Shown piece by piece: positions 1 through 64,000 of a stretch of 64,000 nucleotides of DNA. The notes below the pieces were generated by a model that worked only from the letters and a program-made list of their open reading frames with translations, had not been told where the DNA came from and searched no databases. Origin of the DNA: Natrialba sp. SSL1 (GTDB lineage: Archaea > Halobacteriota > Halobacteria > Halobacteriales > Natrialbaceae); assembly GCF_001861355.1 (NCBI RefSeq), contig NZ_MASN01000027.1, positions 1-64,000 of the forward strand, read 5' to 3'. Numbering within the stretch: position 1 is the first letter of the stretch; each line of letters begins with the position of its first letter. Both the position numbers and the translations under genes were made by a program.

Positions 1-5
1 TCTGT

Positions 6-1476
<1,471 letters not shown>

Positions 1477-2151
1477 GGTCTCCCCAGCGCAAGGCTGGGG
1501 GGTTGGCGGTGAATGCTATGTCTCGTGCACTCACACATGGGTCCACGTTCGGTGACCAGCCACGATCGTGAACCGATCGGGCGTCACCGAACTGTCGAAG
1601 CTCACATCAGATCCCATCTGTACGGCGGACCGCAGGGGTGAGATCCTCATCTTCCGTCTACTATACTGTAGTGCCCGACCACTACTTAAGGCCTACGAAC
1701 TGAACCGTCACAGACAGGGAGTGCCACGCGTGGCAGAATAGAACAGTGTTCAATGAAAGAGCCGGTCATGGCGATACGATTTGGTGGACGCCACTGTGAA
1801 ACGGGTAGCAACCACTACCACAGGTGCAACGTTCTCTCTATACAGGTGAAAAAGGCTTGGCGATATATACATCTAGTTGATACGCACCCGTGTACGGGCA
1901 GACGGGTGAACCGTCCATAGTCAGACAGCGTTCAATATGAACCGATCTGTGAAAATCGGCAACTAGTACAGGGTAGGGAAAGATACAATTTAGAACAGAA
2001 TCACTCCAAGTGAGAGTGAAACGGCGAATAGCCAGAAAAGACTAGAGGCTACAGAAAATCTATGTGAATAGCGTAGCCAGAGAATGTAGTCAGTGAAATA
2101 ACAATCAGTTAGAGGCTGTGTCGCAGCACGAACGTGAGCTGCAGGTAATCG
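1477..2151 (-). promoter_or_regulatory. rRNA leader with candidate tandem promoters and processing hairpins
   Basis: This 675-bp stretch holds no convincing protein gene. Read toward the 16S gene it has TATA-like boxes at about 1864-1870 (TATATA) and 1685-1690 (CTTAAG, within a CCTTAAGTA context as in haloarchaeal rRNA promoters), which suggests tandem promoters. A perfect 10-bp stem (1547-1556 with 1583-1592, GTTCGGTGAC/GTCACCGAAC) and a 6-bp stem just before the 16S 5' end (1482-1487 with 1495-1500) look like pre-rRNA structure. The promoter calls are inference from motif and position. Confidence 0.55.
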
Positions 2152-2985
2152 ATGAACGGAGTAACAGTAACGCTACAAAAAGGCGGAGTTGGAAAGACGA
2201 CAGTCGCAATCAATCTCGCAGAGCGACTCGCAGCAGCGGGAAACGATGTACTTCTAGTTGATGTCGATCCCCAGGGGAGTGCCACCGATGGTGTTGGCTG
2301 CAACGACGCGTATACAGCGGATACATATCTGAAACACGTACTCGACGAGGACGATCCAACAACACCAACAGACGTAATCAGAACTGTCTCTGGGCCGAAT
2401 CAGTTCGATCTCGTTCCGTCGAATAGGAGACTCCAGCGCGTTAGTCACGAACTCTACGAAGCCGACAACGGCGAGGCAGCGTTCTACCGACAGATCGTTG
2501 CTCCACTCGAGTCGACCTACGATTGGGTGGTCTTCGATGCGCCGCCGACGATCGGCCCGGTATCGAACGCTGCGGTGGTTGCGACGCGGCAGGTGGTGGT
2601 TCCGATGCAGTTGTCGAAGCCAAGCGCTGATGCGCTCCTCCGGACGGTAACGAATCAGTTGTTCGTCCTCAATGGACGGCTCTCAGAATCCGACCCCGTC
2701 GAAATTCTTGCGATCGTGCCAAACCGAGTGAAAGGAGACAATGAGGAGAAACACGTCTTGAACGCACTCGAGGACAGCCAGTTCGAGTCGTATCTCCCGT
2801 CGTTTGCGAGAGCAACTGCATACGAGTCGCCGGGGCCTGGGCCAGGGATTCGTGAGCGGGTTGCCTTCCGGCGGTCGTATCGAGAGGGAGTTCCACTTGC
2901 AGCCTACGATTCGTCCGTGGATATGCTCGATCGCTTTGCCGCGCTGGCAGCGACGATCGAGGACGAGGCACGGGAATCGATTTGA
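2152..2985 (+). CDS. ParA/Soj family ATPase
   Basis: 277 aa. The protein opens almost directly with the deviant Walker A motif KGGVGKTT (residues 10-17), then VDPQGSAT (about 38-45) and the Walker B-like strand VVFDAPPT (about 125-132), which is the ParA/MinD/Soj layout. Family members are ATP-dependent DNA-segregation or positioning switches. No parB-like partner follows directly. It lies between the rRNA operon and the replication origin about 5 kb away, which fits a role in chromosome organisation, but that is inference. The ATG at 2152 puts Walker A at the usual distance from the N-terminus. Confidence 0.9.
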   Translation: MNGVTVTLQKGGVGKTTVAINLAERLAAAGNDVLLVDVDPQGSATDGVGCNDAYTADTYLKHVLDEDDPTTPTDVIRTVSGPNQFDLVPSNRRLQRVSHELYEADNGEAAFYRQIVAPLESTYDWVVFDAPPTIGPVSNAAVVATRQVVVPMQLSKPSADALLRTVTNQLFVLNGRLSESDPVEILAIVPNRVKGDNEEKHVLNALEDSQFESYLPSFARATAYESPGPGPGIRERVAFRRSYREGVPLAAYDSSVDMLDRFAALAATIEDEARESI

Positions 2986-3143
2986 GAGGGATCTGTCGAC
3001 CAGAGATTCGTACCGAGGGCAGACTAGTATCAAGGACCAGCAGCGGTAAAGAGTGAGAAAGTGCTGGGGATAGGAAGGAGAGGTGTGTATTTGAGGTGAA
3101 AAGAAGGAGAGACGCACGAAAGTGAAGGGTGTGAAAGTGAGTG

Positions 3144-3440
3144 ATGTCGAAGTGGGAGACACGAAAGCGAAATACTGTGAGTACGAACGAGACAACAGGC
3201 GAGAGCACTAAGTACGCTGGTGTCCTGGAATGGCTAATGGAGAAGGGGAACAACCAACGGAAAGTTGCAGCAATGTGCGATGGCTGTGGAACAGCCTATG
3301 CAGCGATTGAACGGGATGGCGGTACAATACAGCCGATTGGGCATCCGGATGGCTGCTGTGATGGCGCGGGAATGACAGTGCTGTCAGACAGAGAAAGCGG
3401 CGGAGAAATTGTCGGCAAACCAGATTCAGAAACGCAGTAG
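3144..3440 (+). CDS. small zinc-ribbon-like haloarchaeal protein
   Basis: 98 aa from ATG 3144; a GTG/ATG pair at 3141/3144 leaves the start uncertain by one codon. It contains CDGCG followed about 27 residues later by GCCDG, giving a split CxxC...CC arrangement that could hold a zinc ion. The rest is polar. I recognise no named family. It follows the ParA gene by about 160 bp on the same strand. The composition (acidic, TAG stop, open for 100 codons) is compatible with a real gene, but the protein could be non-essential or spurious. Confidence 0.5.
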   Translation: MSKWETRKRNTVSTNETTGESTKYAGVLEWLMEKGNNQRKVAAMCDGCGTAYAAIERDGGTIQPIGHPDGCCDGAGMTVLSDRESGGEIVGKPDSETQ

Positions 3441-3951
3441 ACGGAGAACACAACTCGAGAACAGAGTCGGCGGTCAGCAAATCGGACAGTTCCCTGATCG
3501 AAGACGCAAGACGGCTACTAGTCCTACATCTTGGGAACACCCACGAGGCCTATAATCCTGCACTGATGAATACGAGTGGAGAAGAACATGTGTGCAGTTC
3601 GTGCTGTTTGTGTTGGAACACGCCCCGCTGTTGACAGGGTATCTGCGATCAGGGTTTGCGGGTGTCTCTATAGGCAGGCTCACAGCCACGCTACTGCCGC
3701 TGTCTACGAACCAGTTCAGTCACGTCTCGTTGCGGGAACAGGAGAACTCCGACAGTACCCGCAACAGGTGATCCGATGAGGTGGGTCAGTTCCGTTCAGC
3801 GGCTACAGGGTTCTCAGAGAGTCCAGACGTGTCAGGTACGTCGAGAATTTCAGAGGGCGGGGACCCTACAGACATGACGAAAAAGCACGTATCGTGGGAT
3901 CGACTCTGTCTGATCCCCGCAGCAAACGACAAAGAGACGGCAGCGTTCGAC
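3441..3951. other. intergenic stretch without a recognised gene
   Basis: About 510 bp. Short open frames exist on both strands (for example 3576-3779 +), but none has a recognisable motif, haloarchaeal acidic composition or a clear promoter. The last 170 bp could be an N-terminal extension of the next gene (GTG 3781 or ATG 3874). Confidence 0.4.
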
Positions 3952-4344
3952 ATGGACCACGAATCATCGTCGGCCGACGACACCCCCGATGAAGAGCAAC
4001 CGCCTGTCGAAACCGTACTGCAAACCCTCGACGACGACACCTGTCGGCAGATACTGACGGCCCTCGACGAACCGAAAGCAGCAACTGCGCTCTGTGAGGA
4101 GTGTGACGTACCCAGTTCGACGATGTACCGCAAGTTAGACCTACTTCGCGAGGCAGCACTCGTCGAGGAATACACTGAAGTTCGACGTGATGGTCCAAAT
4201 GCGACCCTGTACGAGCGAAATTTCACGACGATTGCCGTCGGAATCGACGATGCAGACGAATTTACCGTACAGGTGAAACGGCCGGCAGAACAGCCGGAAG
4301 ATCGCATGGCTACCTTCTGGACAGAAATGAAACGAGAATCATGA
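3952..4344 (+). CDS. winged-helix (ArsR-like) transcriptional regulator
   Basis: 130 aa from ATG 3952. The acidic N-terminus (DDTPDEEQPP) is followed by a helix-turn-helix (LTALDEPKAATALCEE then VPSSTMYRKLDLLREAALV), and a wing with a beta-hairpin (YERNFTTIAV), typical of haloarchaeal ArsR-type regulators. In-frame upstream starts at 3874 and 3781 would add a less acidic, poorly conserved-looking extension, so I prefer 3952. The stop overlaps the next start (ATGA at 4341-4344), showing translational coupling with a small membrane protein. This regulator-membrane protein pair is common in haloarchaea. Confidence 0.8.
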   Translation: MDHESSSADDTPDEEQPPVETVLQTLDDDTCRQILTALDEPKAATALCEECDVPSSTMYRKLDLLREAALVEEYTEVRRDGPNATLYERNFTTIAVGIDDADEFTVQVKRPAEQPEDRMATFWTEMKRES

Positions 4345-4619
4345 CGGAGCTACTGACGACACTGCTCGCCGTCGTCAAACTCACGGTCCTCGTACTGGGA
4401 GGTATCGTTGCGCTGCTCGCATATCGAGCCTACGTTCGGACCCAAATCGATGGGCTACAGTACTTTTCGATCGGGTTCGTGATCATCACAGTCGGGACGT
4501 TCCTGGTCGGGTTCTTGCATCACATCGTCGGCATCTCAGTTACAGCGGGAATGCTACTGGAGAGTCTGATTATCTGCAGTGGATTCCTGGTGATGATCTA
4601 CGCATTGTACGGATACTGA
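4341..4619 (+). CDS. DUF7521-like small membrane protein
   Basis: 92 aa, overlapping the regulator by 4 bp. There are three hydrophobic segments (about residues 5-27, 38-60 and 68-90) and little else, so it is an integral membrane protein with short loops. In haloarchaea, proteins of this size and topology (DUF7521) follow ArsR-type regulators in the same arrangement. The function is unknown. The pair may sense or respond to a membrane signal, which is inference from gene coupling alone. Confidence 0.75.
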   Translation: MTELLTTLLAVVKLTVLVLGGIVALLAYRAYVRTQIDGLQYFSIGFVIITVGTFLVGFLHHIVGISVTAGMLLESLIICSGFLVMIYALYGY

Positions 4620-4842
4620 ACGTGCTACCACACTGAACGTACTGCTGGAGTGTAGACCACGTGTTTGGACCACGTGCGACCAGAACGCTCTGCTACAGTT
4701 ACCACCTCGTTCACAGAACCAGGTCGTCTACATAACTGGGTCGTCTACAGAGCCGGTTCATCCACAGAACCACGGAACCGGTTGTCCCACCACGTGGGAC
4801 CCCACAGTGACTCCTTAGTTACACCATACGGAGAGGTGATTG
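4620..4842. repeat. short direct and inverted repeats upstream of the RND exporter gene
   Basis: The gap holds GACCACGTG twice (about 4650-4680), GGTCGTCTACA twice (about 4726-4755), repeated CAGAACCA blocks, and a 7-bp inverted repeat GTCCCAC-CAC-GTGGGAC at 4784-4800. The last lies about 45 bp before the exporter start and could be an operator. GGAGAGGTGAT just before 4843 resembles a ribosome-binding site. Confidence 0.4.
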
Positions 4843-7614
4843 ATGAGCGAAACGCTCTCGAATCGATATGCGGATGCAGTTATTTCGTACCGGCGATGGA
4901 TCATCGTCTTCGTGCTCCTGCTGACCGCTGTCGTGGCGGCCGGTATCGTGCTGGGTGATGACCCAGTCGATGACGATGGTGCTCAATTTGATGTTGACTC
5001 ACCGGAAACGGCAGCACTCGAGGAGATCGAAGAAACCTACGCAGCCGACACGCAGCCGCTCACCCAGGTTGTCGTTCGAGACGATGGTGGTGACGTTCTC
5101 ACCCGCGAGTCGCTACTCGAAGGACTCCGGTTTCAACAAGAGCTTCAGGAGACAGAGTCGATTAATCAGACCCTGGAAGAGAACGGCACAGTCGGCCTCG
5201 AAAACGTCGTCGCGACGGTCGCCGTCTTCGAGGATCGCGCGGTTGGGAGTGATGCAAACGGCGCACACGATACCAGCGAGCCGACACTCGAGGAGCAACG
5301 GCAGGCACTCGAGTCCCGGTCTGCTGAAGAAGTCGAAGGGTTGCTGGGGAGGGTTTTGGACCCGGATCCGGATCCGGAGCAGGAGCAGGAGCAGGAGCTG
5401 CGAGGCGGCGACGATCCGTATGCGTTCCTTCCGACCTCGTACGAACCCGGTTCTGTCGAGTCTGAATCCCGACTCGTGTTGTTGTTCCACGAGGGGGATG
5501 ACGGGACAGATGGTGGACCGAGCGGAACAGATAGCGGACCGAGCGGGACAACTGACGGGACGAGTGACGGCGAAACGGCACCCGTCGTCGCCGACGCACA
5601 GCTAGCGATCGAATCGGTGTTCGAGGAGCGCTTCGACGATGGCTTCGTCTTCGGTGAGGGGATCACCGACGCCGCGAGTGCGAGCGCAGTTGGCGACAGT
5701 TTCGCGATCATCACGCCCGTCGCGTTCGTGTTGGTGTTGTTCGTCCTCGCAGTCACGTATCGTGACCTCGTCGACGTACTCATCGGATTCCTCGGAATCG
5801 GGGTCGTGATGGCCTGGATCGGTGGGGTTCAGGGCTGGCTCGCGATACCCGGCGATTCGATGCTGATTGCCGTACCGTTCTTGCTGGTCGGGTTATCCAT
5901 CGACTACTCGTTACACGTCGTAATGCGGTACCGAGAAGCGAGAGGTGGTGGGCCTGCACAGAGTGCGGCTGTAGCGGGGAACGACGCAGCAGTTACGACC
6001 ACCGAGACAGCAGTGACGGCCGCTGACGGCATGCGCCGCGGGTTCGCCGGCGTCGTCCTCGCACTCGCTGCCGCGACGGTCTCGACCGGCGTCGGGTTCT
6101 TCTCGAACGTCGTCAGTCCACTGCCCGCCATCCAGAACTTCGCAGTGTTGAGCGCAAGCGGCATTCTCGCGACGTTCATCGCCTTCGGTGCGTTCGTGCC
6201 CGCAGTGAAAACCGAGATCGACGAGCAACTCGAGAAGCGGTTCGACCGGACGCGCGCGAAGCAGCCGTTCGGAATGGACGCCGGCATCGTTCACGGTGCA
6301 CTCGAGCGCATCGTCTCACTCGTTCGAACGGCCCCGGTCGGCGTGATTGTCGTCGCGTTCTTGCTTGCGAGTGCGGGGGCGTACGGTGCAACCGGGCTGG
6401 ATACGGAGTTCAACCAGGCTGACTTCCTGCCGGAAGACGCACCAGAGTGGGCGAAGGCACTTCCCGGACCGCTTGCTCCGGACACCTACACGGTGAGCGA
6501 CGATCTGTCGTACCTTGGTGAACACTTCGCAGATCACGGCCCGGACTCACAGTCACAGATACTGATACAGGGTGATGTAACCGATCCGGAAACGCTCACC
6601 GCAGTACGGAGCGCTACTGCGACCGTTGGAGGTGGAGGAGAAGATGGAGATGGCGGCGGAGGAGTGGATGGAGAGAATAGTACAGACGCGAACACGACGA
6701 TTGACGTTCGCGCCGACGGAACTGCAGCGATCGATGGCCCACAGACACTCATCGCGTCGCTCAGCGCGGAGAACGAGACGGTTGCATCCGAGCTCGAACA
6801 GCGAGACGCGACCGGAAACGGACTTCCCGACGAGGACGTCGACGGGTTCTACGACATCCTGTTCGATGCAGACGAAGAAGCGGCCGCATCGGTGCTCTAC
6901 CGGACAGATGACGGCGAGTACGAGTCAGCACGACTGCTCCTCTCCGTTCGTAGCGATGCCGCGTCACAGAGCGTCGCATCGGATACGAAGACTGTTGCAG
7001 CGGCGATTTCGAGTTCGGCTCCTGTAACGGCAACTGCAACCGGCGGTGTTGTGACGACTGCCGTCGTCCAGGATGCGCTCCTCGAGACGCTCGTTCAGGC
7101 GTTCACGATCACCGTCGTCGTGATCCTCGTCTTCCTGACGCTCCTCTACTGGGTTCGCCACCGAGCACCATCGCTTGGCGCACTCACACTTGCACCGGTC
7201 GTCGTAGCACTGGCGTGGCTCCTCGGTGCGATGGCACTCCTCGACGTCCCGTTCAACACTGAGACGGTCGTGATGACGAGCCTCGCGATCGGTCTCGGTG
7301 TCGACTACAGTATTCACGTCAGCGAACGATTCATCGACGAGCGCACAAACGGAACGCCACTTTCCGAAGCAGTGAGGGCGACAATAACCGGGACCGGCGG
7401 TGCGCTCCTGGGAAGTGCGGCGACGACAGCAGCCGGGTTCGGCGTTCTCGCACTCTCACTTTCGCCACCGCTTCGCCGCTTCGGACTCGTCACCGGACTC
7501 AGTATCATCTTCGCGCTGGTCGCGTGTCTGACGGTCTTGCCGTGTTTGCTCGTGCTTCGAGCGCGACTCCTCGAGGCACTCGAACGCAGAGACCGTGAGG
7601 AGCAACACCTATGA
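4843..7614 (+). CDS. RND superfamily (MMPL-type) exporter
   Basis: 923 aa. The layout is the duplicated RND plan: one TM helix at residues 17-37, a large extracellular domain, a block of TM helices, then a second copy. The signature segment that ends in the Asp-containing helix appears twice (LSIDYSLHVVMRY near 352 and LGVDYSIHVSERF near 816). Family members are proton- or Na+-driven exporters of lipids or hydrophobic molecules. Two low-complexity insertions, DPDPDPEQEQEQEL (about 173-186) and a Gly/Thr/Asp/Ser stretch (about 222-244), sit in the first outer domain. The start at ATG 4843 is preceded by a GGAGAGGTGAT ribosome site; an in-frame TTG lies one codon earlier. Confidence 0.92.
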   Translation: MSETLSNRYADAVISYRRWIIVFVLLLTAVVAAGIVLGDDPVDDDGAQFDVDSPETAALEEIEETYAADTQPLTQVVVRDDGGDVLTRESLLEGLRFQQELQETESINQTLEENGTVGLENVVATVAVFEDRAVGSDANGAHDTSEPTLEEQRQALESRSAEEVEGLLGRVLDPDPDPEQEQEQELRGGDDPYAFLPTSYEPGSVESESRLVLLFHEGDDGTDGGPSGTDSGPSGTTDGTSDGETAPVVADAQLAIESVFEERFDDGFVFGEGITDAASASAVGDSFAIITPVAFVLVLFVLAVTYRDLVDVLIGFLGIGVVMAWIGGVQGWLAIPGDSMLIAVPFLLVGLSIDYSLHVVMRYREARGGGPAQSAAVAGNDAAVTTTETAVTAADGMRRGFAGVVLALAAATVSTGVGFFSNVVSPLPAIQNFAVLSASGILATFIAFGAFVPAVKTEIDEQLEKRFDRTRAKQPFGMDAGIVHGALERIVSLVRTAPVGVIVVAFLLASAGAYGATGLDTEFNQADFLPEDAPEWAKALPGPLAPDTYTVSDDLSYLGEHFADHGPDSQSQILIQGDVTDPETLTAVRSATATVGGGGEDGDGGGGVDGENSTDANTTIDVRADGTAAIDGPQTLIASLSAENETVASELEQRDATGNGLPDEDVDGFYDILFDADEEAAASVLYRTDDGEYESARLLLSVRSDAASQSVASDTKTVAAAISSSAPVTATATGGVVTTAVVQDALLETLVQAFTITVVVILVFLTLLYWVRHRAPSLGALTLAPVVVALAWLLGAMALLDVPFNTETVVMTSLAIGLGVDYSIHVSERFIDERTNGTPLSEAVRATITGTGGALLGSAATTAAGFGVLALSLSPPLRRFGLVTGLSIIFALVACLTVLPCLLVLRARLLEALERRDREEQHL

Positions 7615-7787
7615 AAACGAGAGGCTGCACGTGAATGAGAAACTATACGTGAAGGAGAGGCTACACGGGAGAGTGACCAAACGGCATTCACAGGAGAGAT
7701 GTGAGTGTACTCGAGTTCCAATCTCAAATGTGCTAGTCTCAAAGTGGGGCAACGACTGGAACCGCTGACAGCGCCCGGAACACGAAC

Positions 7788-7806
7788 ACACCGGGTTTCC
7801 GGTGAA
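7788..7806 (-). repeat. ORB repeat 1
   Basis: ACACCGGGTTTCCGGTGAA, the reverse orientation of the consensus TTCACCGGAAACCCGGTGT, with all core positions kept. Confidence 0.88.
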
Positions 7807-8112
7807 TACCGGGCCCTAAGAAGGGTCACTCCGTTCATTCACCTGTTCGGTGATACTCGCTTTTGAGTTGGACATTGTGAGTTGGACAGCTATGATCGGT
7901 ACGGTGAGTGAAACCTCGGTAGTTCCCTCGTTGGTATCGGCCGCGACACTGTAGCGTGCCGGATACGATACGAGACTGCAGATAGCCCGATCCACCACGA
8001 CATTGGATCGTCTCCTCTGGAGGTTAACTCGTCTCCTCCGGAGAGAAGTATCAGAAGTAGGTTTTATAGACGTTGCGAAGGTTCCGCAGACGTTGCCACC
8101 CTAAAGACAGAC

Positions 8113-8132
8113 ACACCGGATTTCCGGTGAAA
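8113..8132 (-). repeat. ORB repeat 2
   Basis: ACACCGGATTTCCGGTGAAA, one change from the consensus, in reverse orientation. Confidence 0.88.
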
Positions 8133-8314
8133 GAACCATCGAGTTGCCGTTGGAGTGTTGAGATGATCGACGGGAGAGGAGAAGGAAAGACTGCCGATGT
8201 GGAAAGGAAAGGTGGTGGGAACAGAAACAGAGACTGCAAAAACAGGGGTTGCAGAAAGAGATGGTGATAGGACAGACAGATATTGAACCCGTATTGAATA
8301 CACATCGGACACAC

Positions 8315-8334
8315 ACACCGGGTTTCCGGTGAAA
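8315..8334 (-). repeat. ORB repeat 3, left border of the AT-rich segment
   Basis: ACACCGGGTTTCCGGTGAAA, a perfect copy in reverse orientation, facing repeat 4 across the AT-rich segment. Confidence 0.9.
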
Positions 8335-8344
8335 TGGGCTGAGG

Positions 8345-8790
8345 AGTTCCCTAACATCTCTTGTATTCTTCTATTTCTCTCAAAAGTTGATGGGGAGGGA
8401 TAGATAGATATATAACATAGATAGGAGTAAAGTCCATTGATTCAGTCGCAAACGCTTATTGAGACATCGTCGCATAAAGCTCTCTTATTCCAAAAGAACT
8501 GCTCCACGTCAGTTCTCCATCTCGTAGTTCTCCATTTCATACCTCTATCCCACTTCTTCACCTTTCCCGCCCACTTCTGTATCTCAGAGATCTTCCGAAG
8601 AAACTCCAATCTTGACTGACCGCTTCTTACTTGATCGTTTTTCGAATTCTGTACCTTTGAATCCTGCTCCTGATCATTGAATTTTGAGCCTTTGAATTTT
8701 GTTTCTCCCGATCACTGCTATTCTCCTGTTATTTTGTGCCCCGATCTTTATCTCTGCGCTGTACTTTTGCCTGTGATCAGTGCTGCACTC
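8345..8790. other. AT-rich candidate DNA-unwinding element
   Basis: This stretch is visibly richer in A and T than its surroundings, with runs such as TAGATAGATATATAACATAG near 8402 and many TTGAATTTTG-like phrases near 8640-8700. It lies exactly between oppositely oriented ORBs, the expected place for origin melting. The role is inferred from composition and position. Confidence 0.7.
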
Positions 8791-8871
8791 TTGTCTGCGA
8801 CCAACTTTTTTCTCTCCGCTTGCCTTCCACTACCCCCGTTTCCACTGCACCCACCACACCATTTCACCCCA

Positions 8872-8892
8872 TTTCACCGGAAACCCGGTGTG
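8872..8892 (+). repeat. ORB repeat 4, right border of the AT-rich segment
   Basis: TTTCACCGGAAACCCGGTGTG, a perfect consensus copy in forward orientation, followed by a TG dinucleotide run. Confidence 0.9.
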
Positions 8893-9177
8893 TGTGTGTG
8901 CCAACCCACATTCACCCTTCGTTCGTCGCCTCGTCTCACCACACCAGATCCCGCTCTCATTTGTGTGTACTCACGTGGAGGACTCGAGTACTGTCCCTCT
9001 GCGAGAACTGCCTCTCTGAATCCACCGAACTCGGTGCTTACGTGAACTGTGCTACTGGGTCCGACAGGTGTGGTATCTACTCGTTCTTTCGCATCGCTGC
9101 TACTAGGTGCACTGGCGTAATTTCCAGGTGTCTCGGCGTGATTCCCGGTGCCATCGGTGACGAAACGTTCAAGATGA

Positions 9178-9197
9178 TTCACCGGAAACACGGTGTC
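9178..9197 (+). repeat. ORB repeat 5, at the orc1/cdc6 start
   Basis: TTCACCGGAAACACGGTGTC, one change from the consensus. It ends 8 bp before the orc1/cdc6 start codon, so initiator bound here would cover the gene's promoter or transcript start, which suggests autoregulation. Confidence 0.88.
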
Positions 9198-9205
9198 CAA
9201 GGTAT

Positions 9206-10432
9206 ATGTCTGAGTCCGACGACCTCTTCATTCGGGAGGATCCGATCTTCGTCAACAAGGAACTCCTCGAGATCAGTCACCTTCCCGATGAGGGGCGGAT
9301 CGTCGGTCGGGACGAAGAGATCGGGCAGCTCGCGAACGCGGTCAACCCCGCGATTTTCGGTCAGAGCCCCAGCAACGTTCTCATCTACGGCAAAACCGGT
9401 ACCGGAAAGTCGTTGTGTGCCAAGTACGTCTCCCGACGCCTCGTCGATACGGCAGAAGAGGAAGGTGTCAGCGCGGTCTTTGCCTACGTCGACTGTGCAC
9501 AGGACACGACCGAAACCCAGGCCGTCCAAACGATCGCGAGCTCGGTCAACACCGACGCGACTGAGATCTACATTCCAGATAAGGGGATTAGCACAGCGAC
9601 CTACTACAAGCGTCTCTGGCGTATTCTCAACAGGGAGTACGACGTCGCACTCATCATCCTCGACGAGATCGACAAACTCGAGGACGACGCGATTTTGATG
9701 CAACTTTCTCGGGCCGGCGAGGCTGGGAAAGTAACCGACTGCAAGATCGGTGTGATCGGCATCAGTAACAAAATCAAGTACAAGGATCGAATGGACGAGC
9801 GGGTCAAATCGAGCCTCTGTGAACGCGAGTTCGTCTTCCCGCCGTACAACGCGAGCCAGTTGAACAACATCATGGCGGCGCGCAATGATGCGTTTCGCGA
9901 CGGTGTCCTCCAGGACGCGGTGATCCCGCGAGCGGCCGCACTCGCAGCGCGGGAGCACGGTGACGCCCGAAAGGCGATCGACATTCTACGCTACGCCGGC
10001 GAAATTGCACAGGCCGAGGGGGCGGCTACTGTTCGCGAGGAGTTCGTCGTTCAGGCTCGTGAACGCGCGGAAGTCGATCGGTTCCGTGAACTCATCCGCG
10101 GCTCGACGCCCCACTCCCGGTACGTCCTCCAGGCGTTGACGGTTCTCTCGCTCGAACACCGCCCCGACGGAGCGTACAGTGATTCCGCTGGCGAGAACGA
10201 TGGCTTTCGAACGACGCGGATCTACGACGTCTACGAACAGATCTGCCGGCAGGAGGGTGCCGACACACTGTCGCTTCGTCGCGTTCGTGACTTGCTCAAA
10301 GAACACGCGTTTCTGGATATCCTCGAGCAATCGCGCCACAGCGGCGGGAGCGCGGAAGGGAGCTATACCGAGCACACGCTTCTCGAGGACCCGGAAGTTG
10401 TTCGAGACGTTTTAGCCGACACTGTCGAGTAG
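9206..10432 (+). CDS. orc1/cdc6: Orc1/Cdc6 replication initiator
   Basis: 408 aa AAA+ ATPase. Walker A YGKTGTGKSL lies at about residues 60-70, Walker B IILDEIDKL at about 149-157, and a sensor-1-like strand GVIGISNKI near 187. The C-terminal 100 residues form the winged-helix DNA-binding domain expected to recognise ORB repeats. The protein binds origins and loads the MCM helicase. ORB clusters lie on both sides of the gene, making this an active-looking origin locus. The ATG at 9206 gives a normal haloarchaeal N-terminus and sits directly after an ORB. Confidence 0.97.
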   Translation: MSESDDLFIREDPIFVNKELLEISHLPDEGRIVGRDEEIGQLANAVNPAIFGQSPSNVLIYGKTGTGKSLCAKYVSRRLVDTAEEEGVSAVFAYVDCAQDTTETQAVQTIASSVNTDATEIYIPDKGISTATYYKRLWRILNREYDVALIILDEIDKLEDDAILMQLSRAGEAGKVTDCKIGVIGISNKIKYKDRMDERVKSSLCEREFVFPPYNASQLNNIMAARNDAFRDGVLQDAVIPRAAALAAREHGDARKAIDILRYAGEIAQAEGAATVREEFVVQARERAEVDRFRELIRGSTPHSRYVLQALTVLSLEHRPDGAYSDSAGENDGFRTTRIYDVYEQICRQEGADTLSLRRVRDLLKEHAFLDILEQSRHSGGSAEGSYTEHTLLEDPEVVRDVLADTVE

Positions 10433-10514
10433 CACTCTCTCAGCAGTTGTGTTCCGCGATTGTGTTCCGTGAACTCCGTTCTCACCTATCGGAAGCCGAC
10501 CGCAAGTCGGACGA

Positions 10515-10536
10515 TTCCACCGGAAACCTGGTGTCC
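10515..10536 (+). repeat. ORB repeat 6
   Basis: TTCCACCGGAAACCTGGTGTCC, matching the ORB core with small changes. Confidence 0.82.
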
Positions 10537-10574
10537 TCTTCTCACCACTGTGACCGTACCTCATCTCGTGTCCG

Positions 10575-10594
10575 TTCACCGGAAATGTGGTGTG
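10575..10594 (+). repeat. ORB repeat 7
   Basis: TTCACCGGAAATGTGGTGTG, a diverged copy that keeps CACCGGAAA and GGTGT. Confidence 0.78.
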
Positions 10595-10616
10595 GGTAGC
10601 CGTACGCCGAATCCGT

Positions 10617-10636
10617 TTTACCGGAAACCCGGTGTC
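10617..10636 (+). repeat. ORB repeat 8
   Basis: TTTACCGGAAACCCGGTGTC, a near-perfect copy. Confidence 0.85.
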
Positions 10637-10689
10637 CTGTCGCTCTGTGTTCTCTTCGCAGCCGAGAATACTGCCTTTCCCTCCTGAGC

Positions 10690-10709
10690 ACACCCCATTT
10701 CCGGTGAAA
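10690..10709 (-). repeat. ORB repeat 9, reversed
   Basis: ACACCCCATTTCCGGTGAAA, the only reverse-oriented copy in the downstream cluster, facing repeat 8. Confidence 0.78.
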
Positions 10710-10839
10710 ACGGATGGTAATTGTTCTCTATAGTTGCTTTTCGTGGGTTGTTCGATTCAGGGTCGGTGCTTCGAACTGACTTGTTTTGAAGAGGGGGACT
10801 CGAGTACCCGGTGGTCGCTGTGGCGGCCCTGATGACTGT

Positions 10840-10858
10840 TTCACCGGAAACCTAGTGT
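10840..10858 (+). repeat. ORB repeat 10
   Basis: TTCACCGGAAACCTAGTGT, one or two changes from the consensus. Confidence 0.8.
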
Positions 10859-11109
10859 GGTCCGTGCTGTTTCGTTGGTGTGTCTTCTGTGTTGGGTGCC
10901 TGCTGCGTTAGCGTATCTATTCTGTTAGGGTGCCTGCTGCGTGGGGGTATCTGCTGGGTTAGATTCCCGCTGTGTCCGAGTGTCTGCTATGTTTCGAAGT
11001 TGATTATCCCGGAGCTACCGATCAGGGCTGGGGTGCGTCGACAAGGTGAGGAAATCGACGAGGACGAATAGTACCGACAGAGCGTCTCCAGCACTCGTGA
11101 TGCTCTTCG

Positions 11110-11355
11110 TCAATCTCTGATTGTTAGAATCCCATCGTTTATTTTCACCTCGTTTGCGTCGGTCGGGATGCCGAATTCGAACTGAGCCCCATCGATGACG
11201 ACGATTGCCGTTTCGCCGACGATATCGAGCGTCGGTTGGCCAGCGACTTGTCCGAAGTCGACGGCGATAACCTGTTCTTCGTCGTACTGGCGGTTCGTGA
11301 TCGTAATCTCGTCCTGTTCTCCCGCTGCTGCTTCTAGCTCTGGTGGTGTTTCCAT
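11110..11355 (-). CDS. DUF7127-like small protein
   Basis: 81 aa from ATG 11355. The sequence alternates charged and beta-prone stretches (ITITNRQYDEEQVIAVDFG, then TLDIVGETAIVVIDGAQFEF and VKINDGILTI), resembling the Hsp20/alpha-crystallin-like fold assigned to haloarchaeal DUF7127 proteins. Such proteins often lie beside orc1/cdc6 at haloarchaeal origins, as here. Biochemical function is unknown. An in-frame start 45 bp upstream is possible but adds a poorly acidic extension. Confidence 0.75.
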   Translation of the reverse strand: METPPELEAAAGEQDEITITNRQYDEEQVIAVDFGQVAGQPTLDIVGETAIVVIDGAQFEFGIPTDANEVKINDGILTIRD

Positions 11356-11514
11356 ACTCCGTGTTGGCGGGCAGCAATCGTAAGTACCGTGCACGAACAT
11401 GCCACCTCGGTTCTGTGTCCGGTGGGGTGTTTTTCGGTCGGTTGTGACTCTGTTTGTCCACTTGCGACTGGATACATTAGAGTCGATAGATCGATAACCG
11501 ACAGCGCGGGTATC

Positions 11515-11874
11515 CTACACTCCCAGAATCGCAACGAGTGGCTCTCCTGAGACGAGGAGCAGGACGTTGTTCACGACGAACAACGTGTACAGCGCGACCA
11601 TCGTTCCAATGAACTGGATATCTCGGGGATGTGAGAGGAGGTGGCCGATTCCCATAATAATCACCGCATAGAGGCTCGCTGCCAGCGGAACGCCTGCAAA
11701 GCCGAGAGATTCGAAGAATAGGACAGTCACCGGATTGAGTTCGTTGGCATAGGGGACGACGAAAAACAACGTTGCAGCGACCATGTCGATAAACCATAAC
11801 GAGAGAAAGGCGACTCGCAACGGGGGCGATTCTGGCGGATCGAGATTCAGTCGTCGAACTGTTTCAACTCCCAT
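11515..11874 (-). CDS. small integral membrane protein, haloarchaeal unknown
   Basis: 119 aa with three to four hydrophobic helices (about residues 20-42, 45-62, 64-82, 87-112) and a charged N-terminus (RRLNLDPPESPPLR). Proline and charged residues sit in the loops. I recognise no named family. It stands alone between the DUF7127-like gene and the PadR regulator, read opposite to the latter. Confidence 0.7.
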   Translation of the reverse strand: MGVETVRRLNLDPPESPPLRVAFLSLWFIDMVAATLFFVVPYANELNPVTVLFFESLGFAGVPLAASLYAVIIMGIGHLLSHPRDIQFIGTMVALYTLFVVNNVLLLVSGEPLVAILGV

Positions 11875-12171
11875 CTGTAGTTCTCCATTGGGGGGTACAG
11901 GAATTACGTGTTGACCTTGCCTACGCTACTGTGACTGTCTCACACGGCCACTTTCGCCGCTTTTGTCTCCCGGCTTTCCCATCATCGTCGAGTCACCTTC
12001 TCTGCTATCAATCAGTTGTTACCTGCTCTGTCATGCAGGTATGTCGTTCTTGCATTGGTCTTGTTGCACCGAATACGGAACTGGGTCGAGACTGGGTTTC
12101 GGTGGGCAAATCCTCTTTCTCGTCGTTCTGTTTCCACTATATTTATTATATCTAGTTCCATACCGAATTGT
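11875..12171. other. intergenic region between divergent genes with a promoter for the PadR gene
   Basis: About 300 bp without a gene. The right end holds a strong AT-rich box TATTTATTATATCTAG (about 12139-12154), about 25 bp before the PadR start codon, which implies a leaderless transcript. Confidence 0.6.
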
Positions 12172-12453
12172 ATGTATGACCTAACTGGGTTCCAGCGTGA
12201 CCTCCTGTACGTCGCTGCAGGTCTCGATGAACCACACGGCCTCGCAATCAAAGAAGAACTCGAGAACTACTACGAGAGCGAAATCCACCACGGCCGACTC
12301 TACCCGAACCTGGATACGCTCGTCGACAAGGGTCTCATCGAGAAAGGGACGGCTGACCGACGGACGAACGTCTACAGCGTTACGCGTCGCGGCCGTCGCG
12401 AACTCGAAGATCGGCGTGACTGGGAGGAGCAGTACGTTTCGGATCTGGTCTGA
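12172..12453 (+). CDS. PadR family transcriptional regulator
   Basis: 93 aa. It is a single winged helix: FQRDLLYVAAGLDEPHGLAI, then HHGRLYPNLDTLVDKGLIEKG and the wing NVYSVTRRGRRELEDR, typical of haloarchaeal PadR-type regulators, which are often short and lack the bacterial C-terminal dimerisation helix. I use ATG 12172 because the TATA box about 25 bp upstream fits a leaderless start. No target is evident. Confidence 0.9.
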   Translation: MYDLTGFQRDLLYVAAGLDEPHGLAIKEELENYYESEIHHGRLYPNLDTLVDKGLIEKGTADRRTNVYSVTRRGRRELEDRRDWEEQYVSDLV

Positions 12454-12700
12454 TCGGCCAACCGGTTCAGCACTGCTTGCACCCGTCAGCGCACTCCCGT
12501 AGGGTACGCTTTCTTCTGGCCTTGCCAGTTCGTTCGCTGGGACCAGCCCGGCTTCGCCCTCAATTCGGGCAATTTGTCCCGTGACTGCCCGCAACAACTC
12601 TCTCTATTTCGGAATTTGAGCGGCTCAGTTGTGTCGATGGTAGCCGTGATAGCGGAACTGGGGGCACCGGTTTATGCTTTTCACGCGCGTTCTCATCTGT

Positions 12701-13348
12701 ATGGGCGACTCTCACAATGGCCACGACCACGGTACTGACACCGGTCACAACAGCAATACCGACCACGATACTGACACCAGCCACAACCCTAACAACAATA
12801 ACAACAACGATCACGACACTGACACCGGCCAGAATCCCGACAACGACAACGATCGCGACACTGACACCGGCCATAACCTCGACAACGACCACGGCCACAA
12901 CCACCACCCACCCCACAATCACGACACCGATCCCGAACCCGACCGTGATCACATCCTCGTCCCCCTCGACGAAACACCACTTCTCGAGGACACCCTCTCA
13001 TATGCGTTCGACCACCACCCGAACGCACGCCTTACCGTTCTCCACGTCGCAACTGTTCCCACAGATGCACCACTCGAGTTCAGTGGTGAGCAGTCAGCGT
13101 GGCACGACAACTCCGAGGCGGTCTTCGAGCGCGCGACTACTCTCGCGGCGGAGCGCGATCGGTCGATCGAAACGGCAGTCACCTTTGGCCAGCCAGCGCG
13201 AGCGATACTCGAGTACGAACGTGATGAGGCGGTCGACGGGATCGTTATGGGGAGCCACGGCCGCTCGCGCGTTGAGAAGTTGCTTCTCGGGAGTGTTGCA
13301 AATACGGTGTCACGCCGTGCGTCTGTTCCGGTGACGATTGTTCGGTGA
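12701..13348 (+). CDS. universal stress protein with a His/Asp/Asn-rich N-terminal extension
   Basis: 215 aa from ATG 12701. The last 130 residues are a UspA domain: HILVPLDETPL, VLHVATVP and the ATP-binding signature GIVMGSHGRSRVEKLLLGS. The first 85 residues are unusual, a low-complexity tract of His, Asp, Asn and Thr (for example NGHDHGTDTGHNSNTDHD) built from imperfect 45-48-bp DNA repeats. Such tracts can bind Zn, Ni, Co or Cu. This suggests a metal-linked stress protein, but binding is inferred from composition only. An in-frame start at 12674 is less likely. Confidence 0.88.
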   Translation: MGDSHNGHDHGTDTGHNSNTDHDTDTSHNPNNNNNNDHDTDTGQNPDNDNDRDTDTGHNLDNDHGHNHHPPHNHDTDPEPDRDHILVPLDETPLLEDTLSYAFDHHPNARLTVLHVATVPTDAPLEFSGEQSAWHDNSEAVFERATTLAAERDRSIETAVTFGQPARAILEYERDEAVDGIVMGSHGRSRVEKLLLGSVANTVSRRASVPVTIVR

Positions 13349-13480
13349 TGGGTTGCCGCCGATGATCGTTCGGTAATAGGTTGCCGCCGATGATCGTTCG
13401 GTAATGGGTTGTTTCCCGAGTATCGTTCGGTGAGTGGTCGTATCCCCCCTCACGTCTGTTCGGTGAGTGGTTGCTGTTCC
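13340..13480 (+). repeat. degenerate tandem repeat beginning in the stop region of the stress-protein gene
   Basis: Five units each start GTTCGGT(G/A)A: two of 28 bp that are nearly identical (with GGTTGCCGCCGATGATC), then units of 29 and 33 bp and a partial one. The first unit begins inside the last codons of the stress-protein gene. The array is probably non-coding. The rest of the gap, to 13678, shows nothing recognisable. Confidence 0.75.
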
Positions 13481-13678
13481 CCTGCCGATCACGTGACGAC
13501 CGGTGGTCCTGTCGAATCCGCACTGCTAGCTACACGAGGGCATCACCGGGCAGTAGTGTCATCGCCGGCCGAAGCTACGATTTAGCTGAGTTATCCCGTA
13601 TTGCTGGCTTTCTGGACACTGACCAGGCGTGAACGCCATTGGTAACTAAGTGTGGCTGCGTCTGCAACACGGATACCA

Positions 13679-14584
13679 ATGCCCGAGCGGACAACGATCG
13701 GTGTTCTGGCGGATCCGTTCCTCTACGAGTGGCAGGTTCGTGCACTCGACCGGGTACAGACACAGACCGACGCAGAAATTTCGGTCGTGGTCACGAACGC
13801 CGAGAAAGAAGACTGTACAGCAGAGTCGTGGAACGACTCTCGATTCGAAGCCGCAGACGTACGGCGATTCGTCGACGTTCTTCGTCAGGAGCAGGCGTGG
13901 GCACTGGTCCTCGCCGAACGGGCGTTTGCGAGACGGCTTGGGGATGACCAGCATCTCTGGCATCGCCACTCGATCGATGCAATCGACCAACTCGAGGACG
14001 CAGCCCATCTCGAGTGTGAGCCCCGCCGCGACGGGAGCTGGTACGAGTTTCCCGACGACGTTGTGTCACGACTCGCTGACCAGTGCGATGTGTTGGTCCT
14101 CTTCGGGTTCGGTCTCCTGAAGGGGGCGGTTCTCACCGCAACTGAACACGGCATTTTGAGCTTTCACCCCGCCGATATCCGCTCGTACCGTGGGATGGGG
14201 CCACCACCGATCTTCCACGACGGCCAGTCGACGGCCGGTTCGACACTGCAGCGACTCACCGAGTCGATCGACGGTGGAGAGGTCATCGCGTACGACGAGG
14301 TCGATATCAGTGACTGTCACACGCTCTGGGACGTTTTCGACCGACTCGTCTCACTCCAGATACAGTTGTTACCGGACGGCATCGAACGCGTGTGCGACCC
14401 GTCGTTTGAGCCGACCACTGTTCCCGACGACCAGCTCGGTGCGTTTTACCCGCGGTCGATGCGCCGCAGCCCGTCGTTTGCCGGCCGGATTCTCGCGAAA
14501 AACGTTACCGGTCGCCTCCGTCGACAGGTTCGCACGCGAGTCTCGCTCCCAGCCATCGACCGGGCGAGGCCAGTTCGCCGATAA
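13679..14584 (+). CDS. formyltransferase-family protein (methionyl-tRNA formyltransferase-like)
   Basis: 301 aa. The central region carries the formyltransferase core, with SFHPADIRSYRGMGPPPIF (about residues 161-179) followed by STAGSTLQRLTESIDGGEVI (about 186-205). In true methionyl-tRNA or phosphoribosylglycinamide formyltransferases the first motif is NxHxxLLP; here Ser replaces the catalytic Asn while His and the later Asp remain. Archaea do not formylate initiator tRNA, so another acceptor, such as a sugar nucleotide, is more likely. It could also be inactive. The gene stands alone, with ATG 13679 preferred over in-frame 13652. Confidence 0.8.
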   Translation: MPERTTIGVLADPFLYEWQVRALDRVQTQTDAEISVVVTNAEKEDCTAESWNDSRFEAADVRRFVDVLRQEQAWALVLAERAFARRLGDDQHLWHRHSIDAIDQLEDAAHLECEPRRDGSWYEFPDDVVSRLADQCDVLVLFGFGLLKGAVLTATEHGILSFHPADIRSYRGMGPPPIFHDGQSTAGSTLQRLTESIDGGEVIAYDEVDISDCHTLWDVFDRLVSLQIQLLPDGIERVCDPSFEPTTVPDDQLGAFYPRSMRRSPSFAGRILAKNVTGRLRRQVRTRVSLPAIDRARPVRR

Positions 14585-14608
14585 CTACCGACTTGTACAT
14601 ACCCGAGA

Positions 14609-17137
14609 CTACGCCGGTCTGGCTGTTGCAGGCAGTGTGAACGAAAACGTCGCCCCGTCGCCCGGCTCCGACTCGACCCAGATCTCTCCGCCGTGGCGTT
14701 CGACGATCCGCTGACACAGCGCAAGGCCTATCCCGGTTCCTTCGTACTCGTGGCGACTGTGTAGTCGGTCGAAGACGGTGAACACGCGCTCTTGATCGTC
14801 GTGGTCGATCCCGATCCCGTTGTCCGTAACCGAGAGCACCCACTCTCCACCACGTCGTCTCGAGTCGATCTCTATCTGTGGCTCCTGCTCGCCACTGTAG
14901 GTTATCGCGTTCTCGAGCAGATTCTGGAAGACCTGTCGGAGCTGACTGGCGTCGCCCTCGACTCGCGGGAGGCGCCCGGTCGAAATCTTGGCTCCACGTT
15001 CCTCGATACACAGCTGCAGGTCCTCGCGGACGTCGTCGACGACCGGCCCCAGATCGATCGGTTCGATAGGATTCCCTCGCGTTTCGATCCGTGAGTACGT
15101 CAGAAGGCCGTCGATCATCCCGCGCATCCGGTCTGCCCCGTCGACAGCGTACGCGAGGAACTCCTCGCCGTCATCGTCGAACTCGTCACCGTATCGGCTT
15201 TCGAGTAGCTGCAGGTAACTTGTGACCATCCGCAGCGGTTCCTGCAGGTCGTGGCTAGCCGCGTAGGCGAACTGTTCGAGGCGCTCGTTCGACTCCTCGA
15301 GTGCGTGCTCGCGTTGGCGTTGCTCGAGTTCGTAGGCGACCCACTGCGTCATGAGCTCGTGGAAGGTCCGCTCGGCGTCGGTGAACGGCTGCTCTCGTGA
15401 GTCTGAACTGACGAAGAAGAACGTCCGATCGGCGCTGTTCTCGAGTTCGATCCGCGCGCCGAGATAGGACTCGACGCCGACCGTCTCGTGTGCGATTGTC
15501 CCTTCGACGCCGGCGTTTTGCGGTGTGGTGACGCCGATTGTGGTTTCGCTGTCGGTCGTGAGTTTGCAGTAGGTTTCGGCGAGTGGGATCGTCGTGCCCG
15601 GTGAGAGCTGTTCGTGGTCGTCACTTGCAGCCTTGATTTCGATCGTTTCCGTCGTCTGATCGATTCGTGAGAGCGCACCGAACTCGAGATCGAACCGATC
15701 ACAGCCGAGGTCGAACATTCGCTGTAACTTCTCCTCGAAGGTCCGGTCTGCGTCGGCTGCGATTTCGCCGAGGCGCTGCTTGGCGTCTTCGCGTCTGTCG
15801 CGTTCAAACTGGAACGTAACCCATTGACCGAGTAGCTGGTGGAACGTCAGTTCGTCGCTGCTGAACCCGCTCTCGCGCTCCTCGCTAGAGACGAAGAAGA
15901 ACGTTCGGTCGGTCCCACCCTGGATCTCGATGTGCGTGCCGAGATAGGCGCGAATCCCGAACTCGTTGTAGATGCGACTCTCGTCGTACCCCTCCGCTCG
16001 AGGATCGGTGATGCCCGTCGCGTTCAGAGCCGTGGTTGACTCCGTCGCTGGCTCTCCAGTTCTGTCACCCCCAATCGAACTTCCAGTGGCTGTGCTTTCC
16101 TCCGAACTGCTGGTGCTCTCGGTTGCTGCCGCACAGTAGGTTTCAGAGAGCGCTAACTCGAGTCCCGCCTCGAAGTGCTCGTGGTCATCGCTGACGTACT
16201 CGAGTTCGAACTGATCGTTCTCGATATCAATGCGGGCCATCGCACCGAGTTCGAGGTCGAACCGGTCACAGCCGAGTTCGAACAGCGACTGCAGTTTCTC
16301 TTGGAACGAGCGGTTGGGGTCGCCGGTGATCCGGTTCTGGCGCTCGAGATACTGTTGGTTCTCGTGCAGTCTGTTGTTCGCCCTGGTGCGATCGAGCAGC
16401 GTCCCCATCATCCGGTCGTTCTCACGTTTGAGCTGCTCGGGGCCGAAGAACTCCTCGGGTGGCGTATAGTAGAAATTCTTGCAGGCGATGTCGTCGTAGA
16501 CGATGTGTGGGTGTGTCTTGATGACCTTCTGGACGGTGTCCGCCGGGAACTGCGCCCGGTCGTACTGGCAGAGCGCGATCATATCCGTCTCTGGCAGCAG
16601 CCGATTGAGCTTGTTCTCGTAGTCGATGAGTTCGGTGTGTGGGCAGCCGCCGTCGGTCGCCCAACTCATCTCGTCCGTGATGCGGAGCCCGTCGTACTCG
16701 CTCGTGACGTCGTCGATGAGGTCGGTGAGGAGGTCGATCATCTCGTCGGCGTCGAACGCCCCGTTTCGAAGGTACGACTCTTCGGCAGTCCATACCGTCA
16801 GCGCACCCGTTTCGCGCGCAGTGTCGGTTTCGACGCCTGCCTCACGCAGCCGGTCGAGAATCTCGTCCCGGTCGGTTTCGTCGACGATGTAGAGACACTT
16901 CTCGCCGCGCTCGAGTCCTCGTTTGATGAACGGCAGCGCCGTCTCGAACTGCTCGTCGTCGGACTCATAGACGAGAGCGAGGTGGTCGTGTGAGCCGTGG
17001 TGTTCGTGTTGCCCGCGGCTCTCGAGTTGGTGTGGGTTTGGCTCAGCTATCGGATTCGCTGCCGGCTGTCGTGTGCTGCGTTCTCGTTCGAAACCGAGAC
17101 TGTCAGTGTCATCAGCACGTTGTGTCGGATAACTCAT
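14609..17137 (-). CDS. sensor histidine kinase (MEDS-GAF-GAF-HisKA-HATPase)
   Basis: 842 aa, no TM helices, so cytosolic. A MEDS domain (about 50-235; HLALVYESDDEQFETALPFI, CLYIVDET) precedes two GAF domains with parallel sequence (about 285-440 and 455-595, both with TFFFVSS). HisKA follows with the phospho-acceptor box FAYAASHDLQEPLRMV (about 625), then an HATPase domain with N box NLLENAITYSG, G1 GIGIDHDDQERVF and G2 GTGIGLALCQRIV. Each GAF is introduced by FDLGCDRFDLE. MEDS domains are associated with sensing in methanogens and haloarchaea. No response regulator is adjacent. The ATG at 17137 avoids an unlikely N-terminal extension. Confidence 0.92.
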   Translation of the reverse strand: MSYPTQRADDTDSLGFERERSTRQPAANPIAEPNPHQLESRGQHEHHGSHDHLALVYESDDEQFETALPFIKRGLERGEKCLYIVDETDRDEILDRLREAGVETDTARETGALTVWTAEESYLRNGAFDADEMIDLLTDLIDDVTSEYDGLRITDEMSWATDGGCPHTELIDYENKLNRLLPETDMIALCQYDRAQFPADTVQKVIKTHPHIVYDDIACKNFYYTPPEEFFGPEQLKRENDRMMGTLLDRTRANNRLHENQQYLERQNRITGDPNRSFQEKLQSLFELGCDRFDLELGAMARIDIENDQFELEYVSDDHEHFEAGLELALSETYCAAATESTSSSEESTATGSSIGGDRTGEPATESTTALNATGITDPRAEGYDESRIYNEFGIRAYLGTHIEIQGGTDRTFFFVSSEERESGFSSDELTFHQLLGQWVTFQFERDRREDAKQRLGEIAADADRTFEEKLQRMFDLGCDRFDLEFGALSRIDQTTETIEIKAASDDHEQLSPGTTIPLAETYCKLTTDSETTIGVTTPQNAGVEGTIAHETVGVESYLGARIELENSADRTFFFVSSDSREQPFTDAERTFHELMTQWVAYELEQRQREHALEESNERLEQFAYAASHDLQEPLRMVTSYLQLLESRYGDEFDDDGEEFLAYAVDGADRMRGMIDGLLTYSRIETRGNPIEPIDLGPVVDDVREDLQLCIEERGAKISTGRLPRVEGDASQLRQVFQNLLENAITYSGEQEPQIEIDSRRRGGEWVLSVTDNGIGIDHDDQERVFTVFDRLHSRHEYEGTGIGLALCQRIVERHGGEIWVESEPGDGATFSFTLPATARPA

Positions 17138-17561
17138 AGTAGTGGAGAGCGATCGATGATCGCAGCCTACAGCCCACCATCCACAGCGGGGCCGACCGCT
17201 CACGGAGGAAACGGTCGACCGGTCGCGGTGATAGAGGGGTGTCGGTATCAGGCCCGAACTTGTGGTTTTGTGTCGTCGCAGTCGATGGTACACTGTTCGG
17301 CGGATGATCGCCGTCGTGACGGGCGACGGGCAAGCGTGCGGGTGGCATCTCGGCTACGATCACCGTGGGTGTCAGTATCGACTCCGTACCAGACACAACG
17401 GAATAAGGACGCGGGTTCTCTGAACCCAGACGTGTGTGAAAGATAGAGTCATAGGGCTGTTATCCTCTTTTTGTCAGTCTATCGATCACGTTCCGTTCCT
17501 TTCATCGACCTCGGTTGTTGTGTCACCGTCTACTCACTGATCACTGAGGTCGCTCGCCCAC
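17138..17561. other. intergenic region upstream of the kinase gene
   Basis: About 420 bp lie between the 3' end of the phosphoribosyltransferase gene and the kinase start. I see no gene motif. It must hold the kinase promoter, but no clear TATA box stands out. Confidence 0.4.
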
Positions 17562-18197
17562 TCACTGCTCATCGAGATACGAGCGCGCACGCTCGTCGCT
17601 CACCTGCCGGAAATCCTCGTAGTACTGTCCAACGGCGCTGAAATCCGCTGGCCGCTCGAGCGCGATAACCGAATCTACCGGCGCTTCGTTCTCGAGTGTC
17701 TCGAGCGACCGCGGCGAGCCAACCGGCACCGCCAGGGTAACGGCCGTCGCGCCCGCGTCGGCGACCTGTCTGAGACACGCGATTGCCGTCGCACCGGTCG
17801 CCACTCCATCGTCGACGACGACCACCCGTTTCCCGTCGACTGCCGGTATCGACCCGTTACCGCCTCGGTACTGGTTCACTTTCTCGCGTGCGGCCTCGGC
17901 TTCGCGCGTCCGTTCGCGGTCGATGTAGTCGTCTTCAACCCGCAACTGCTCGACGAGATCGTCGTTGAGCCACAGGGTCCCGTCGCTCGCGACAGCACCG
18001 AGTGCCAGTTCCGGATTCCCTGGTGCGCCAATCTTCGATGCGACGACGACGTCGAGCGTCGCTCCCAGTTCGTCTGCGACCGGTCGTGCGACCGGAAGCG
18101 CACCGCGTGGAATCCCGAGCACCACGTCTGCCTCGGCCCCTTCCGCCGCGAGGTGTGCGCCTAGCTGCTCGCCGGCGTCCGTTCGATCGGTGAACAT
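17562..18197 (-). CDS. phosphoribosyltransferase family protein
   Basis: 211 aa from ATG 18197 (MFTDRTDAGEQLGAHL). The type I PRT signature VVVVDDGVATGATA lies at about residues 128-141, preceded by the dipeptide loop region VVASKIGAP. Proteins with this plan act on PRPP with bases or are PRT-like regulators. The N-terminal FTDRTDAGEQLG is typical of the ComF/erythromycin-esterase-linked PRT group, so the substrate is uncertain. Confidence 0.87.
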   Translation of the reverse strand: MFTDRTDAGEQLGAHLAAEGAEADVVLGIPRGALPVARPVADELGATLDVVVASKIGAPGNPELALGAVASDGTLWLNDDLVEQLRVEDDYIDRERTREAEAAREKVNQYRGGNGSIPAVDGKRVVVVDDGVATGATAIACLRQVADAGATAVTLAVPVGSPRSLETLENEAPVDSVIALERPADFSAVGQYYEDFRQVSDERARSYLDEQ

Positions 18198-18293
18198 CCC
18201 TCTTCCTCTCACCTTCTCTACGTTCCCACAGTGGTTGTATGTGTCTATCACTACCCACGTCAGTAACGGCCGATGACACTGGACGGCGGCAGC

Positions 18294-18461
18294 TCAGCGC
18301 TCGCTCTCCTCTGACTCCGTCCCCTCGAGTTCTGCGAGCACCCACTCGAGTGCGTCTATCTTTCCGTCGAGGTGCTTCGATCGGGGGTCGTAGTAGTCAC
18401 AGGCGTCTCTCGTCCGGCGCAGTGCGGTCAGTCGGTCGCGAATCTCGTCGCGGGCGGGCAT
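18294..18461 (-). CDS. small conserved-looking haloarchaeal protein
   Basis: 55 aa from ATG 18461. It is almost entirely helical and strongly charged (DEIRDRLTALRRTRDACDYY, then KIDALEWVLAELEG), with a probable coiled coil. I recognise no family. A TATAAAC-like box (about 18489) lies about 28 bp upstream, fitting a leaderless start. It lies about 100 bp upstream of the phosphoribosyltransferase on the same strand and may be co-transcribed. Confidence 0.6.
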   Translation of the reverse strand: MPARDEIRDRLTALRRTRDACDYYDPRSKHLDGKIDALEWVLAELEGTESEESER

Positions 18462-18600
18462 CGTATCCTGGACGGACCACAGCGAAATGTATAAACTATT
18501 CACCGGTTGGAGTCAGTCGATCTAGACAGTCTCTTGGTCTGAAACGGCGCATTTCGGTACGCTATTGATGGATGAGTGCCTACCTGTGACACTGATTTCG

Positions 18601-19092
18601 ATGGCTGGTGATGCACCGTCCGACCACGTCGATCGACACGAGCGCCTCGACCGTCTCACCGCGCTTCGACGGCGCGTCTGTCCCGCCCTACACGATGTTG
18701 CACAGCAGTTCGGCGGCTACGTCCAGTGTACGATGCACCCCTCGGAGTACGTCGGGACCGTCGATCGATCGCTCGAGCAGTTCCGTACTGACCTTCGGTC
18801 GATGGCCTTTCGGCCGGAACCGGTCGCGGCGCTGAAGCGCCACCGAGACGGCCGCCAATCCGCCGGTAGCTGGGTCCATCGTCACTCGCTGCTCGCCGAG
18901 AAACAGCTGCACGTGACGCTGTTTTTCGCAGGCGAGTCCTCGGTCGAGACGTACGCCCACTGGGAGCACTCCTGGATTCGCCATCCGATCGACCACTACC
19001 GAGCCAGCGGCTGGGATACGTCCGCCGGCGTCGAGACGATGCGCACCCTCTTGCGAACGCACGGAATCTCGTTCCGTGAATCGCGACCGTAA
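18601..19092 (+). CDS. uncharacterised haloarchaeal protein
   Basis: 163 aa from ATG 18601. The sequence is rich in His, Arg and aromatic residues (SWVHRHSLLAEKQLHVTLFF, TYAHWEHSWIRHPIDHYRA) and has no membrane segment. I do not recognise the family. It ends 32 bp before the glycosyltransferase gene on the same strand, so the two may form an operon. An in-frame ATG at 18565 is possible but would start in a region without acidic bias. Confidence 0.65.
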   Translation: MAGDAPSDHVDRHERLDRLTALRRRVCPALHDVAQQFGGYVQCTMHPSEYVGTVDRSLEQFRTDLRSMAFRPEPVAALKRHRDGRQSAGSWVHRHSLLAEKQLHVTLFFAGESSVETYAHWEHSWIRHPIDHYRASGWDTSAGVETMRTLLRTHGISFRESRP

Positions 19093-19124
19093 TCGTATCT
19101 TGGTCGGCGTCGAACGATCCGCCA

Positions 19125-20237
19125 GTGGTTCGGAACGTCGCCGCCTTCACCGACACCTACCTGCCGACGGTCAACGGCGTGACCTACACGATTTCGCTCT
19201 GGCGCTCGCGCTGGAACGACCGGTTCGGCCGCCTGTCTGTCGTCTACCCCCACTCGAGTACCTACGAGCCACGCTCGGACGAGTTTCCGGTCCCAAGCGT
19301 TCAGGCACCGATCTACCGCCAGTACAGGCTCGGGCTGCCGGTGGTCCCCACGGATCTTCCGACGCCGGACATCGTCCACGTCCACTCCCCGTTCACTCTT
19401 GGACTGGCCGGCCTCCGGTTCGGAACACGGGCGGACGTCCCCGTCGTCGCCACGTATCACACCATCCTCGCCGATCGCATCGAACAGCGAGTCCCCGATA
19501 TCGTTCCCGTTTCGCGACTCGAGGACGGCTGTCTCGCCTACGAGCGCCAGTTCTACGACGCAGTCGATCTCATCACCGCACCGACGGCCGTCGCTCGTCG
19601 TGAGATTCGCGAGCGAATACGGCCGGAGACGCCCATCGAAATCGTCCCCAACGGCATCGACACGACGACGTTCCGGCCGGTCGATCCGTCCTCGTTCATC
19701 GACACCTACGACATCGACGACAGCGCTCCCATCGTCGGCTACACGGGCCGCCACAGTCCGGAAAAATATCTCTCGGAACTGATCGATGCGGCCGCCGAGA
19801 CGGACCTGACGGTCGTCATCGCTGGCGACGGCCCCTCCCGACCTGCGCTCGAGGCGCAGGCCGATGCACTCGAGTGCGACGTCACCTTTCTCGGCTTTCT
19901 CGATCGCGAGGAGTTACCGGCGTTTTACTCGGCGCTCGACGTGTTCGTCTTTCCGGGGCGGTTGGAGACCCAGGGGCTCGTGGCGCTGGAGGCGAACGCC
20001 TGTGGAACGCCGGTCGTCGCCGCGGCGGCGGGCGCGCTGACGCGGACGGTGTTGGACGGCGAGACGGGGTATCACTACCCGCCGGGCGAGACGGTTGCGC
20101 TCCGGGAGGCGATCGACCGGACGCTCGCCGAGCGGAAGCGACTGCGCGATCTCTGTTTGCGTCGTCGGGAGATGATTTCGGTGACGCATTCGCTGGCGCA
20201 ACTGCAGACACTGTACGACGAGCTCGCGTCAGCGTGA
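19125..20237 (+). CDS. GT4-family glycosyltransferase
   Basis: 370 aa with a GTG start at 19125. The N-terminal Rossmann domain opens NVAAFTDTYLPTVNGV, as in GT4 enzymes acting on lipid or diacylglycerol acceptors. The C-terminal domain has the donor-site motif VFPGRLETQGLVALEANACG (about 280-300) with the E(x7)E pair. The enzyme likely moves a sugar from a nucleotide donor to a glycolipid or glycan; the exact acceptor is unknown. It follows the unknown gene at 18601 closely. Confidence 0.9.
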   Translation: MVRNVAAFTDTYLPTVNGVTYTISLWRSRWNDRFGRLSVVYPHSSTYEPRSDEFPVPSVQAPIYRQYRLGLPVVPTDLPTPDIVHVHSPFTLGLAGLRFGTRADVPVVATYHTILADRIEQRVPDIVPVSRLEDGCLAYERQFYDAVDLITAPTAVARREIRERIRPETPIEIVPNGIDTTTFRPVDPSSFIDTYDIDDSAPIVGYTGRHSPEKYLSELIDAAAETDLTVVIAGDGPSRPALEAQADALECDVTFLGFLDREELPAFYSALDVFVFPGRLETQGLVALEANACGTPVVAAAAGALTRTVLDGETGYHYPPGETVALREAIDRTLAERKRLRDLCLRRREMISVTHSLAQLQTLYDELASA

Positions 20238-20476
20238 CTCGGCGTACTGAGTTGGTGTACGACGATTCGACGGTGACTGCGGAGCAGGTCGACTGAACGG
20301 GGTGGAGCAAGGCAAACCGAGACGGAACGAGGTGTAACGGGTGTGTGTTTCGATTCGTGTACAAAACGTACCGCAGCACTGCAGCCCGACGGCTTCGTTT
20401 ATCATATTTCGGAGACAGTGACCGTTCGGCTCCACCCCTGCGAACGGATCGCTCGCCGGTTCTCCTGCCGAACCAC

Positions 20477-20752
20477 CTACTGAACGGCTGCCACGATCGC
20501 TTCCAGTTCGTCCTTTCGGAACGATGACGGTGCCGTCTCCGGGGTCGCTTCTTCTGTAACACCCACCTTCCACAGGACTCCTGCTCTCATTTCTGCTTTC
20601 GGAGGCAAACGGCCGCTCGTCTCAATCTCGTACCCCACTGCATCACACACTGCAGCGAGGTCCTCTTTCGTAAACGCTGCCGATCGCGCTCGCTCAAATC
20701 GACCGACAGCTACCCTGATCTCATTTCGAAGTTCATCGACGGTTTGTGCCAT
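20477..20752 (-). CDS. small haloarchaeal protein of unknown function
   Basis: 91 aa from ATG 20752 (MAQTVDELRNEIRVAV). It is helical and charged (FTKEDLAAVCDAVGYEI, FRKDELEAIVAAV), with two similar helix-helix blocks at the two ends that resemble a small SAP-like or HTH-like pair. There is no catalytic motif and no named family. It is flanked by unrelated genes. Confidence 0.65.
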   Translation of the reverse strand: MAQTVDELRNEIRVAVGRFERARSAAFTKEDLAAVCDAVGYEIETSGRLPPKAEMRAGVLWKVGVTEEATPETAPSSFRKDELEAIVAAVQ

Positions 20753-21025
20753 ACGTGCCACGACACAGACGGACACTGTCTTTGTTCCGGTCAGAAACTC
20801 GTGTTCCGACGGTGGTTTCGGAACCGAAGGGGCAGTCAGTCGTTGCTCACTGGATCGCAGGCGTTCCAGTTCTGTCTGTGACAGCGGTAGCCCAGGGCAG
20901 AGAAACGGGTTGGAAGCAACGATCGATTCACTGTTGGCCGCCGAGAAGACGTGTTGCGTGTGACGGCTGTCCGCTGTCCGGTTCTCCCGGTTTCTAGAAC
21001 GAGAACCCTGGAAAAAGAATCGGAG

Positions 21026-21592
21026 TTAGCCAAGGATGTATCGAAGCGCTGGGAAGCGCTCGACGAGCGCCTGCCCACCGACGTCGATCTGTTCGATGTA
21101 GCGGTCGAGGCCGAGGATCCGGCCGGCACCGAAGGCCGCGATGGCCAGGAAGACGATGGCGTAGATCAGCGTGTAGTCGAACGCTGCGAGCCACTGGCCC
21201 TCCCACCCGCCGAGGTAGAACATCGTCATCTGCATGGCCCCGCCGAGGGCGGCCAGGCGGACGAACGCACCGGTGATCAGCGCGACGCCGATCAGCACCT
21301 GGGTGACCGGGACGACGACGTTGATAATCTCGAGCAGGGCGGCGTTGCCGGCCATCGCGGCGAAGAGGCCGCTAACTGGGCTGGCCGGGTCGACGCCGTG
21401 GAGCAAGAAGCCGCTGGCGTCGAACGCCTCACCGCTGATGAACGCGAACTTGCCGAGTCCGGCGAACAGTATCATTCCGCCCATCACGAACCGCAGGGCG
21501 ACGATGAACCACGCTGACAGCGCGTGGGGTTGTCCTTCGAGCGTGATTCCTCCATACCGGCTTTCGAGTCTGTTTCGAGTAGTAGTGGACAT
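21026..21592 (-). CDS. DoxX family membrane protein
   Basis: 188 aa with four TM helices (about 30-50, 84-106, 115-135, 143-163). The first helix carries the DoxX-like ALRFVMGGMILFAGLGKF. DoxX proteins are small quinone-linked or redox-associated membrane subunits; the one here has no doxD/doxA partner nearby. A TATATAAAC box at about 21664-21676, some 75 bp upstream, is a likely promoter. Confidence 0.88.
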   Translation of the reverse strand: MSTTTRNRLESRYGGITLEGQPHALSAWFIVALRFVMGGMILFAGLGKFAFISGEAFDASGFLLHGVDPASPVSGLFAAMAGNAALLEIINVVVPVTQVLIGVALITGAFVRLAALGGAMQMTMFYLGGWEGQWLAAFDYTLIYAIVFLAIAAFGAGRILGLDRYIEQIDVGGQALVERFPALRYILG

Positions 21593-22106
21593 GATCGATT
21601 GACCTCTTGTATTTGTACAGAGGGGCGGAATACGGGTGAGTGATTTTCCTTTATTTGAGGGGGTGTTTATATAGTGGCGTTGTAGGTACCTCCATCGACG
21701 GCCGTTTTCGACGCCGGCTCCCGCGGGCTACTACCGGACGAACCGGATACATTTCGTCCGGGAACACCCATTTGATGCCGACTGATACAATCGTTGTCGT
21801 GTGTTGCCGGTGATTCCAGTCACTGACCTGGTCGTATCACGCTCCGCACTCGCGTGTTGCCGTCAGCAGCTCGGCCAGTTTCCCAACTCGTTGCGAGTGT
21901 CCGGTGACACCTGCCGTCCTCGGTGACCGCTCTCGGTTCGTCGGTGGTTCTGGACCGACGACGACCGATCGAGCGACAGCCTTGCAAGTACCGAGACGCG
22001 CATCCACCCGCCATCGCGTGGCAGTGCTGATCGTCGTGGGGTGTGGCTTCTTCGCTGTAGAGAGTGCACTCCTTCTCAGGAGGGTGTGAGCAACCCGGGG
22101 ACAGTC
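21593..22106. other. intergenic region at the left edge of the accessory segment
   Basis: About 510 bp with the DoxX promoter (21664-21676) at its left. The rest has several short inverted phrases, for example CACTCCTTCTCAGGAGGGTGTGAG near 22069, directly after the stop of the coiled-coil gene, possibly a 3' structure. No gene is supported. Confidence 0.4.
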
Positions 22107-23081
22107 TCACCTGTCGACAGCAGTTGTCGCCGGACTAGCCCGTTTCGCGGTCTCTGTTTCTGTTTCTGTTCCTGTTTCTGCGCCAGTTTCAGTTCCAATT
22201 CCAATCCCAGTCCCTCTTCCTGTCACTGTCCTCTCGCCGGAACTGTCGCCAGGAATCTCCGCATCCGCCATCAGGAGCACGCGTCGTTCGGTGTACTCGA
22301 GTCCGTTCTTGCGCTGGCGCTTCCGTCTGATCGCGAGCCGATGCTTCGAGAGATCGAGCAGGGCGTCGATCGTCCTGGAGACGAGTTTCTTCGCGTAGCT
22401 CTCGCTAATGCCCGTCTCCTGTCTGCGGATCCAGTGTTTCATCTCGCTCGCCGTGACGTATTCGCGAACGCCGGCACAGCCGTTCTCCCAGGGGTTGTCG
22501 CCAACGCCCGGGTCAGTCCGTGCCTTCCAGAGCCGCGCCGCAAGTCGCGACGGCAGCGAGGAGACCGTCGCGTGGAGCATATCGTCGTCCATGGTCGCGA
22601 GTTGCTGAATCGGCAGGAGATCACCGTGTGCGAGCGCGACGTTACCGCCACGCCCGAGCGGGTCATCGCTCTCGGGGAGTCGGAAGTACTGTCTGCCGTC
22701 GTCCTTGCAGATGCGCTCGAGACGGTCATCGGCGACGTCGACCTCGGTTTCGTCGACGTGCGTTTCGAGCAGATGGGCACCCTTCTCGAGTTCGCGGGCC
22801 TGGAGTTCGGTGATGCGCGCTTTGTTCGCGGCGAGTTTCTTCGCGTGGGCGTCCAGTCGCGCCTCGACGGGCGGCTGTGCGTCTTCGAGGTCGTCGATAC
22901 GAGTCCGGAGCCGGTCGTTTGTCGTCCGCGCTCGGTCGAGTGCCGTCTCGAGCGTCTCGAGTCGCGTGTCTTTCTTCTCGAGTTCGTCCTCGAGGGTGGT
23001 CACCCGCTCGCGCAGGGCTTCGAGTTCGGCAGTCAGTGCGTGCAGTGCGTTTGCGTCGGAGTGCTGGTGTTGTGTACTCAT
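22107..23081 (-). CDS. coiled-coil/HTH protein next to the TnpB-like gene
   Basis: 324 aa from ATG 23081. Residues 8-110 form a long coiled coil (ALTAELEALRERVTTLEDEL, LETALDRARTTNDRLRTRID). The middle holds a compact domain (RQYFRLPESDDPLGRGGNVA, LARLWKARTDPGVGDNPW) and then an HTH-like helix pair (YVTASEMKHWIRRQETGISE, SYAKKLVSRTIDALLDL). The tail is a low-complexity Gly/Thr/Glu tract. I know no named family. It lies downstream of the TnpB-like gene on the same strand, 400 bp away, and could be its partner or a replication/partition-type protein of a mobile element. A 91-residue in-frame upstream extension is open but repetitive. Confidence 0.75.
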   Translation of the reverse strand: MSTQHQHSDANALHALTAELEALRERVTTLEDELEKKDTRLETLETALDRARTTNDRLRTRIDDLEDAQPPVEARLDAHAKKLAANKARITELQARELEKGAHLLETHVDETEVDVADDRLERICKDDGRQYFRLPESDDPLGRGGNVALAHGDLLPIQQLATMDDDMLHATVSSLPSRLAARLWKARTDPGVGDNPWENGCAGVREYVTASEMKHWIRRQETGISESYAKKLVSRTIDALLDLSKHRLAIRRKRQRKNGLEYTERRVLLMADAEIPGDSSGERTVTGRGTGIGIGTETGAETGTETETETAKRASPATTAVDR

Positions 23082-23477
23082 GTCTGGTGTGGGGTGGTGT
23101 GTTCGGCGCGTGTAACCGAGAGTCGGCGCTGTGTCGCTGCAGGTGGGTGGTGTGCTGTCGGTCGATGCTGTGTCGTGGGTCGGCGGTGTGTCGCTGGGAG
23201 CCGGTGCTGTCCCGTCGATCGATGCGATTGGTGTGGACACCGGTCGGCGAAAATGGGTGGTCGAACCCGCGGCCGGGTGTTGGTACTGCCGGTGCCACCG
23301 CGGTTTGACGGTGTCGTGCGGTTTGACAGCGTCACTGCGGTTTGCCGGTACCACTGTGGCTTGGCGGTCTCACTGCGAGCCCGTTTGGTGCCGGGTCGGC
23401 AGTGGTTGCGGTGGCGACAGTGGCGATGGCGGTGACAGTGGCGACGGTGGTGATAGTGAAGATCGTAATGGTGGCGA
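23082..23477. repeat. repeat-rich spacer between the TnpB-like and coiled-coil genes
   Basis: This 396-bp spacer carries a run of imperfect 12-bp units of the type ACTGTCGCCACC/ACTATCACCACC (minus-strand reading, about 23395-23490) and, nearer the coiled-coil gene, repeated GTCAAACCGC and GACACCG phrases. A frame of 91 codons in phase with the coiled-coil gene is open across it, but its Thr/Pro/Asp composition follows from the repeats. In TnpB elements the guide-RNA scaffold lies at this place (3' of tnpB), so the spacer deserves attention. Confidence 0.5.
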
Positions 23478-24233
23478 CTACCCATCGTGCTCGCGTCGGC
23501 CACCGTCGGCTACCATCGCGTGTCGCCCATCCGGTCCAGCGTGTTGATCGGGCGATGCGGCGTGTCGTTCGTCCGGCGCAGTGTGTCGGTCGTCCGGCGA
23601 ACCTGAACGGGTCGGGCGATAGGCGCAGCGCTGGCCGGGATAGTACCGCTGGGCGAGCACCTTCGCGGCGTTGCAATCGGCGTAGACGCCGCCGACGTGG
23701 CAGTCGGGGTTCGTACAGCAGACTGTCCGGTTTCGCACCCGCTCACCGATGACGCCGCAGGCGTGACACTCCAGCGAGGAGTACGATTCGGGAACCGTCG
23801 CGACCTCGAGGCGGTACTCGGCAGCGACGGCGCGGAGTCGGCGGTGGGCCGCCGGGAGCAGCCACGCGGTCCCGCGGTGTGCGTCGGGGTCGGTCAGCCA
23901 CGTCCAGAGATCGGGTTCGTGGTTGCTATCCTCGGTTACGAGGACGGGGTCGTCGTAGGCGGTTGCGTACTCGCAGATCGTCCGCGCCGCGGCGTCGATC
24001 GTGGTGTGGATCGCGGCGTGGTGGGCTGTGATAGCCGAGACGATCGTGTCTCGATCGGCCTCGCTGGCGAGGTGGGCGGCGGTCTGTGCGCGGAGCTCGT
24101 CGAGGTGGATACAGACATCGTCGCCGCTGATCACGTACGCGCCGGTCCAGTCCGGCATGGTCACCGGACAGGCGGTGTAGAGGTTGTGTTCGCCGATATC
24201 GACGCCGATCGCGGTGCGCTCGTTAGGCATCGC
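23478..24233 (-). CDS. TnpB/OrfB-derived RuvC-like protein, truncated at the N-terminus
   Basis: 251 aa from ATG 24233 (an ATG lies two codons earlier at 24239). The three RuvC motifs are present: GVDIGEHNL near the N-terminus, VLVTEDSNHEP in the middle, and ADCNAAKVLAQRY near 205, so the D-E-D triad is intact. Between motifs II and III is a TnpB-type zinc finger (SSLECHACG with CCTNPDCHVGG). Full-length TnpB places the first motif near residue 180; here it is at about 10, so the WED and REC lobes that hold guide RNA are missing. The C-terminal 40 residues repeat PD-RHA phrases. It may be an exapted nuclease or a degraded transposon gene. A 75-108-codon frame overlaps its start. Confidence 0.82.
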   Translation of the reverse strand, partial: AMPNERTAIGVDIGEHNLYTACPVTMPDWTGAYVISGDDVCIHLDELRAQTAAHLASEADRDTIVSAITAHHAAIHTTIDAAARTICEYATAYDDPVLVTEDSNHEPDLWTWLTDPDAHRGTAWLLPAAHRRLRAVAAEYRLEVATVPESYSSLECHACGVIGERVRNRTVCCTNPDCHVGGVYADCNAAKVLAQRYYPGQRCAYRPTRSGSPDDRHTAPDERHAASPDQHAGPDGRHAMVADGGRREHDG

Positions 24234-24450
24234 GATCACTGTCCGTCGGCTCGAAGCAGATTGCGTCGTCGCCCGCGACGTGAATCGTGTCGTAGTGGGT
24301 GGCGGGGTCGCGGGTGGGTATTGCTGCGGGGAACTCTGTCGGTGGGCGGGTGGCAGGTGCGTCTGCGCTGTTCTCGTGGCCTGTCTGCTGGCCAGCTATA
24401 CCATCGTCTAGTGGGCAATGTTCATTGCCCCTCGGTTGCTCGTTCTTCAT
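24223..24450 (-). CDS. short ORF overlapping the TnpB-like start (tentative)
   Basis: 75 codons from ATG 24450, ending TAA at 24223, so it overlaps the downstream gene by a few codons. The product is acidic and polar (MKNEQPRGNEHCPLDDGIAG, AGDDAICFEPTDSDRDA), a haloarchaeal-looking composition, but has no known domain. The reading frame is open back to 24549 through the folded element. It could be a small partner protein, a leader peptide or chance. The overlap supports translational coupling. Confidence 0.35.
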   Translation of the reverse strand: MKNEQPRGNEHCPLDDGIAGQQTGHENSADAPATRPPTEFPAAIPTRDPATHYDTIHVAGDDAICFEPTDSDRDA

Positions 24451-24540
24451 GGCTTCTTGAACCCGTGCAGGGATCGGAAGCCAAGTCCGGCGTGTGGGGG
24501 CACGCCGGGCAGTTTTCATGCCCGTACAGACCTGGCTTCT
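24410..24540 (-). ncRNA. candidate structured RNA or leader with a three-way junction
   Basis: Read on the minus strand, 24539-24529 pairs with 24487-24477 (GAAGCCAGGTC with GACTTGGCTTC), an 11-bp stem. Its one non-Watson-Crick pair is G-U on this strand and would be A-C on the other. Inside are hairpin GGGCA-TGAAAAC-TGCCC (5-bp stem, 7-nt loop) and hairpin GGCGTG-CCCCCA-CACGCC (6-bp stem). Downstream, GGCTTC can instead pair with a second GAAGCC that touches ATG 24450, and GGGCAATG-AA-CATTGCCC follows (about 24415-24432). The fold precedes the TnpB-like gene. It could be a regulatory leader, a guide-type RNA or a transposon-end palindrome. Confidence 0.5.
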
Positions 24541-24657
24541 AATCCACATCTTGTAACGCTAGGCACATAATATTTACTGAGAATTGCGCAGTAGATGCTG
24601 GCTTACGAAGAATGAATGCTGTGGGTATAGCATTAACTCCATGTAACCGGGAATACT

Positions 24658-24954
24658 ATGAGTTTAACAGTGAATACCGTACGTAAGATGCGACAGCCTG
24701 CGGATTGGATGGTCCCCAGTGATGATCGAATACTTGAGTTGCTTCGAGAGGAAGGAAACCTCACGCCACAGGCTGTTGAGGATTTTGGAGGTCCCGTTGC
24801 CGGGCACGCAAGTGATCGTCTCCCCGTGCTAGCTCAGTATGGGCTCGTCACGAAAATCTCTAGAGGGCTCTATCGAATCACCGACAGTGGGGAAGCGTAT
24901 CTCGATGAGGACCTCGACGCGAACGAACTCGAGTCGGTTGCAGATTCTGAGTAG
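24658..24954 (+). CDS. winged-helix DNA-binding protein of the phage PhiH1-repressor type
   Basis: 98 aa. The core is a winged helix: ADWMVPSDDRILELLREEGN, then LTPQAVEDFGGPVAGHASDR and LPVLAQYGLVTKISRGLYRI, ending in an acidic tail. Proteins of this pattern are frequent in haloarchaeal proviruses and islands as repressors. It is divergent from the TnpB-like unit, with only about 200 bp between, so it may control either the island or that unit; this is inference from position. Confidence 0.85.
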   Translation: MSLTVNTVRKMRQPADWMVPSDDRILELLREEGNLTPQAVEDFGGPVAGHASDRLPVLAQYGLVTKISRGLYRITDSGEAYLDEDLDANELESVADSE

Positions 24955-25269
24955 AATCTCTTCTCAGAACGCAGTTATCGGATGGTGAACACAGCCCCCA
25001 ACTTTCCAATCCTCGCAGTGACAGTCTAATGTATAGTTGGCGTGAAACATGAACTGAACAATTGCTCTGGGGTCCTTGCGCACAGGTTTCAGTTATACAC
25101 ACGGTCAACCCGCGCTCGTGTGCATATTCAGGAAATGGATTCTGTCGATGTGTAACCCCAAGGATGGGAGGACTGGGATACGTTCTGCGAGCACTATTTC
25201 GGCCAGTGCTCGTTGAAATCCCAGCAGTGGGCAAGAAAGAAGAGTGCTTAGCTATTGAGTCCCTATGAG
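24955..25269. other. intergenic region inside the island
   Basis: About 315 bp with lower GC than the chromosome on the left. No motif-bearing frame or structure was found. Confidence 0.4.
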
Positions 25270-25728
25270 CTACGGTTTGGACTCCAAAGTCTCATTTTCT
25301 GAGGGCATTCGAATCAGTTCGGTATGGAGAATCCTTTGACAGTTAGGGCAGAGTAAATCCTCGTATACCCATTCGTTCTCCTGTCTTAATTGAATTTCAG
25401 GGTTCTCTCCTTCGAGGTCACAATCTTCACACGATAGTCTATCTTGCCGGTCCTGGGGATTGTCGAGTTCAACAAAAGCAATCGTCGTTATTGTGTCCTC
25501 ACCATCTTCATAGCTGTCTGCAGTCACCCTACACTCTGCTGAAGAGAACTGACCCGAATATCGAGCGGCGACAGCTCCTGAGATAATTTCTTCATCAACA
25601 TAGTCTACCTCCGAAAGTGCGGCCCTCAACTCGAGAATCCCAATGTCATCGGTAAGTGGCCCTGGACCATCGGCAGGGCTAATTTCTTTTAGAGTGTTTT
25701 CCGACTCGGACCAACTAACCTGAACCAT
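25270..25728 (-). CDS. zinc-ribbon protein of unknown function
   Basis: 152 aa. The C-terminal third holds CEDC, then after 26 residues CPNC, the knuckles of a zinc ribbon (RLSCEDCDLEGENPE and DLLCPNCQRILHTEL). The N-terminal two thirds are acidic and mixed alpha/beta without a known motif. Codon use is more AT-rich than in flanking chromosomal genes, fitting an acquired island. No partner is obvious. Confidence 0.7.
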   Translation of the reverse strand: MVQVSWSESENTLKEISPADGPGPLTDDIGILELRAALSEVDYVDEEIISGAVAARYSGQFSSAECRVTADSYEDGEDTITTIAFVELDNPQDRQDRLSCEDCDLEGENPEIQLRQENEWVYEDLLCPNCQRILHTELIRMPSENETLESKP

Positions 25729-25823
25729 AGAGAGACAGCATATCTCCAGAGGTATCTAGCTTTTTCAGGAAACATGACAATTCGCCGCTTTGAGTAAGCG
25801 TCTACGAGACGGGGTTAGGCCGC

Positions 25824-26354
25824 CTACGTAGAGTTGCGAATCGCTTCGATGCCGCGTTCGGTGAGGCGGTATCTGTTCGGTTCCGCCTTCACCATCAGGA
25901 TGCGCTTCTTGACAGCGTTGTTCACGACTCGGATGACCTCTTGCCAGTTGCCGAAGTCGACATCGCTGAGGTCGGCTGTCACGCTGTTGCGGTCGAGAAC
26001 TTGATCCGCCATCTCGCGCAGATCCGCGGGAGAAACACCAGTGACCTTCTCCCCAGCGTCCTCATCGGCGTTGCGGTCGAGAACGAACGCTGAACCGCCG
26101 CCTTGGCTCACTTTCACTAGGTAGCCATCCTCGTCTGTGATCTTGTTGAGGAGGTTTGTGGTGGTCTGAAGCGTGGCCTCCTCCTCGGAGTCATCCGCCT
26201 CGATGACGCTCGACATGTCCTCGTAGTAGAGGACAGCGTTGAGCTGACTTCGAGCGAACTCATCCGATAGTTCGTCCTGCTTGGCCACTGCGGCCTTCAG
26301 GAGTTCGCGCCGCTTGTCCGTGAGGTCTGAAACCTCTGTGATTGCTTGGGTCAT
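25824..26354 (-). CDS. uncharacterised haloarchaeal protein with C-terminal wHTH-like end
   Basis: 176 aa from ATG 26354 (MTQAITEVSDLTDKRRELL). It is helical and acidic. The last 50 residues (NWQEVIRVVNNAVKKRILM, PNRYRLTERGIEAIRNST) look like a winged helix with its wing strand. I recognise no family. Its upstream side is the hairpin-dense segment at 26395-26520, which may be its leader. Confidence 0.7.
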   Translation of the reverse strand: MTQAITEVSDLTDKRRELLKAAVAKQDELSDEFARSQLNAVLYYEDMSSVIEADDSEEEATLQTTTNLLNKITDEDGYLVKVSQGGGSAFVLDRNADEDAGEKVTGVSPADLREMADQVLDRNSVTADLSDVDFGNWQEVIRVVNNAVKKRILMVKAEPNRYRLTERGIEAIRNST

Positions 26355-26394
26355 AGTTGAGCTGGTTTCCGAGCAGGACAACGTTCAAGACACC

Positions 26395-26520
26395 CCGGCC
26401 CGAACAAGCGACTGTTCGGGCAACAGTGCCGTCTGTTGCCTGCGTCGGCTGGCATTTTGACCCGGCACCCGGCTGGGCGCCAACCTGTTGCGGGTGCAAA
26501 CGGGTCAGCCGACGACGCGG
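26395..26520. ncRNA. hairpin-dense segment, candidate structured RNA or cis-acting DNA site
   Basis: Three perfect hairpins stand in series: CCCGAACA-AGCGAC-TGTTCGGG (8 bp), CAACAG-TGCCGT-CTGTTG (6-7 bp), and a long one with outer arms CGTCGGCT/AGCCGACG, then GACCCG/CGGGTC and GCACCC/GGGTGC separated only by an AAA bulge. Nearly every base of the 125 bp is in a stem or short loop. All pairs are Watson-Crick, so the strand cannot be told. It may be a small RNA, the leader of the minus-strand gene ending at 26354, or a DNA site such as a plasmid-type origin or integrase site. The function is unknown. Confidence 0.5.
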
Positions 26521-26664
26521 TTCTTGACTCCCACGCCGCTAGCTATCCACTAGGGTGGGGTGTACTTAGTTCTTTTGTGGAAGATAGTCTGATTTGACGA
26601 GCCAGTAGGGCGTAATTGTTAACACCGTGGCCCCACAAGAAGATGGCATAGCCGAAAATAGACT

Positions 26665-27354
26665 ATGGCACCCGAGACACCAATCATTCCCGACGACGAA
26701 AGAGATAGGGGTGTACTGACACCAGACGACAGAAAATTCCTCAAAGGCGAAAAAGAATATCAGAGTGAACAGTCTGAAAGAGATGCCAGATACAGAATTA
26801 GAAGCCGAATCAAAGATGCAATCTTAGATTTCAGTATTTTACTACACCACTTGGATAGGAACGATCGAGAACAGGTTTTCTCTACCTATGAAGGCATAAG
26901 TGGATTGTCAAATAATAGTGACGAGCTTTCGGGGGAAGCTTTCCGAGAGTTTGTTGAGTCCACTATGTTCCAAAATGGTATTTCAGACGCTATCTCGTTC
27001 TTTATATTGGGAATTGAGGATACCAACGAACCGGTGGATTCCATGCTCGAGACTGGTATCGAAGGGGCAGAGGAGGAAAAGGGATATCTCGTTGATGAAG
27101 TCACGGTTGAAATCTCAGTCAAGAGGAAGAAGCCGGAACTTGAGGTGCTCCTCGAAAAATTCGAATCAGGTGAGCCACTGACTGAAGATGAACTTGAGGC
27201 AGTGATTAGATCTGGAGAGATCGAACTTGATGCGGGGACTTTGGACACGCTGTTTGAACGGGTAAGCGAATCGCTTTCAGAGGATATAGAGAACGGGGAC
27301 GCTACGATTAATATTGATATAGCAGATGAAGATGAGGATGAGGATGAAGAATGA
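26665..27354 (+). CDS. uncharacterised acidic island protein
   Basis: 229 aa. The N-terminal half is helical and charged (RYRIRSRIKDAILDFSILLH), the C-terminal half has repeated acidic helices (LTEDELEAVIRSGEIELD) and ends in a run of Asp/Glu. No catalytic motif or named family. It converges with the TGT-like gene, with only 2 bp between the stop codons. Low GC and AT-ending codons mark it as island DNA. Confidence 0.75.
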   Translation: MAPETPIIPDDERDRGVLTPDDRKFLKGEKEYQSEQSERDARYRIRSRIKDAILDFSILLHHLDRNDREQVFSTYEGISGLSNNSDELSGEAFREFVESTMFQNGISDAISFFILGIEDTNEPVDSMLETGIEGAEEEKGYLVDEVTVEISVKRKKPELEVLLEKFESGEPLTEDELEAVIRSGEIELDAGTLDTLFERVSESLSEDIENGDATINIDIADEDEDEDEE

Positions 27355-27356
27355 TA

Positions 27357-28610
27357 TTAGGGGTTGAATTCAGTTATTGAACAGTTTTCGACTTTTTTGA
27401 CGTAGATTTTCACTCCCTCCCTCCATTCTTCCAGATGGTCCGCGGTGGCGACTGATTCGGATTCTCCCAGTGCCTCTCCAAAGGTGTCTTGCCTCTCCTC
27501 AAGTTCTTCTAGTAGATCTTGTAGTGATTTCTTTTCTACATCATCCTGCTGCTTCTCTCTGATTGCGGCATAGTGCTGAGCAAGACGCTTCTGCTCATCT
27601 GCAACCGCATAGATATCTTTCCAACCTTCCATCCAGTCTCTACAAACTCTGCAGTCACACGGTTCGGTGTGATCTTCTCCCAATTGAACCGCCTCAGCGA
27701 TACCTACGAATTCTTTGATTGGTTCGAAGTAGTAGCGGGAGGCTCCACCACCTCCTCCGTCCTGTGATTTCAGCTTCTCTGATGCTGACTCGCTGTAATT
27801 GATACCGAACCCAGTTCCCTGAAGTCCAAATATCGAGAGCAGGTTAGAGAAATAGCTTCCGTAGAAAAAATGCGGTGCAACATCTTGGTCGGAGATTCGA
27901 CTGACCAAGTCTACTGTGCTTACATAGTGACCTCTACTGGATTCTCTCTTATCGAGGCCTTCAATCCAGAGGAAGACCTCATTGATTGGAGCATCACCAA
28001 GGTAGTTAGCGAGTCCTTCTCTGAAGTTCACGTCAGTTACCAAACGCCGTTTCATAAAGATGCACGGCTTTACTGGATGATCTGTATATTCAACCGTATC
28101 TGAGATGATCTGCTTGTTGTATTCGAGGTCTTTCTCAGTAGAGAGTTTCACGTACCACGGTATAACCGCTTTTGGGAGCAAATCGTATTCAGCATCCGAT
28201 AGCGAGTACCTCTTGAGTGTTGAATCAGCATGCTCGTCAAGAATCTCCAGTTGGAAATCCACAGTCGTTTCCACGACATTCCTTTGATTCTCACGGCTAA
28301 GATCTTGATAACGTAGATTACCTTCCTCCTGTATTTTACTAACTACGATATCTTCATAGAAATCCACCAATCTGTGACTCCATTGTTTCAGATTCCCGGA
28401 GTCTTCGAGGAAGTTATCCCCTTCTCGAAAAGTTGGCAGGTAAGGATTGATGTAATATTCTTGCTCCAGATTTGAAACACGACCTGAAACCTGCTCTGCG
28501 TGTTCTATGGCGAAGTGAGCCGGGATGATGAGTGAGTCGATATACTCAGAGGATCGATCTACTGAGGGGCCTTCACCGGGATGATTGTAATGGAGACTAT
28601 TTTCGAACAT
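27357..28610 (-). CDS. TGT/DpdA-like protein with CxCxxC-x22-H zinc signature
   Basis: 417 aa from ATG 28610 (a GTG precedes). The C-terminal part has PCDCRVCRDW followed 22 residues after the last Cys by QHYAAIREK, the CxCxxC...H zinc site of tRNA-guanine transglycosylases and of DpdA, which inserts deazaguanine bases into DNA. The preceding region (NEVFLWIEGLDKRESS, PHFFYGSYFSNLL, GTGFGINYSES) has alternating strands and helices compatible with the TIM barrel. I cannot place the catalytic Asp pair, so the family call rests on the zinc site and fold pattern. It is the last gene of a tight three-gene operon, overlapping the nuclease-like gene by 14 bp. It could be a divergent DNA- or RNA-modifying enzyme. 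Confidence 0.55.
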   Translation of the reverse strand: MFENSLHYNHPGEGPSVDRSSEYIDSLIIPAHFAIEHAEQVSGRVSNLEQEYYINPYLPTFREGDNFLEDSGNLKQWSHRLVDFYEDIVVSKIQEEGNLRYQDLSRENQRNVVETTVDFQLEILDEHADSTLKRYSLSDAEYDLLPKAVIPWYVKLSTEKDLEYNKQIISDTVEYTDHPVKPCIFMKRRLVTDVNFREGLANYLGDAPINEVFLWIEGLDKRESSRGHYVSTVDLVSRISDQDVAPHFFYGSYFSNLLSIFGLQGTGFGINYSESASEKLKSQDGGGGGASRYYFEPIKEFVGIAEAVQLGEDHTEPCDCRVCRDWMEGWKDIYAVADEQKRLAQHYAAIREKQQDDVEKKSLQDLLEELEERQDTFGEALGESESVATADHLEEWREGVKIYVKKVENCSITEFNP

Positions 28611-28992
28611 CACGTAGTATATATTCGTTTATCCGGGAGGTTGCGTGGTCACTAGTCTCATTCTTATTGGGAGTTGATAAACATTTCACTTGATCACTCA
28701 CAGATAACAGACCGATGTCGCACTGCTCAATTCGGCTGACAAGGTCCTCGGTGGCATATTCCTCCCAAACGGAGAGGTATGAGTAATTAACAAGAGTCTG
28801 GTTCCTCTCAGCTTGTTGAATTCCTCGCTTAAAATCTTTAGTCTTCAGTTCGACTGATACTGTCTCTTTACCATTGGTTCCCAGAATATCGATTGGAATA
28901 GAGTAAAGACGCGACTCCGTCATAAACTCAAACCCTTCCTTTTCAAGATATTCTGCTACAATCCCTAGCTGGTACTTCTCTGGCCAATACAT
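28597..28992 (-). CDS. PD-(D/E)XK-like nuclease domain protein
   Basis: 131 aa. A hydrophobic strand with Asp (SIPIDILGTNG) is followed by VSVELKTKDF and GIQQAERN, the D-x(n)-ExK-Q order of the PD-(D/E)XK nuclease fold. The protein is small, as many single-domain resolvase- or restriction-like members are. It starts 2 bp after the stop of the Panacea-like gene and overlaps the TGT-like gene, so the three are co-translated. A role in cleaving foreign or unmodified DNA is inferred from this pairing. Confidence 0.6.
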   Translation of the reverse strand: MYWPEKYQLGIVAEYLEKEGFEFMTESRLYSIPIDILGTNGKETVSVELKTKDFKRGIQQAERNQTLVNYSYLSVWEEYATEDLVSRIEQCDIGLLSVSDQVKCLSTPNKNETSDHATSRINEYILRDVRK

Positions 28993-28994
28993 CC

Positions 28995-29501
28995 TCAGTC
29001 CAAGACTTCGTCCTTAATTTTCGAGTTTTTGGTGTATTCAGGGTACTGATTGTAGACGTATTCAAGAAGTTCGTCGAGTTCGAGATTAGAGTATTCCTCG
29101 ATTATTTCGTCTATCTCAGATTCAACACTGTCATCCATGGCTTCCTCTAGTTTCTTGGTTATTTTGTGACCCTTCTCAGTCATCACGAATTGTTTCCCTG
29201 AATACTGGCTTTGATCTTCATTATCCCGTATCTCGTCAACCTCTGAATCGGGTGAGACCATCTCAATAGCATCCACTGCCAAGAGGAACTCGATAGCGTT
29301 GTAGATTTCCTCGGAGAAAGGCCCGTAATCGTAAGCCTCAAACTCGAACGTAGCCTTCTCGTGGATGTCAGAAAACTCAGTTTCCTCTTGGATTAAGAAA
29401 AACAACTTCTGAAGCCGTGTCACCCCTTCAACAGAGTCCGCATGGTGGAGGAGAATGAAAGCGAGGTCTTTCTGGCGATCTATGGTATCTATCTGTGCCA
29501 T
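28995..29501 (-). CDS. Panacea/DUF4065 (SocA/YwgA)-like protein
   Basis: 168 aa. The segment VEGVTRLQKLFFLIQEETEF followed by FEFEAYDYGPFSEEIYNAIE matches the core of the Panacea/DUF4065 group, in which a Lys-rich helix precedes a GPFS/GPV turn; family members often act as antitoxins or as specificity modules in accessory systems. The C-terminus is acidic and helical. It heads the operon with the nuclease-like and TGT-like genes. A TATATCTC box near 29566 lies about 65 bp upstream. Confidence 0.65.
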   Translation of the reverse strand: MAQIDTIDRQKDLAFILLHHADSVEGVTRLQKLFFLIQEETEFSDIHEKATFEFEAYDYGPFSEEIYNAIEFLLAVDAIEMVSPDSEVDEIRDNEDQSQYSGKQFVMTEKGHKITKKLEEAMDDSVESEIDEIIEEYSNLELDELLEYVYNQYPEYTKNSKIKDEVLD

Positions 29502-29976
29502 GATGGGTCTCTGGTGTTGATGGTATTCACCCGGCAGACAAAATTGTTCCCCTCCTCAGAGATATAGATTCATTCAAATGACGATTCGAACATCTCGTGA
29601 TTAAAAGTACGATTTGATCTCACCCCCGTTTCGTGTGCTTCACCTGGAATCCTGCTGTGCGAAAGCGGGACAGGGACGCTGTAATTTTTGCGCTGCCCTC
29701 TTGAGGACAGTGCGGAGGCGGGGCGGTTGATTTGTAACCTTGGCCTCAGCCACAATCCCCGTCTCAAAATGCGTGTCTCTTCTCAACTCGAGTACCCGGC
29801 ACATCTACAAACCCAACTGATTCGAAATTTCGGCTGCCAGATCGCATGTACGTCCCCCTCAATCCTCGATACTACAGCCGTCCCTACTATAAACAAGCTC
29901 GAACAACACACACAATCACGGACCACCTTGGGGACAACACATCACCTTCTCTGAACACAACCCTAGAGTAAGTACC
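29502..29976. other. intergenic region at the right edge of the island
   Basis: About 475 bp. It contains the operon promoter on the minus strand. GC content rises toward the right, where chromosomal genes resume. I looked for a tRNA gene or an attachment repeat and found neither. Confidence 0.4.
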
Positions 29977-30417
29977 TCAGTTTTCGGCCGCCGAAACCAC
30001 CGTCACCGGCCGATCGCTGTCCAGAATCACCGCCTGCGTCACACTCCCGAAAATCACCTTCCCGACCGGCGACTGCTTTCGCGATCCAAGCACCAACTCG
30101 TCAGCCTCCACCTGCTCCGCAACGTCCAGAATCGCCGGCGGCGGACTCCCAGTCGCGCTATGGACCCGCGTCTCGACGCCAGCATCGCGACAGGACTCGA
30201 GTGCCGTCGAAACTGTCTCCGGTAGCTGGTCGACGTCCTCGTAGTCGAATTTGATCTCGCCGATCTGGACCTCGGTGTCGGCGAACTCGAGTTCCTTGCG
30301 GACGTAGAGAACGTGGACTGCAATCTCGTCTGGAACGCCGGGGCGGGAGAGGATGGCGTCGAGTTGGGCCTGTACTCGCGGTTCGGTTTCGTCGACGGGG
30401 AGCAAAACGGTGTACAT
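29977..30417 (-). CDS. universal stress protein
   Basis: 146 aa from ATG 30417 (MYTVLLPVDETEPRV). It is a single UspA domain with the N-terminal LLPVDE and a C-terminal ELVLGSRKQSPVGKVIFGS, the nucleotide-binding loop with a Gln-Ser variant. It is a cytosolic stress protein; the cue is unknown. It lies at the chromosomal side of the island. Confidence 0.9.
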   Translation of the reverse strand: MYTVLLPVDETEPRVQAQLDAILSRPGVPDEIAVHVLYVRKELEFADTEVQIGEIKFDYEDVDQLPETVSTALESCRDAGVETRVHSATGSPPPAILDVAEQVEADELVLGSRKQSPVGKVIFGSVTQAVILDSDRPVTVVSAAEN

Positions 30418-30504
30418 ACCGGTGCTGACGGCCGCGTGGCATATCAATGCCAGTGTTGTTTCGATGGGGCGCTGCTGGGTTGTGCTCCTGTCGGCGAGAG
30501 CAGA

Positions 30505-30735
30505 CTACTCGTCTCGACAGCTACGCACCGGTGAGCAGGTCGTGGCGAACCGAAGCACAAGACCGGCGACGGCGAGTGTTATGCCCGTCGCGGCGAGTTG
30601 CCCGAAGCCGGCGGCGAGTCCGAGTCCACCAGCCGTACCGCCGGCCAGTGCGGCGGTGCCGGTGCCGAGACAGCAGAGACTGGCGACGCCCGCGAGTCCG
30701 AGAAGAGATCGTCGGGATGCTGAATCGGAGTCCAC
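30505..30735 (-). CDS. small hydrophobic membrane protein
   Basis: 76 aa. After an Arg pair (SASRRSLLGLAG) come two hydrophobic Gly/Ala-rich helices with vicinal Cys (SLCCLG) and a C-terminal pair TTCSPVRSC. It may be a small metal- or thiol-linked membrane protein. It lies next to the flavoprotein disulfide reductase on the same strand, 91 bp downstream, so the two could share a role. No family is recognised. Confidence 0.65.
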   Translation of the reverse strand: MDSDSASRRSLLGLAGVASLCCLGTGTAALAGGTAGGLGLAAGFGQLAATGITLAVAGLVLRFATTCSPVRSCRDE

Positions 30736-30826
30736 GTTTGTTCGTATCGTGGTTGGTATGGGAGCGACGAGTATCTAGCTTTGGGACGGGTTACGACCGC
30801 TGCTGTGGTCTGTTGCTGTGGTCTGT

Positions 30827-32599
30827 TTACGTTTCATCGGGATTGCGGTCGCGGTTGTGCTCGTGACTATGCTCGTCATCGTGGTTGCGCTCACCCTCGT
30901 GCTGGTGGTGGTCGTCGTGCTGGTGGTCGTGTCCGTGTCCGTGTTTGTGGTCGTGTTCATGCCCATGGTCATGCTGGTGCTGGTGCGTCTGTTGATCCTG
31001 CTGGTGGTCGTGGTTATGGTCATGTCCGTGATCGTGGCCGTGTTCATCGTCGTGCCCGTGCCCGTCTCCGTGTTGATGACCTGCCCCGTCGGGCCCGTGC
31101 CGAGTAAACGGTCCCGAAAACGCGCGGTCGACGACTTCCGACAGCGCGGGGTGGACGTGCACTGACTCTCGAATGTCCCAGACGGTTCCGGTGCCCGCTT
31201 TCATCGCGACCACGACCTCCTCGATGAGCGTCGGCGCATCGGGGCCGACGATGTGACAGCCGAGAATCTCGCCGCGTGGCTCGATGAGGACCTTGACGAA
31301 CCCTTCGGCGTGCATCGCCTGTCCGCGCGCCGTGTCCCCGTACTGGTACGTCGCCGTCGCATACGGCCGTTCCGCCTCGCGCAACTCCTGTTCTCGCATC
31401 CCGACGCCGGCGACTTCCGGGGAGCCGAACACCGCGAACGGCATCGCCGTGTAGTCGACCGGTTCCAACTCGTCGCCGAACAGGTTTCGTGCCACGGCCT
31501 GTGCCTCGTGGTTCGCGTTATGTTTCAACAGATACTCGCCGACGATGTCACCGAGCGCCCAGATTCCCTCTGCCGTCGTCCGAAGGTACTCGTCGGTTGC
31601 GACGAACCCCTGCTCGTCGGTTTCGACACCCGTTGCGTCCAGATTCAGCGTGTCCGTGTTCGGCCGGCGTCCCGCTGCGACGAGGAGCGTCTCGCCGCTC
31701 ACCGTGAGCGCATCTCGGCCGTCAGGATCGTCCCACGCCGGCGGGTACGGTCGCGCGTCGACAGTTATCCCCTCCCCGGTCTGGCCCTCTCCGGCCTGCG
31801 AGGCACCGACCGCCTCGTAGCCCGTGTACACGTCGAACCGGTCGGCGTATTGCTCGGTGACGGCATCCCCAACCTCCTCGTCTGCCTGGGGGAGCAACCG
31901 CGGTCGCCGGCCGATGATCGACACATTGCTTCCGAACGTCCCGAAGAAGTGTGCCAGTTCGACTGCGATGTAGCCGCCACCGATGATGACCAGATCGTCC
32001 GGCGGCGTCTCGAGTTGCAACGCCTCCGTACTGGTCAGATACTCCACGTCGTCGATTCCCTCGATAGCTGGAATCGCCGGCCGCGTTCCGGCCGCGATGA
32101 GGACGGTCTCCCCGCGCACTCGCACACCGCTGTCGGGGCCGCTGACGAGTTCTACCGTCCGGTCGTCGACGAAGCGCCCCTCGCCCTCGAGAAGGGTGTG
32201 CTGCCTCGAGGACCGGAGCCCCTGCTCGATCGAGTCGGCGCTCCCTGACACGTCGTCGGTCACGTCGCGAACGATCTCGGCGAACTCGATGTCGGTGACG
32301 TCGGCGTGGATGCCGAACTCATCGGCGCGCTCGATGGTGGTCAGCACCTCGGCATGGTACAGCAGTTTCTTCGAGGGGATACAGCCGCGATTGAGGCAGG
32401 TGCCGCCGAGCGGTCCCTTTTCGACGACGGCGACGGACTGACCCTGATTCGCTGCGACGCTCGCGACATCGAGGCCGGAGCCGGAGCCGATGACGAGAAA
32501 GTCGACCGTCTGTGGTTCTGATTCTGCCGACGTCTCCGTCTTTGATTTCGTCACTGACGTTGCCTCTGATTCAGTTTCGACTCCCGTGTCCGTTCGCAT
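30827..32599 (-). CDS. Lpd/MerA-type pyridine nucleotide-disulfide oxidoreductase with His-rich tail
   Basis: 590 aa from ATG 32599. FAD-binding VIGSGSGLDVAS (about 36), redox-active GGTCLNRGCIPSKK (about 66-79), NAD-binding IIGGGYIAVELA (about 194), and the dimerisation end with HVHPALSEVVDRAF, whose HxxxxxE is the catalytic base pair of lipoamide-type reductases. After it come about 75 residues of His, Asp and Gly (HGHDDEHGHDHGHDHNHD), a metal-binding tail. It probably reduces a low-molecular-weight disulfide or a metal ion; the tail suggests metal handling. There are no 2-oxo-acid dehydrogenase genes nearby. Confidence 0.88.
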   Translation of the reverse strand: MRTDTGVETESEATSVTKSKTETSAESEPQTVDFLVIGSGSGLDVASVAANQGQSVAVVEKGPLGGTCLNRGCIPSKKLLYHAEVLTTIERADEFGIHADVTDIEFAEIVRDVTDDVSGSADSIEQGLRSSRQHTLLEGEGRFVDDRTVELVSGPDSGVRVRGETVLIAAGTRPAIPAIEGIDDVEYLTSTEALQLETPPDDLVIIGGGYIAVELAHFFGTFGSNVSIIGRRPRLLPQADEEVGDAVTEQYADRFDVYTGYEAVGASQAGEGQTGEGITVDARPYPPAWDDPDGRDALTVSGETLLVAAGRRPNTDTLNLDATGVETDEQGFVATDEYLRTTAEGIWALGDIVGEYLLKHNANHEAQAVARNLFGDELEPVDYTAMPFAVFGSPEVAGVGMREQELREAERPYATATYQYGDTARGQAMHAEGFVKVLIEPRGEILGCHIVGPDAPTLIEEVVVAMKAGTGTVWDIRESVHVHPALSEVVDRAFSGPFTRHGPDGAGHQHGDGHGHDDEHGHDHGHDHNHDHQQDQQTHQHQHDHGHEHDHKHGHGHDHQHDDHHQHEGERNHDDEHSHEHNRDRNPDET

Positions 32600-32728
32600 A
32601 CAACTTGGACACTGCCCAGCCAAATCAAACTCACAGGCACTCGAGTACCGGCGGGTGAGAGTATCGAGCATCGGAAACTGAGATACTCGCCGATCGAACG
32701 CAGCGACAGGGATCGAGAAGAGCTCCTA

Positions 32729-33853
32729 TCAGTTCGCAGCGCAGTTGTTCGGTCCGAGTTCGAGTTCCTCGACATCGCTACCGGGTTGTTCGTTGCCCCA
32801 GTTGATCTGCTTGATCTCGTTGTAGTTCGCCGGTTCGTCGGCCAGACTGTCGACGATCGTCTCGACGAACGCCTCCTCGTCGCCGGCTTCGACGTAACTC
32901 AGGAGTTGGTTCGTCGTTTCGGCTCGCAAATCACCGAGATCGGTCGCCAGTGGTCTGATCGACTCGTCGCTGAAGTGCCCGGGCAGCACGACTCGTTCGT
33001 CGTCGAGTTTCGTCACGCGCTCTAGGCTGTCGAACAACTGGCTCGCGGCCGTTCGGACGGCATCCTCCGCACTGTCTTCGAGGTCCGGCCGGCCGACGCT
33101 GCGGAGGAATAGCGTGTCGCCGCTGAGCAACGCATCGCCGAACTCGAAGGAAACACTGCCTGGCGTGTGCCCTGGCGTGTAGATCACGTCCAGATCGCGT
33201 TCGCCGATGGCAATCGACTCTCCATCCACGAGCTCCGTAACGCTGTCGAGTGCGCCTGTATCAGCCTCGTGGAGATAGTACGGCACGTCGAGTTCGCCGG
33301 CGAGCCGGCGGGCACCGGAAACGTGGTCTGCGTGGGCGTGGGTGTCCGCAATACCGACAATCTCTAGCCCGCGTTCGTCGGCCGCGCTCAGATACTCGTC
33401 GATGTACTGGCTCGGATCGACAACGACGGCTTCTCCGTCATCGTGGACGAGATACGAGACACAACCCGTCCCTGGGCGAACGATCTGGACGACACCGTCC
33501 ACATCGTCGACCTCGTACTGGCGATGGACGCGACCCCAGCCGTTCATCCCGTCTGCGACCGACTTCGCGTCGAAGCCGTGCGTCCGAAGGAACTCCGCCG
33601 CTCGAGCCGACGTTATCCCCGCGACACACATCACCGCAATCTCCGTCTCTTCGGGCAACTCGTCTACGTGCGACTCGAGTGTCGAGTAATCGTACTCGAG
33701 TAACTCGTCGTAGATCGGGAGGTTGGTGCTCTTCTCGATTTGCCACTCGCCGTACTCGGCCTCGTTCCTGACGTCGAGGACGAACAGCGGCGCGGAGTCG
33801 TCGGTCTGGAGACGCCGCGAGACGTCGGCTGGGCTGATAGTAGTATTGCTCAT
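32729..33853 (-). CDS. rhodanese-metallo-beta-lactamase fusion (persulfide dioxygenase-like)
   Basis: 374 aa from ATG 33853. An N-terminal rhodanese domain (about 1-105) keeps the active Cys in MCVAGITSARA. A beta-lactamase domain follows with THAHADHVSG (about 195) and YTPGHTPGSVSF. It ends LELGPNNCAAN, a C-terminal Cys signature shared with the paralogue at 44103. Such fusions oxidise persulfides (ETHE1-like) or transfer sulfane sulfur. The promoter has TATA at 33881-33890 and a half-perfect copy of the shared motif across the start codon. Confidence 0.92.
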   Translation of the reverse strand: MSNTTISPADVSRRLQTDDSAPLFVLDVRNEAEYGEWQIEKSTNLPIYDELLEYDYSTLESHVDELPEETEIAVMCVAGITSARAAEFLRTHGFDAKSVADGMNGWGRVHRQYEVDDVDGVVQIVRPGTGCVSYLVHDDGEAVVVDPSQYIDEYLSAADERGLEIVGIADTHAHADHVSGARRLAGELDVPYYLHEADTGALDSVTELVDGESIAIGERDLDVIYTPGHTPGSVSFEFGDALLSGDTLFLRSVGRPDLEDSAEDAVRTAASQLFDSLERVTKLDDERVVLPGHFSDESIRPLATDLGDLRAETTNQLLSYVEAGDEEAFVETIVDSLADEPANYNEIKQINWGNEQPGSDVEELELGPNNCAAN

Positions 33854-33863
33854 TCTACCCAAT
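33844..33863 (-). promoter_or_regulatory. candidate operator ATTGG-N10-CAATA at the rhodanese-MBL start
   Basis: On the minus strand ATTGG GTAGAATGAG CAATA, with the exact 10-bp spacing of the shared motif. It lies downstream of the TATA box (33881-33890) and overlaps the start codon at 33853, a position expected to block transcription. Confidence 0.5.
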
Positions 33864-34123
33864 ATAATCACTCGGCCGTTATTAAATATACTGGTCAGGT
33901 GACTCACCTGTTCCGTCGTAGCGCACGTACGAATCGTCCTACAGCGAAGAGCGACGGTGTCTGGACGACTACCCGACGGGAGACGAAGGGGTGTGGCGAG
34001 AGGGTACTCGAATAGAAGTTCGCCTCGTTGTCACACTCCTGAACGACTGCCTGAAATTAGCGTCCGCGTCGTCCGTGTCGCACTTCGCCGTAGCGAGTTG
34101 TCGCGTCGCTGTGCTGTCCCGAC

Positions 34124-34525
34124 TCAGCTCTGTGCTGGAACGTCGGCGCTCGTTTCGTCGTACTTGTCTTCGAACTCCTGGATGAGTTGGCCCATCTTGG
34201 CGTACCAGTCGTTCAGCATCCGCTGCATGTCGCTTGCAATCTGGTCCGGGTCGGTTGGGTAGTAGACGTGGTAGTAGCCACCCTGGTCGTAGTTGATCTG
34301 TTCCTTCTGGATGAAGCCACTCTGTAGCAGGCGCTGGATCGAGCGGTAGGCAGTCGATCGTTCGCGGTCGACGCGCTCTGCGACTTCGTCGATCGTCAGG
34401 GGTTCTTCGCTTTCGACCATCGCACGAAAGCAGTCCTTGTCCAGTTGCTTCAGGCCGTGAATACACTCTAACAGCCCTTCACACTGCATATCCTGCTGGA
34501 GTTGTTCAGAGAGTGAGTTGGACAT
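34124..34525 (-). CDS. Cys-containing TrmB/MarR-type HTH regulator, proposed regulator of the sulfur genes
   Basis: 133 aa from ATG 34525. The winged helix LTIDEVAERVDRERSTAYRS, IQRLLQSGFIQKEQINYDQG is that of haloarchaeal TrmB-type regulators, and it has a C-terminal helix for dimerisation. Cys residues cluster before the HTH (QCEGLLEC at 15 and 21, DKDC at 32). It resembles the thiol-sensing OxsR-type regulators of Haloferax, an assignment made from memory of the pattern. It sits between two sulfur genes and carries a weak copy of the shared motif upstream of its own TATA box. Regulating the sulfur genes is inference. Confidence 0.75.
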   Translation of the reverse strand: MSNSLSEQLQQDMQCEGLLECIHGLKQLDKDCFRAMVESEEPLTIDEVAERVDRERSTAYRSIQRLLQSGFIQKEQINYDQGGYYHVYYPTDPDQIASDMQRMLNDWYAKMGQLIQEFEDKYDETSADVPAQS

Positions 34526-34562
34526 GTTGATAACACGTCTATGGCTCGTGTGCGTATAAGGG

Positions 34563-34582
34563 TTGTGTGAGTATTGTGCAAT
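34563..34582 (+). promoter_or_regulatory. weak copy of the shared operator motif at the regulator gene
   Basis: TTGTG-N10-GCAAT on the plus strand (ATTGC-N10-CACAA on the minus strand), overlapping a palindromic TATTGTGCAATC. It lies just upstream of the minus-strand TATA-like box CTTATA (about 34555-34560), a place suited to autoregulation. Confidence 0.4.
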
Positions 34583-34786
34583 CTCGCTTTGCAGAGCCTG
34601 ACGAGCCGTGTCGCTCCTGGTGGGAGTCCTGAACAGACTGCATGGGCGGAGACGGCCACTACCGACTCCTGTTGGATCCGGTTGCTGTCGTCCACGGCCC
34701 ACCGTCCACCCGTCTGAAGCGACGACCGCACAGCCACTACGCCGGCACTGGTACTTTGATGGTGTCCGCCGATAGATACTGTCCAG

Positions 34787-35584
34787 ATGGTGTTGGTCGA
34801 ACAGCTCGCGCTGGTCTTTTTCGCTGGACTCGTGACGGCGCTCGCCACCGGCCTCGGTGCACTCCCGTTTTTCTTTTTCGACGAGATCAGCGACCGCCGA
34901 ACCGTTCTCCTCTGGGGGTTTTCGTCGGGAATCATGCTCTCGGCGTCTGTTTTTGGTCTCCTCGATGAGGGGTTAGCCGAGGGAACCGTCCTCGAGATCA
35001 CCCTCGGTATGGGGGCGGGCGTGATCCTGGTCGTCATCGCGCGAGACGTGCTGCTCGACGCCGAGATTGATCCGCGCGAGTACGAGCAGGCTGATTTCAC
35101 CAAACTCGTGCTCATCCTCGGGGTGTTGACGGTGCACAGCTTTCCCGAGGGAGTCGCGGTCGGTGTCGCGTTTGCCGACCTCGGACTCGAGGGTGGGTTT
35201 TCGATTCTCGGGTTTTCCGTGCCGTTGTTGGCTGTTTTCATGACAGTCGCGATTTCGATTCACAACGTCCCCGAGGGAACGGCGATCTCCATCCCGCTGC
35301 GATCAATGGGTGTCGCCAACTGGAAACTCGTCTGGTGGGCGGTCTTCTCGAGTCTCCCCCAGCCAGTGGGCGCGGTTATGGCGTTCGCGTTCGTTCAGAC
35401 GGCACGGGGGTTTCTCGCGATTGGGTTCGGGTTTGCTGCGGGTGCGATGATCTATCTGGTCCTCACCGAATTCGTTCCGGAGGCGCTCTCGATCGGCGAG
35501 CGATTGCCACGCGGTGGGAAGCCAGAACTCGCCGCTGGGGCCATCCTCGGTCTCTTGCTTATGGTGCCACTCGCAGCGATCTGA
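34787..35584 (+). CDS. ZIP family divalent metal transporter
   Basis: 265 aa with eight predicted TM helices. The metal-site motifs HSFPEGVAVG (about 117-126) and HNVPEGTAIS (about 158-167) are those of ZIP transporters in helices 4 and 5. It moves Zn2+ or similar ions into the cytoplasm or between compartments. A His-rich cytosolic loop is absent. It reads away from the regulator gene, with about 260 bp between. Confidence 0.92.
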   Translation: MVLVEQLALVFFAGLVTALATGLGALPFFFFDEISDRRTVLLWGFSSGIMLSASVFGLLDEGLAEGTVLEITLGMGAGVILVVIARDVLLDAEIDPREYEQADFTKLVLILGVLTVHSFPEGVAVGVAFADLGLEGGFSILGFSVPLLAVFMTVAISIHNVPEGTAISIPLRSMGVANWKLVWWAVFSSLPQPVGAVMAFAFVQTARGFLAIGFGFAAGAMIYLVLTEFVPEALSIGERLPRGGKPELAAGAILGLLLMVPLAAI

Positions 35585-35651
35585 TGTCGTTCTCAATTCC
35601 TGAGACAACCATCGGATATTATAATACACGATTGCTTACGGATGAGGTGGT

Positions 35652-36896
35652 ATGGCATACCAACGAAAGACACGCCGACGGGTACTACGGGGAATCACAG
35701 CAACGGGCCTGACGCTCGGGATGATCGGAACTGGCAGCGCACAGTCGTCGTCGACGTACGTCGTCACTGGGGGAGGGCGCTCGCGCCTCGAGAACGCGGG
35801 CGCGACGATCACACGGGAACTCGCGAACGGATCCGTCTTCATTGTCTCGGCCGATGACGGCGCTGCGGACGACCTGCGTTCCGTTTCGGGCGTCAGTGGG
35901 GTCACGGAGAATTTTGAAGTCGAACACGACGGGCCGGTTTCCGAGGTGGAGCCACAGACGACTGACGACGCCGACTACACCGAGAATCAGTGGGACAAGG
36001 AGATCACGGACACCTTCGACGCTCACGACTACGCGACCGGTGCAGGTACGCGAATCGTCATCGCCGACACTGGCGTCGACGGCACGCATCCGGATCTGAC
36101 TGGCAACTTTAACGAGGAGTTGAGCGTCTCGTTCGTCGACGGCGGCGAAAAGGACGACCACATCGGCGACACCGGCGATCACGGCACGCACGTCGCCGGC
36201 ACCGCAGCCGCAACCGGTGCAGAGGGGGTCACCGGAACCGCACCTGACGCCGAACTCGTCTCCGTTCGCGTTCTCGGCGAAGACAGCAGTACGTTCGCAG
36301 ATATTCTCGCCGCAGCCGACTACACCGCCGAGATCGGCGCGGATGTCGCAAACTATAGCCTCGGTGCGGGTCCGTTCCCATCCGAGGCCAACAGCGACGG
36401 TACTCGAGTCGCCGTCCAGAACGTGATGCAAGACGTCGCCCGTCGTGGGACGGTGTCGACGGTCTCTGCTGGCAACGCCGAGACCGACCTTCAGCGGGGT
36501 GGGCTGTTCTACCTGCCGGGAACCGTCCAGGGTGTGATGACGATTTCGGCGAGCGGTCCGGAGGACAACCTCTCGTTCTACTCGAACTACGGGACGAGCG
36601 AGATCGAGGTCGGTGCACCCGGCGGTGGCCGGGGAGTGGAAGAAGAAACTGTCATCCCCGATGATCTCGTCTTCTCGACCGAACCAGATGGGACCTACGG
36701 CTGGAAGGCCGGCACGTCGATGGCTGCCCCACAGGTTGCGGGACTGGTCGGACTCGTCCGGGAACTCGAGCCAGATGCACACACGAACCAGGTCGAGAAC
36801 GCGATCGCACACGGTGCCGAACTCGTCCCAGGACGCAGCAGCCCGGAGTTCGGTGCTGGTCGAATCAACGCCCTGAACACGGTGCACAGACTGTAA
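35652..36896 (+). CDS. Tat-exported S8 serine protease (halolysin-type)
   Basis: 414 aa. A twin-arginine signal (KTRRRVLRG followed by a hydrophobic run and GSAQS) is followed by an I9-type propeptide (about 32-90). The catalytic triad lies in order: D in VIADTGVDGTHPDL (about 138), H in GDHGTHVAGT (about 178), S in GTSMAAPQVAG (about 355). It is a secreted subtilase. Halolysins often have a C-terminal extension; here it ends soon after the S motif domain, so it is the short form. Confidence 0.95.
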   Translation: MAYQRKTRRRVLRGITATGLTLGMIGTGSAQSSSTYVVTGGGRSRLENAGATITRELANGSVFIVSADDGAADDLRSVSGVSGVTENFEVEHDGPVSEVEPQTTDDADYTENQWDKEITDTFDAHDYATGAGTRIVIADTGVDGTHPDLTGNFNEELSVSFVDGGEKDDHIGDTGDHGTHVAGTAAATGAEGVTGTAPDAELVSVRVLGEDSSTFADILAAADYTAEIGADVANYSLGAGPFPSEANSDGTRVAVQNVMQDVARRGTVSTVSAGNAETDLQRGGLFYLPGTVQGVMTISASGPEDNLSFYSNYGTSEIEVGAPGGGRGVEEETVIPDDLVFSTEPDGTYGWKAGTSMAAPQVAGLVGLVRELEPDAHTNQVENAIAHGAELVPGRSSPEFGAGRINALNTVHRL

Positions 36897-37087
36897 ACAG
36901 CGCTAGCTCAGCGCCCGTGGAATCTCGGTTTGCTTCTTTGGTGGACTCTCCGTCTCGAGTGTCACCGTCCGACTACCGCTTCCCATCGCTCGCTCATCGG
37001 CGATCGGTTCCCGTCCGATCGCTGTGAGCAACGTGATCGGTCCGTAGACCGATTCAGTGGGGACTCCCGTTCACCCGAGCGCGGCAT

Positions 37088-37243
37088 CTACTCGAGTTCG
37101 TACTGTGCGACTTCCGTTGATCCGCACGCTGGGCACGTCGTCCCCTCGTCGTCATCGATGGAAACACCGCAGTGTCGACACTCGTAGATCGTGTTATCGT
37201 CTCGAACGGCAGCGACCAGATGGCCGAAATATGTAGAGAGCAT
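37088..37243 (-). CDS. short zinc-ribbon (rubrerythrin-like/DUF7129-type) protein
   Basis: 51 aa, below common gene-length cut-offs. The sequence has CRHCG and then CPACG, a CxxC...CxxC rubredoxin-like knuckle, and ends ACGSTEVAQYELE. Such 50-60-residue proteins are abundant in haloarchaea. A TATATAT box at about 37281-37287, 40 bp upstream of the start, gives it a promoter. No partner is evident. Confidence 0.75.
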   Translation of the reverse strand: MLSTYFGHLVAAVRDDNTIYECRHCGVSIDDDEGTTCPACGSTEVAQYELE

Positions 37244-37431
37244 GCGAGCGGGTGATAGCTCCCTCTACCAGCGTGAGTGGTATATATCCTCTCCAACCGG
37301 AGTGAAACTGAAATCCCGCTGGAGTGGCGTTCGAGACCCATTATTCTGTGCGAGACCAGCAAATATCATACGCCCAATGATACGGGAACTCTGACGTTCT
37401 TCCCGGCGGAACGGTTCGGATAGGGTTACTG

Positions 37432-38721
37432 TCAACGGGGGGCGGCCGCAGCGTCTGTTTCACTGGGCATCCAGAACGTGAGTGCGATCACGACTGCCAT
37501 GATCACGGCCAGCGCGATGTAGCCCTGATCGAAGTAGCCGTAATCGCCGATCACGCCGAAGATGACGGGTCCTGCGGCGGCGAGCGACGCAGAGACCGTC
37601 CGGACGACGCCGAGTCCGGAGCCCTGCATCTCTTTGGAGAACGAGTCTGCGAGATAGGACTGGGTGACCGCCCCGGTCCCGAGCATCGTGCTGATCAACG
37701 CTGTAATCCCGACGAGCAGCCAGACGCTGTCGACGAACGGCAACAGGAGAAAGCCAGCCACGGCTGGCGTTAGAATGCTGATCAGCGCGATTCGCATTCC
37801 AATCCGGTCGTACGCCGCGCCAGCCGCAGGTTTGACGAGGACCCCCACCGCGAAGAAAAAGCCAAACAGCACGCTCGCTGTCGTTGGCGAGATCTCCTTC
37901 GTCCTCGTCAGATAGGTCGGATAGAACGCGGTGAACGACTGCCAGATGAACATATAGAGGAACAGAATCCCCGTCATGAGTCCCATCGCTGGCCGTCGAA
38001 GCTCCGCGACGACATCGAGCAGGTCGCTGAGCGACTGGCTACTCGAGTCGCCCTCGGCAGTAGCGTCGGCATCGGAACGACCGGCGGCCTCGGCTGTGTC
38101 CCGTTCCGGTCGGCTCGAGCGTGTCGCTGTCGTGACCGAGGTGGCGAGGACGGCGAGGCCGGCAAGAAGGAGCAGCGGGGCGACGAACCCGAGCCCTGCC
38201 TGCCACGCGATGGCTGCGGCGAGCAGCGTCGCGATCGGTGGGAGCACTGTCTGCCCGATATCGCCCGTCGCCATGGTGACGCCGAGTGCGCTTCCGAGCC
38301 GTCCCGGATAGAGATTCGAGAGGAACGTTATTCTCGCAATCGGGTACAGCGAGTGTCCGAGTCCCCAGAGTGCCGTCGCGAGAAACAGAGCGAGTGCTGA
38401 GGACGAAGAGACGATAACCCCGAGCGCGAGTGCGACGACGGCTGTGCCGACTGCCATGAGCTTTCCCTCGCTGTATCGGTCGGCGAGCATGCCGCCCGGC
38501 AGTTGTCCGATCGCCGCGAAGAACCACAGCACCGTCACCAACAGTCCGGAGACTGCGAGGCTCAGGCCGTATGCGTCCTCGAGATGTGGAATAATAACGG
38601 GGTAGATCATCCGTGTCCCGTTCAACAGCCCCCAGCCGACGGCGACTGCGACGAGTGCGATTCCTTTGCCGCCGCCCCAGAGTCCAGATACTTCCTGTCT
38701 CAGTAGTGAGAGAAACGTCAT
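37432..38721 (-). CDS. MFS transporter
   Basis: 429 aa with 12 predicted TM helices and the usual central cytosolic loop (about 205-235, acidic). The first half shows the MFS pattern GMLADRYSEGK after helix 2 (a GxxxDRxxxxK motif A) and LSNLYPGRLGSALG. Substrate unknown; the sequence lacks the marks of sugar porters. It diverges from the methionine synthase gene, with 250 bp between. Confidence 0.92.
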   Translation of the reverse strand: MTFLSLLRQEVSGLWGGGKGIALVAVAVGWGLLNGTRMIYPVIIPHLEDAYGLSLAVSGLLVTVLWFFAAIGQLPGGMLADRYSEGKLMAVGTAVVALALGVIVSSSSALALFLATALWGLGHSLYPIARITFLSNLYPGRLGSALGVTMATGDIGQTVLPPIATLLAAAIAWQAGLGFVAPLLLLAGLAVLATSVTTATRSSRPERDTAEAAGRSDADATAEGDSSSQSLSDLLDVVAELRRPAMGLMTGILFLYMFIWQSFTAFYPTYLTRTKEISPTTASVLFGFFFAVGVLVKPAAGAAYDRIGMRIALISILTPAVAGFLLLPFVDSVWLLVGITALISTMLGTGAVTQSYLADSFSKEMQGSGLGVVRTVSASLAAAGPVIFGVIGDYGYFDQGYIALAVIMAVVIALTFWMPSETDAAAAPR

Positions 38722-38975
38722 TAAGAGCAGTCTGTACTGAGAAACTCGGCTGTGCGATCATAGTTGCTGGTTTTGCTTCCCATCTTACCGCTTTCGCGCG
38801 TTCGGCTGCTCGGCTGTTTGGGTGTTCGGGTGCTGCGTTACCGGTTGTCTGGCTGCTCGATTGCTCGGCTGCCGGTTGCTCAGGTACTCGAGTACGACTG
38901 TCTCCTCTGCCTACCCTCTTTGTGAGTACCGTGAGTTATAATGCACCTCTAAACTATTACTATGGTAAGTACACA

Positions 38976-40124
38976 ATGACCGACGATCGAATTCGTACGA
39001 CACATATTGGGAGCCTTCCACGGCCACCGGAGCTGCTAGAACTGCTTACAGCACGCCAGAACGGCGAGGCTGTCGACGAAGACGAGTGGGCTGAAACGGT
39101 TGCAGAGGCAACGACGGCAGTCGTCGAGCGACAGGTAGACTCCGGTCTCGACATCGTCAACGACGGCGAACAGTCGCGCGTCTCGTTCAACTGGTACGTC
39201 GCGGACCGACTGAGCGGCATCGAGGGCAAGCGCGAACAGGATCTCTGGGCGGACTTACAGGAGTTCCCGGAGTACGCCGAGGAGACGTTCAAAACTGATG
39301 TTCTCGATCTGTCGATGCATCCGGTCGTTACGGACGAGATCGAGTACACGGGCCAGGAAGAGGCACTCGCCGAGCGCGACGCGCTTCAGGAAACGGCCGA
39401 CGACGCCGGTATTTCCGTCGAGGACACGTTCATTACGTCGGCCTCGCCGAGTATCGTCGCCGCGACGCACGTCAACGACCACTACGACGACTACGACGCG
39501 TACCTCTTCGACATCGCGGAGGCGATGGCCGAGGAGTACGAAATTTTCGCGGAGAACGGCCTGACCATCCAGATCGACGCACCCGAATTCCTCACCGCCG
39601 GCCACACGGCCGCGTTCGCGGATGCACCGATCGACGAAGTCAAAGACGTTACGCGACTCCACGTCGAGGCGCTCAACGAGGCACTCGAGAACGTCCCCGC
39701 CGAGCAGGTTCGGCTACACACCTGCTGGGGGAGCTACGAGGGGCCACACCACCTCGATACGGATCTCGTCGACCTTCTCCCGGTGATTTACGAGGCTGAT
39801 ATCTCCGGTCTGAGCGTCGAACAGGCGAATCCGCGCCACCAGCACGAGTACCGTGCGTTCGCCGAGCAACCGCTTCCGGACGGCTGGGACCTCATTCCCG
39901 GCGTCGTCGACGTGAAGACGAATATCATCGATCACCCGGAGACGGTTGCGGACCGTCTCGAGCGCGTCGCAGACGCGGTCGACGACTCCACGTCGCTGAT
40001 CGCCGCACCGGACTGCGGGTTCGGAACGCAGGCAGGGATCGGCATGGTCGACCCCGAAATCGCGTGGGCGAAACTCGAGGCGCTGGTCGAGGGTGCGGAG
40101 ATCGCAACCGAGCGGATCAACTGA
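38976..40124 (+). CDS. cobalamin-independent methionine synthase-family protein (MetE C-terminal type)
   Basis: 382 aa. It opens RTTHIGSLPRPPELLELL, the standard MetE C-terminal domain start, then DIVNDGEQSR and, later, LHTCWGSYEG (Cys ligand) with IPGVVDVKTNIIDHPETV and PDCGFGTQ (second Cys). His, Cys, Glu and Cys are the zinc ligands that activate the thiol. Archaeal enzymes of this single-domain form methylate homocysteine from a corrinoid or other methyl carrier, or act on related thiols. The TATA box GTTATAATGC (about 38936) gives a near-leaderless transcript. Confidence 0.92.
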   Translation: MTDDRIRTTHIGSLPRPPELLELLTARQNGEAVDEDEWAETVAEATTAVVERQVDSGLDIVNDGEQSRVSFNWYVADRLSGIEGKREQDLWADLQEFPEYAEETFKTDVLDLSMHPVVTDEIEYTGQEEALAERDALQETADDAGISVEDTFITSASPSIVAATHVNDHYDDYDAYLFDIAEAMAEEYEIFAENGLTIQIDAPEFLTAGHTAAFADAPIDEVKDVTRLHVEALNEALENVPAEQVRLHTCWGSYEGPHHLDTDLVDLLPVIYEADISGLSVEQANPRHQHEYRAFAEQPLPDGWDLIPGVVDVKTNIIDHPETVADRLERVADAVDDSTSLIAAPDCGFGTQAGIGMVDPEIAWAKLEALVEGAEIATERIN

Positions 40125-40142
40125 CCGAATCGACTGCGCGTT

Positions 40143-40955
40143 CTAGCGTCCGATCGTTCCCTGTCGCGTGATCGGGGCGTCGGGATTGATGGCAAACGCG
40201 ACGAGCAGCGATTCTTCCTGTGCTGTGACCGTCGCGTCTGTTTCGCCGACGAGAAGCCCGCTCTCGGCAGTCTCGAACGTCGTATCTGCGACGGTGACAG
40301 CGCCATCGAAGACGTAGAAGTAGGTATCCCAGCCAGGCTGTGTAGGGAGTTCCACGCTTGCGCCGTCGTCCAGATGGCTATCGTAGAAGTGGACGTCGTT
40401 GCGGACGGTAAGCGGTGCCCCAGTGTTCGTCCCATCGGTGCCCGCCCTGTCGGTACCCGTCCCGTCGGTAACAGCGGTTTCACCACCGTCAGCCGGCTCG
40501 AAAAGGTGTCGCCACTCGTTGGCCACCGGTTCGGGAATCGGCTCGTGTTGAATCGTCGCCGGCAACTCGAGACTGTGCGGGCGCACGAAAATCTGGAGCA
40601 TCCGAAGCGGCGGATCGTCCGCGAGCGTTCGTTCCTCGTGCCAGAACGACTGCCCCGCTCCCATCACCATCAGGTGGTCCGAATCGGTGACGAGTTCGTT
40701 CCCCTCCTGGTCGTCGTGGCGCATCACACCGTCGGGAACCCAGGAGATGATTTCCTCGTTGCGGTGTTGATGCATCGGAATCAGCGTGTCGGGATCCATA
40801 TACGACTCGACGACCGTTGCGAGCGGACCGTAGCCGTGATCCTCGTGCGACGGACGATTCCGCCCGGGGAAGTTAAAATGCGTGCGGAATTTCCCCTGAT
40901 CCTGCGAGACGGCTGTTCGCGGAGCCTTGTAGAGTTCCGTCGATTCCAGTGTCAC
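40143..40955 (-). CDS. pirin family protein
   Basis: 270 aa with a GTG start. It is a bicupin: the N-terminal cupin keeps the metal site of pirins, with HEDHGYGPLATVVESY and MHQHRNEEIISWV followed by GAGQSFWHEE. It may bind Fe and act as a quercetinase-like or redox regulator. The C-terminal cupin is shorter and has an inserted Thr/Gly/Asp-rich linker (about residues 165-185). TATA GAGTATACG (about 40979-40988) supports the GTG start and a leaderless transcript. Confidence 0.9.
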   Translation of the reverse strand: MTLESTELYKAPRTAVSQDQGKFRTHFNFPGRNRPSHEDHGYGPLATVVESYMDPDTLIPMHQHRNEEIISWVPDGVMRHDDQEGNELVTDSDHLMVMGAGQSFWHEERTLADDPPLRMLQIFVRPHSLELPATIQHEPIPEPVANEWRHLFEPADGGETAVTDGTGTDRAGTDGTNTGAPLTVRNDVHFYDSHLDDGASVELPTQPGWDTYFYVFDGAVTVADTTFETAESGLLVGETDATVTAQEESLLVAFAINPDAPITRQGTIGR

Positions 40956-41224
40956 TGCGTACTCTTTGCACGAGCGACGTATACTCCTAACGGCGGCTGT
41001 TGTCTCACGTCCTCCGTACTCGAGTCCCGAGTCTCTCTGTTCTCCTCCCCTGTCTGTTCACGCCTCACCGGCGGCTCTCTTCGAACACTCGATCGGTGTT
41101 CACAGACCACCGATGCAATCGTTTCTGTTGCCCGTCGCTCGCTTCCCAGTCATCCCTGCACAGGCGCTGCGTTCCCCGTTTCCGCACACGCCAAAAACGG
41201 TGCTCCGCTCACAACACGGCTCGC

Positions 41225-42955
41225 TCAGTTGCGTCGCTCGACTGTGAACGACTCGAGTTGGCCGTTCAGTTCGGCGGCGGTGTCGGAGAGCGAGTGTGCG
41301 GAACTGGCAATCTCTGAAACCGTCGCTGTTTGCTCCTCAGCGGCTGCTGCAACGCTACTGGTCTCTCTGAGCGTTCGCTCGCTTTGTTCGGTTGCGTCGT
41401 CGACCATCGCGACGACTTGCTGGCTGGTGTGGGACTGCTCGTCCGTTGCGCTGTTGATCGATTGCACACCGTCGTTTGCGTTCTGGACGCTGTCGGCAAT
41501 GGATTCAAGGATTTCGAGGCTTTCTTCGATCGTTTCCGCGCCGTCGGCGACTTCCCGTTGCATCGTCTGGATCTCGCGGACGGCGTCCTGTGCCGAGTCC
41601 TGTACGTCACTGACGATGTCGTCGACTTCCTCGGTTGCGATCCCGGTTTCGGCTGACAGCGACTTCACCTCCTGGGCGACGACGGCGAATCGCTTTCCGT
41701 CGTCGGTTGCACGCGCTGCTTCGATCGACGCGTTGACTGCGAGGAGGTTCGTTTCCTCCGCGATCTCGTCGATCATGGTTACAATTTCTGTGACCTCCGT
41801 GAGATCCTCGTCGAGAGTCTCGATCCGGTCGCCAATCGTCTTCGTCTGGTGCTCGATCCGCTCGAGTGCCTCGATTGCATCGTTCGCCGTTTCACGTCCA
41901 GACAGTGCATCTGTGGCCGCTTGATCGGACAGGTCTGCGACGCCGTCTGCCGTCGACGCGATTTCCTCGATCGTCGCCGACAGGTCGGTCATCTCAGCGA
42001 GTACCGCTTCGAAGCGGTCGTTCTGTTCGTCCGTTGCAGCCGAGATTTCGTCGGCCGACTGGCTGACCTCCGTACTCGCTTGCTCCAATTCGGAGACGCT
42101 CGTCGAGACCTCCGTCCCAACCTGGTCTACTTCGTCCGCCATCGCCTGGATGTTCTCGAGCGTTCCAGCGACGTCGTCCAGCATGGTGTTTAGCCCGTCA
42201 CCGATCTCAACCATCGCGTCGTGGTCGCTCTCGATCGTCACTCGGTGTGTGAAATCGCCATTGGCACACTGCTCTAACACCGCCTGACACCGCTCTGCGT
42301 CTGCTTCGAGCATGGCGTTTCGTCGTTCAACGTCCTGTCGCTGCTGGTCGATTTCGGCGCGGCGCTCTTCGAGTTCGGTAATGCGCTCCTCGAGTCCGGT
42401 TCGCATCTGTTCGAGCGACTCGCCGAACTCGCCGGGAACGTCCGTCGTGAGAACGGGTGCGGAGAACTCTTCGCGAGCAAGCGCATCTGCCTGGTCGGCG
42501 ACAGTCGTGAGGTACTCGTGCATCTCGCTGATCGAGGTTTGCAGGTTGCCTACTTCGTCTGCCTGGTCGGTGGTGGTGGGCCGTGTTTGCAGGTCGCCGC
42601 TCGCGATGTCGTCGGCGACGTCCTGCATCTCCTGCAGTGGGTGGATAATATCGTTCCTGGCGATGAGCATCGTGTTCACGAATGCGATAATCGCCAGTAG
42701 AAAAACGATCGCAGTGAGTGCGATCTGTGCCGTCGGGAAGACGGCAAACGCCTCTCCGGGCCCGAGAAACACGAGCGGGAGTGCGAATACGGCGATCGTC
42801 GAGAGGAATTGTAACACAACCGCTGCCATCATCTTGTGCTCGGTGCTCTCCGTAATCCCCAGCCGATCCATACTGTTCCAGAGGACCGACTCGTAGTGGT
42901 GTCTGAAGGCTGCGTTGCCGGCAGCGTCGGTCCCATTGCTCGAAGCGGTTGCCAT
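41225..42955 (-). CDS. methyl-accepting chemotaxis transducer (HAMP-MCP)
   Basis: 576 aa from ATG 42955. Two TM helices (about 42-60 and 72-95) are separated by a very short outer loop, so there is no extracellular sensor domain. HAMP (about 95-150) leads into the MCP signalling domain with the hairpin tip EETNLLAVNASIEAARATDD and FAVVAQEVKSLSAETG. It belongs to the Htr family and may sense membrane potential, redox or a partner protein. No che genes are adjacent. Confidence 0.92.
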   Translation of the reverse strand: MATASSNGTDAAGNAAFRHHYESVLWNSMDRLGITESTEHKMMAAVVLQFLSTIAVFALPLVFLGPGEAFAVFPTAQIALTAIVFLLAIIAFVNTMLIARNDIIHPLQEMQDVADDIASGDLQTRPTTTDQADEVGNLQTSISEMHEYLTTVADQADALAREEFSAPVLTTDVPGEFGESLEQMRTGLEERITELEERRAEIDQQRQDVERRNAMLEADAERCQAVLEQCANGDFTHRVTIESDHDAMVEIGDGLNTMLDDVAGTLENIQAMADEVDQVGTEVSTSVSELEQASTEVSQSADEISAATDEQNDRFEAVLAEMTDLSATIEEIASTADGVADLSDQAATDALSGRETANDAIEALERIEHQTKTIGDRIETLDEDLTEVTEIVTMIDEIAEETNLLAVNASIEAARATDDGKRFAVVAQEVKSLSAETGIATEEVDDIVSDVQDSAQDAVREIQTMQREVADGAETIEESLEILESIADSVQNANDGVQSINSATDEQSHTSQQVVAMVDDATEQSERTLRETSSVAAAAEEQTATVSEIASSAHSLSDTAAELNGQLESFTVERRN

Positions 42956-43055
42956 GGCTATGCAATCCGACGAGTGATACTTAAACCGAGACGGGGTCTC
43001 CCAGCGTTTTGGAAGCCTAAATGAGGCGACGAACGCAGTACGCCACGATCTGGCG

Positions 43056-43517
43056 TCAGTCTGTGCTCGTCGCGCGTGCGTTCGTGCTAGCACGCTGGCT
43101 TCGCCAATAGCCCTGCAGGTATGCGCCAACGAACATACCGGCAAGCGCCCACAGGATCGTGACGTTACCGACGCCGAGACTGGCGTAGGCCGCGCCGGGA
43201 CAGATACCCGACAGTCCCCAGCCAACGCCGAAGATTGCGCCGCCGATCAGGACGTTGCGATCGAAGGATTTCAGCCGTCTGCCGTAGATGTCGCCGGTTA
43301 GCGGCGCACGGTCGAACAGTCGCGGCACTAGCGCGAAGGCGATGCCGGTGACGACCGCTGCACCGCCCATGACGAACAGCAGCCCGAAGTCCTCGAACTG
43401 CAGGAAGTTCAGGACGACTTCCGGGCGAGCCATGTGGCTGAAGCCGAGACCGAAGCCGAAGATCAGGCCGCCGACGAAGATCAAGGGTATGAACAGCGGA
43501 TGACGTTTCTGCGTCAT
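43056..43517 (-). CDS. YeeE/YedE-like (DUF6691) thiosulfate/sulfur transport pore, half 2
   Basis: 153 aa with four TM helices. GFGLGFSHMARPEVVLNF and GVGWGLSGICPGAAYASLG are the paired pore motifs of the YeeE/YedE family; the Cys in SGICPGAA is the conserved sulfur-handling residue. Bacterial YeeE imports thiosulfate and works with TusA-like proteins. It starts 2 bp after the stop of the sister gene and is the last of a minus-strand operon (MBL, YeeE, YeeE). Confidence 0.9.
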   Translation of the reverse strand: MTQKRHPLFIPLIFVGGLIFGFGLGFSHMARPEVVLNFLQFEDFGLLFVMGGAAVVTGIAFALVPRLFDRAPLTGDIYGRRLKSFDRNVLIGGAIFGVGWGLSGICPGAAYASLGVGNVTILWALAGMFVGAYLQGYWRSQRASTNARATSTD

Positions 43518-43518
43518 T

Positions 43519-44082
43519 CTACGGACTCACCCCCAGCGCCATCACGACCTGGGCTGTCCCGATCGCGACGATCAGGAAGGTGATCACGCCGACGATCGAC
43601 GTCTTCGACGCTGACCCGACGCCGCAGACGCCGTGGCCCGACGTACAGCCCTTGCCGATCCGGGTGCCAATCCCGACCAGAATCCCGCCGAGGAACAGCC
43701 GCCACGGCTGCACGTCAGTCAGCCAGAGGGTGATCCCGCCGACATCGTATACTTGGCCCGTCGCTCCTGACTCGTAGAGGCCACTCGAGACGACTCCCGA
43801 CTGAAACGTCACCGCATAGACGAACGCGCCCGCGATGATCCCGAGCGTGAAGACGACGCGCCAGTCCCGCGAGGCGACGTATCGCTGGAACCGTGACTGG
43901 TCAGAGACGTACGATAGCGTCGATTCGAGGAACGTACTCGCGCCGGCCGAAATGCCGGTGCCGAGGTAGATAACGACGGCACCGAGCCCGACGAGGAGCC
44001 CACCGACGGCGTACCGGCTGATGCCGGCGGGAAACAGCGACTCGGACAGCGCAGGTGCGAAGAGTTCGAGTTCAGTTACCAT
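43519..44082 (-). CDS. YeeE/YedE-like membrane protein, half 1
   Basis: 187 aa with five to six TM helices. LGGILVGIGTRIGKGCTSGH holds the family motif GxGCTSGHG with the conserved Cys. With the shorter partner just downstream it would make the two-part pore that bacteria encode as one YeeE protein. It follows the rhodanese-MBL gene by 20 bp, so sulfur import and persulfide processing are transcribed together. Confidence 0.9.
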   Translation of the reverse strand: MVTELELFAPALSESLFPAGISRYAVGGLLVGLGAVVIYLGTGISAGASTFLESTLSYVSDQSRFQRYVASRDWRVVFTLGIIAGAFVYAVTFQSGVVSSGLYESGATGQVYDVGGITLWLTDVQPWRLFLGGILVGIGTRIGKGCTSGHGVCGVGSASKTSIVGVITFLIVAIGTAQVVMALGVSP

Positions 44083-44102
44083 TCGACTGGTGGATGAGGG
44101 AG

Positions 44103-45296
44103 TTAGTCACCGGCCAGCGACTCCTGGCTGGCGGCGCAGTTGTTCGGGCCGAGCTCGAGTTCGAATGCTTCCTCGTCGCTGGTCTCTTGTTGACCGAGGT
44201 TCGTCGCGATGATCTCCTCGTAGTTGGCCGGACGAGGCGGCATGTCCGAGAGGATCACCTCGACGAAGTCGTCTTCGCCCATCGTCAGCGCAGCCATGTC
44301 CTCCTCGAGTTGACCGATTGGTGCGGTGTAGGTACCGTCCTCGGCGGGGACAGCCGAGTCGCTGACGTGAGCGCCGCCGACGAGCGTCTCGTCGGGGAGC
44401 GAAAGCACGCGCTCTTGCAGGGACTCGTAGAGCTGTTTGGCGGCATCTTCGGCACCTTCGTCGCCTTCTTCGAGATCGGGGCGGGCGACGCTCTCGACGA
44501 ACAGGCCGTCGCCGGTCGCGAGTAGTTCGCCGTCGATCAGGTACGAGGTCATCCCGGACGTGTGGCCGGGCGTGGAGACGGTTTCGATGGTGGCGTCACC
44601 GACGTGGAACTCGTCGCCGTCGTCGGCCACCGTTACATCGTCGGCGTAGGTGACGCCGCGGTCGACTGCGGCCGCAGGGATGACGCCTTCGACGCCTTCT
44701 GCGGCGAGGTTTCGAACGCCCGAGATGTGATCCGCGTGGATGTGCGTGTCGATCGCGTATTGCAGGTCGACGCCGAGTTCGTCGGCGTCCTGAAGATAGC
44801 GGTCAGTAAACGCGCGTAGTGGGTCGATGACGGCTGCTTCGTCGCCGTCGTGGAGGAGGTAGCCGAGACAACCCGAGGAGGGGCGCTGATACTGGAGCAG
44901 CGTCCCCGCGCCGTCGTAGCGCTCGACTTCGACGGCCTCGTAGATGCGTGCCCAGCCGTTCATCCCGTCTTCGAGATGGTTCACGTCGTAGCCCGCTTCT
45001 TTGAGGGAGCCAGCAACGAACTCGCTGGCACCGCCTTTCGCACAGAGGACCGTGATTTCCTGGTTGTCCGGAATCTGTTCAAGAATACCGTCGTCGATCT
45101 CCTCGTCGAGGAAGTTGAAGTACGGAACGTTGATCGACTCGACGTGCTCGCCGTCGATCTTCCACTCGTCGTACTCTGACTCCATTCGAGCGTCGAGAAG
45201 CGTCACGACCTCGTTCGTGTCGATACGCGCTTTCAGATCGGCTGGCGTCACCGATTCGATTTCGACATCCGGCGTTGGAAAGTCCATCTCATCCAT
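44103..45296 (-). CDS. rhodanese-metallo-beta-lactamase fusion, paralogue of the gene at 32729
   Basis: 397 aa from ATG 45296. A rhodanese domain with active Cys (VLCAKGGAS, about 103) leads into a metallo-beta-lactamase domain with THIHADHISG (about 210) and STPGHTSGMTSY. The C-terminal ELELGPNNCAAS repeats the Cys signature of its paralogue. It heads the operon with two YeeE genes. The promoter has CTTAAG at 45328-45333 and a copy of the shared motif upstream. Sulfane-sulfur oxidation or transfer is the likely role. Confidence 0.92.
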   Translation of the reverse strand: MDEMDFPTPDVEIESVTPADLKARIDTNEVVTLLDARMESEYDEWKIDGEHVESINVPYFNFLDEEIDDGILEQIPDNQEITVLCAKGGASEFVAGSLKEAGYDVNHLEDGMNGWARIYEAVEVERYDGAGTLLQYQRPSSGCLGYLLHDGDEAAVIDPLRAFTDRYLQDADELGVDLQYAIDTHIHADHISGVRNLAAEGVEGVIPAAAVDRGVTYADDVTVADDGDEFHVGDATIETVSTPGHTSGMTSYLIDGELLATGDGLFVESVARPDLEEGDEGAEDAAKQLYESLQERVLSLPDETLVGGAHVSDSAVPAEDGTYTAPIGQLEEDMAALTMGEDDFVEVILSDMPPRPANYEEIIATNLGQQETSDEEAFELELGPNNCAASQESLAGD

Positions 45297-45344
45297 GGTG
45301 TACATCTCCCAGTATCGGTCGTATCCACTTAAGACTTCGTATGG

Positions 45345-45364
45345 TTTTCCCCAAACCACACAAT
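45345..45364 (-). promoter_or_regulatory. candidate operator ATTGT-N10-GAAAA upstream of the rhodanese-MBL/YeeE operon
   Basis: On the minus strand ATTGT GTGGTTTGGG GAAAA, the left half perfect and the right half matching CAAAA at four of five bases. It sits upstream of the CTTAAG box (45328-45333). TATTGTGTGGT is identical to part of the site at 45503. Confidence 0.45.
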
Positions 45365-45502
45365 ACAATGCATTTCGAAATACGTGGTAATTCATACGCA
45401 TGCTCGTGTAGTGGTCCCTAAATGGCAGAACAACTCCGTGAGGACTTTGCGGATGTTCGCTACCTGTACAATAATCGGTATCCTTTTATACACGCGGGCA
45501 AT

Positions 45503-45522
45503 ATTGTGTGGTAGCTCCAATA
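45503..45522 (+). promoter_or_regulatory. candidate operator ATTGT-N10-CAATA upstream of tusA
   Basis: ATTGT GTGGTAGCTC CAATA, a perfect copy of the shared motif, 20 bp upstream of the tusA start and downstream of the TTTTATAC box (45484-45491). That position would let a bound regulator block transcription. Confidence 0.6.
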
Positions 45523-45541
45523 CAGAGCACAGATATCAACT

Positions 45542-45787
45542 ATGAGCTCGGAATACGATGCAACTGAGACGCTCGACGTGAAAGGACAGTCCTGCCCAAT
45601 GCCTATCGTCAAAACCAAACAGGCGATCGACGATCTCGAGAGCGGCGATCTTCTCGAAGTTGTCGCGACTGACTCTGGCAGTATGAGCGACATTCAGGGC
45701 TGGGCGGCTGGGACCAGCGGGGTCGAACTCCTCGACCAGGTCGAGGGCGACGATCTCTACACTCACTACGTCAAGAAAACGGAATAA
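45542..45787 (+). CDS. tusA: TusA/SirA-family sulfur carrier
   Basis: 81 aa. The active Cys lies in GQSCPMPIVKTKQAID (about 15-30), the CPxP motif of TusA-type sulfurtransferases that accept persulfide on the Cys. The C-terminal half is the usual two-layer fold. It ends 1 bp before the DsrE2-like gene, so the pair is coupled. It would hand sulfur between rhodanese, YeeE and DsrE proteins. Confidence 0.95.
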   Translation: MSSEYDATETLDVKGQSCPMPIVKTKQAIDDLESGDLLEVVATDSGSMSDIQGWAAGTSGVELLDQVEGDDLYTHYVKKTE

Positions 45788-45788
45788 C

Positions 45789-46379
45789 ATGAGTACGGAC
45801 AATCAAACGCCGTCAGCGGACGATGCCGACCCTGCGTCCGACGCCGCCGAACTGCAGGCACTTCGCGAGCGGGTCGACGAGCTCGAAGCGTCTCTCAGCG
45901 AACTGGACGACGGCGACGAGCAACAGAAGCTGACGATCGTCGCTACCCAGGGCAGCTTCGACATGGCGTACCCGCCGCTGATACTCGGAAGCACGGCCGC
46001 TGCCTTCGGCTGGGATGTTGTCGTCTTCCACACGTTCTGGGGACTCGACATCCTCCACGAGGAGAAATCGAAGAACCTCAAACTGAGTGCCGTTGGCAAC
46101 CCCAACATGCCGATGCCGAACGCACTTGCTGCGATCCCCGGCATGGACCGCATGGCGACGCGAATGATGGAGAAGAAGATCGACGAAAACGGAACCGCGA
46201 CCATCGAGGAACTGATCGATCTCTCACTCGAGAGCGGCGTCGATCTGCAGGCGTGCCAGATGACGATCGAACTGATGGACTACGACGAGGACGACTTTTA
46301 CGACGGCGTCACGACTGGTGTCGGTGCAGCAACTGCGCTCCAGCACATGGCCGAATCCGACATTCAGCTGCTGGTGTGA
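45789..46379 (+). CDS. DsrE2-like (DsrE/F/H superfamily) protein
   Basis: 196 aa. After an acidic N-terminus and a short coiled coil (LQALRERVDELEASLSEL), the core KLTIVATQGSFDMAYPPLIL and DVVVFHTFWGLDILHEE is the DsrE2/peroxiredoxin-like fold, and the conserved Cys lies near the end in GVDLQACQMTIELMDY. Such proteins form persulfides and partner TusA in sulfur relay. A N-terminal TM anchor found in some relatives is absent, so it is soluble. Confidence 0.9.
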   Translation: MSTDNQTPSADDADPASDAAELQALRERVDELEASLSELDDGDEQQKLTIVATQGSFDMAYPPLILGSTAAAFGWDVVVFHTFWGLDILHEEKSKNLKLSAVGNPNMPMPNALAAIPGMDRMATRMMEKKIDENGTATIEELIDLSLESGVDLQACQMTIELMDYDEDDFYDGVTTGVGAATALQHMAESDIQLLV

Positions 46380-46657
46380 TGCGATCCGTTGGGGCGCAGC
46401 GGACCATCGAGCGATGTAGTGTCTCGAACACGACATCTAGGAAGACACCTTGAGGCACGATATGCGGGCCCCGTCTGTCGCAGTGGAGCAGCGACACTGC
46501 TCGGGGGATAGCGCCTGTGTTGGGTGTATTGTTGTTCAGTTCTAGTTTGAGTTTCAGTCTCAGTTCCACTCCCAGCCCCAGTTTCAATATACAGCGCAGC
46601 CAGCGGTACGATGGTCGTCACGTGAACGCTTATTCAACACGAGCCTGAACTAGTGAT
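46380..46657. other. intergenic region with CAGTTT-type short repeats
   Basis: About 280 bp. A stretch near 46535-46590 repeats TTCAGT/CAGTTC/CAGTTTC phrases. The right end provides the ATPase gene's promoter. No gene is supported. Confidence 0.45.
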
Positions 46658-48688
46658 ATGAATGCCGTCTCGGGCTCTCCGTTGGTTGCAGACGACACGC
46701 CGGCAACGCTGGCAGAGCGCCTGAATCTTAGACGACAGGCAGTCTTCGTTGTGCTTACGTTTCTCGGGATGGTTGGCGGGCTCCTGGGTAGTTGGTTCGG
46801 TGCGCCACCGTGGCTCGTCTGGGGCTGCTATGGTGTAGCCTACGTCTTCGGCGGTTGGTATGGACTCAAAGAAAGCGTTGCAGCACTGGGGGAGCCCGCG
46901 GTCGAGATTGACCTTTTGATGATCGTCGCCGCACTCGGTGCACTCTATATCGGCGCGCCGTTCGAAGGTGCGATGTTGCTGTTTCTCTTCTCGCTCTCGG
47001 GCGTTCTCGAGGAGTACGCGATCGGCCGTTCGCGAACCGCGATCAAATCACTGGTCGAGATGCGACCGGAGTCGGCGCAGATCCTTCGCGACGGCAGAGA
47101 AGTATCGACCAAGGTCGAATCGGTCGAGGTCGGTGACGTCTTCGTCGTTCGACCAGGGGATCGGCTCCCGCTCGACGGCGTCGTCGAGTCCGGCGAAAGC
47201 ACGGTCGATCAGTCGTCGCTCACCGGCGAATCGGTGCCGGTGGCGAAGGAACCAGGCGACGAGGTGTTCAGCGGGACGATCAACGAAACGGGCAGTCTCG
47301 AGGTACGGGTCACTCGAGAAGCCACGGAGTCAGCAATCTCCAGACTCATCACGATGGTCGAGCGAGCCCAGGAGAAACGCGCACCGACCCAGCAACTCAT
47401 CGATCGATTCGAGCAGCCCTACGTCCTCGGTGTCTTCGCGATGACTGTCGTTGCGATCGCACTTCCGCTTGCGCTCCTGAACCACGCCTTCGAACCGACG
47501 TTCTATCGCGCGATGACGCTCATGGTTGCAGCGTCACCGTGTGCGGTCATCATCTCGACGCCGGCAGCGGTCCTCTCGGCGATCTCTGCCGGCGGCCGAC
47601 AAGGTGTCCTGTTCAAAGGAGGTGAGCACATCGAAACGGCGGGTAACGTCGATGCGGTCGCGTTCGATAAGACAGGGACGCTGACCGAGGGGAACACCCG
47701 GCTGACGGACGTGAGCGCACGCGAGGGTGCGTTTGCCTCGACCGATGGCGGCTCCGTCGACAGTGAACTCCTCGAAACTGCTGCCATCGAAGACGGAACC
47801 CTGACCGACGATCAACTGCTGGCGCTCGCGGCGGCCGTCCAGTCACGGTCGGAGCACCATCTCGCTGAGGCGACTGTCGAGGCGGCCACCGAGCGCTCAC
47901 TCGAGATACCTGCGGCGAGCGAGTTCGAAGCAGTCGTCGGCAAGGGCGTTCACGCGACCGTCGAGGAGCGGACGATCCACATCGGAAACCCACGGTACAT
48001 CCACACTGTCCTGGACGGGCGACCGATCGACGGACGTGAGGCTGGACTCGAGGCCGTCCATGACCTCGAATCCCACGGGAAAACGAGTGTCGTCGTCGTT
48101 AGCGAAACTGACGACCGACTCTGTGTCCTTGGGTGGCTCGCGTTCACCGATACGATTCGCCCGGATGCGGCCGAGATGATCGACGACCTTCGCGAGCGCG
48201 GCGTCGACCAGATCGTCATGCTCACTGGCGACAACGAACGAGTTGCCCAGTATATCGCCGAGGAACTCGGCATCGACGAGGTGTACGCGGAGTTGCTCCC
48301 CGAGGAGAAAGTCGAACACGTTGAGGCGCTTCAGGAACGCCACGAGGCCGTCGCGATGGTTGGCGACGGCGTTAATGATGCACCAGCACTCGCGACGGCG
48401 GACATCAGTGTCGGCATGGGCGGGGCCGGCACCGACGTGGCACTCGAGACCGCTGACATCGTTCTCATGTCGGACAAACTCGATCGGCTCCCCTACGCGT
48501 TCGCGCTCAGCAAGGAGACACGCCGAACGTTGTACATCAACTTCGCCATTGCGTTCGGTGCGATCGCGATCATGGTGATTGCGATCCTCACCGCTGGGAT
48601 TCCGCTCCCGGTTGCCGTGGTTGGTCACGAGGGGTCGACCGTTCTCGTCAGCCTGATCGGCTTGCGATTGCTCCGCTTCGACGGGTGA
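46658..48688 (+). CDS. P1B-type heavy-metal ATPase (P1B-4-like)
   Basis: 676 aa. Phosphorylation motif DKTGTLTEGN (about 337), TGE-type actuator LTGESVPVAKE, and MVGDGVNDAPALA near 570. The membrane metal site is SPC (ASPCAVIIS, about 291), and the last helix has HEGSTVLVSLIGLRLL, the SPC/HEG(G/S)T pair of P1B-4 (CoaT/CtpD) pumps for Co2+, Fe2+, Zn2+ or Cd2+. There is no N-terminal HMA domain. In this sulfur-rich setting it may export metals freed under thiol stress. Confidence 0.92.
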   Translation: MNAVSGSPLVADDTPATLAERLNLRRQAVFVVLTFLGMVGGLLGSWFGAPPWLVWGCYGVAYVFGGWYGLKESVAALGEPAVEIDLLMIVAALGALYIGAPFEGAMLLFLFSLSGVLEEYAIGRSRTAIKSLVEMRPESAQILRDGREVSTKVESVEVGDVFVVRPGDRLPLDGVVESGESTVDQSSLTGESVPVAKEPGDEVFSGTINETGSLEVRVTREATESAISRLITMVERAQEKRAPTQQLIDRFEQPYVLGVFAMTVVAIALPLALLNHAFEPTFYRAMTLMVAASPCAVIISTPAAVLSAISAGGRQGVLFKGGEHIETAGNVDAVAFDKTGTLTEGNTRLTDVSAREGAFASTDGGSVDSELLETAAIEDGTLTDDQLLALAAAVQSRSEHHLAEATVEAATERSLEIPAASEFEAVVGKGVHATVEERTIHIGNPRYIHTVLDGRPIDGREAGLEAVHDLESHGKTSVVVVSETDDRLCVLGWLAFTDTIRPDAAEMIDDLRERGVDQIVMLTGDNERVAQYIAEELGIDEVYAELLPEEKVEHVEALQERHEAVAMVGDGVNDAPALATADISVGMGGAGTDVALETADIVLMSDKLDRLPYAFALSKETRRTLYINFAIAFGAIAIMVIAILTAGIPLPVAVVGHEGSTVLVSLIGLRLLRFDG

Positions 48689-48965
48689 GCGTGACTGTGT
48701 ACCGATGACGGCTAGGCGAACACGACACGACTCCTCTGGCCCGTTGTCCGTGACGATATATTGTACGTTATGTCGTTTACAGCCTCATATCTTACGGGTT
48801 GCTCTTTCTGCAAGTCGCTGTGCAAATCTGTTACTCGCGTCGGTGTATTCTCGGCAGTGTATTCGAGACGCTCGTATCACGATCTATGATACTCTTAACT
48901 CGCTGTTATTGTTATTTGGTAACGGCTGGAATACGGTCGGGTATGGATCCAGTAGTCGAACGGCG
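48689..48965. other. intergenic region downstream of the ATPase gene
   Basis: About 280 bp with an AT-rich box GTTATTGTTATTT near 48902 that could drive the small gene at 48966. No motif-bearing gene. Confidence 0.4.
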
Positions 48966-49130
48966 GTGTCACGTCGTGTTCGGTCTGTCACTGTGCTCCT
49001 GACGTTCGGGATCGGATACTGCGTCGTCGTCGGGACGTGCTTGGCCGACTTCCTGGTCGTCATCGCGGGCTTGGTCGTGGGGTGGGGAGCGTTGCTTTAC
49101 TGCCTCGGGAACGCCTCGTTCTTGGGCTGA
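48966..49130 (+). CDS. short two-helix membrane protein (tentative)
   Basis: 54 aa with a GTG start. It begins with basic residues (VSRRVRSVTVLLTFG) and has two TM helices (TVLLTFGIGYCVVVGTCLAD, then FLVVIAGLVVGWGALLYCLG). The frame is open further upstream, but the segment before GTG is not protein-like. The shape fits small haloarchaeal membrane proteins, but the start and reality are uncertain. Confidence 0.5.
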   Translation: MSRRVRSVTVLLTFGIGYCVVVGTCLADFLVVIAGLVVGWGALLYCLGNASFLG

Positions 49131-49386
49131 GTGTGCGGCCGCACGGCCTCGTCGGTACCGATTGGCGATGTGTTTCGGTTCTTTCTGCAGTAGCACTCCA
49201 TCGGCTACTGTCGTGGCTCCTCTCGACGTACTCTTGAGGGTGTCGTCGTCTCCGAGGAGACGTCCGTCTCCATCTGTCCGTTCCACGAATCGTCACAACT
49301 CGGCGATATAACGGTCCAGACGAGTTGATCGACGGCGGCTCTCGATACTGTCTGGTCGTTCTCCCGTTCGAGCGGGATGTTTATGG

Positions 49387-49406
49387 TATTGGGAACACAA
49401 AACAAT
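49387..49406 (-). promoter_or_regulatory. candidate operator ATTGT-N10-CAATA upstream of the DsrE gene
   Basis: On the minus strand ATTGT TTTGTGTTCC CAATA, a perfect copy. It lies between the TATA box (TTTATGG, about 49379-49385) and the start at 49410. Its half TTTTGTGTTCCCAA closely matches the site at 51992 (TTCTGTATTCCCAA). Confidence 0.6.
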
Positions 49407-49409
49407 TGT

Positions 49410-49763
49410 ATGAGTTCACAGCAGTCCGACTCGTCGGTCGACAGTATCGGAATCGTTCTCGAGACGGCAGACCCGGAACGGGCCTGGAACGCGCTTCGCT
49501 TCGGGATTACAGCGATCGAAGACGGCCACGAGGTGTCGGTGTTCCTTCTGGGAGAAGGGGTCGAGGCCGAAGAGATAACAGACGACCAGTTCGATGTTCG
49601 TGATCGAATGGAAGCGTTCGTCGATGCCGGCGGCGACTTGCAGGCGTGTGGAACGTGTCTCGAAATCCGAAACAGCGAGGATCGCGAGTACTGTCCGATG
49701 TCGACGATGTCGGACCTTCTCGAGATCGTCACCTCGTCCGATCGCGTGCTGACGATCGGCTAG
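49410..49763 (+). CDS. DsrE/DsrF-family protein
   Basis: 117 aa from ATG 49410. The core SIGIVLETADPERAWNAL and EVSVFLLGEGVEAEEI is the DsrE fold with the conserved region LQACGTCLEIRN (CxxC) and EYCPMS. It is likely a sulfur-accepting or -transferring protein like the ones at 45542 and 45789. Its transcript appears leaderless, and a perfect copy of the shared motif overlaps the promoter. Confidence 0.88.
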   Translation: MSSQQSDSSVDSIGIVLETADPERAWNALRFGITAIEDGHEVSVFLLGEGVEAEEITDDQFDVRDRMEAFVDAGGDLQACGTCLEIRNSEDREYCPMSTMSDLLEIVTSSDRVLTIG

Positions 49764-49957
49764 TCGACAGCCTACACCCCCCCAACAGTATCGTTCTACG
49801 CTTCTTTCGAGTTATCCACAACGGAGTGCGAAGACCGGCTGGTTCCTGTTTGTATGGGTGTCCGTTCGAACGTCACTCCCGTCGCTGCTCGGTATCAAGC
49901 AGTTGTTGTGAAAACAAGTGTACCGGCGCTATACGATTATTTCCCGAACGCACCTAT

Positions 49958-50593
49958 TCAGACGAACGGGACGGCGTCCGGCAGCGGAAGCAGTGGCACG
50001 AGGAACAGCCCCGCGAGCGTGACCAGTCCCATGAGCACCGGAACGAGCACGACCGCGTAGTTCGTCTGTTCGAGCACCCGGCCGAGGTCGCTCCCCATGT
50101 TCGACAGCGATGGCGTCGTACTCTGCTGAAGAATCACCAACTCGAGTGCAAACAGGATGACTGTCGCCCCGGCGGACACCATACAGAACGGGCAGATTTC
50201 ACCGATGATGCCTAGCTGCAGGTAGACGAAGAACGCCGAGAAGGCGACGCCACTCGCCGTAATCGGCGTCAGAATCTTGATGAGCAGCGGGTGTCGAGTG
50301 TCGAACCACCAGAGTGCGAGTCCGATCGTCGTCAGGTAGTAGAAACCACCCAGGGTCGCGAGCGGGATTCCGAAGACGTAGGCCCACTGGCTGGTGATCA
50401 CTTCGATGCTTCCCTGCACCGGTGCGTCAGGCGGTATTGCAGGGATTGCAAATAGGTGTATCGCCGTTAGAACCACTGTCACGAGCCAACCGAGTACTGC
50501 AACGAGCGAGAACGCGCCGAACAATGCCGCTACTCGGGGTGAGTACTCCCAGTCGTAATCGAACTCCACCGACCTCGGTATTTCTATTGACAT
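49958..50593 (-). CDS. VKOR-family disulfide-forming membrane protein lacking the loop cysteines
   Basis: 211 aa from ATG 50593. Five TM helices (about 22-45, 70-88, 96-118, 126-140, 150-175). The active site CPFC lies in IIGEICPFCMVSAG (about 138-151). Typical VKORs have an additional Cys pair in the loop before YxxxFGIPLAxxG; here the loop reads IEVITSQWAYVFGIPLATLG and has none. It may use another electron donor or a small-thiol partner. Quinone reduction and disulfide formation are inferred. A near copy of the shared motif overlaps its promoter. Confidence 0.82.
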   Translation of the reverse strand: MSIEIPRSVEFDYDWEYSPRVAALFGAFSLVAVLGWLVTVVLTAIHLFAIPAIPPDAPVQGSIEVITSQWAYVFGIPLATLGGFYYLTTIGLALWWFDTRHPLLIKILTPITASGVAFSAFFVYLQLGIIGEICPFCMVSAGATVILFALELVILQQSTTPSLSNMGSDLGRVLEQTNYAVVLVPVLMGLVTLAGLFLVPLLPLPDAVPFV

Positions 50594-50597
50594 ACAA

Positions 50598-50618
50598 TAC
50601 TGGGTTGGCAGGGACAGT
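50598..50618 (-). promoter_or_regulatory. imperfect copy of the shared operator motif at the VKOR-like gene
   Basis: Minus strand ACTGT-N11-CAGTA, with two symmetric C-for-T changes from ATTGT-N10-CAATA and one extra spacer base. It lies a few bases upstream of the start codon at 50593. Confidence 0.35.
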
Positions 50619-50923
50619 ACAAAGGTGTTGTGCACTATCCACAATTCTAGGAACAGTTCTAAGAACAGTACTGAGGAGATCCCACTCTGAATAACCCATG
50701 ACAAGTACGTATCTCAGGCTCTTTACCGGTGCACTACCGACGATAACTGCCGACTATCGATCACCGCTGCTCGGCACTTGTTCGCCAATATGGGTTTGTT
50801 CGGGTGGGTCAGTACAGTGCCTTCTGTGGGTGTAGTATTGTATCGGTGAGTCACTACATCTGCCCGGGGAGTTACTCGTGCACCGTGGACCCGATGCAGG
50901 CCCGAACGTTGGCTCTCTTCGCG

Positions 50924-51757
50924 TCAGGACGGTGGCACGAGCAGGACGTTTCCGTTCGATTGCGCGACGAGATCCTCCGAGACGCTTCCGAGGAGAAGCC
51001 GCCGGAGCCGACTATGGCCGCGCGAGCCAACCAGAATCGTCGTCGGATCGACGGCGTCTTCGACGGCGAGAATCTCGTCGGCGGGATCTCCCTGGCGACG
51101 TTCGATCCGTGTCTCGATCCCCCACTCCTCGAGTTGCGCTGCCAGTTCGTTGAGTCGTGTGTCGGGGTCGTCGTCGGAGGGTTCCGGATCCTTCGGTGTC
51201 TCGACGTGAACGAGCGTTGCCTCCTGCGTTGCGTGCCGGAGGTACGAGAACGCCTCGAACGCGCGATCGGCGTTTTCGGAGAAATCAGTCGCGTACAACA
51301 TCCGCTGGAAGAGGTGCTGTCTCACGACGGACGGATCGTCTGCCTCGCGCTCGATTCGGTTGACGAGCAGCGGGGTCTCGGTCGTTCGCGCGAGGTTGCG
51401 CGCCGTCGACCCGATGACGCGGTTCTCGAGTGGACTCTTCCCGCGTGAGCCGACGACGGTCAGACTCGCGCCGACCGTTTCGGCGATTCCGCGGATCCGA
51501 CGGTGTGGCGTTCCGCGGACCACGTGCGTCTCGACATCGAAGCCGGCGCGCTCGATGACACCCTCGTAGTTTCGAATCGCGTTCCGACGCCGTTTCTCGA
51601 AGTCGATCGCGGGCATGCCCGCGTGGACGTTCGACGGGATGACCGTCACGAGGTGCATCTCCTCGATGCCGATTCGGCCCAGACACGCGAGACAGGTTTC
51701 GTTCTCGATGGTCGCCTCGCTGGCAGCCGAGAGGTCAGTAGCGAGTACCGCTTTCAT
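50924..51757 (-). CDS. two-domain universal stress protein
   Basis: 277 aa from ATG 51757. Two UspA domains stand in tandem: KAVLATDLSAASEATIEN with LTVVGSRGKSPLENRVIGS, then RMLYATDFSENADRAFEA with TILVGSRGHSRLRRLLLGS. Both have the G-x2-G-x9-G(S/T) nucleotide loop. The promoter overlaps a perfect copy of the shared motif, so this stress protein is placed with the sulfur regulon. Confidence 0.92.
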   Translation of the reverse strand: MKAVLATDLSAASEATIENETCLACLGRIGIEEMHLVTVIPSNVHAGMPAIDFEKRRRNAIRNYEGVIERAGFDVETHVVRGTPHRRIRGIAETVGASLTVVGSRGKSPLENRVIGSTARNLARTTETPLLVNRIEREADDPSVVRQHLFQRMLYATDFSENADRAFEAFSYLRHATQEATLVHVETPKDPEPSDDDPDTRLNELAAQLEEWGIETRIERRQGDPADEILAVEDAVDPTTILVGSRGHSRLRRLLLGSVSEDLVAQSNGNVLLVPPS

Positions 51758-51784
51758 ACCGGGTGTAGGTGTTGACGATATAAT

Positions 51785-51804
51785 ATTGTTTGGGTGGGAC
51801 AATA
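51785..51804 (+). promoter_or_regulatory. candidate operator ATTGT-N10-CAATA at the tandem stress-protein gene
   Basis: ATTGT TTGGGTGGGA CAATA, perfect. It overlaps the upstream edge of the minus-strand TATA box (about 51777-51787), which lies about 25 bp from ATG 51757. Confidence 0.6.
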
Positions 51805-51991
51805 CGGTGGGTTAGTCTGCGCGACAGATGTGTCTGCTGTGGCGACCGGTTTGACCGATAACTGACTGTCGTTCCTGTCCGGGGCCTGACGTGGCGCGCC
51901 ACACGTTCTGCAGCAGTCAACTCTGGTAGCTGTATCTCCATAACGTATGAGAATATTCCCATTGGATAGCCGTTACATAGCCTGCAGTAAT

Positions 51992-52011
51992 ATTGTTCTG
52001 TATTCCCAAAA
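51992..52011 (+). promoter_or_regulatory. candidate operator ATTGT-N10-CAAAA upstream of the TauE operon
   Basis: ATTGT TCTGTATTCC CAAAA, immediately upstream of the TATA-like GTTATAC (52014-52020). The right half differs from CAATA at one base, as at 55502. Confidence 0.55.
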
Positions 52012-52055
52012 GCGTTATACACCAGACTCGGGTAGTGATGGGTGAGTAGCAATCC

Positions 52056-52100
52056 ATGATCCGCACACAACCGAACTCGAGCGGAGGTCGAGACGCATGA
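52056..52100 (+). CDS. 14-codon leader ORF overlapping the DUF7512-like start (tentative)
   Basis: ATG 52056 begins MIRTQPNSSGGRDA and stops at TGA 52098-52100, overlapping the next ATG as ATGA. With a transcript start expected near 52043 it would be the first reading frame on the mRNA. Chance is possible. Confidence 0.3.
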   Translation: MIRTQPNSSGGRDA

Positions 52101-52243
52101 TCGAATCCGCTGCCCTTTCGGGCCCAGTACAGGCCACGCTCCTCGTTGGCGCCATCTTCGCACAGGCGGTTTTCCTCTATGCCGGCTACGGCGTCCTCGA
52201 GCGGGTTGCAATGTCGCTCCTCGAAACGATCACGGACGCATAA
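52097..52243 (+). CDS. DUF7512-like short membrane protein
   Basis: 48 aa, too short for most gene finders. The sequence LSGPVQATLLVGAIFAQAVF, LYAGYGVLERV is one TM helix with the LSGPVQA start seen in the haloarchaeal DUF7512 group. It ends 3 bp before the TauE gene and is probably its small partner. Confidence 0.75.
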   Translation: MIESAALSGPVQATLLVGAIFAQAVFLYAGYGVLERVAMSLLETITDA

Positions 52244-52246
52244 TCA

Positions 52247-53284
52247 ATGGAAATACTGGGACTCAGTCCGGGCCTGTTGGTGCTGTTCGTGAGCTTCGGC
52301 TTCATGGTCGGCGTTCTCTTCGGATTCTTCGGCATGGGCGGCTCGTTCCTGATCACGCCGACGCTGCTGTTGCTCGACTATCCGGCATCAGTCGCGATCG
52401 GCAGCGGACTGGCGTTTTATTTCGGCACCTCCGTGATTGCCGTCCTGAAACACTACGACATCGGACAGGTCGACTACAAGCTCGGTGCGATTCTGTTCGT
52501 CGTCCTCTCGGTGGGGATCGAGCTCGGCAGTCGACTCGTGTTCGGCCTCGAAGCGCTGGGTATTGCTGACCTCGTGACGGGCGTCGCGTACGTCGTCTTG
52601 CTGGCGGGAATCGGGGCGCTGTTCTTGCGCCGGGCGTACAACCTGGACGACGATCTGGACGAGGCGGCCGATGATGAGGACACTGTCGACGACGAAGAGA
52701 TACCCCCGATTGCGCAAAAGATCCAGTCGTACACTGTTCCCCCGATGATCTCCCTCTCCTCGGGTGGCCGCGCGTCGGCGTGGACGATCACGGGTGCCGG
52801 CGGTAGCGTCGGTCTCATCTCGGGGCTGATCGGCGTCGGTGGCGGGTTCATCCGTATGCCTGCGATCTACTATCTGATCGGCACGCCGCTCACTGCCGCG
52901 GTCGGGACCAGCCTGTTCGCCGGCCTGTTCTCGGGTGCGTTCGGGACCTTCACGTACGGCATGTCCGGCAGCGTCGACCTGACGGTCGTTTCCTTGCTGC
53001 TGATCGGCAGCGCACTCGGTGCCAGAATCGGCTCGGCGGCGACGACGATCGTCGACGAGGACGAGGTAATCGTCTACTTCGGGCTGATGATGGTGTTCGC
53101 AAGCGTCGGCATTGGTCTCAGCGAACTCGCGAACTGGTTGGGAACCGGCGCGCTCGACCTGGTGAGCGTTCTCCTGCTCGTCGGTTCGTCGTTCGCCGTC
53201 GCCTCGATGATCCTCTATCAGGTGGTCACGTCGATCAACGCGGACGAGACGAGTACGCAGCCAAACCCTGACAGTGGTGACTGA
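52247..53284 (+). CDS. TauE/SafE-family sulfite/organosulfonate exporter
   Basis: 345 aa with about eight TM helices in two repeats. GVLFGFFGMGGSFLITPTLL and GLISGLIGVGGGFIRMPAIY are the two GGxFxxPxL family motifs. A charged cytosolic loop (about 125-155) separates the halves. The likely cargo is sulfite, sulfonate or thiosulfate. It lies in an operon with the DUF7512-like protein, behind a copy of the shared motif. Confidence 0.93.
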   Translation: MEILGLSPGLLVLFVSFGFMVGVLFGFFGMGGSFLITPTLLLLDYPASVAIGSGLAFYFGTSVIAVLKHYDIGQVDYKLGAILFVVLSVGIELGSRLVFGLEALGIADLVTGVAYVVLLAGIGALFLRRAYNLDDDLDEAADDEDTVDDEEIPPIAQKIQSYTVPPMISLSSGGRASAWTITGAGGSVGLISGLIGVGGGFIRMPAIYYLIGTPLTAAVGTSLFAGLFSGAFGTFTYGMSGSVDLTVVSLLLIGSALGARIGSAATTIVDEDEVIVYFGLMMVFASVGIGLSELANWLGTGALDLVSVLLLVGSSFAVASMILYQVVTSINADETSTQPNPDSGD

Positions 53285-53351
53285 TGCACTCGATGATGTA
53301 CAGTACGGACACGACTAATCCGGACGCCATCGACGGACGGATTCGACAGTG

Positions 53352-55202
53352 ATGCTCGTCGCGACCGTTGCGCTCGTGCTCGCCCTCGGGGTCGCCTCCC
53401 GCGTCCTCGCGGATCGCCTTCGAATACCGAGCGTCCTCTTTCTGATCGTCGCGGGGATTGCCATCGGTCCCGAGGTGTTCGGCTTCGTTTCTCGGGAGAC
53501 GTTCGGCGGCGGCCTCTCGGCGATAGTCGGCGTGAGCGTCGCGATTATCCTCTTCGAGGGAGGTTACCACCTCCGGCTCGCGAAACTCCGCGAGAGTCCG
53601 ACGGCACTCTTCCGACTCGTCACCGTCGGCGCTGCGATCACCTGGCTCGGAACTGCGGCCGCAGTCGTCGTATTTCTCGAGACGAGCCTCGAGGTCGGTC
53701 TGCTGGTCGGCGCGCTGTTGATCGCGACCGGGCCAACAGTGATCGGTCCCATCCTCCAGGTTGTCACCGTGCGGGATCACGTCGCAGCGGTACTCGAGGG
53801 CGAGGGTATTCTCAACGACGTGACGGCGGCGATTTTGGCCGTCGTCGTCTTCGAGGTCCTCATCGCCGGGAACGGAACGCCGGCCACACTCGTCGGTGAC
53901 TTCGTCCTGCGGCTGTTCGTCGGCCTCGGGTTCGGCGCGGTCATCGCCGGACTCGTCTGGCTGGTCCTCGACTACGGTGGCTCACGGCCCTGCACAGCGC
54001 CGTTGCACGCTCGCCTGATCGTGCTGGCCGGGATCGTGGTTGCCTACGCCGGGGCCGAAACGATCGCCAGCGAGACGGGTATTGCTGCCGCTGCGATGGC
54101 CGGTTTCGTGCTCGGAAACGTGGATCTCCCGTATCACGAGGACGTGATCGGTTTTCTCGACGATCTCTCGGTCGTCGTCCTCTCGTTCATCTTCGTCGCG
54201 CTAGCGGCGTTGATCGACTTCGCAGACATCCGCGCGCTCGGGCTGGCTGGCCTTGCTATCGTCGTCGCAGTCACCCTTGTGCTTCGACCCGCCGTCATCT
54301 ATCTCTCGACGACTACCGCGCGGTTTACCGATACCGAGCGGCTGTTCCTCAGCGCCGTCGGCCCGCGGGGAATCATCCCGGCCAGCGTCGCAACGTTGTT
54401 CGCCGTCGAACTGCAGGCGCTCGGCCGGCCACAGGAGGCGCAGTTGCTCGCCGGCACCGTCTTTCTCATCATCTTCGCGACGGTCGTCCTTCAGGCCGGC
54501 CTCGCACGACAGCTCGCACAGTACCTCGAGGTTTCACCAATGCGCACGATACTCATCGGCGGGGGACGAGTCGGACTCTCCCTCGCAGAACGGCTCGAAC
54601 AGGACGGAGAGAACGTACTGCTCGTCGACCACGATCCCGACGCAGTAAAGGCGGCCCGCAAACGCGGGCTCACCGTACTTGAGGGCGACGGTACTGACGC
54701 CGACGTCCTCGAGTCGGCGGCTGCTGACAGTGCGAAAACGGTCATCGCAACCACACCCGACGACGACGTCAACCTGCTGGTCTGCCAGCTTGCGAAAACG
54801 ACGTTCGACGTCGAAACGGTTGCCTCACGGGTCAACCAGCCGGACAACGTCGGTGCCTTCGAATCGCTCGGCGTCCGGGCCATTGATTTGTCGATGGCGA
54901 CGGCGTGGTCACTCGAGAACGTCATCGAACGGCCCTCGCTGTCGGCGTGGATGAACGAACTTGGCCGAACCGGTGATGTCCAGGAAATCCAGGTGACGGC
55001 GACGGATCTCGTCGGGAAGACGATCGCCGACCTCAACGCCGAAATCCCCGAGGGGGTTATCGTCGGCCTGCTCACCCATCGGGACGGCGCGACCGAGGTT
55101 CCGACGGGTGATCACGAGTTGCGCGATGGCGACCGTGTGACGTTCCTCGGGCAGACAACCGCTGTCGACCGCGCAGTCAAGCGGTTCCACCCACACGATT
55201 GA
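53352..55202 (+). CDS. KefB/CPA2-type cation:proton antiporter with RCK domains
   Basis: 616 aa from ATG 53352 (a GTG lies one codon earlier). The first 400 residues are an antiporter with 12-13 TM helices. The cytosolic end has an RCK_N NAD-binding domain (MRTILIGGGRVGLSLAERLE, about 397) and an RCK_C domain (about 535-610). It likely exchanges K+ or Na+ for protons and is gated by NAD(H) or thiols, as KefB is. It starts about 65 bp after tauE, so it may be co-transcribed. Confidence 0.92.
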   Translation: MLVATVALVLALGVASRVLADRLRIPSVLFLIVAGIAIGPEVFGFVSRETFGGGLSAIVGVSVAIILFEGGYHLRLAKLRESPTALFRLVTVGAAITWLGTAAAVVVFLETSLEVGLLVGALLIATGPTVIGPILQVVTVRDHVAAVLEGEGILNDVTAAILAVVVFEVLIAGNGTPATLVGDFVLRLFVGLGFGAVIAGLVWLVLDYGGSRPCTAPLHARLIVLAGIVVAYAGAETIASETGIAAAAMAGFVLGNVDLPYHEDVIGFLDDLSVVVLSFIFVALAALIDFADIRALGLAGLAIVVAVTLVLRPAVIYLSTTTARFTDTERLFLSAVGPRGIIPASVATLFAVELQALGRPQEAQLLAGTVFLIIFATVVLQAGLARQLAQYLEVSPMRTILIGGGRVGLSLAERLEQDGENVLLVDHDPDAVKAARKRGLTVLEGDGTDADVLESAAADSAKTVIATTPDDDVNLLVCQLAKTTFDVETVASRVNQPDNVGAFESLGVRAIDLSMATAWSLENVIERPSLSAWMNELGRTGDVQEIQVTATDLVGKTIADLNAEIPEGVIVGLLTHRDGATEVPTGDHELRDGDRVTFLGQTTAVDRAVKRFHPHD

Positions 55203-55551
55203 GCGCTTCGACGGTCTAATCTGGCGGTCTCTCCAGCGACTGCAGTATTTGTAACCAACTCCAGTTGTGTCGCCCCTGTCTTGCCCCTCCCGGACACTAC
55301 CGCCTCACTCGAACCACTGTTGGACGTGTTGACTCCTGCCTGGCTCACTATCACCTCTTACCGATCCTCCTGGGTAAATTCGCCACGCTCGCGCCTCCAT
55401 GACGCCGTTTGAAAGGACAGCCTTCCCGTCTCGTTTCGAGTGGGACTCGAGTATCCACTCCGTTGTGTCGCCGCTCAGCGGCAGCTACTACTCTGTCCTA
55501 TATTGTACAATACGTGCAAAACTTTTAAACGCTACCAGCCCATAGACTGGC
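55203..55551. promoter_or_regulatory. intergenic region with the thioredoxin promoter
   Basis: About 350 bp. The right end contains the operator-like site at 55502 and the CTTTTAAAC box (55522-55530), about 25 bp before the thioredoxin start, implying a leaderless transcript. No gene is seen. Confidence 0.6.
55502..55521 (+). promoter_or_regulatory. candidate operator ATTGT-N10-CAAAA upstream of trxA
   Basis: ATTGT ACAATACGTG CAAAA. Its left half lies in a perfect palindrome TATTGTACAATA. It sits directly upstream of the TATA box at 55522. Confidence 0.6.
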
Positions 55552-55554
55552 GTG

Positions 55555-55914
55555 ATGACAACTGATATCGACAGCGGATCGGCGGCCCACTCTCCGACTG
55601 AACCGCTTCACATCGACGGGAAAGATCACCTTGACGATGTTGTCGCCGAGCACGATGTCGTGCTCGTGGACTTCTTCGCAGATTGGTGTGGGCCGTGCAA
55701 GATGCTCGAACCGGTCCTCGACGACCTTGCGGCAGAGACAGCCGCAACGATCGCGAAGGTCGACGTCGACCAACACCAGCAACTCGCCGGCGCGTACGGC
55801 GTCCGCGGCGTTCCGACGCTTGCCCTCTTTGCCGGCGGTGAGCAGGTCGAACAGCACACCGGTGCGCTGCCGGCTGACCGACTGCAAACCCTCGTCGAAA
55901 ACTACACTGAATGA
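55555..55914 (+). CDS. trxA: thioredoxin
   Basis: 119 aa from ATG 55555 (GTG one codon earlier). FFADWCGPCKMLEPVLDDLA holds the active site WCGPCK (about 45-50), with the later cis-Pro loop GVRGVPTLALF. The stop overlaps the reductase start (ATGA at 55911-55914). It reduces protein disulfides in the cytosol. Confidence 0.96.
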   Translation: MTTDIDSGSAAHSPTEPLHIDGKDHLDDVVAEHDVVLVDFFADWCGPCKMLEPVLDDLAAETAATIAKVDVDQHQQLAGAYGVRGVPTLALFAGGEQVEQHTGALPADRLQTLVENYTE

Positions 55915-56969
55915 GCACGGACACACCCGTAACTGAGACTGCCGTTCGAGATGTCGTGATTGTCGGCTCCGGCGTCGCTGGCCTCTCGGCTGCCGTCTAC
56001 ACCGCTCGCGCGGACCTCGAGCCACTCGTCCTCGAGGGGCCCGAACCCGGCGGCCAGCTGACGCTGACGACCGAGGTCGAGAACTACCTCGGCTTCCCCG
56101 AGGGAATCGGCGGCATGGAACTCATCCAGAACGGCAAGGAGCAGGCCACGCGCTTCGGTGCCGAGTTCACCCACGGGACCGTCGAGACTACCACACTCGA
56201 GGAGCAGCCGTTCGCACTCGAGTTGGCAAGCGGCGAGACGATCCGAACGCGAGCCCTGATCGTCGCGACCGGTGCGAGCGCCCGCTGGGTCGGCGCTGAC
56301 GGCGAGGACGAGCTGATGGGCTACGGACTCTCGACGTGTGCGACCTGTGACGGCGCGTTCCACCGCGGCGACGACGTGCTCGTCATCGGTGGCGGCGATT
56401 CGGCGATGGAAGAGGCGCTCTTCCTCGCGAAGTTCGCCGACAGCGTGACGGTCGTCCACCGACGCGACGAGCTTCGCGCGTCGGATATCATGGCCAAACG
56501 TGCCCGCGACCACGACGCGATCGAGTTCCGCTGGAACACCGAACTGTTCGAAATCCACGGTTCTCAGGCGGACGGCGTTACCGGTGCGACGCTGGTCCGC
56601 CACCCCGACGGCCACCCCACGGCGAAACTCGAGTCGGGTGAGGTCGATCGCGAGACGGTCGACGTCGGCGGCATCTTCTACGGTGTCGGCCACGTCCCGA
56701 ACACGGAGTTTCTCGCGGAGACGGCCGTCGAACTCGACGACGCGGGCTACATCCGGACCGAACCGGGAATGACGACCGAGACGGCTGTCGAGGGCGTCTT
56801 CGGTGCCGGTGACGTGATGGACCCGGACTACCGACAGGCGATTACGGCTGCCGGAACGGGAAGTATGGCCGCGCTCGACGCCGAGGAATGGCTCGAAACC
56901 CGCAACGCAGTCGCGCCCGCGGCACAACCCGTGGTAGAAGCTGAAGCCGAGGCCGAAGCCGACGACTAA
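55911..56969 (+). CDS. trxB: thioredoxin reductase
   Basis: 352 aa. FAD motif VIVGSGVAGLSAAVYTARA (about 12-30), redox pair CATCDGAF (about 140-147), NADPH motif IGGGDSAMEEALFLAKF and, near the end, GVFGAGDVMDPDYRQAITAA. It is the low-molecular-weight TrxR type and overlaps trxA by 4 bp. The C-terminus ends in a short Glu/Ala repeat (EAEAEAEADD). Confidence 0.95.
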   Translation: MSTDTPVTETAVRDVVIVGSGVAGLSAAVYTARADLEPLVLEGPEPGGQLTLTTEVENYLGFPEGIGGMELIQNGKEQATRFGAEFTHGTVETTTLEEQPFALELASGETIRTRALIVATGASARWVGADGEDELMGYGLSTCATCDGAFHRGDDVLVIGGGDSAMEEALFLAKFADSVTVVHRRDELRASDIMAKRARDHDAIEFRWNTELFEIHGSQADGVTGATLVRHPDGHPTAKLESGEVDRETVDVGGIFYGVGHVPNTEFLAETAVELDDAGYIRTEPGMTTETAVEGVFGAGDVMDPDYRQAITAAGTGSMAALDAEEWLETRNAVAPAAQPVVEAEAEAEADD

Positions 56970-57139
56970 GCTTGCTGATTCTCTTTCACTGCATTTCTCT
57001 CTTCCTCACTGGAGTCATCATACCACACCACGCAGTCGCGGTTTGAGATGAGCACGAAGGACGGATTCGTTGCTACCCGACTCCCATCGTATAGGAGACG
57101 TCCTCATCCTCTATGGTGCTCCACCACGTACACTCGCGT

Positions 57140-57565
57140 ATGAGTGAGCAGATCCTCCTCCCGTACGACGGTTCGACGCCCTCAGAGAAGGCACTCGAGT
57201 ACGCCCTCGAGACGTTCCCCGACGCCGCCCTCACTGCACTGTACGTGGTTCCGGCACCGCGGGGGTACTGGGCCTCCTTCGAGGAGCCCGAAGACAGAAT
57301 TCCGAACGCAGAGGGTGCCAAGGAACGCGGTCGAGAGACACTCGACGAGGCCGTAGCGACGGCGGCGGACCAGGGTCGGGACCTCGAGACCGAACTGCTC
57401 ATCGGCGAGCCAGAGCACGTGATCGTCGGCCAGGCTGCGGAGGGCGGGTACGACTCGATCGTCATCGGCAGTCACGGCCGTGAGGGAGTCTCTCGGGTGC
57501 TGCTCGGCAGCGTCGCAGAGAAGGTCGTCCGGCGATCTCCGACGCCGGTCGTCGTCGTCCGGTGA
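57140..57565 (+). CDS. universal stress protein
   Basis: 141 aa from ATG 57140 (MSEQILLPYDGSTPSEKAL). A single UspA domain with IVIGSHGREGVSRVLLGSVA, the nucleotide-binding loop. An in-frame ATG at 57113 is possible. No copy of the shared motif was found upstream. Confidence 0.9.
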   Translation: MSEQILLPYDGSTPSEKALEYALETFPDAALTALYVVPAPRGYWASFEEPEDRIPNAEGAKERGRETLDEAVATAADQGRDLETELLIGEPEHVIVGQAAEGGYDSIVIGSHGREGVSRVLLGSVAEKVVRRSPTPVVVVR

Positions 57566-57690
57566 CACAGCACGCTACTCGAGTAGCGGTGCCAGCCACA
57601 CCGAGTCGCGCACTAATTTTCAAAAGTAACCGACCACCATCTCAGATAACCCACCGAAACTATATTAAGAAGATGAGTCGGTCAAGAGAC

Positions 57691-59062
57691 ATGGTCACTT
57701 TACCCAACCAAATCGTTGGCGATGCGTACACGAGTAGACGTGGCTGGCAACTCGTCGAAGCACTGGCTGATCTCCGCGACCGGATGCCCGGCAGCGAGGG
57801 GTGAACGAGCTGGTGCCGATCTAGTGGCGGAACAATTCGAGGAGATCGGGCTCGATAACGTATCAACCACAGCATTTCCGATTCCAGGCTGGGAGCGAAA
57901 CGCTGCCTCTGTTGCTGTCGGCGACCACAACCTGTTCGAGCGATCTCACGAAGTGGTCGCACTTCCTGGTACACCAGCAGAAACGACGTCCGCCGAACTG
58001 ATCGATATGGGAGACGCCCTTCCCGAAGATTTCGAAGCTGTTGATCTGGAGGGGAAGATCGTGATGGCCTCGAGTCTCACACCAGACGATTACGGACGGT
58101 GGGTTCACCGCGGTGAGAAATACTCCTATGCCATCGAAGCCGGCGCAGCCGGGTTCATTTTCGCAAACCATATCGATGGCTGTCTCCCCCCAACGGGCAG
58201 TATCGGGGATCGGAACGGGCCTGGAGCGATCCCAGCGGTCGGTGTCTCGAAGGAAGTCGGGGAGCGGATCAAGCGATACTGCAGGGACGAGACGACCGAG
58301 GCGACGATTGCAGTCGATTGTCAAAACACCGAGGCAACCTCTCGAAACATCGAGGCAACGGTCGGACCGGACACTGACGAAGAGGTCCTCTTTACCGCCC
58401 ACGTCGACGCCCACGATATCGGTGATGGCGCGAACGACAACGGCGTCGGATGTGCGCTCGTGACAGCGGTCGGCCGACTCCTCAAACAGATCGAAGACGA
58501 TCTCGAAACCCGCGTTCGATTGGTGGTATTCGGTGCCGAAGAAACCGGGCTATACGGCTCCTACTACTGGTCGCATACTCACGACCTCGACCAAGTCAAA
58601 TGCGTTCTCAATATGGATGGTGCGGGCTACTCGCGAAATCTCTCGATCCATACCCATGGCTTCGACGCAATCGGTGAGGCGTTCGAAGAAGTAAGCGAGG
58701 AGTTCGCTGTGCCGATTGCGGTGGAATCTGGGGTCCGCCCACATAGCGATCACTGGCCGTTCGTCCAACGCGGCATCCCTGGAGCACAGGGACGGACGAC
58801 CGCCGAAGGGAGCGGACGTGGATGGGGACACACCCATGGCGATACCCTCGACAAACTGGATATCCGTGACCTCCGCGAAATATCGACGCTCCTGACAGCC
58901 GGTGTCCTCAAACTCTCGGAGACCAGTCGAGAAATCGAGCGAGTCGACGACGGTGAAATACGCGATGCGACGGAAGAGCAACGATTCGATGTCGGGATGA
59001 AAGCGACTGACGACTGGCCGTGGGGTGACGAGGTTCGCGTTTGGCCTTGGGATACTTCCTGA
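57691..59062 (+). pseudogene. M28-family metallopeptidase with a frameshift near the start
   Basis: The frame from ATG 57691 (MVTLPNQIVGDAYTSRRGW) stops at 57801-57803 after MPGSEG. Family proteins continue SEGERAGADLV; that segment is found in the +1 frame from 57802 on. One G too many in GGGG (57798-57801) explains the break: with GGG the frame reads GSEGERAGAD through to 59062. The rest has the zinc-ligand motifs HVDAHDIGDGANDNGVG and GAEETGLYGSYYWS of M28 aminopeptidases. It may be a true inactivation, a phase-variable tract or a sequence error. TATA CTATATTAAG at 57660-57669 supports a leaderless start at 57691. Confidence 0.85.
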
Positions 59063-59797
59063 TTAGAGGTCAATCATTTCTATTCGAATCTGATCTTCTC
59101 GGTCGTCATCGGTTTCGACAATCACGTCCCACCCGTATCGGTCGTCCGGATCTGTTACAGAACTCCACGTCAGAGTGAATTCGGTGGTGACGCTCTCTCC
59201 AGCAGCAACGTCGATAGTCTTCTCTGTTTCGCCGCTGTATCCCCACGATTCCATCCATCTTTCGTCGGGTTCGTTATCGATCGTTAGTGTTGTCTCGCCG
59301 GGACCAGTCCCTTCATTTTCGATCATCACTTCGATGGTTTGGTCGTCAGGTCGTCCGGTGATGGCCCAGAGCTCAATCGGATCTTCAGTCTGAATGCCCC
59401 AGTTAAAATCCGGTTCGCCTAGACACGTCACATCTATCGTTTCTGTTTGACTATCGCCTCGCGGAGTGGTCGCTGTTACGGTGACAGTTCCTTCGCCAGG
59501 TCCAACAGTAACGGTTTCAGCGTCGTTCCGACCGCTCAGTTGGAACGACTCAGGGCTTGCGTCCACACCGTCTGCAGAAATTTCGACATCTGTTCTCCCA
59601 AACGGTGGTCCATCGATTTGAACGGTGAACGAATCTGTCGCATCCTCACAGTCGGGTAACTCAAGTGCGTCCGGCGCGACGCTGACAAGTTGTGTCTCTG
59701 CAGTCGCGGTGGACGTGAGTGCACCACCCGCGATGAATGTTATCCCGCTCGTTTGTAATACTCTGCGTCGAGTCGTATTTGTGTCGTCATCAGTCAT
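59063..59797 (-). CDS. Tat-exported beta-rich protein
   Basis: 244 aa from ATG 59797 (MTDDDTNTTRRRVLQTSGIT). The twin-arginine signal is followed by GGALTSTATAE. The mature part has two beta-sandwich-like repeats (CARDB/Ig-like: VQIDGPPFGRTDVEISADG and IEVMIENEGTGPGETTLTID). It is probably a secreted, surface-anchored protein with unknown ligand. The stop is back to back with the M28 gene end. Confidence 0.85.
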   Translation of the reverse strand: MTDDDTNTTRRRVLQTSGITFIAGGALTSTATAETQLVSVAPDALELPDCEDATDSFTVQIDGPPFGRTDVEISADGVDASPESFQLSGRNDAETVTVGPGEGTVTVTATTPRGDSQTETIDVTCLGEPDFNWGIQTEDPIELWAITGRPDDQTIEVMIENEGTGPGETTLTIDNEPDERWMESWGYSGETEKTIDVAAGESVTTEFTLTWSSVTDPDDRYGWDVIVETDDDREDQIRIEMIDL

Positions 59798-59923
59798 GGT
59801 ACCTGCACCCACTCACCGTGGGATATCGTCAACAATCTTCTTCAAATATAAAAAATAACTGTACTGTTCAATTTGCAACTGGTGATTGACTGCACACAGA
59901 ACCGTGACTCTGCTCCGACAACC

Positions 59924-60763
59924 CTATCCGTAGTGTTGGTCGCGAGCGTTGGCCCCAGCACGAAGCATCGCCACGGTTGCTTCGTACGCATCGACATATC
60001 GTTCGGCTTCGACCGTAGTTGTGCGATCATCAATACGTTCGACACCGGGCGTGCGGCCGGCACCAGCTGCGTGATTCGTCGCGGACCAGTCCGCCGAAAT
60101 GGTGACCGGAGAGTCCGGGTGTGAGACAGGCATTGCGTCCGCGTTCTCCACGGCTCGACAAGCCGCAGTGTGAATGTCCGGACGCGTTTCGTCGGGCGAG
60201 CGGCAGGTCGCACTGAATCGATCGATACCCTCTTTGACGACCACGGTTTCGACTGCGTCCCCTAGCTCTACTCGAGCCTCGGAGGCGGTCGCATCGTCCC
60301 CGGTGACGAGCCCGACAGGAACGTCGAGCGAGCCGGCAAAACGGGCGTTCCACCCTAACTCACCCACTTCACGACCGTTGACTCGGAGTCGCACTAGTTC
60401 GTGACCCATGAAGGTGTGGTTGAGGACAGCGCCGGCAGTCCCTGCCTTGGCGTGGTAGCCGACGAACAGCGCGAGGTCGTGCTCCGACGAACAGCCTTGC
60501 ATCATCGACCGCGGCTTGGTGTTCCCCCTGATGAGCGTGGCTTCGTCGTGGAGGCTCGCTCGAGGCAAGTTCGTCATCGTTGCGTGGGCGTCGTTGACCA
60601 GCACCGAATCGGCCCCGCCCTCGAGTGCCCCTTCGATCGCTGCGTTCACGTCGTCGACGAACAACGACTGGGCGTCGGAGTACGCTGTTCCGTCTTGAAC
60701 GACATCGGTCGGTGCAGCAACACCAGTGACGCCTTCCATGTCGGCGGAAACAAAGACATCCAT
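59924..60763 (-). CDS. M55-family D-aminopeptidase (DppA-like)
   Basis: 279 aa from ATG 60763. MDVFVSADMEGVTGV is the signature start of M55 DppA-like enzymes, and SVLVNDAHATMTNL and HDLALFVGYHAKAGTAG add further conserved His/Glu residues around the two-zinc site. Such enzymes release D- or L-amino acids from dipeptides. It lies in a group of peptidases, consistent with peptide catabolism. Confidence 0.92.
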   Translation of the reverse strand: MDVFVSADMEGVTGVAAPTDVVQDGTAYSDAQSLFVDDVNAAIEGALEGGADSVLVNDAHATMTNLPRASLHDEATLIRGNTKPRSMMQGCSSEHDLALFVGYHAKAGTAGAVLNHTFMGHELVRLRVNGREVGELGWNARFAGSLDVPVGLVTGDDATASEARVELGDAVETVVVKEGIDRFSATCRSPDETRPDIHTAACRAVENADAMPVSHPDSPVTISADWSATNHAAGAGRTPGVERIDDRTTTVEAERYVDAYEATVAMLRAGANARDQHYG

Positions 60764-60894
60764 ACTTGCTGAATGGAGCGACGAATCAAAAAGGATCGGG
60801 AGAGACGACAATCACGGATAGAACGACTATCACGGAGGATGCCTCGGCTGTCCGGTCATCGGTCCAGGAGCACCTGTCGGTTGCGGGCTGTGGG

Positions 60895-62097
60895 TCAGTC
60901 GAACTCGGAAGTATCCATCGACAGGATCGTTCGTGCTGCTCGCTCCAGAATCTCAAGCCCGTCTCTCGCTTCGTCGAGGTCGACATACTCATCGACAGTG
61001 TGTGCCTGGGCCAAACTCCCGGGTCCCCACGTGATTGCTGGAATGTCGGCGTGGTTGATGAACTCACGTACGTCAGTTGATGCCCGAATCCCCCATGGGT
61101 CCGGTGCCGCATCCGTCACCGCTGTCGAGTGTTCACGGAAGATCTCTGCCAACGGATGATCGATCGGGATTTCGGCTGAGGAATACGTTTCGGCGCGGTC
61201 CCACGTGGCTTCGATACCATGGTCGCGGTTGAGTTCCGAGACCACTTGTTCGATCTCGTCGTCTACCGCATCGATCGTCTCGTCGGGGAGAATACGCCGA
61301 TCGAGGGTGACAGCCGTCCGATCTGCGAGCACAGCCTTGTTCGAGCCCTCACCCGCACTGATCTGGGTGACAGTGGCATACGCTTGACCACAGAGAGAAT
61401 CACGTCGCTCGCGGAGGCTGGCGTCGTAGTCGTTCAATCTGGCAAGAACTGGTCGAACGTGGTCGATTGGATTCGTCCCTCGATCAGGGTCGCTCGCGTG
61501 TGCGGGCTCTCCGGGCCAAGAAATCTCGTACCATGCCATCCCCTTCTCGCTGGTTGCGACCCGACACTGCGTCGGTTCGAGCACGACGCCGATATCGCCG
61601 TCGAAACCCGCATCGAGAAGCGATTTGGTTCCGGGATCGGCTGTCTCCTCGCCCATCGCGGCATGGACGACAATCGAACCATCCAGACTCCCGTTCTCGA
61701 TAGCCGATCGGAGATTGAGCGCCGTGAGCATGGCAATGGCGATGGCTGTCTTCATGTCGACACTCCCGCGACCATAGAGCCGACCGTCCTCGATGACGCC
61801 GCCGTAGGGAGGATACGTCCACTCGTCGGGGTCGCCCGCGGGGACGACGTCCAGATGTCCGTTCAACACTACTGTGGGACGGCCGGATCCGATTCGTGCA
61901 CCCACCTGTTTGCGGTCAGGGTCGGGTTCATCAACGAGCGTCGACTCAATCCCATGGTGGGTGAACCAGTCGTGGACGTACTCGGCGCACGCACTCTCGT
62001 TCCCCGGTGGGTTCTCAGACTCGAGGCGAACCAGCGCGGCGGCGAGCGACGGAAGATCAGTCGGATACCGTTTTGTCTCGCTTGGTTCGGGATTCAT
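60895..62097 (-). CDS. M20-family (ArgE/DapE/CPG2-type) peptidase or deacylase
   Basis: 400 aa. Zinc-site motifs GHLDVVPAG (about 88-96), GRGSVDMKTAIAIAM (about 121-135) and GEETADPGTKSLLDAG (about 155). The dimerisation lid follows (about 185-300). It hydrolyses an acylated amino acid or dipeptide. Its ATG overlaps the stop of the PLP enzyme gene by 4 bp, so the two are coupled. Confidence 0.93.
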   Translation of the reverse strand: MNPEPSETKRYPTDLPSLAAALVRLESENPPGNESACAEYVHDWFTHHGIESTLVDEPDPDRKQVGARIGSGRPTVVLNGHLDVVPAGDPDEWTYPPYGGVIEDGRLYGRGSVDMKTAIAIAMLTALNLRSAIENGSLDGSIVVHAAMGEETADPGTKSLLDAGFDGDIGVVLEPTQCRVATSEKGMAWYEISWPGEPAHASDPDRGTNPIDHVRPVLARLNDYDASLRERRDSLCGQAYATVTQISAGEGSNKAVLADRTAVTLDRRILPDETIDAVDDEIEQVVSELNRDHGIEATWDRAETYSSAEIPIDHPLAEIFREHSTAVTDAAPDPWGIRASTDVREFINHADIPAITWGPGSLAQAHTVDEYVDLDEARDGLEILERAARTILSMDTSEFD

Positions 62098-63350
62098 GAC
62101 GGGTGCCCTGGTTTTTCAGTCGCCGCTCCGTACTGGTTTGCCACGTTGTCAAGCGTCGGTTCGATACGAGTCACGTCACCAACCGCTCGCTTTGCGCCGG
62201 CAGTGTCTTTGAGCCCCATCCCGGTGACGACCGCGACGACAGACTCGTCGGAACTGATGATCCCCTGCTCGCGGGCTCGGCGGATACCGGCAATGGGGGC
62301 CGCGCCTGCCGGTTCGGCGTAGATTCCTTCTGCCCGTCCGAGCACGGTCTCAGCGTCGAGGATGTCGTCGTCGGTCACGGTCAGTGCGGTCCCGCCGCTC
62401 TCCTCGAGTGCACGACAGGCCTTGAGCGTGTTTCGGGGGCGACCGACGGCGACCGAGTCGGCGAGTGTATCCGCAACCTCGTCGATTTCGTCGTGGCCGT
62501 GGAACGCATCGTGGATCGCGCTCGCCCCTTCGGGCTGGACACCGAGCATTTTGGGCGTGTCCTCCACGTAGTCCAGCTCGGCGAACTCTCGGAATCCCTT
62601 CCAGCAGCCGCCGATCGTACATCCATCGCCCATCGAGAAGACGATCCAGTCGGGGATCGAATCCTGCGTCTGCTCGGCGAGTTCGTGGCCAACAGTTCGC
62701 TTCCCCTCGATCTGGAAGGGGTTGATCGCCGCATTTCGGTTGTACCAGCCATAGGATTCGGTGACCTCCATACTCAGATCATATGCTTCGTCGTAGCTCC
62801 CAGCGACCGCGAGGACGTCTGCACCGTAGACACGGGGCTGGACGAGTTTCCCTTCGGGCGCACTCTCGGGCACGAATATGCGACAGTCGAGGTCTGCTCG
62901 TGCCGCGTAGCCTGCGAGCGATGCGGCGGCATTCCCTGTCGACGCGCAGGTAACGATGTCCCGCTCGGCGTGGCGTGCCTTGGTGACGGCGACGCTGGTC
63001 GCCCGGTCCTTGAAGCAGCCTGTTGGGTTCAGACCGTCGTTTTTCACGCGAACGTCGACCCCGAGTTCAGTACTCAGTTGCGGTGCGTCGAGCAAGTCCG
63101 TCCCACCCTCATCGAGTGTGATCGGCGTCGCTTCCGTGTCCACTGGGAGGAACGCACGGTATTTCCACTGGGTCTGGATGGTCCCATCAAGCGCCGCGTC
63201 GAACCGGTCGTGGATAACGTCGTAGTCGTACACAACCTCGAGGATGCCGGCGACACCGTCGTGTTCCGGACAGGTGTATATGATCTGGTCGGGTTCGTAC
63301 GTCGCTCCACAAAGCGTACATTCGAGGGTTTCGACGTGATCGAGTGACAT
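62094..63350 (-). CDS. threonine synthase-family PLP enzyme with N-terminal zinc ribbon
   Basis: 418 aa. The N-terminus LECTLCGATYEPDQIIYTCP is a zinc ribbon (CxxC...C..H). The fold-type II PLP domain has the Lys in GCFKDRATSVAV, preceded by LDAPQLSTELGVDVRVKNDG, and later STGNAAASLAGYAARADL. Archaeal threonine synthases have this ribbon; related enzymes make or break other beta-substituted amino acids. Overlap with the M20 peptidase suggests work on the amino acid it releases. Confidence 0.9.
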   Translation of the reverse strand: MSLDHVETLECTLCGATYEPDQIIYTCPEHDGVAGILEVVYDYDVIHDRFDAALDGTIQTQWKYRAFLPVDTEATPITLDEGGTDLLDAPQLSTELGVDVRVKNDGLNPTGCFKDRATSVAVTKARHAERDIVTCASTGNAAASLAGYAARADLDCRIFVPESAPEGKLVQPRVYGADVLAVAGSYDEAYDLSMEVTESYGWYNRNAAINPFQIEGKRTVGHELAEQTQDSIPDWIVFSMGDGCTIGGCWKGFREFAELDYVEDTPKMLGVQPEGASAIHDAFHGHDEIDEVADTLADSVAVGRPRNTLKACRALEESGGTALTVTDDDILDAETVLGRAEGIYAEPAGAAPIAGIRRAREQGIISSDESVVAVVTGMGLKDTAGAKRAVGDVTRIEPTLDNVANQYGAATEKPGHPS

Positions 63351-63546
63351 ACGATACCTTGCGTCTACTGCTATATTATCTCACATGCTGTGCCGCCAGT
63401 GAGGCGAGGGAAGCGTCTGCTCGCTCACACTCGTCCGCTGGTCAGCCGTCGGTGTTCACGTTGGTATTACTATAGCCTCGTTCCACGAACACTGGTGCGT
63501 ATTCCGCCTCCCAACAATTCATGTGGATTCGACGTAACTGTGGGTT

Positions 63547-64000
63547 ATGCTCACCCTCGACAACGTCCTCGATATAGAGTGGCCTACCGCCCCCGCGTGG
63601 TCCTCGTGTGGTTCGTTTCTCGCCGCAACGATACACGAAGACGATGGAAAGGTACTGCTCATTGGTCGCCCGGGAACGGAGCCGTGGCGCGTTCGACCAG
63701 CTGACGAACACGTCGCCGAGTTCACGTGGTCGCCGACGGAGCCACAGCTCGTCTGTACGACTGAGGACGGATTGACAGCCCTCATTGATCCACGTGAGCA
63801 ATCCGTCTCAGAGATCTCGCGCACACCCGACGGTGATGCATCGCTCACCTGGTCGCACGATGGGTCCCGCCTCGCGTTCTATCGGGATGGCAAACCCCGT
63901 ACCAGATCACTGACCGACGGTGTCGAGCGCAGGTTCGATGTTCCGGAGCGGGGGCCATTTCTTGGTGGGGAGCGTGCGTTCGCCTGGCGCGAGGATGGAC
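63547..64000 (+). CDS. S9-type prolyl oligopeptidase-like protein, N-terminal part only
   Basis: The frame from ATG 63547 stays open to the window edge (151 codons). It has blades of a beta-propeller (LDNVLDIEWPTAPAWSS, SLTWSHDGSRLAFYRDG, WDG-like turns), as in the N-terminal half of S9 peptidases. The catalytic domain would lie to the right and cannot be seen. It reads away from the PLP enzyme gene with 196 bp between. Confidence 0.75.
   Translation, partial: MLTLDNVLDIEWPTAPAWSSCGSFLAATIHEDDGKVLLIGRPGTEPWRVRPADEHVAEFTWSPTEPQLVCTTEDGLTALIDPREQSVSEISRTPDGDASLTWSHDGSRLAFYRDGKPRTRSLTDGVERRFDVPERGPFLGGERAFAWREDG

Follow-up and report, generated by a model that had tools for sequence, protein, structure and literature searches.

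The DNA analysed here, a stretch of 64,000 nucleotides from Natrialba sp. SSL1 that we refer to throughout as the window, harbors a gene for a small TnpB-like protein, and a short way upstream of it lies a segment that can be folded into a three-way junction. The initial annotation read the two as partners and, since the RNA lies on the 5' side, likened the arrangement to IscB-type loci. The locus raises the question of what such a structured RNA belongs to: the protein, the DNA repeats from which it is built, or the operon at whose head it stands.

Both folding and comparison with homologues confirm a three-way junction on the minus strand, between 24545 and 24477 (Table 1). The closing stem, P1, had been described from the letters as 11 bp long with a single odd pair, which is correct for the first 11 of its 13 pairs, where one G-U occurs; pair 12 is U-G. 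Two enclosed hairpins had also been described, and both are present, although their sizes had been slightly mixed up, as the 7-nt loop belongs to the 6-bp stem. A possible outward extension of P1 is peculiar to the window copy and is altered in locus L012. Among the homologues, the small hairpin P4 is paired in 85.5% of cells, with double changes in two of its pairs, and the hairpin within the first codons of ORF1, P5, is paired in 83% of cells and displays double-sided changes in all seven of its pairs. The P5 stem is kept even where the residues that it encodes have changed (PRGNEH, PRAHNC, PRDLEG).

Table 1. Positions, in the window, of the leader, its promoter and the neighboring genes
Feature	Position	Strand	Basis or remark
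Divergent winged-helix repressor, PhiH1/BJ1/SNJ2 type	24658..24954	+	
TATA-box-like element TAAATATTA, leader promoter	24568..24576	-	AT-rich, ~25-30 nt before P1
Possible outward extension of P1, GGAUU/GAUCC	24541..24545	-	5 bp; fold
Three-way junction	24477..24539	-	fold; covariation, n=44 homologues; RNAalifold on sequence-only alignments of both classes
P1	GAAGCCAGGUCUG 24539-24527 with CGGACUUGGCUUC 24489-24477	-	13 bp
P2	24524-24519 with 24511-24506	-	6 bp, 7-nt loop
P3	24505-24501 with 24494-24490	-	5 bp, 6-nt loop
Segment b, GGCUUC	24477..24482	-	in P1 3' strand; common to both rival pairings
P4, small hairpin, CCC/GGG in the window	24462..24472	-	between P1 3' strand and start codon
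Segment a', GAAGCC	24451..24456	-	copy of P1 5' strand; adjoins start codon ATG 24450
ORF1, 75 aa	24223..24450	-	first gene behind leader; start codon at 24450
P5, hairpin in first ORF1 codons, GGGCAAU GAAC AUUGCCC	24413..24430	-	
TnpB-derived RuvC + zinc-finger protein, 253 aa	23478..24239	-	variable operon cargo
Coiled-coil protein	22107..23354	-	frequent operon member; weak coiled-coil matches only

It is conservation, rather than folding energy, that sets the junction beyond chance. The computed energy over 151 nt is -62.3 kcal/mol on the minus strand (z = -4.4) and -60.5 kcal/mol on the plus strand (z = -3.1). When z values were ranked over 3120 90-nt segments of the 64 kb, however, the junction stretch came only 21st on the plus strand and 40th on the minus strand, so energy proves little in this GC-rich DNA and the argument from an energy outlier was dropped. 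The strongest plus-strand fold of that scan is located elsewhere, at 36981-37070 (z -5.4), where the minus strand is also strong (z -4.4).

The comparative evidence comes from two classes of homologue. In alignment A3, which comprises 44 class-1 rows and was fitted to the model structure, so that its pair counts are flattered (alignments A1 and A4 were not fitted), 90.1% of cells pair, and 23 of the 31 pairs change on both sides, in 136 cells. The lack of compensatory changes in homologues had been named in advance as the result that would count against the fold, and these counts are its opposite. None of 500 shuffles matched either the observed pairing or the double-sided count, and the same structure slid along the class-1 alignment pairs at 31-45% of cells. 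The diverged class 2 was aligned by sequence alone, and on this alignment RNAalifold recovers P1, P2, P3, and P5 unaided, the named stems being paired in 94.8% of cells with nine double-sided pairs. In P1 and P2 taken together, G-U occupies 63 cells and A-C 18, an excess that points to the transcribed strand; together with the compensatory changes, it bears out the earlier suggestion that the function lies in an RNA of the minus strand.

A second GAAGCC close to the start codon had been proposed as an alternative partner in the manner of a switch, and this is now upheld by covariation in both classes. The alternative is described with three segments: a and b, which pair with one another in P1, and a', which repeats the P1 5' strand. 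Within the ten bases that precede the AUG, every one of the 44 class-1 rows has 4-7 bases that can pair with the P1 3' strand, and in all 44 rows of A3 a' ends immediately 5' of the AUG. The longest complement between b and a' averages 5.68 bases, against 3.85 with swapped partners (maximum 4.5 in 2000 trials) and 3.18 after shuffling. The two segments change jointly in class 1, as GGTCGG/CCGACC, GCTCGG/CCGAGC, GCTTGG/CCAAGC, GGCTTC/GAAGCC, and GGGTCGT/ACGACCC, and class 2 shows a concerted change of all three segments, from ACGGGAG/GGCTCCCGT/ACGGAAGCC to ACGCGAG/GGCTCGCGT/ACGCAAGCC for a/b/a'. The pairing is reduced to four perfect bp in L053, L055, L060, and L076. That the repeated segment would form a second, exclusive hairpin abutting the AUG is strongly supported by these comparisons, as are the leader family itself and both of its pairings. 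The two states are mutually exclusive, and the computed gap between them runs from -4.7 to +7.3 kcal/mol under standard conditions, as opposed to molar KCl. It is near zero in BJ1, Harhisp1, and L085, and for the window copy and SNJ2 the calculation favors the junction over the alternative by ~7 kcal/mol. Both states mostly leave the start codon itself unpaired. As in riboswitches, a conserved structured part is thus combined with an alternative structure for expression, and the exclusion of the junction by b:a' pairing is one of the characters by which we propose to recognize a PhiH1-type early leader.

Repeats, both inverted and direct, that lie close to a repressor gene could also be DNA operators or recombination sites, whether as half-sites for the repressor or as a single-strand DNA structure. 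We consider this most improbable: G-U is preferred to A-C in P1 and P2, palindromes are found upstream at the TATA box, the class-2 b:a' helix retains one mismatch in 12 of 14 cases, and attP is annotated elsewhere in Harhisp1 and Halfgib1.

The leader is widespread among haloarchaea. A covariance model built from 13 leaders (R1) matches 58 places in 49 of 125 Natrialbaceae genomes, and across the Halobacteriales it finds matches in 63 of 392 genomes and 27 of 95 genera; in a phylum-wide sample of 148 genomes only four have matches, all of them Halobacteriales. Class 2 is present in 163 of the 392 Halobacteriales genomes, representing 49 of the 95 genera. Natrialba sp. SSL1 itself holds further leaders of both classes, at C48:2810-2934 (L059), C51:11589-11749 (L093), and C41:1127-1287. 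Rfam has no match at the leader, its only hit in the window being 16S rRNA, and gave none in ten homologous loci. Nor was a description of the leader found in open-access papers; an earlier mention of the T4 leader structure may exist in the first PhiH publications (1989-1994) or in the 2007 paper on PhiCh1, which lay outside that search. We are thus dealing with a widespread and apparently undescribed RNA element of the early genes of haloarchaeal viruses and mobile elements.

The viruses supply the position of the element in a transcript. R1 or the further model R2 matches Harhisp1, Humcor1, BJ1, SNJ2, HRPV9, and Halfgib1, in each of which the leader separates the next operon from the repressor gene or, in Humcor1, from the region that corresponds to that gene. 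By score, R1 misses the T4-type leaders of PhiH1 and PhiCh1, and R2 gives a weak match in PhiCh1 (10.1 bits, E 0.56). These two leaders are too diverged for the models, yet the stretch that separates the first early gene from the divergent repressor (in PhiCh1, the rep/ORF49 gap) again folds into the junction, with a long P1 and an A-containing P2 loop, and the two leaders differ from one another by compensatory changes in P1 (GAC..GUC vs GUC..GAC) and P3. As they are recognized by position and fold, their homology rests on architecture and on these compensatory differences. The PhiH1 record places the start of the early lytic transcript T4 at base 34556, which is the first base of P1; in PhiH1 at least, the transcript therefore carries the junction at its 5' end. 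T4 is shut off by Rep (PMC4284463). A covarying three-way junction at the 5' end of the transcript is another of the characters that we propose for the family. The TATA-box-like element occupies the same place in homologues, in many with an adjoining palindrome (e.g. CTGACGACTCGTCAG), and, together with the recorded T4 start, it suggests that the window transcript begins near 24541..24545. In the PhiH1 and PhiCh1 leaders, the repeat of the P1 strand (GAAGGCA) starts 73 nt ahead of the AUG and does not abut the start codon, and any coupling to translation may therefore differ in these viruses. An exact-pattern scan of viral contigs added one more, a 52-kb uncultivated viral contig (L109) with a leader at 5099-5153; a relative of the window repressor was not detected in the 10 kb of it that were examined.

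With regard to the genes that accompany the leader, the constant neighbor is the repressor. The window repressor matches the transcriptional regulator family phrog_2440 (5e-32) and is 63% identical to BJ1 ORF20, and relatives of it are annotated as 'PhiH1-like repressor' in HHPV4 and HRPV9. A divergent PhiH1-like repressor, which is a further character of the proposed leader type and lies upstream in the window, accompanies 42 of the 44 class-1 loci, and a repressor of the SNJ2 type, likewise divergent, is found in all 22 class-2 loci examined. The genes behind the leader are varied. ORF1 is kept in relatives at 36-88% identity, and family searches with it gave no match. A coiled-coil gene lies within 1.5 kb in 25 of the 44 class-1 loci, and other class-1 cargo includes coiled-coil, zinc-ribbon, and HNH-like proteins, named by eye rather than by profile. 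Many class-2 loci carry SNJ2 recombination accessory and integrase genes. Elsewhere in the window, at 27357-29501, lies a possible defence or toxin-antitoxin set, in which two genes that adjoin on the same strand (27357-28992) neighbor one that encodes a SocA/Panacea antitoxin-like domain (28995-29501).

The TnpB-like protein matches the Pfam family Cas12f1-like_TNB (4.8e-08), and D14, E103, D188, and four cysteines are invariant across 31 homologues. Its relatives, at 55-92% identity, are found in Natrialbaceae, and upstream of them the same layout of TATA box, junction, and start codon recurs; a locus search that started from this protein yielded few loci. TnpB derivatives consisting only of the RuvC and zinc-finger parts are about half the length of TnpB and occur nearly always in repressor-controlled operons. 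A structured RNA lying 5' of a RuvC gene with intact catalytic residues invites comparison with the omega RNAs of IscB and TnpB, likewise structured RNAs beside a RuvC-type nuclease gene, and a trans-acting RNA or protein partner of this kind was in effect what the initial annotation had in mind. The link does not survive the wider comparison. Only 19 of the 44 class-1 loci have a RuvC gene within 1.5 kb, and the remaining 25 have no detectable one over that distance; viruses put integrase, RepH, or other genes behind the leader, and the same RNA heads SNJ2-type integrase operons, in PhiH1 the early lytic/RepH operon, and elsewhere operons devoid of a RuvC gene. No variable unpaired end segment resembling a guide is seen in alignments A1, A3, and A4, where the variable arms stay self-complementary, and in PhiH1 the transcript begins with P1 itself. 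Because the RNA stands before varied operons and its constant partner is the repressor, the IscB-type reading is unsupported; with its weak linkage and lack of a guide segment we reject a guide RNA and hold a role as an omega-like partner to be very improbable. Terminal palindromes of an IS200/IS605 element had been named as another explanation of the repeats, and none is seen at these loci, where the junction lies between the repressor gene and the start codon; the regions for which annotation is available show no TnpA gene next to the element.

At the head of a repressor-controlled early operon, the leader is probably a cis-acting switch that governs how the first gene is translated. A start at P1, an exclusive hairpin at the AUG, and a further hairpin within the first codons together make control of translation the best explanation. 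The operon itself would belong to a mobile element of viral origin. The transcript would begin at P1 or just before it, and the first RNA to emerge would be the junction, in which a pairs with b to enclose P2 and P3; P4, a', the AUG of the first gene, and P5 would come next. With b bound to a, the junction would be closed, and a' and the start region would be free; with b bound to a', the junction would be opened, and the AUG would be flanked by a hairpin that abuts it and, on the far side, by P5. The choice made by b would then set the translation of that gene, and possibly of genes coupled to it downstream, as a second control once the divergent repressor has permitted transcription. The balance might be tipped by a protein that binds the junction or the A-rich loop of P2, by temperature or salt, by the pace of transcription, or by an antisense RNA. 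A synthetic switch that masks the Shine-Dalgarno sequence and the AUG has been found to work in Haloferax volcanii in a salt-dependent manner (PMC8241225). Translational riboswitches and leader switches likewise combine a conserved junction with an exclusive pairing beside the start codon. The leader differs from translational riboswitches in that it has no known ligand and its masked segment contains no Shine-Dalgarno sequence, and its junction arms vary freely, whereas one would expect stronger conservation in the core of an aptamer.

The main rival to translational control is transcriptional antitermination or attenuation at the head of the early operon. The HK022 put RNAs and the lambda nut/boxB elements are RNA elements at the 5' end of early operons in temperate viruses, and the leader recalls them in that it opens the early operons of unrelated viruses irrespective of which gene comes first. 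In class 1, however, the second pairing ends directly 5' of the start codon and P5 lies inside the coding region; inspection of the alignments by eye found no conserved U-rich terminator between leader and gene, and the fixed relation to the start codon and the archaeal transcription machinery set the leader apart from the bacteriophage elements. We regard antitermination as unlikely. Still less likely is that the fold mainly sets a site for cleavage or for kissing with an antisense RNA, as in the T1/T-ant pair of PhiH, where T1 is processed through an antisense RNA (PMC4284463). Strong folding is likewise seen in the T1 leader of PhiH1, opposite whose end T-ant begins, but T-ant pertains to T1 and not to the T4 leader that matches the element. 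The T1 leader (L092 5583-5733) and its PhiCh1 counterpart (L091 10033-10182) have z values of about -4 each and an architecture unlike the T4-type junction.

Leaders of this kind occur in tailed viruses (Duplodnaviria) and in pleolipoviruses (Monodnaviria), and two fifths or more of the sampled Halobacteriales species have them in elements of their chromosomes and plasmids. It is possible, and we put it forward tentatively, that an ancient RNA shared by these unrelated virus lineages and elements acts as a switch free of a Shine-Dalgarno sequence, which together with a PhiH1-like repressor might decide between silent carriage and early expression. According to a 2021 paper, the fluoride switch of Thermococcus is the sole natural riboswitch to have been determined experimentally in archaea (PMC8241225), and a natural archaeal switch abutting the AUG would therefore stand out. 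It would be directly testable in established hosts, and the leader also offers a handle for finding proviruses. Since PhiH1, the control of lysogeny in haloviruses has been described mainly in terms of repressor proteins, and a conserved RNA at the head of the repressor-controlled transcript would add an RNA layer to the lysogeny decision.

Follow-up and report, generated by a model that had tools for sequence, protein, structure and literature searches.

What kind of system is encoded by three closely packed genes that differ so sharply in base composition from the archaeal DNA around them? The genes lie in the window, the 64,000-nucleotide stretch of Natrialba sp. SSL1 DNA that was analysed here. 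The original prediction, made from the letters alone, took them for a possible modification or defence system that pairs a base-swapping transglycosylase with a nuclease. We examined the layout, relatives, predicted structures and genomic surroundings of the three proteins, named P1, P2 and P3 in the order of the operon.

A tight three-gene operon in a low-GC island

All three genes are on the minus strand. The operon opens with P1 (28995-29501, 168 aa), a Panacea/SocA protein of the DUF4065 type, followed after a gap of 2 nt by P2 (28597-28992, 131 aa), a protein with a predicted PD-(D/E)XK nuclease fold. P2 overlaps by 17 nt with P3 (27357-28613, 418 aa), a member of an unnamed family. The GC content of this island is 44-47%, compared with 58-66% in its surroundings. 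The open reading frames, their spacing and their base composition thus bear out the tight operon in a low-GC island that had been predicted. The window contains no tRNA genes, and Rfam gave no match within the island.

A fourth gene, P4 (26665-27354, plus strand), runs convergently towards the trio and belongs to a haloarchaeal family with no Pfam name. It is kept beside the trio only in the three closest relatives. We dropped P4 as a fourth component because its family is common in haloarchaea, being found in 48 of 97 genomes.

A Panacea protein and a predicted PD-(D/E)XK nuclease

P1 matches the Pfam family PF13274 (SocA_Panacea) with 28.9 bits and thereby passes the cutoff of 25.7, in agreement with the DUF4065-type domain originally assigned to the first gene. 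A P1 homologue is present in every intact trio. PADLOC matched PDC-M19A and other models to P1, which we read as shared-domain matches only.

The AlphaFold (AF2) model of P2, built from three input sequences, has a mean pLDDT of 87.8 and a pTM of 0.83. Its elements run in the order helix, three strands, helix, strand, corresponding to an alpha-beta-beta-beta-alpha-beta core. A Foldseek search against the PDB returned 3dnx as the best match (E 9.3e-8, TM 0.75), followed by SfsA and AF1548 and, with weaker scores, by Hjc, Ecl18kI and PspGI, all of which we take to be PD-(D/E)XK proteins. The catalytic core is made up of D35, E48-L-K50 and Q60, which sit on the expected structural elements of the model, and E48, K50, Q60 and A61 are invariant across the alignment of 15 P2 homologues. 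Together, the predicted structure and the conserved residues confirm, at the level of a model, that P2 has a PD-(D/E)XK nuclease fold with an intact core motif, and the D-ExK-Q core that had been read from the sequence is located in it. P2 shares fold and core motif with 3dnx (SPO1766), SfsA and Hjc, but is only 12-22% identical to them, is near a minimal core and is tied to P3. The P2 profile also retrieves other haloarchaeal proteins with an ExK...QA pattern.

P2 and P3 are strictly co-inherited on a mobile trio

To what extent do the three genes belong together? P3 homologues occur in 12 of 391 haloarchaeal genomes, sampled class-wide, and represent 11 genera. At full length, the P2 profile matches proteins of these 12 genomes and of no others in the set; elsewhere it gives only partial, weaker matches to nuclease-like proteins. 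Since P2 and P3 share these genomes, are found at full length in no others of the 391 and lie next to P1, a chance association is excluded. Every intact haloarchaeal locus has the order P1-P2-P3, among them those on three Haloarcula plasmids. A more distant version, on plasmid pSI-1 of the soil bacterium Arthrobacter, keeps this order but has a membrane-protein gene after P1; its P2-like protein was identified from the motif and an alignment. A Kocuria plasmid was considered as a further carrier and rejected, as its P2 match is weak and no annotated trio surrounds it.

The original prediction had named homologues that are never found together as one outcome that would speak against it. The opposite is seen, with the genes adjacent in all cases but one, a locus split by an insertion sequence in genome G227. 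Here, P3 is divided over two contigs (L029:7844-10121 and L030:6407-7904), and a copy of a transposase-like gene, 100% identical between the two, lies at each half. P1 and P2 persist beside the broken P3, which shows just that the module can decay.

The pairwise distances of P1, P2 and P3 correlate with one another (r 0.62-0.83, Mantel p 2e-4), and do so within haloarchaea alone (r 0.62-0.81); both sets of values include the effect of shared host ancestry. The presence of the trio is patchy, and several plasmids are among its carriers. These observations show that the trio is mobile and that P2 is strictly co-inherited with P3.

The zinc module of P3 resembles that of archaeal TGT

We aligned the window P3 with 14 homologues that are 22-43% identical to it, giving 15 sequences. 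P3 had no match beyond chance in Pfam, PADLOC, NCBIfam, PHROGs or the PDB sequences, PF01702, the family of tRNA-guanine transglycosylases (TGT), matched none of the 15 members at E<=1, and P3 was not found in viral contigs or phage records. The best profile matches to PDB entries, namely designed PPR repeats and an RNA polymerase subunit, were judged to be composition artefacts.

The C-terminal part of P3 carries the CxCxxC-x22-H site that had been noticed originally, formed by C319, C321 and C324 and, 22 residues on, by H347. This site is complete in 13 of the 15 aligned sequences and absent in those of locus L022 and Arthrobacter. H347 is invariant in the 14 full-length sequences, as are E275, R293, Y295 and W397, four residues with no assigned counterpart in TGT.

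Searched with the P3 profile, 35 of 41 TGT-family proteins, which are interrelated sequences, outscored their own reversed copies, and the displayed alignments pass through the zinc module. Profile-profile comparisons of P3 with sets of TGT and haloarchaeal DpdA-like proteins gave probabilities of 15-79% (P 2e-3 to 2e-5), compared with 0.7% or less for the reversed controls. When the four metal-ligand columns were masked, the probability fell to 0.5% or less. With the site masked or removed, the best local alignment that remains for three of the four TGT sets, which share sequences, begins near column 234-236 and keeps the register seen before masking. Profiles of phage DpdA showed no relation to P3.

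The catalytic residues of TGT are not recovered in the same way. In the weak alignment, the nucleophilic Asp of TGT (FDSS) falls on a variable, non-acidic position of P3; no Asp is invariant across the P3 alignment, and the DSGGF and FDSS motifs are absent. An SxVxFQ stretch of P3 was tried as the counterpart of DSGGFQ and dropped because it looks helical in the weak structural model. This AlphaFold model, computed from three sequences, has a pLDDT of 38.7 and shows predicted beta-alpha repeats at about residues 150-250; Foldseek listed many barrels for it, with TGT at ranks 28-49, none of them significant.

Judged by these sequence comparisons, the likeness of P3 to TGT is real for the zinc module and is unproven elsewhere. 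P3 shares the CxCxxC...H module and a local profile match with archaeal TGT and haloarchaeal DpdA-like proteins (PF01702), but differs from them in full-length similarity, in the two sequence motifs and in the Pfam match. We do not call P3 a TGT because the likeness is limited to the zinc module and the nucleophile falls on a non-acidic position. Of the assignment to TGT/DpdA, the zinc module therefore stands, as it is picked out above reversed controls, while the enzyme does not: masking removes the signal, PF01702 is not matched, the nucleophile position is non-acidic and the fold is not recovered.

One possible explanation is that P3 is unrelated to TGT, having a convergent zinc motif on another beta-alpha fold and an activity of its own, possibly Glu-based. 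The loss of the signal on ligand masking, the low ranks of TGT among the barrels and the four invariant residues without a TGT counterpart are all in line with it. On the other side stand the 35 TGT-family sequences that beat their reversed copies and, weakly given the shared sequences, the register kept after masking. We regard this explanation as possible, though on the doubtful side; it is compatible with the model favoured below.

The base exchange originally suggested, in which P3 would place a deazaguanine in either DNA or tRNA and P2 would cut whatever is left unmodified, fared worse. It could account for the metal site in 13 of the 15 P3 sequences and for the likeness between the P3 profile and the zinc module of archaeal TGT, and a preQ0-type substrate may be available, given that the host genome has genes for a TGT of its own and for an ArcS-like protein. 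However, the nucleophile position of P3 is non-acidic, no Asp is invariant, no member matches PF01702, and two members are without the zinc site. Likewise, no PADLOC Dpd model, whether for DpdB/DpdC or for the restriction partners, matched the trio or the scanned neighbours. The Dpd-like logic of base swap and nuclease is thus not upheld, and we consider this explanation very improbable. Like the Dpd 7-deazaguanine modification-restriction system, the trio combines a nuclease with a zinc module of the TGT type within a single operon, but it is without the TGT nucleophile and matches to Dpd partners, and it includes a Panacea protein.

A model for a Panacea-controlled nuclease

We propose, at about an even chance of being right, that the trio is a mobile, Panacea-controlled nuclease module that is targeted by P3 and serves defence or addiction. 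The model draws on the Pfam match of P1, the fold and core of P2, the co-inheritance of P2 and P3, the covarying distances, the patchy spread and the restriction neighbours described below. P2 would be a metal-dependent PD-(D/E)XK effector that cleaves nucleic acid. P3, its obligate partner, is most likely nucleic-acid-binding and may bring P2 to the substrate, a targeting role suggested by the weak resemblance to TGT. P1 would act as an antitoxin-type protein that keeps the P2-P3 complex silent. Upon the arrival of a virus or other invader, or upon loss of the element, P2-P3 would be released, with defence or addiction as the outcome. Kurata et al. 2022 (PMC8832971) describe Panacea as a domain that neutralises many unrelated toxins by direct binding. 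Since Panacea proteins are widespread, P1 beside a nuclease could also be a plain regulator. If the model is right, Panacea proteins control not only single toxins but also a nuclease made of two parts. The trio adds an unnamed family of ~420-residue proteins to the haloarchaeal defence neighbourhood.

It is tempting to go one step further and to speculate that P3 is a TGT-derived, catalytically dead protein that reads guanines, whether modified or specific ones, in tRNA or viral DNA and delivers the Panacea-checked PD-(D/E)XK nuclease to them, the membrane-protein variant described below having lost the metal site. We think this specific form unlikely. If P3 were such a reader, a tRNA-modifying fold would have been reused for immunity, and the trio would stand for a so far undescribed class of immune effectors that read bases.

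A related alternative is modification-dependent restriction of a type IV-like kind. Here P3, TGT-like but catalytically dead, would read a modified base of viral DNA, be it 7-deazaguanine or another, and P2 would cut the DNA so marked. A TGT-like zinc module with a missing nucleophile is what would be expected of a reader. Haloarchaeal Druskaviridae encode a preQ0/G+ pathway (PMC8651126), and HVTV-1 carries a deazaguanine modification (PMC6884629). Against this, three of the 12 trio genomes also have a third, DpdA-like TGT, and H. sinaiiensis has both the trio and a plasmid locus with TGT, QueD and QueE. The trio can therefore share a cell with such genes, and the idea that it excludes a host DpdA was rejected. 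The trio also has no NTPase motor. We rate this alternative as improbable.

Restriction neighbours and a membrane-protein variant

Two Haloarcula plasmids have a type IIG-like restriction-methylation gene that shares the strand of P1 and stops ~70 nt upstream of it (L016:897-3968 and L017:60-3971), and in L016 a SIR2 gene neighbours the trio as well. Three more loci have other restriction genes near the trio, type IIG in L022, type II in L023, and type I together with type IV in L026. These neighbours, seen in other genera, are guilt by association, not proof. They would suit a guard of restriction-modification (R-M): P2-P3 would then be a suicide effector that cuts RNA or DNA, kept in check by P1 and let loose once the R-M enzyme next to it is inhibited; PrrC is the comparison case for this idea, and a TGT-like protein could bind tRNA. 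However, no R-M gene adjoins the trio in the window or in several other loci, the partner enzymes are of different types, and PD-(D/E)XK enzymes act mostly on DNA. We find a guard function quite improbable and retain the Panacea-controlled nuclease as the preferred model.

Two loci have an additional gene between P1 and P2 that encodes a membrane protein of 195-200 residues (L022:7032-7619, a haloarchaeal locus, and L018:3323-3925 in Arthrobacter). Each of the two proteins has a hydrophobic segment at the N-terminus and two more at the C-terminus, and no sequence similarity is detectable between them. The loci with the inserted gene are exactly the two whose P3 is without CxCxxC. This association comprises two cases noticed after the fact and is a lead only.

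Transglycosylase genes were also seen at two other plasmid loci. On pHsi139 of Haloarcula sinaiiensis (L123:1-9070), QueE, a QueD-like protein, an EVE protein, TGT and a BREX ATP-binding domain protein are encoded together, possibly as a haloarchaeal Dpd-type system. On a Haladaptatus plasmid (L122:5944-10643), two long genes for tRNA-guanine transglycosylases lie close to each other, with TFB and TBP genes in the vicinity.

Comparison with known systems

A close parallel is PanTA (Kurata et al. 2022, PMC8832971), in which, as in the trio, a Panacea protein is tightly linked to a conserved partner in several species; the trio differs in having two obligate partners, where PanTA has one toxin. 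The P1 of the trio on pNG400 (WP_049938427.1) is one of two plasmid-encoded Panacea proteins named in the main text of that paper, which makes no mention of a transglycosylase; the pair may be present, without description, in its Dataset S1. BRC systems with TGT and GNAT (PMC12839542) are comparable in that a TGT is proposed in a defence locus, but contain HerA/FtsK, PglZ and STAND, none of which is in the trio. No paper combining DUF4065 and transglycosylase was found in the open-access literature searched. The trio looks like an undescribed nuclease system under an antitoxin-type protein, although the locus may be listed in the data set of Kurata et al. We take it for a variant of Panacea-linked systems.

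The trio lies in a variable cargo segment of Natrialba genomes

The trio, P4 and two small genes make up a variable segment (25173-29617), and other genes are found between the same boundaries elsewhere. The conserved left boundary (25091-25172) contains an inverted repeat, TATRCACACG...CGTGTGCATA, and is present in 2-3 copies per Natrialba genome; similarity across the eight aligned loci stops sharply at about 25172. The conserved right boundary (29618-29770), aligned from nine loci, forms a TGTCCCC-TTG-GGGACA stem-loop in most copies and occurs 1-4 times per genome. In sister genomes, the alternative cargo between these boundaries measures ~0.8 kb (G032) and ~3.5 kb (G163), and a second site in the genome of the window holds ~2 kb. 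The low-GC island is thus explained by the trio segment being swapped cargo between conserved boundaries.

The boundaries, a repeat on the left and a stem-loop on the right, are part of a recurrent frame (21840-25172 and 29618-29770) that also encodes a coiled-coil protein, a winged-helix protein and a TnpB-like protein whose TNB domain is Cas12f1-like. The frame encloses different cargo at several Natrialba sites and looks like a cargo-exchange hotspot or a cassette system of an unrecognised kind. Elsewhere in the window, reading of the sequence suggests an FAD/NAD disulfide-reductase-like protein that ends in a long His-rich tail (30827-32671) and, near its gene, a ZIP-like membrane protein (34787-35584).
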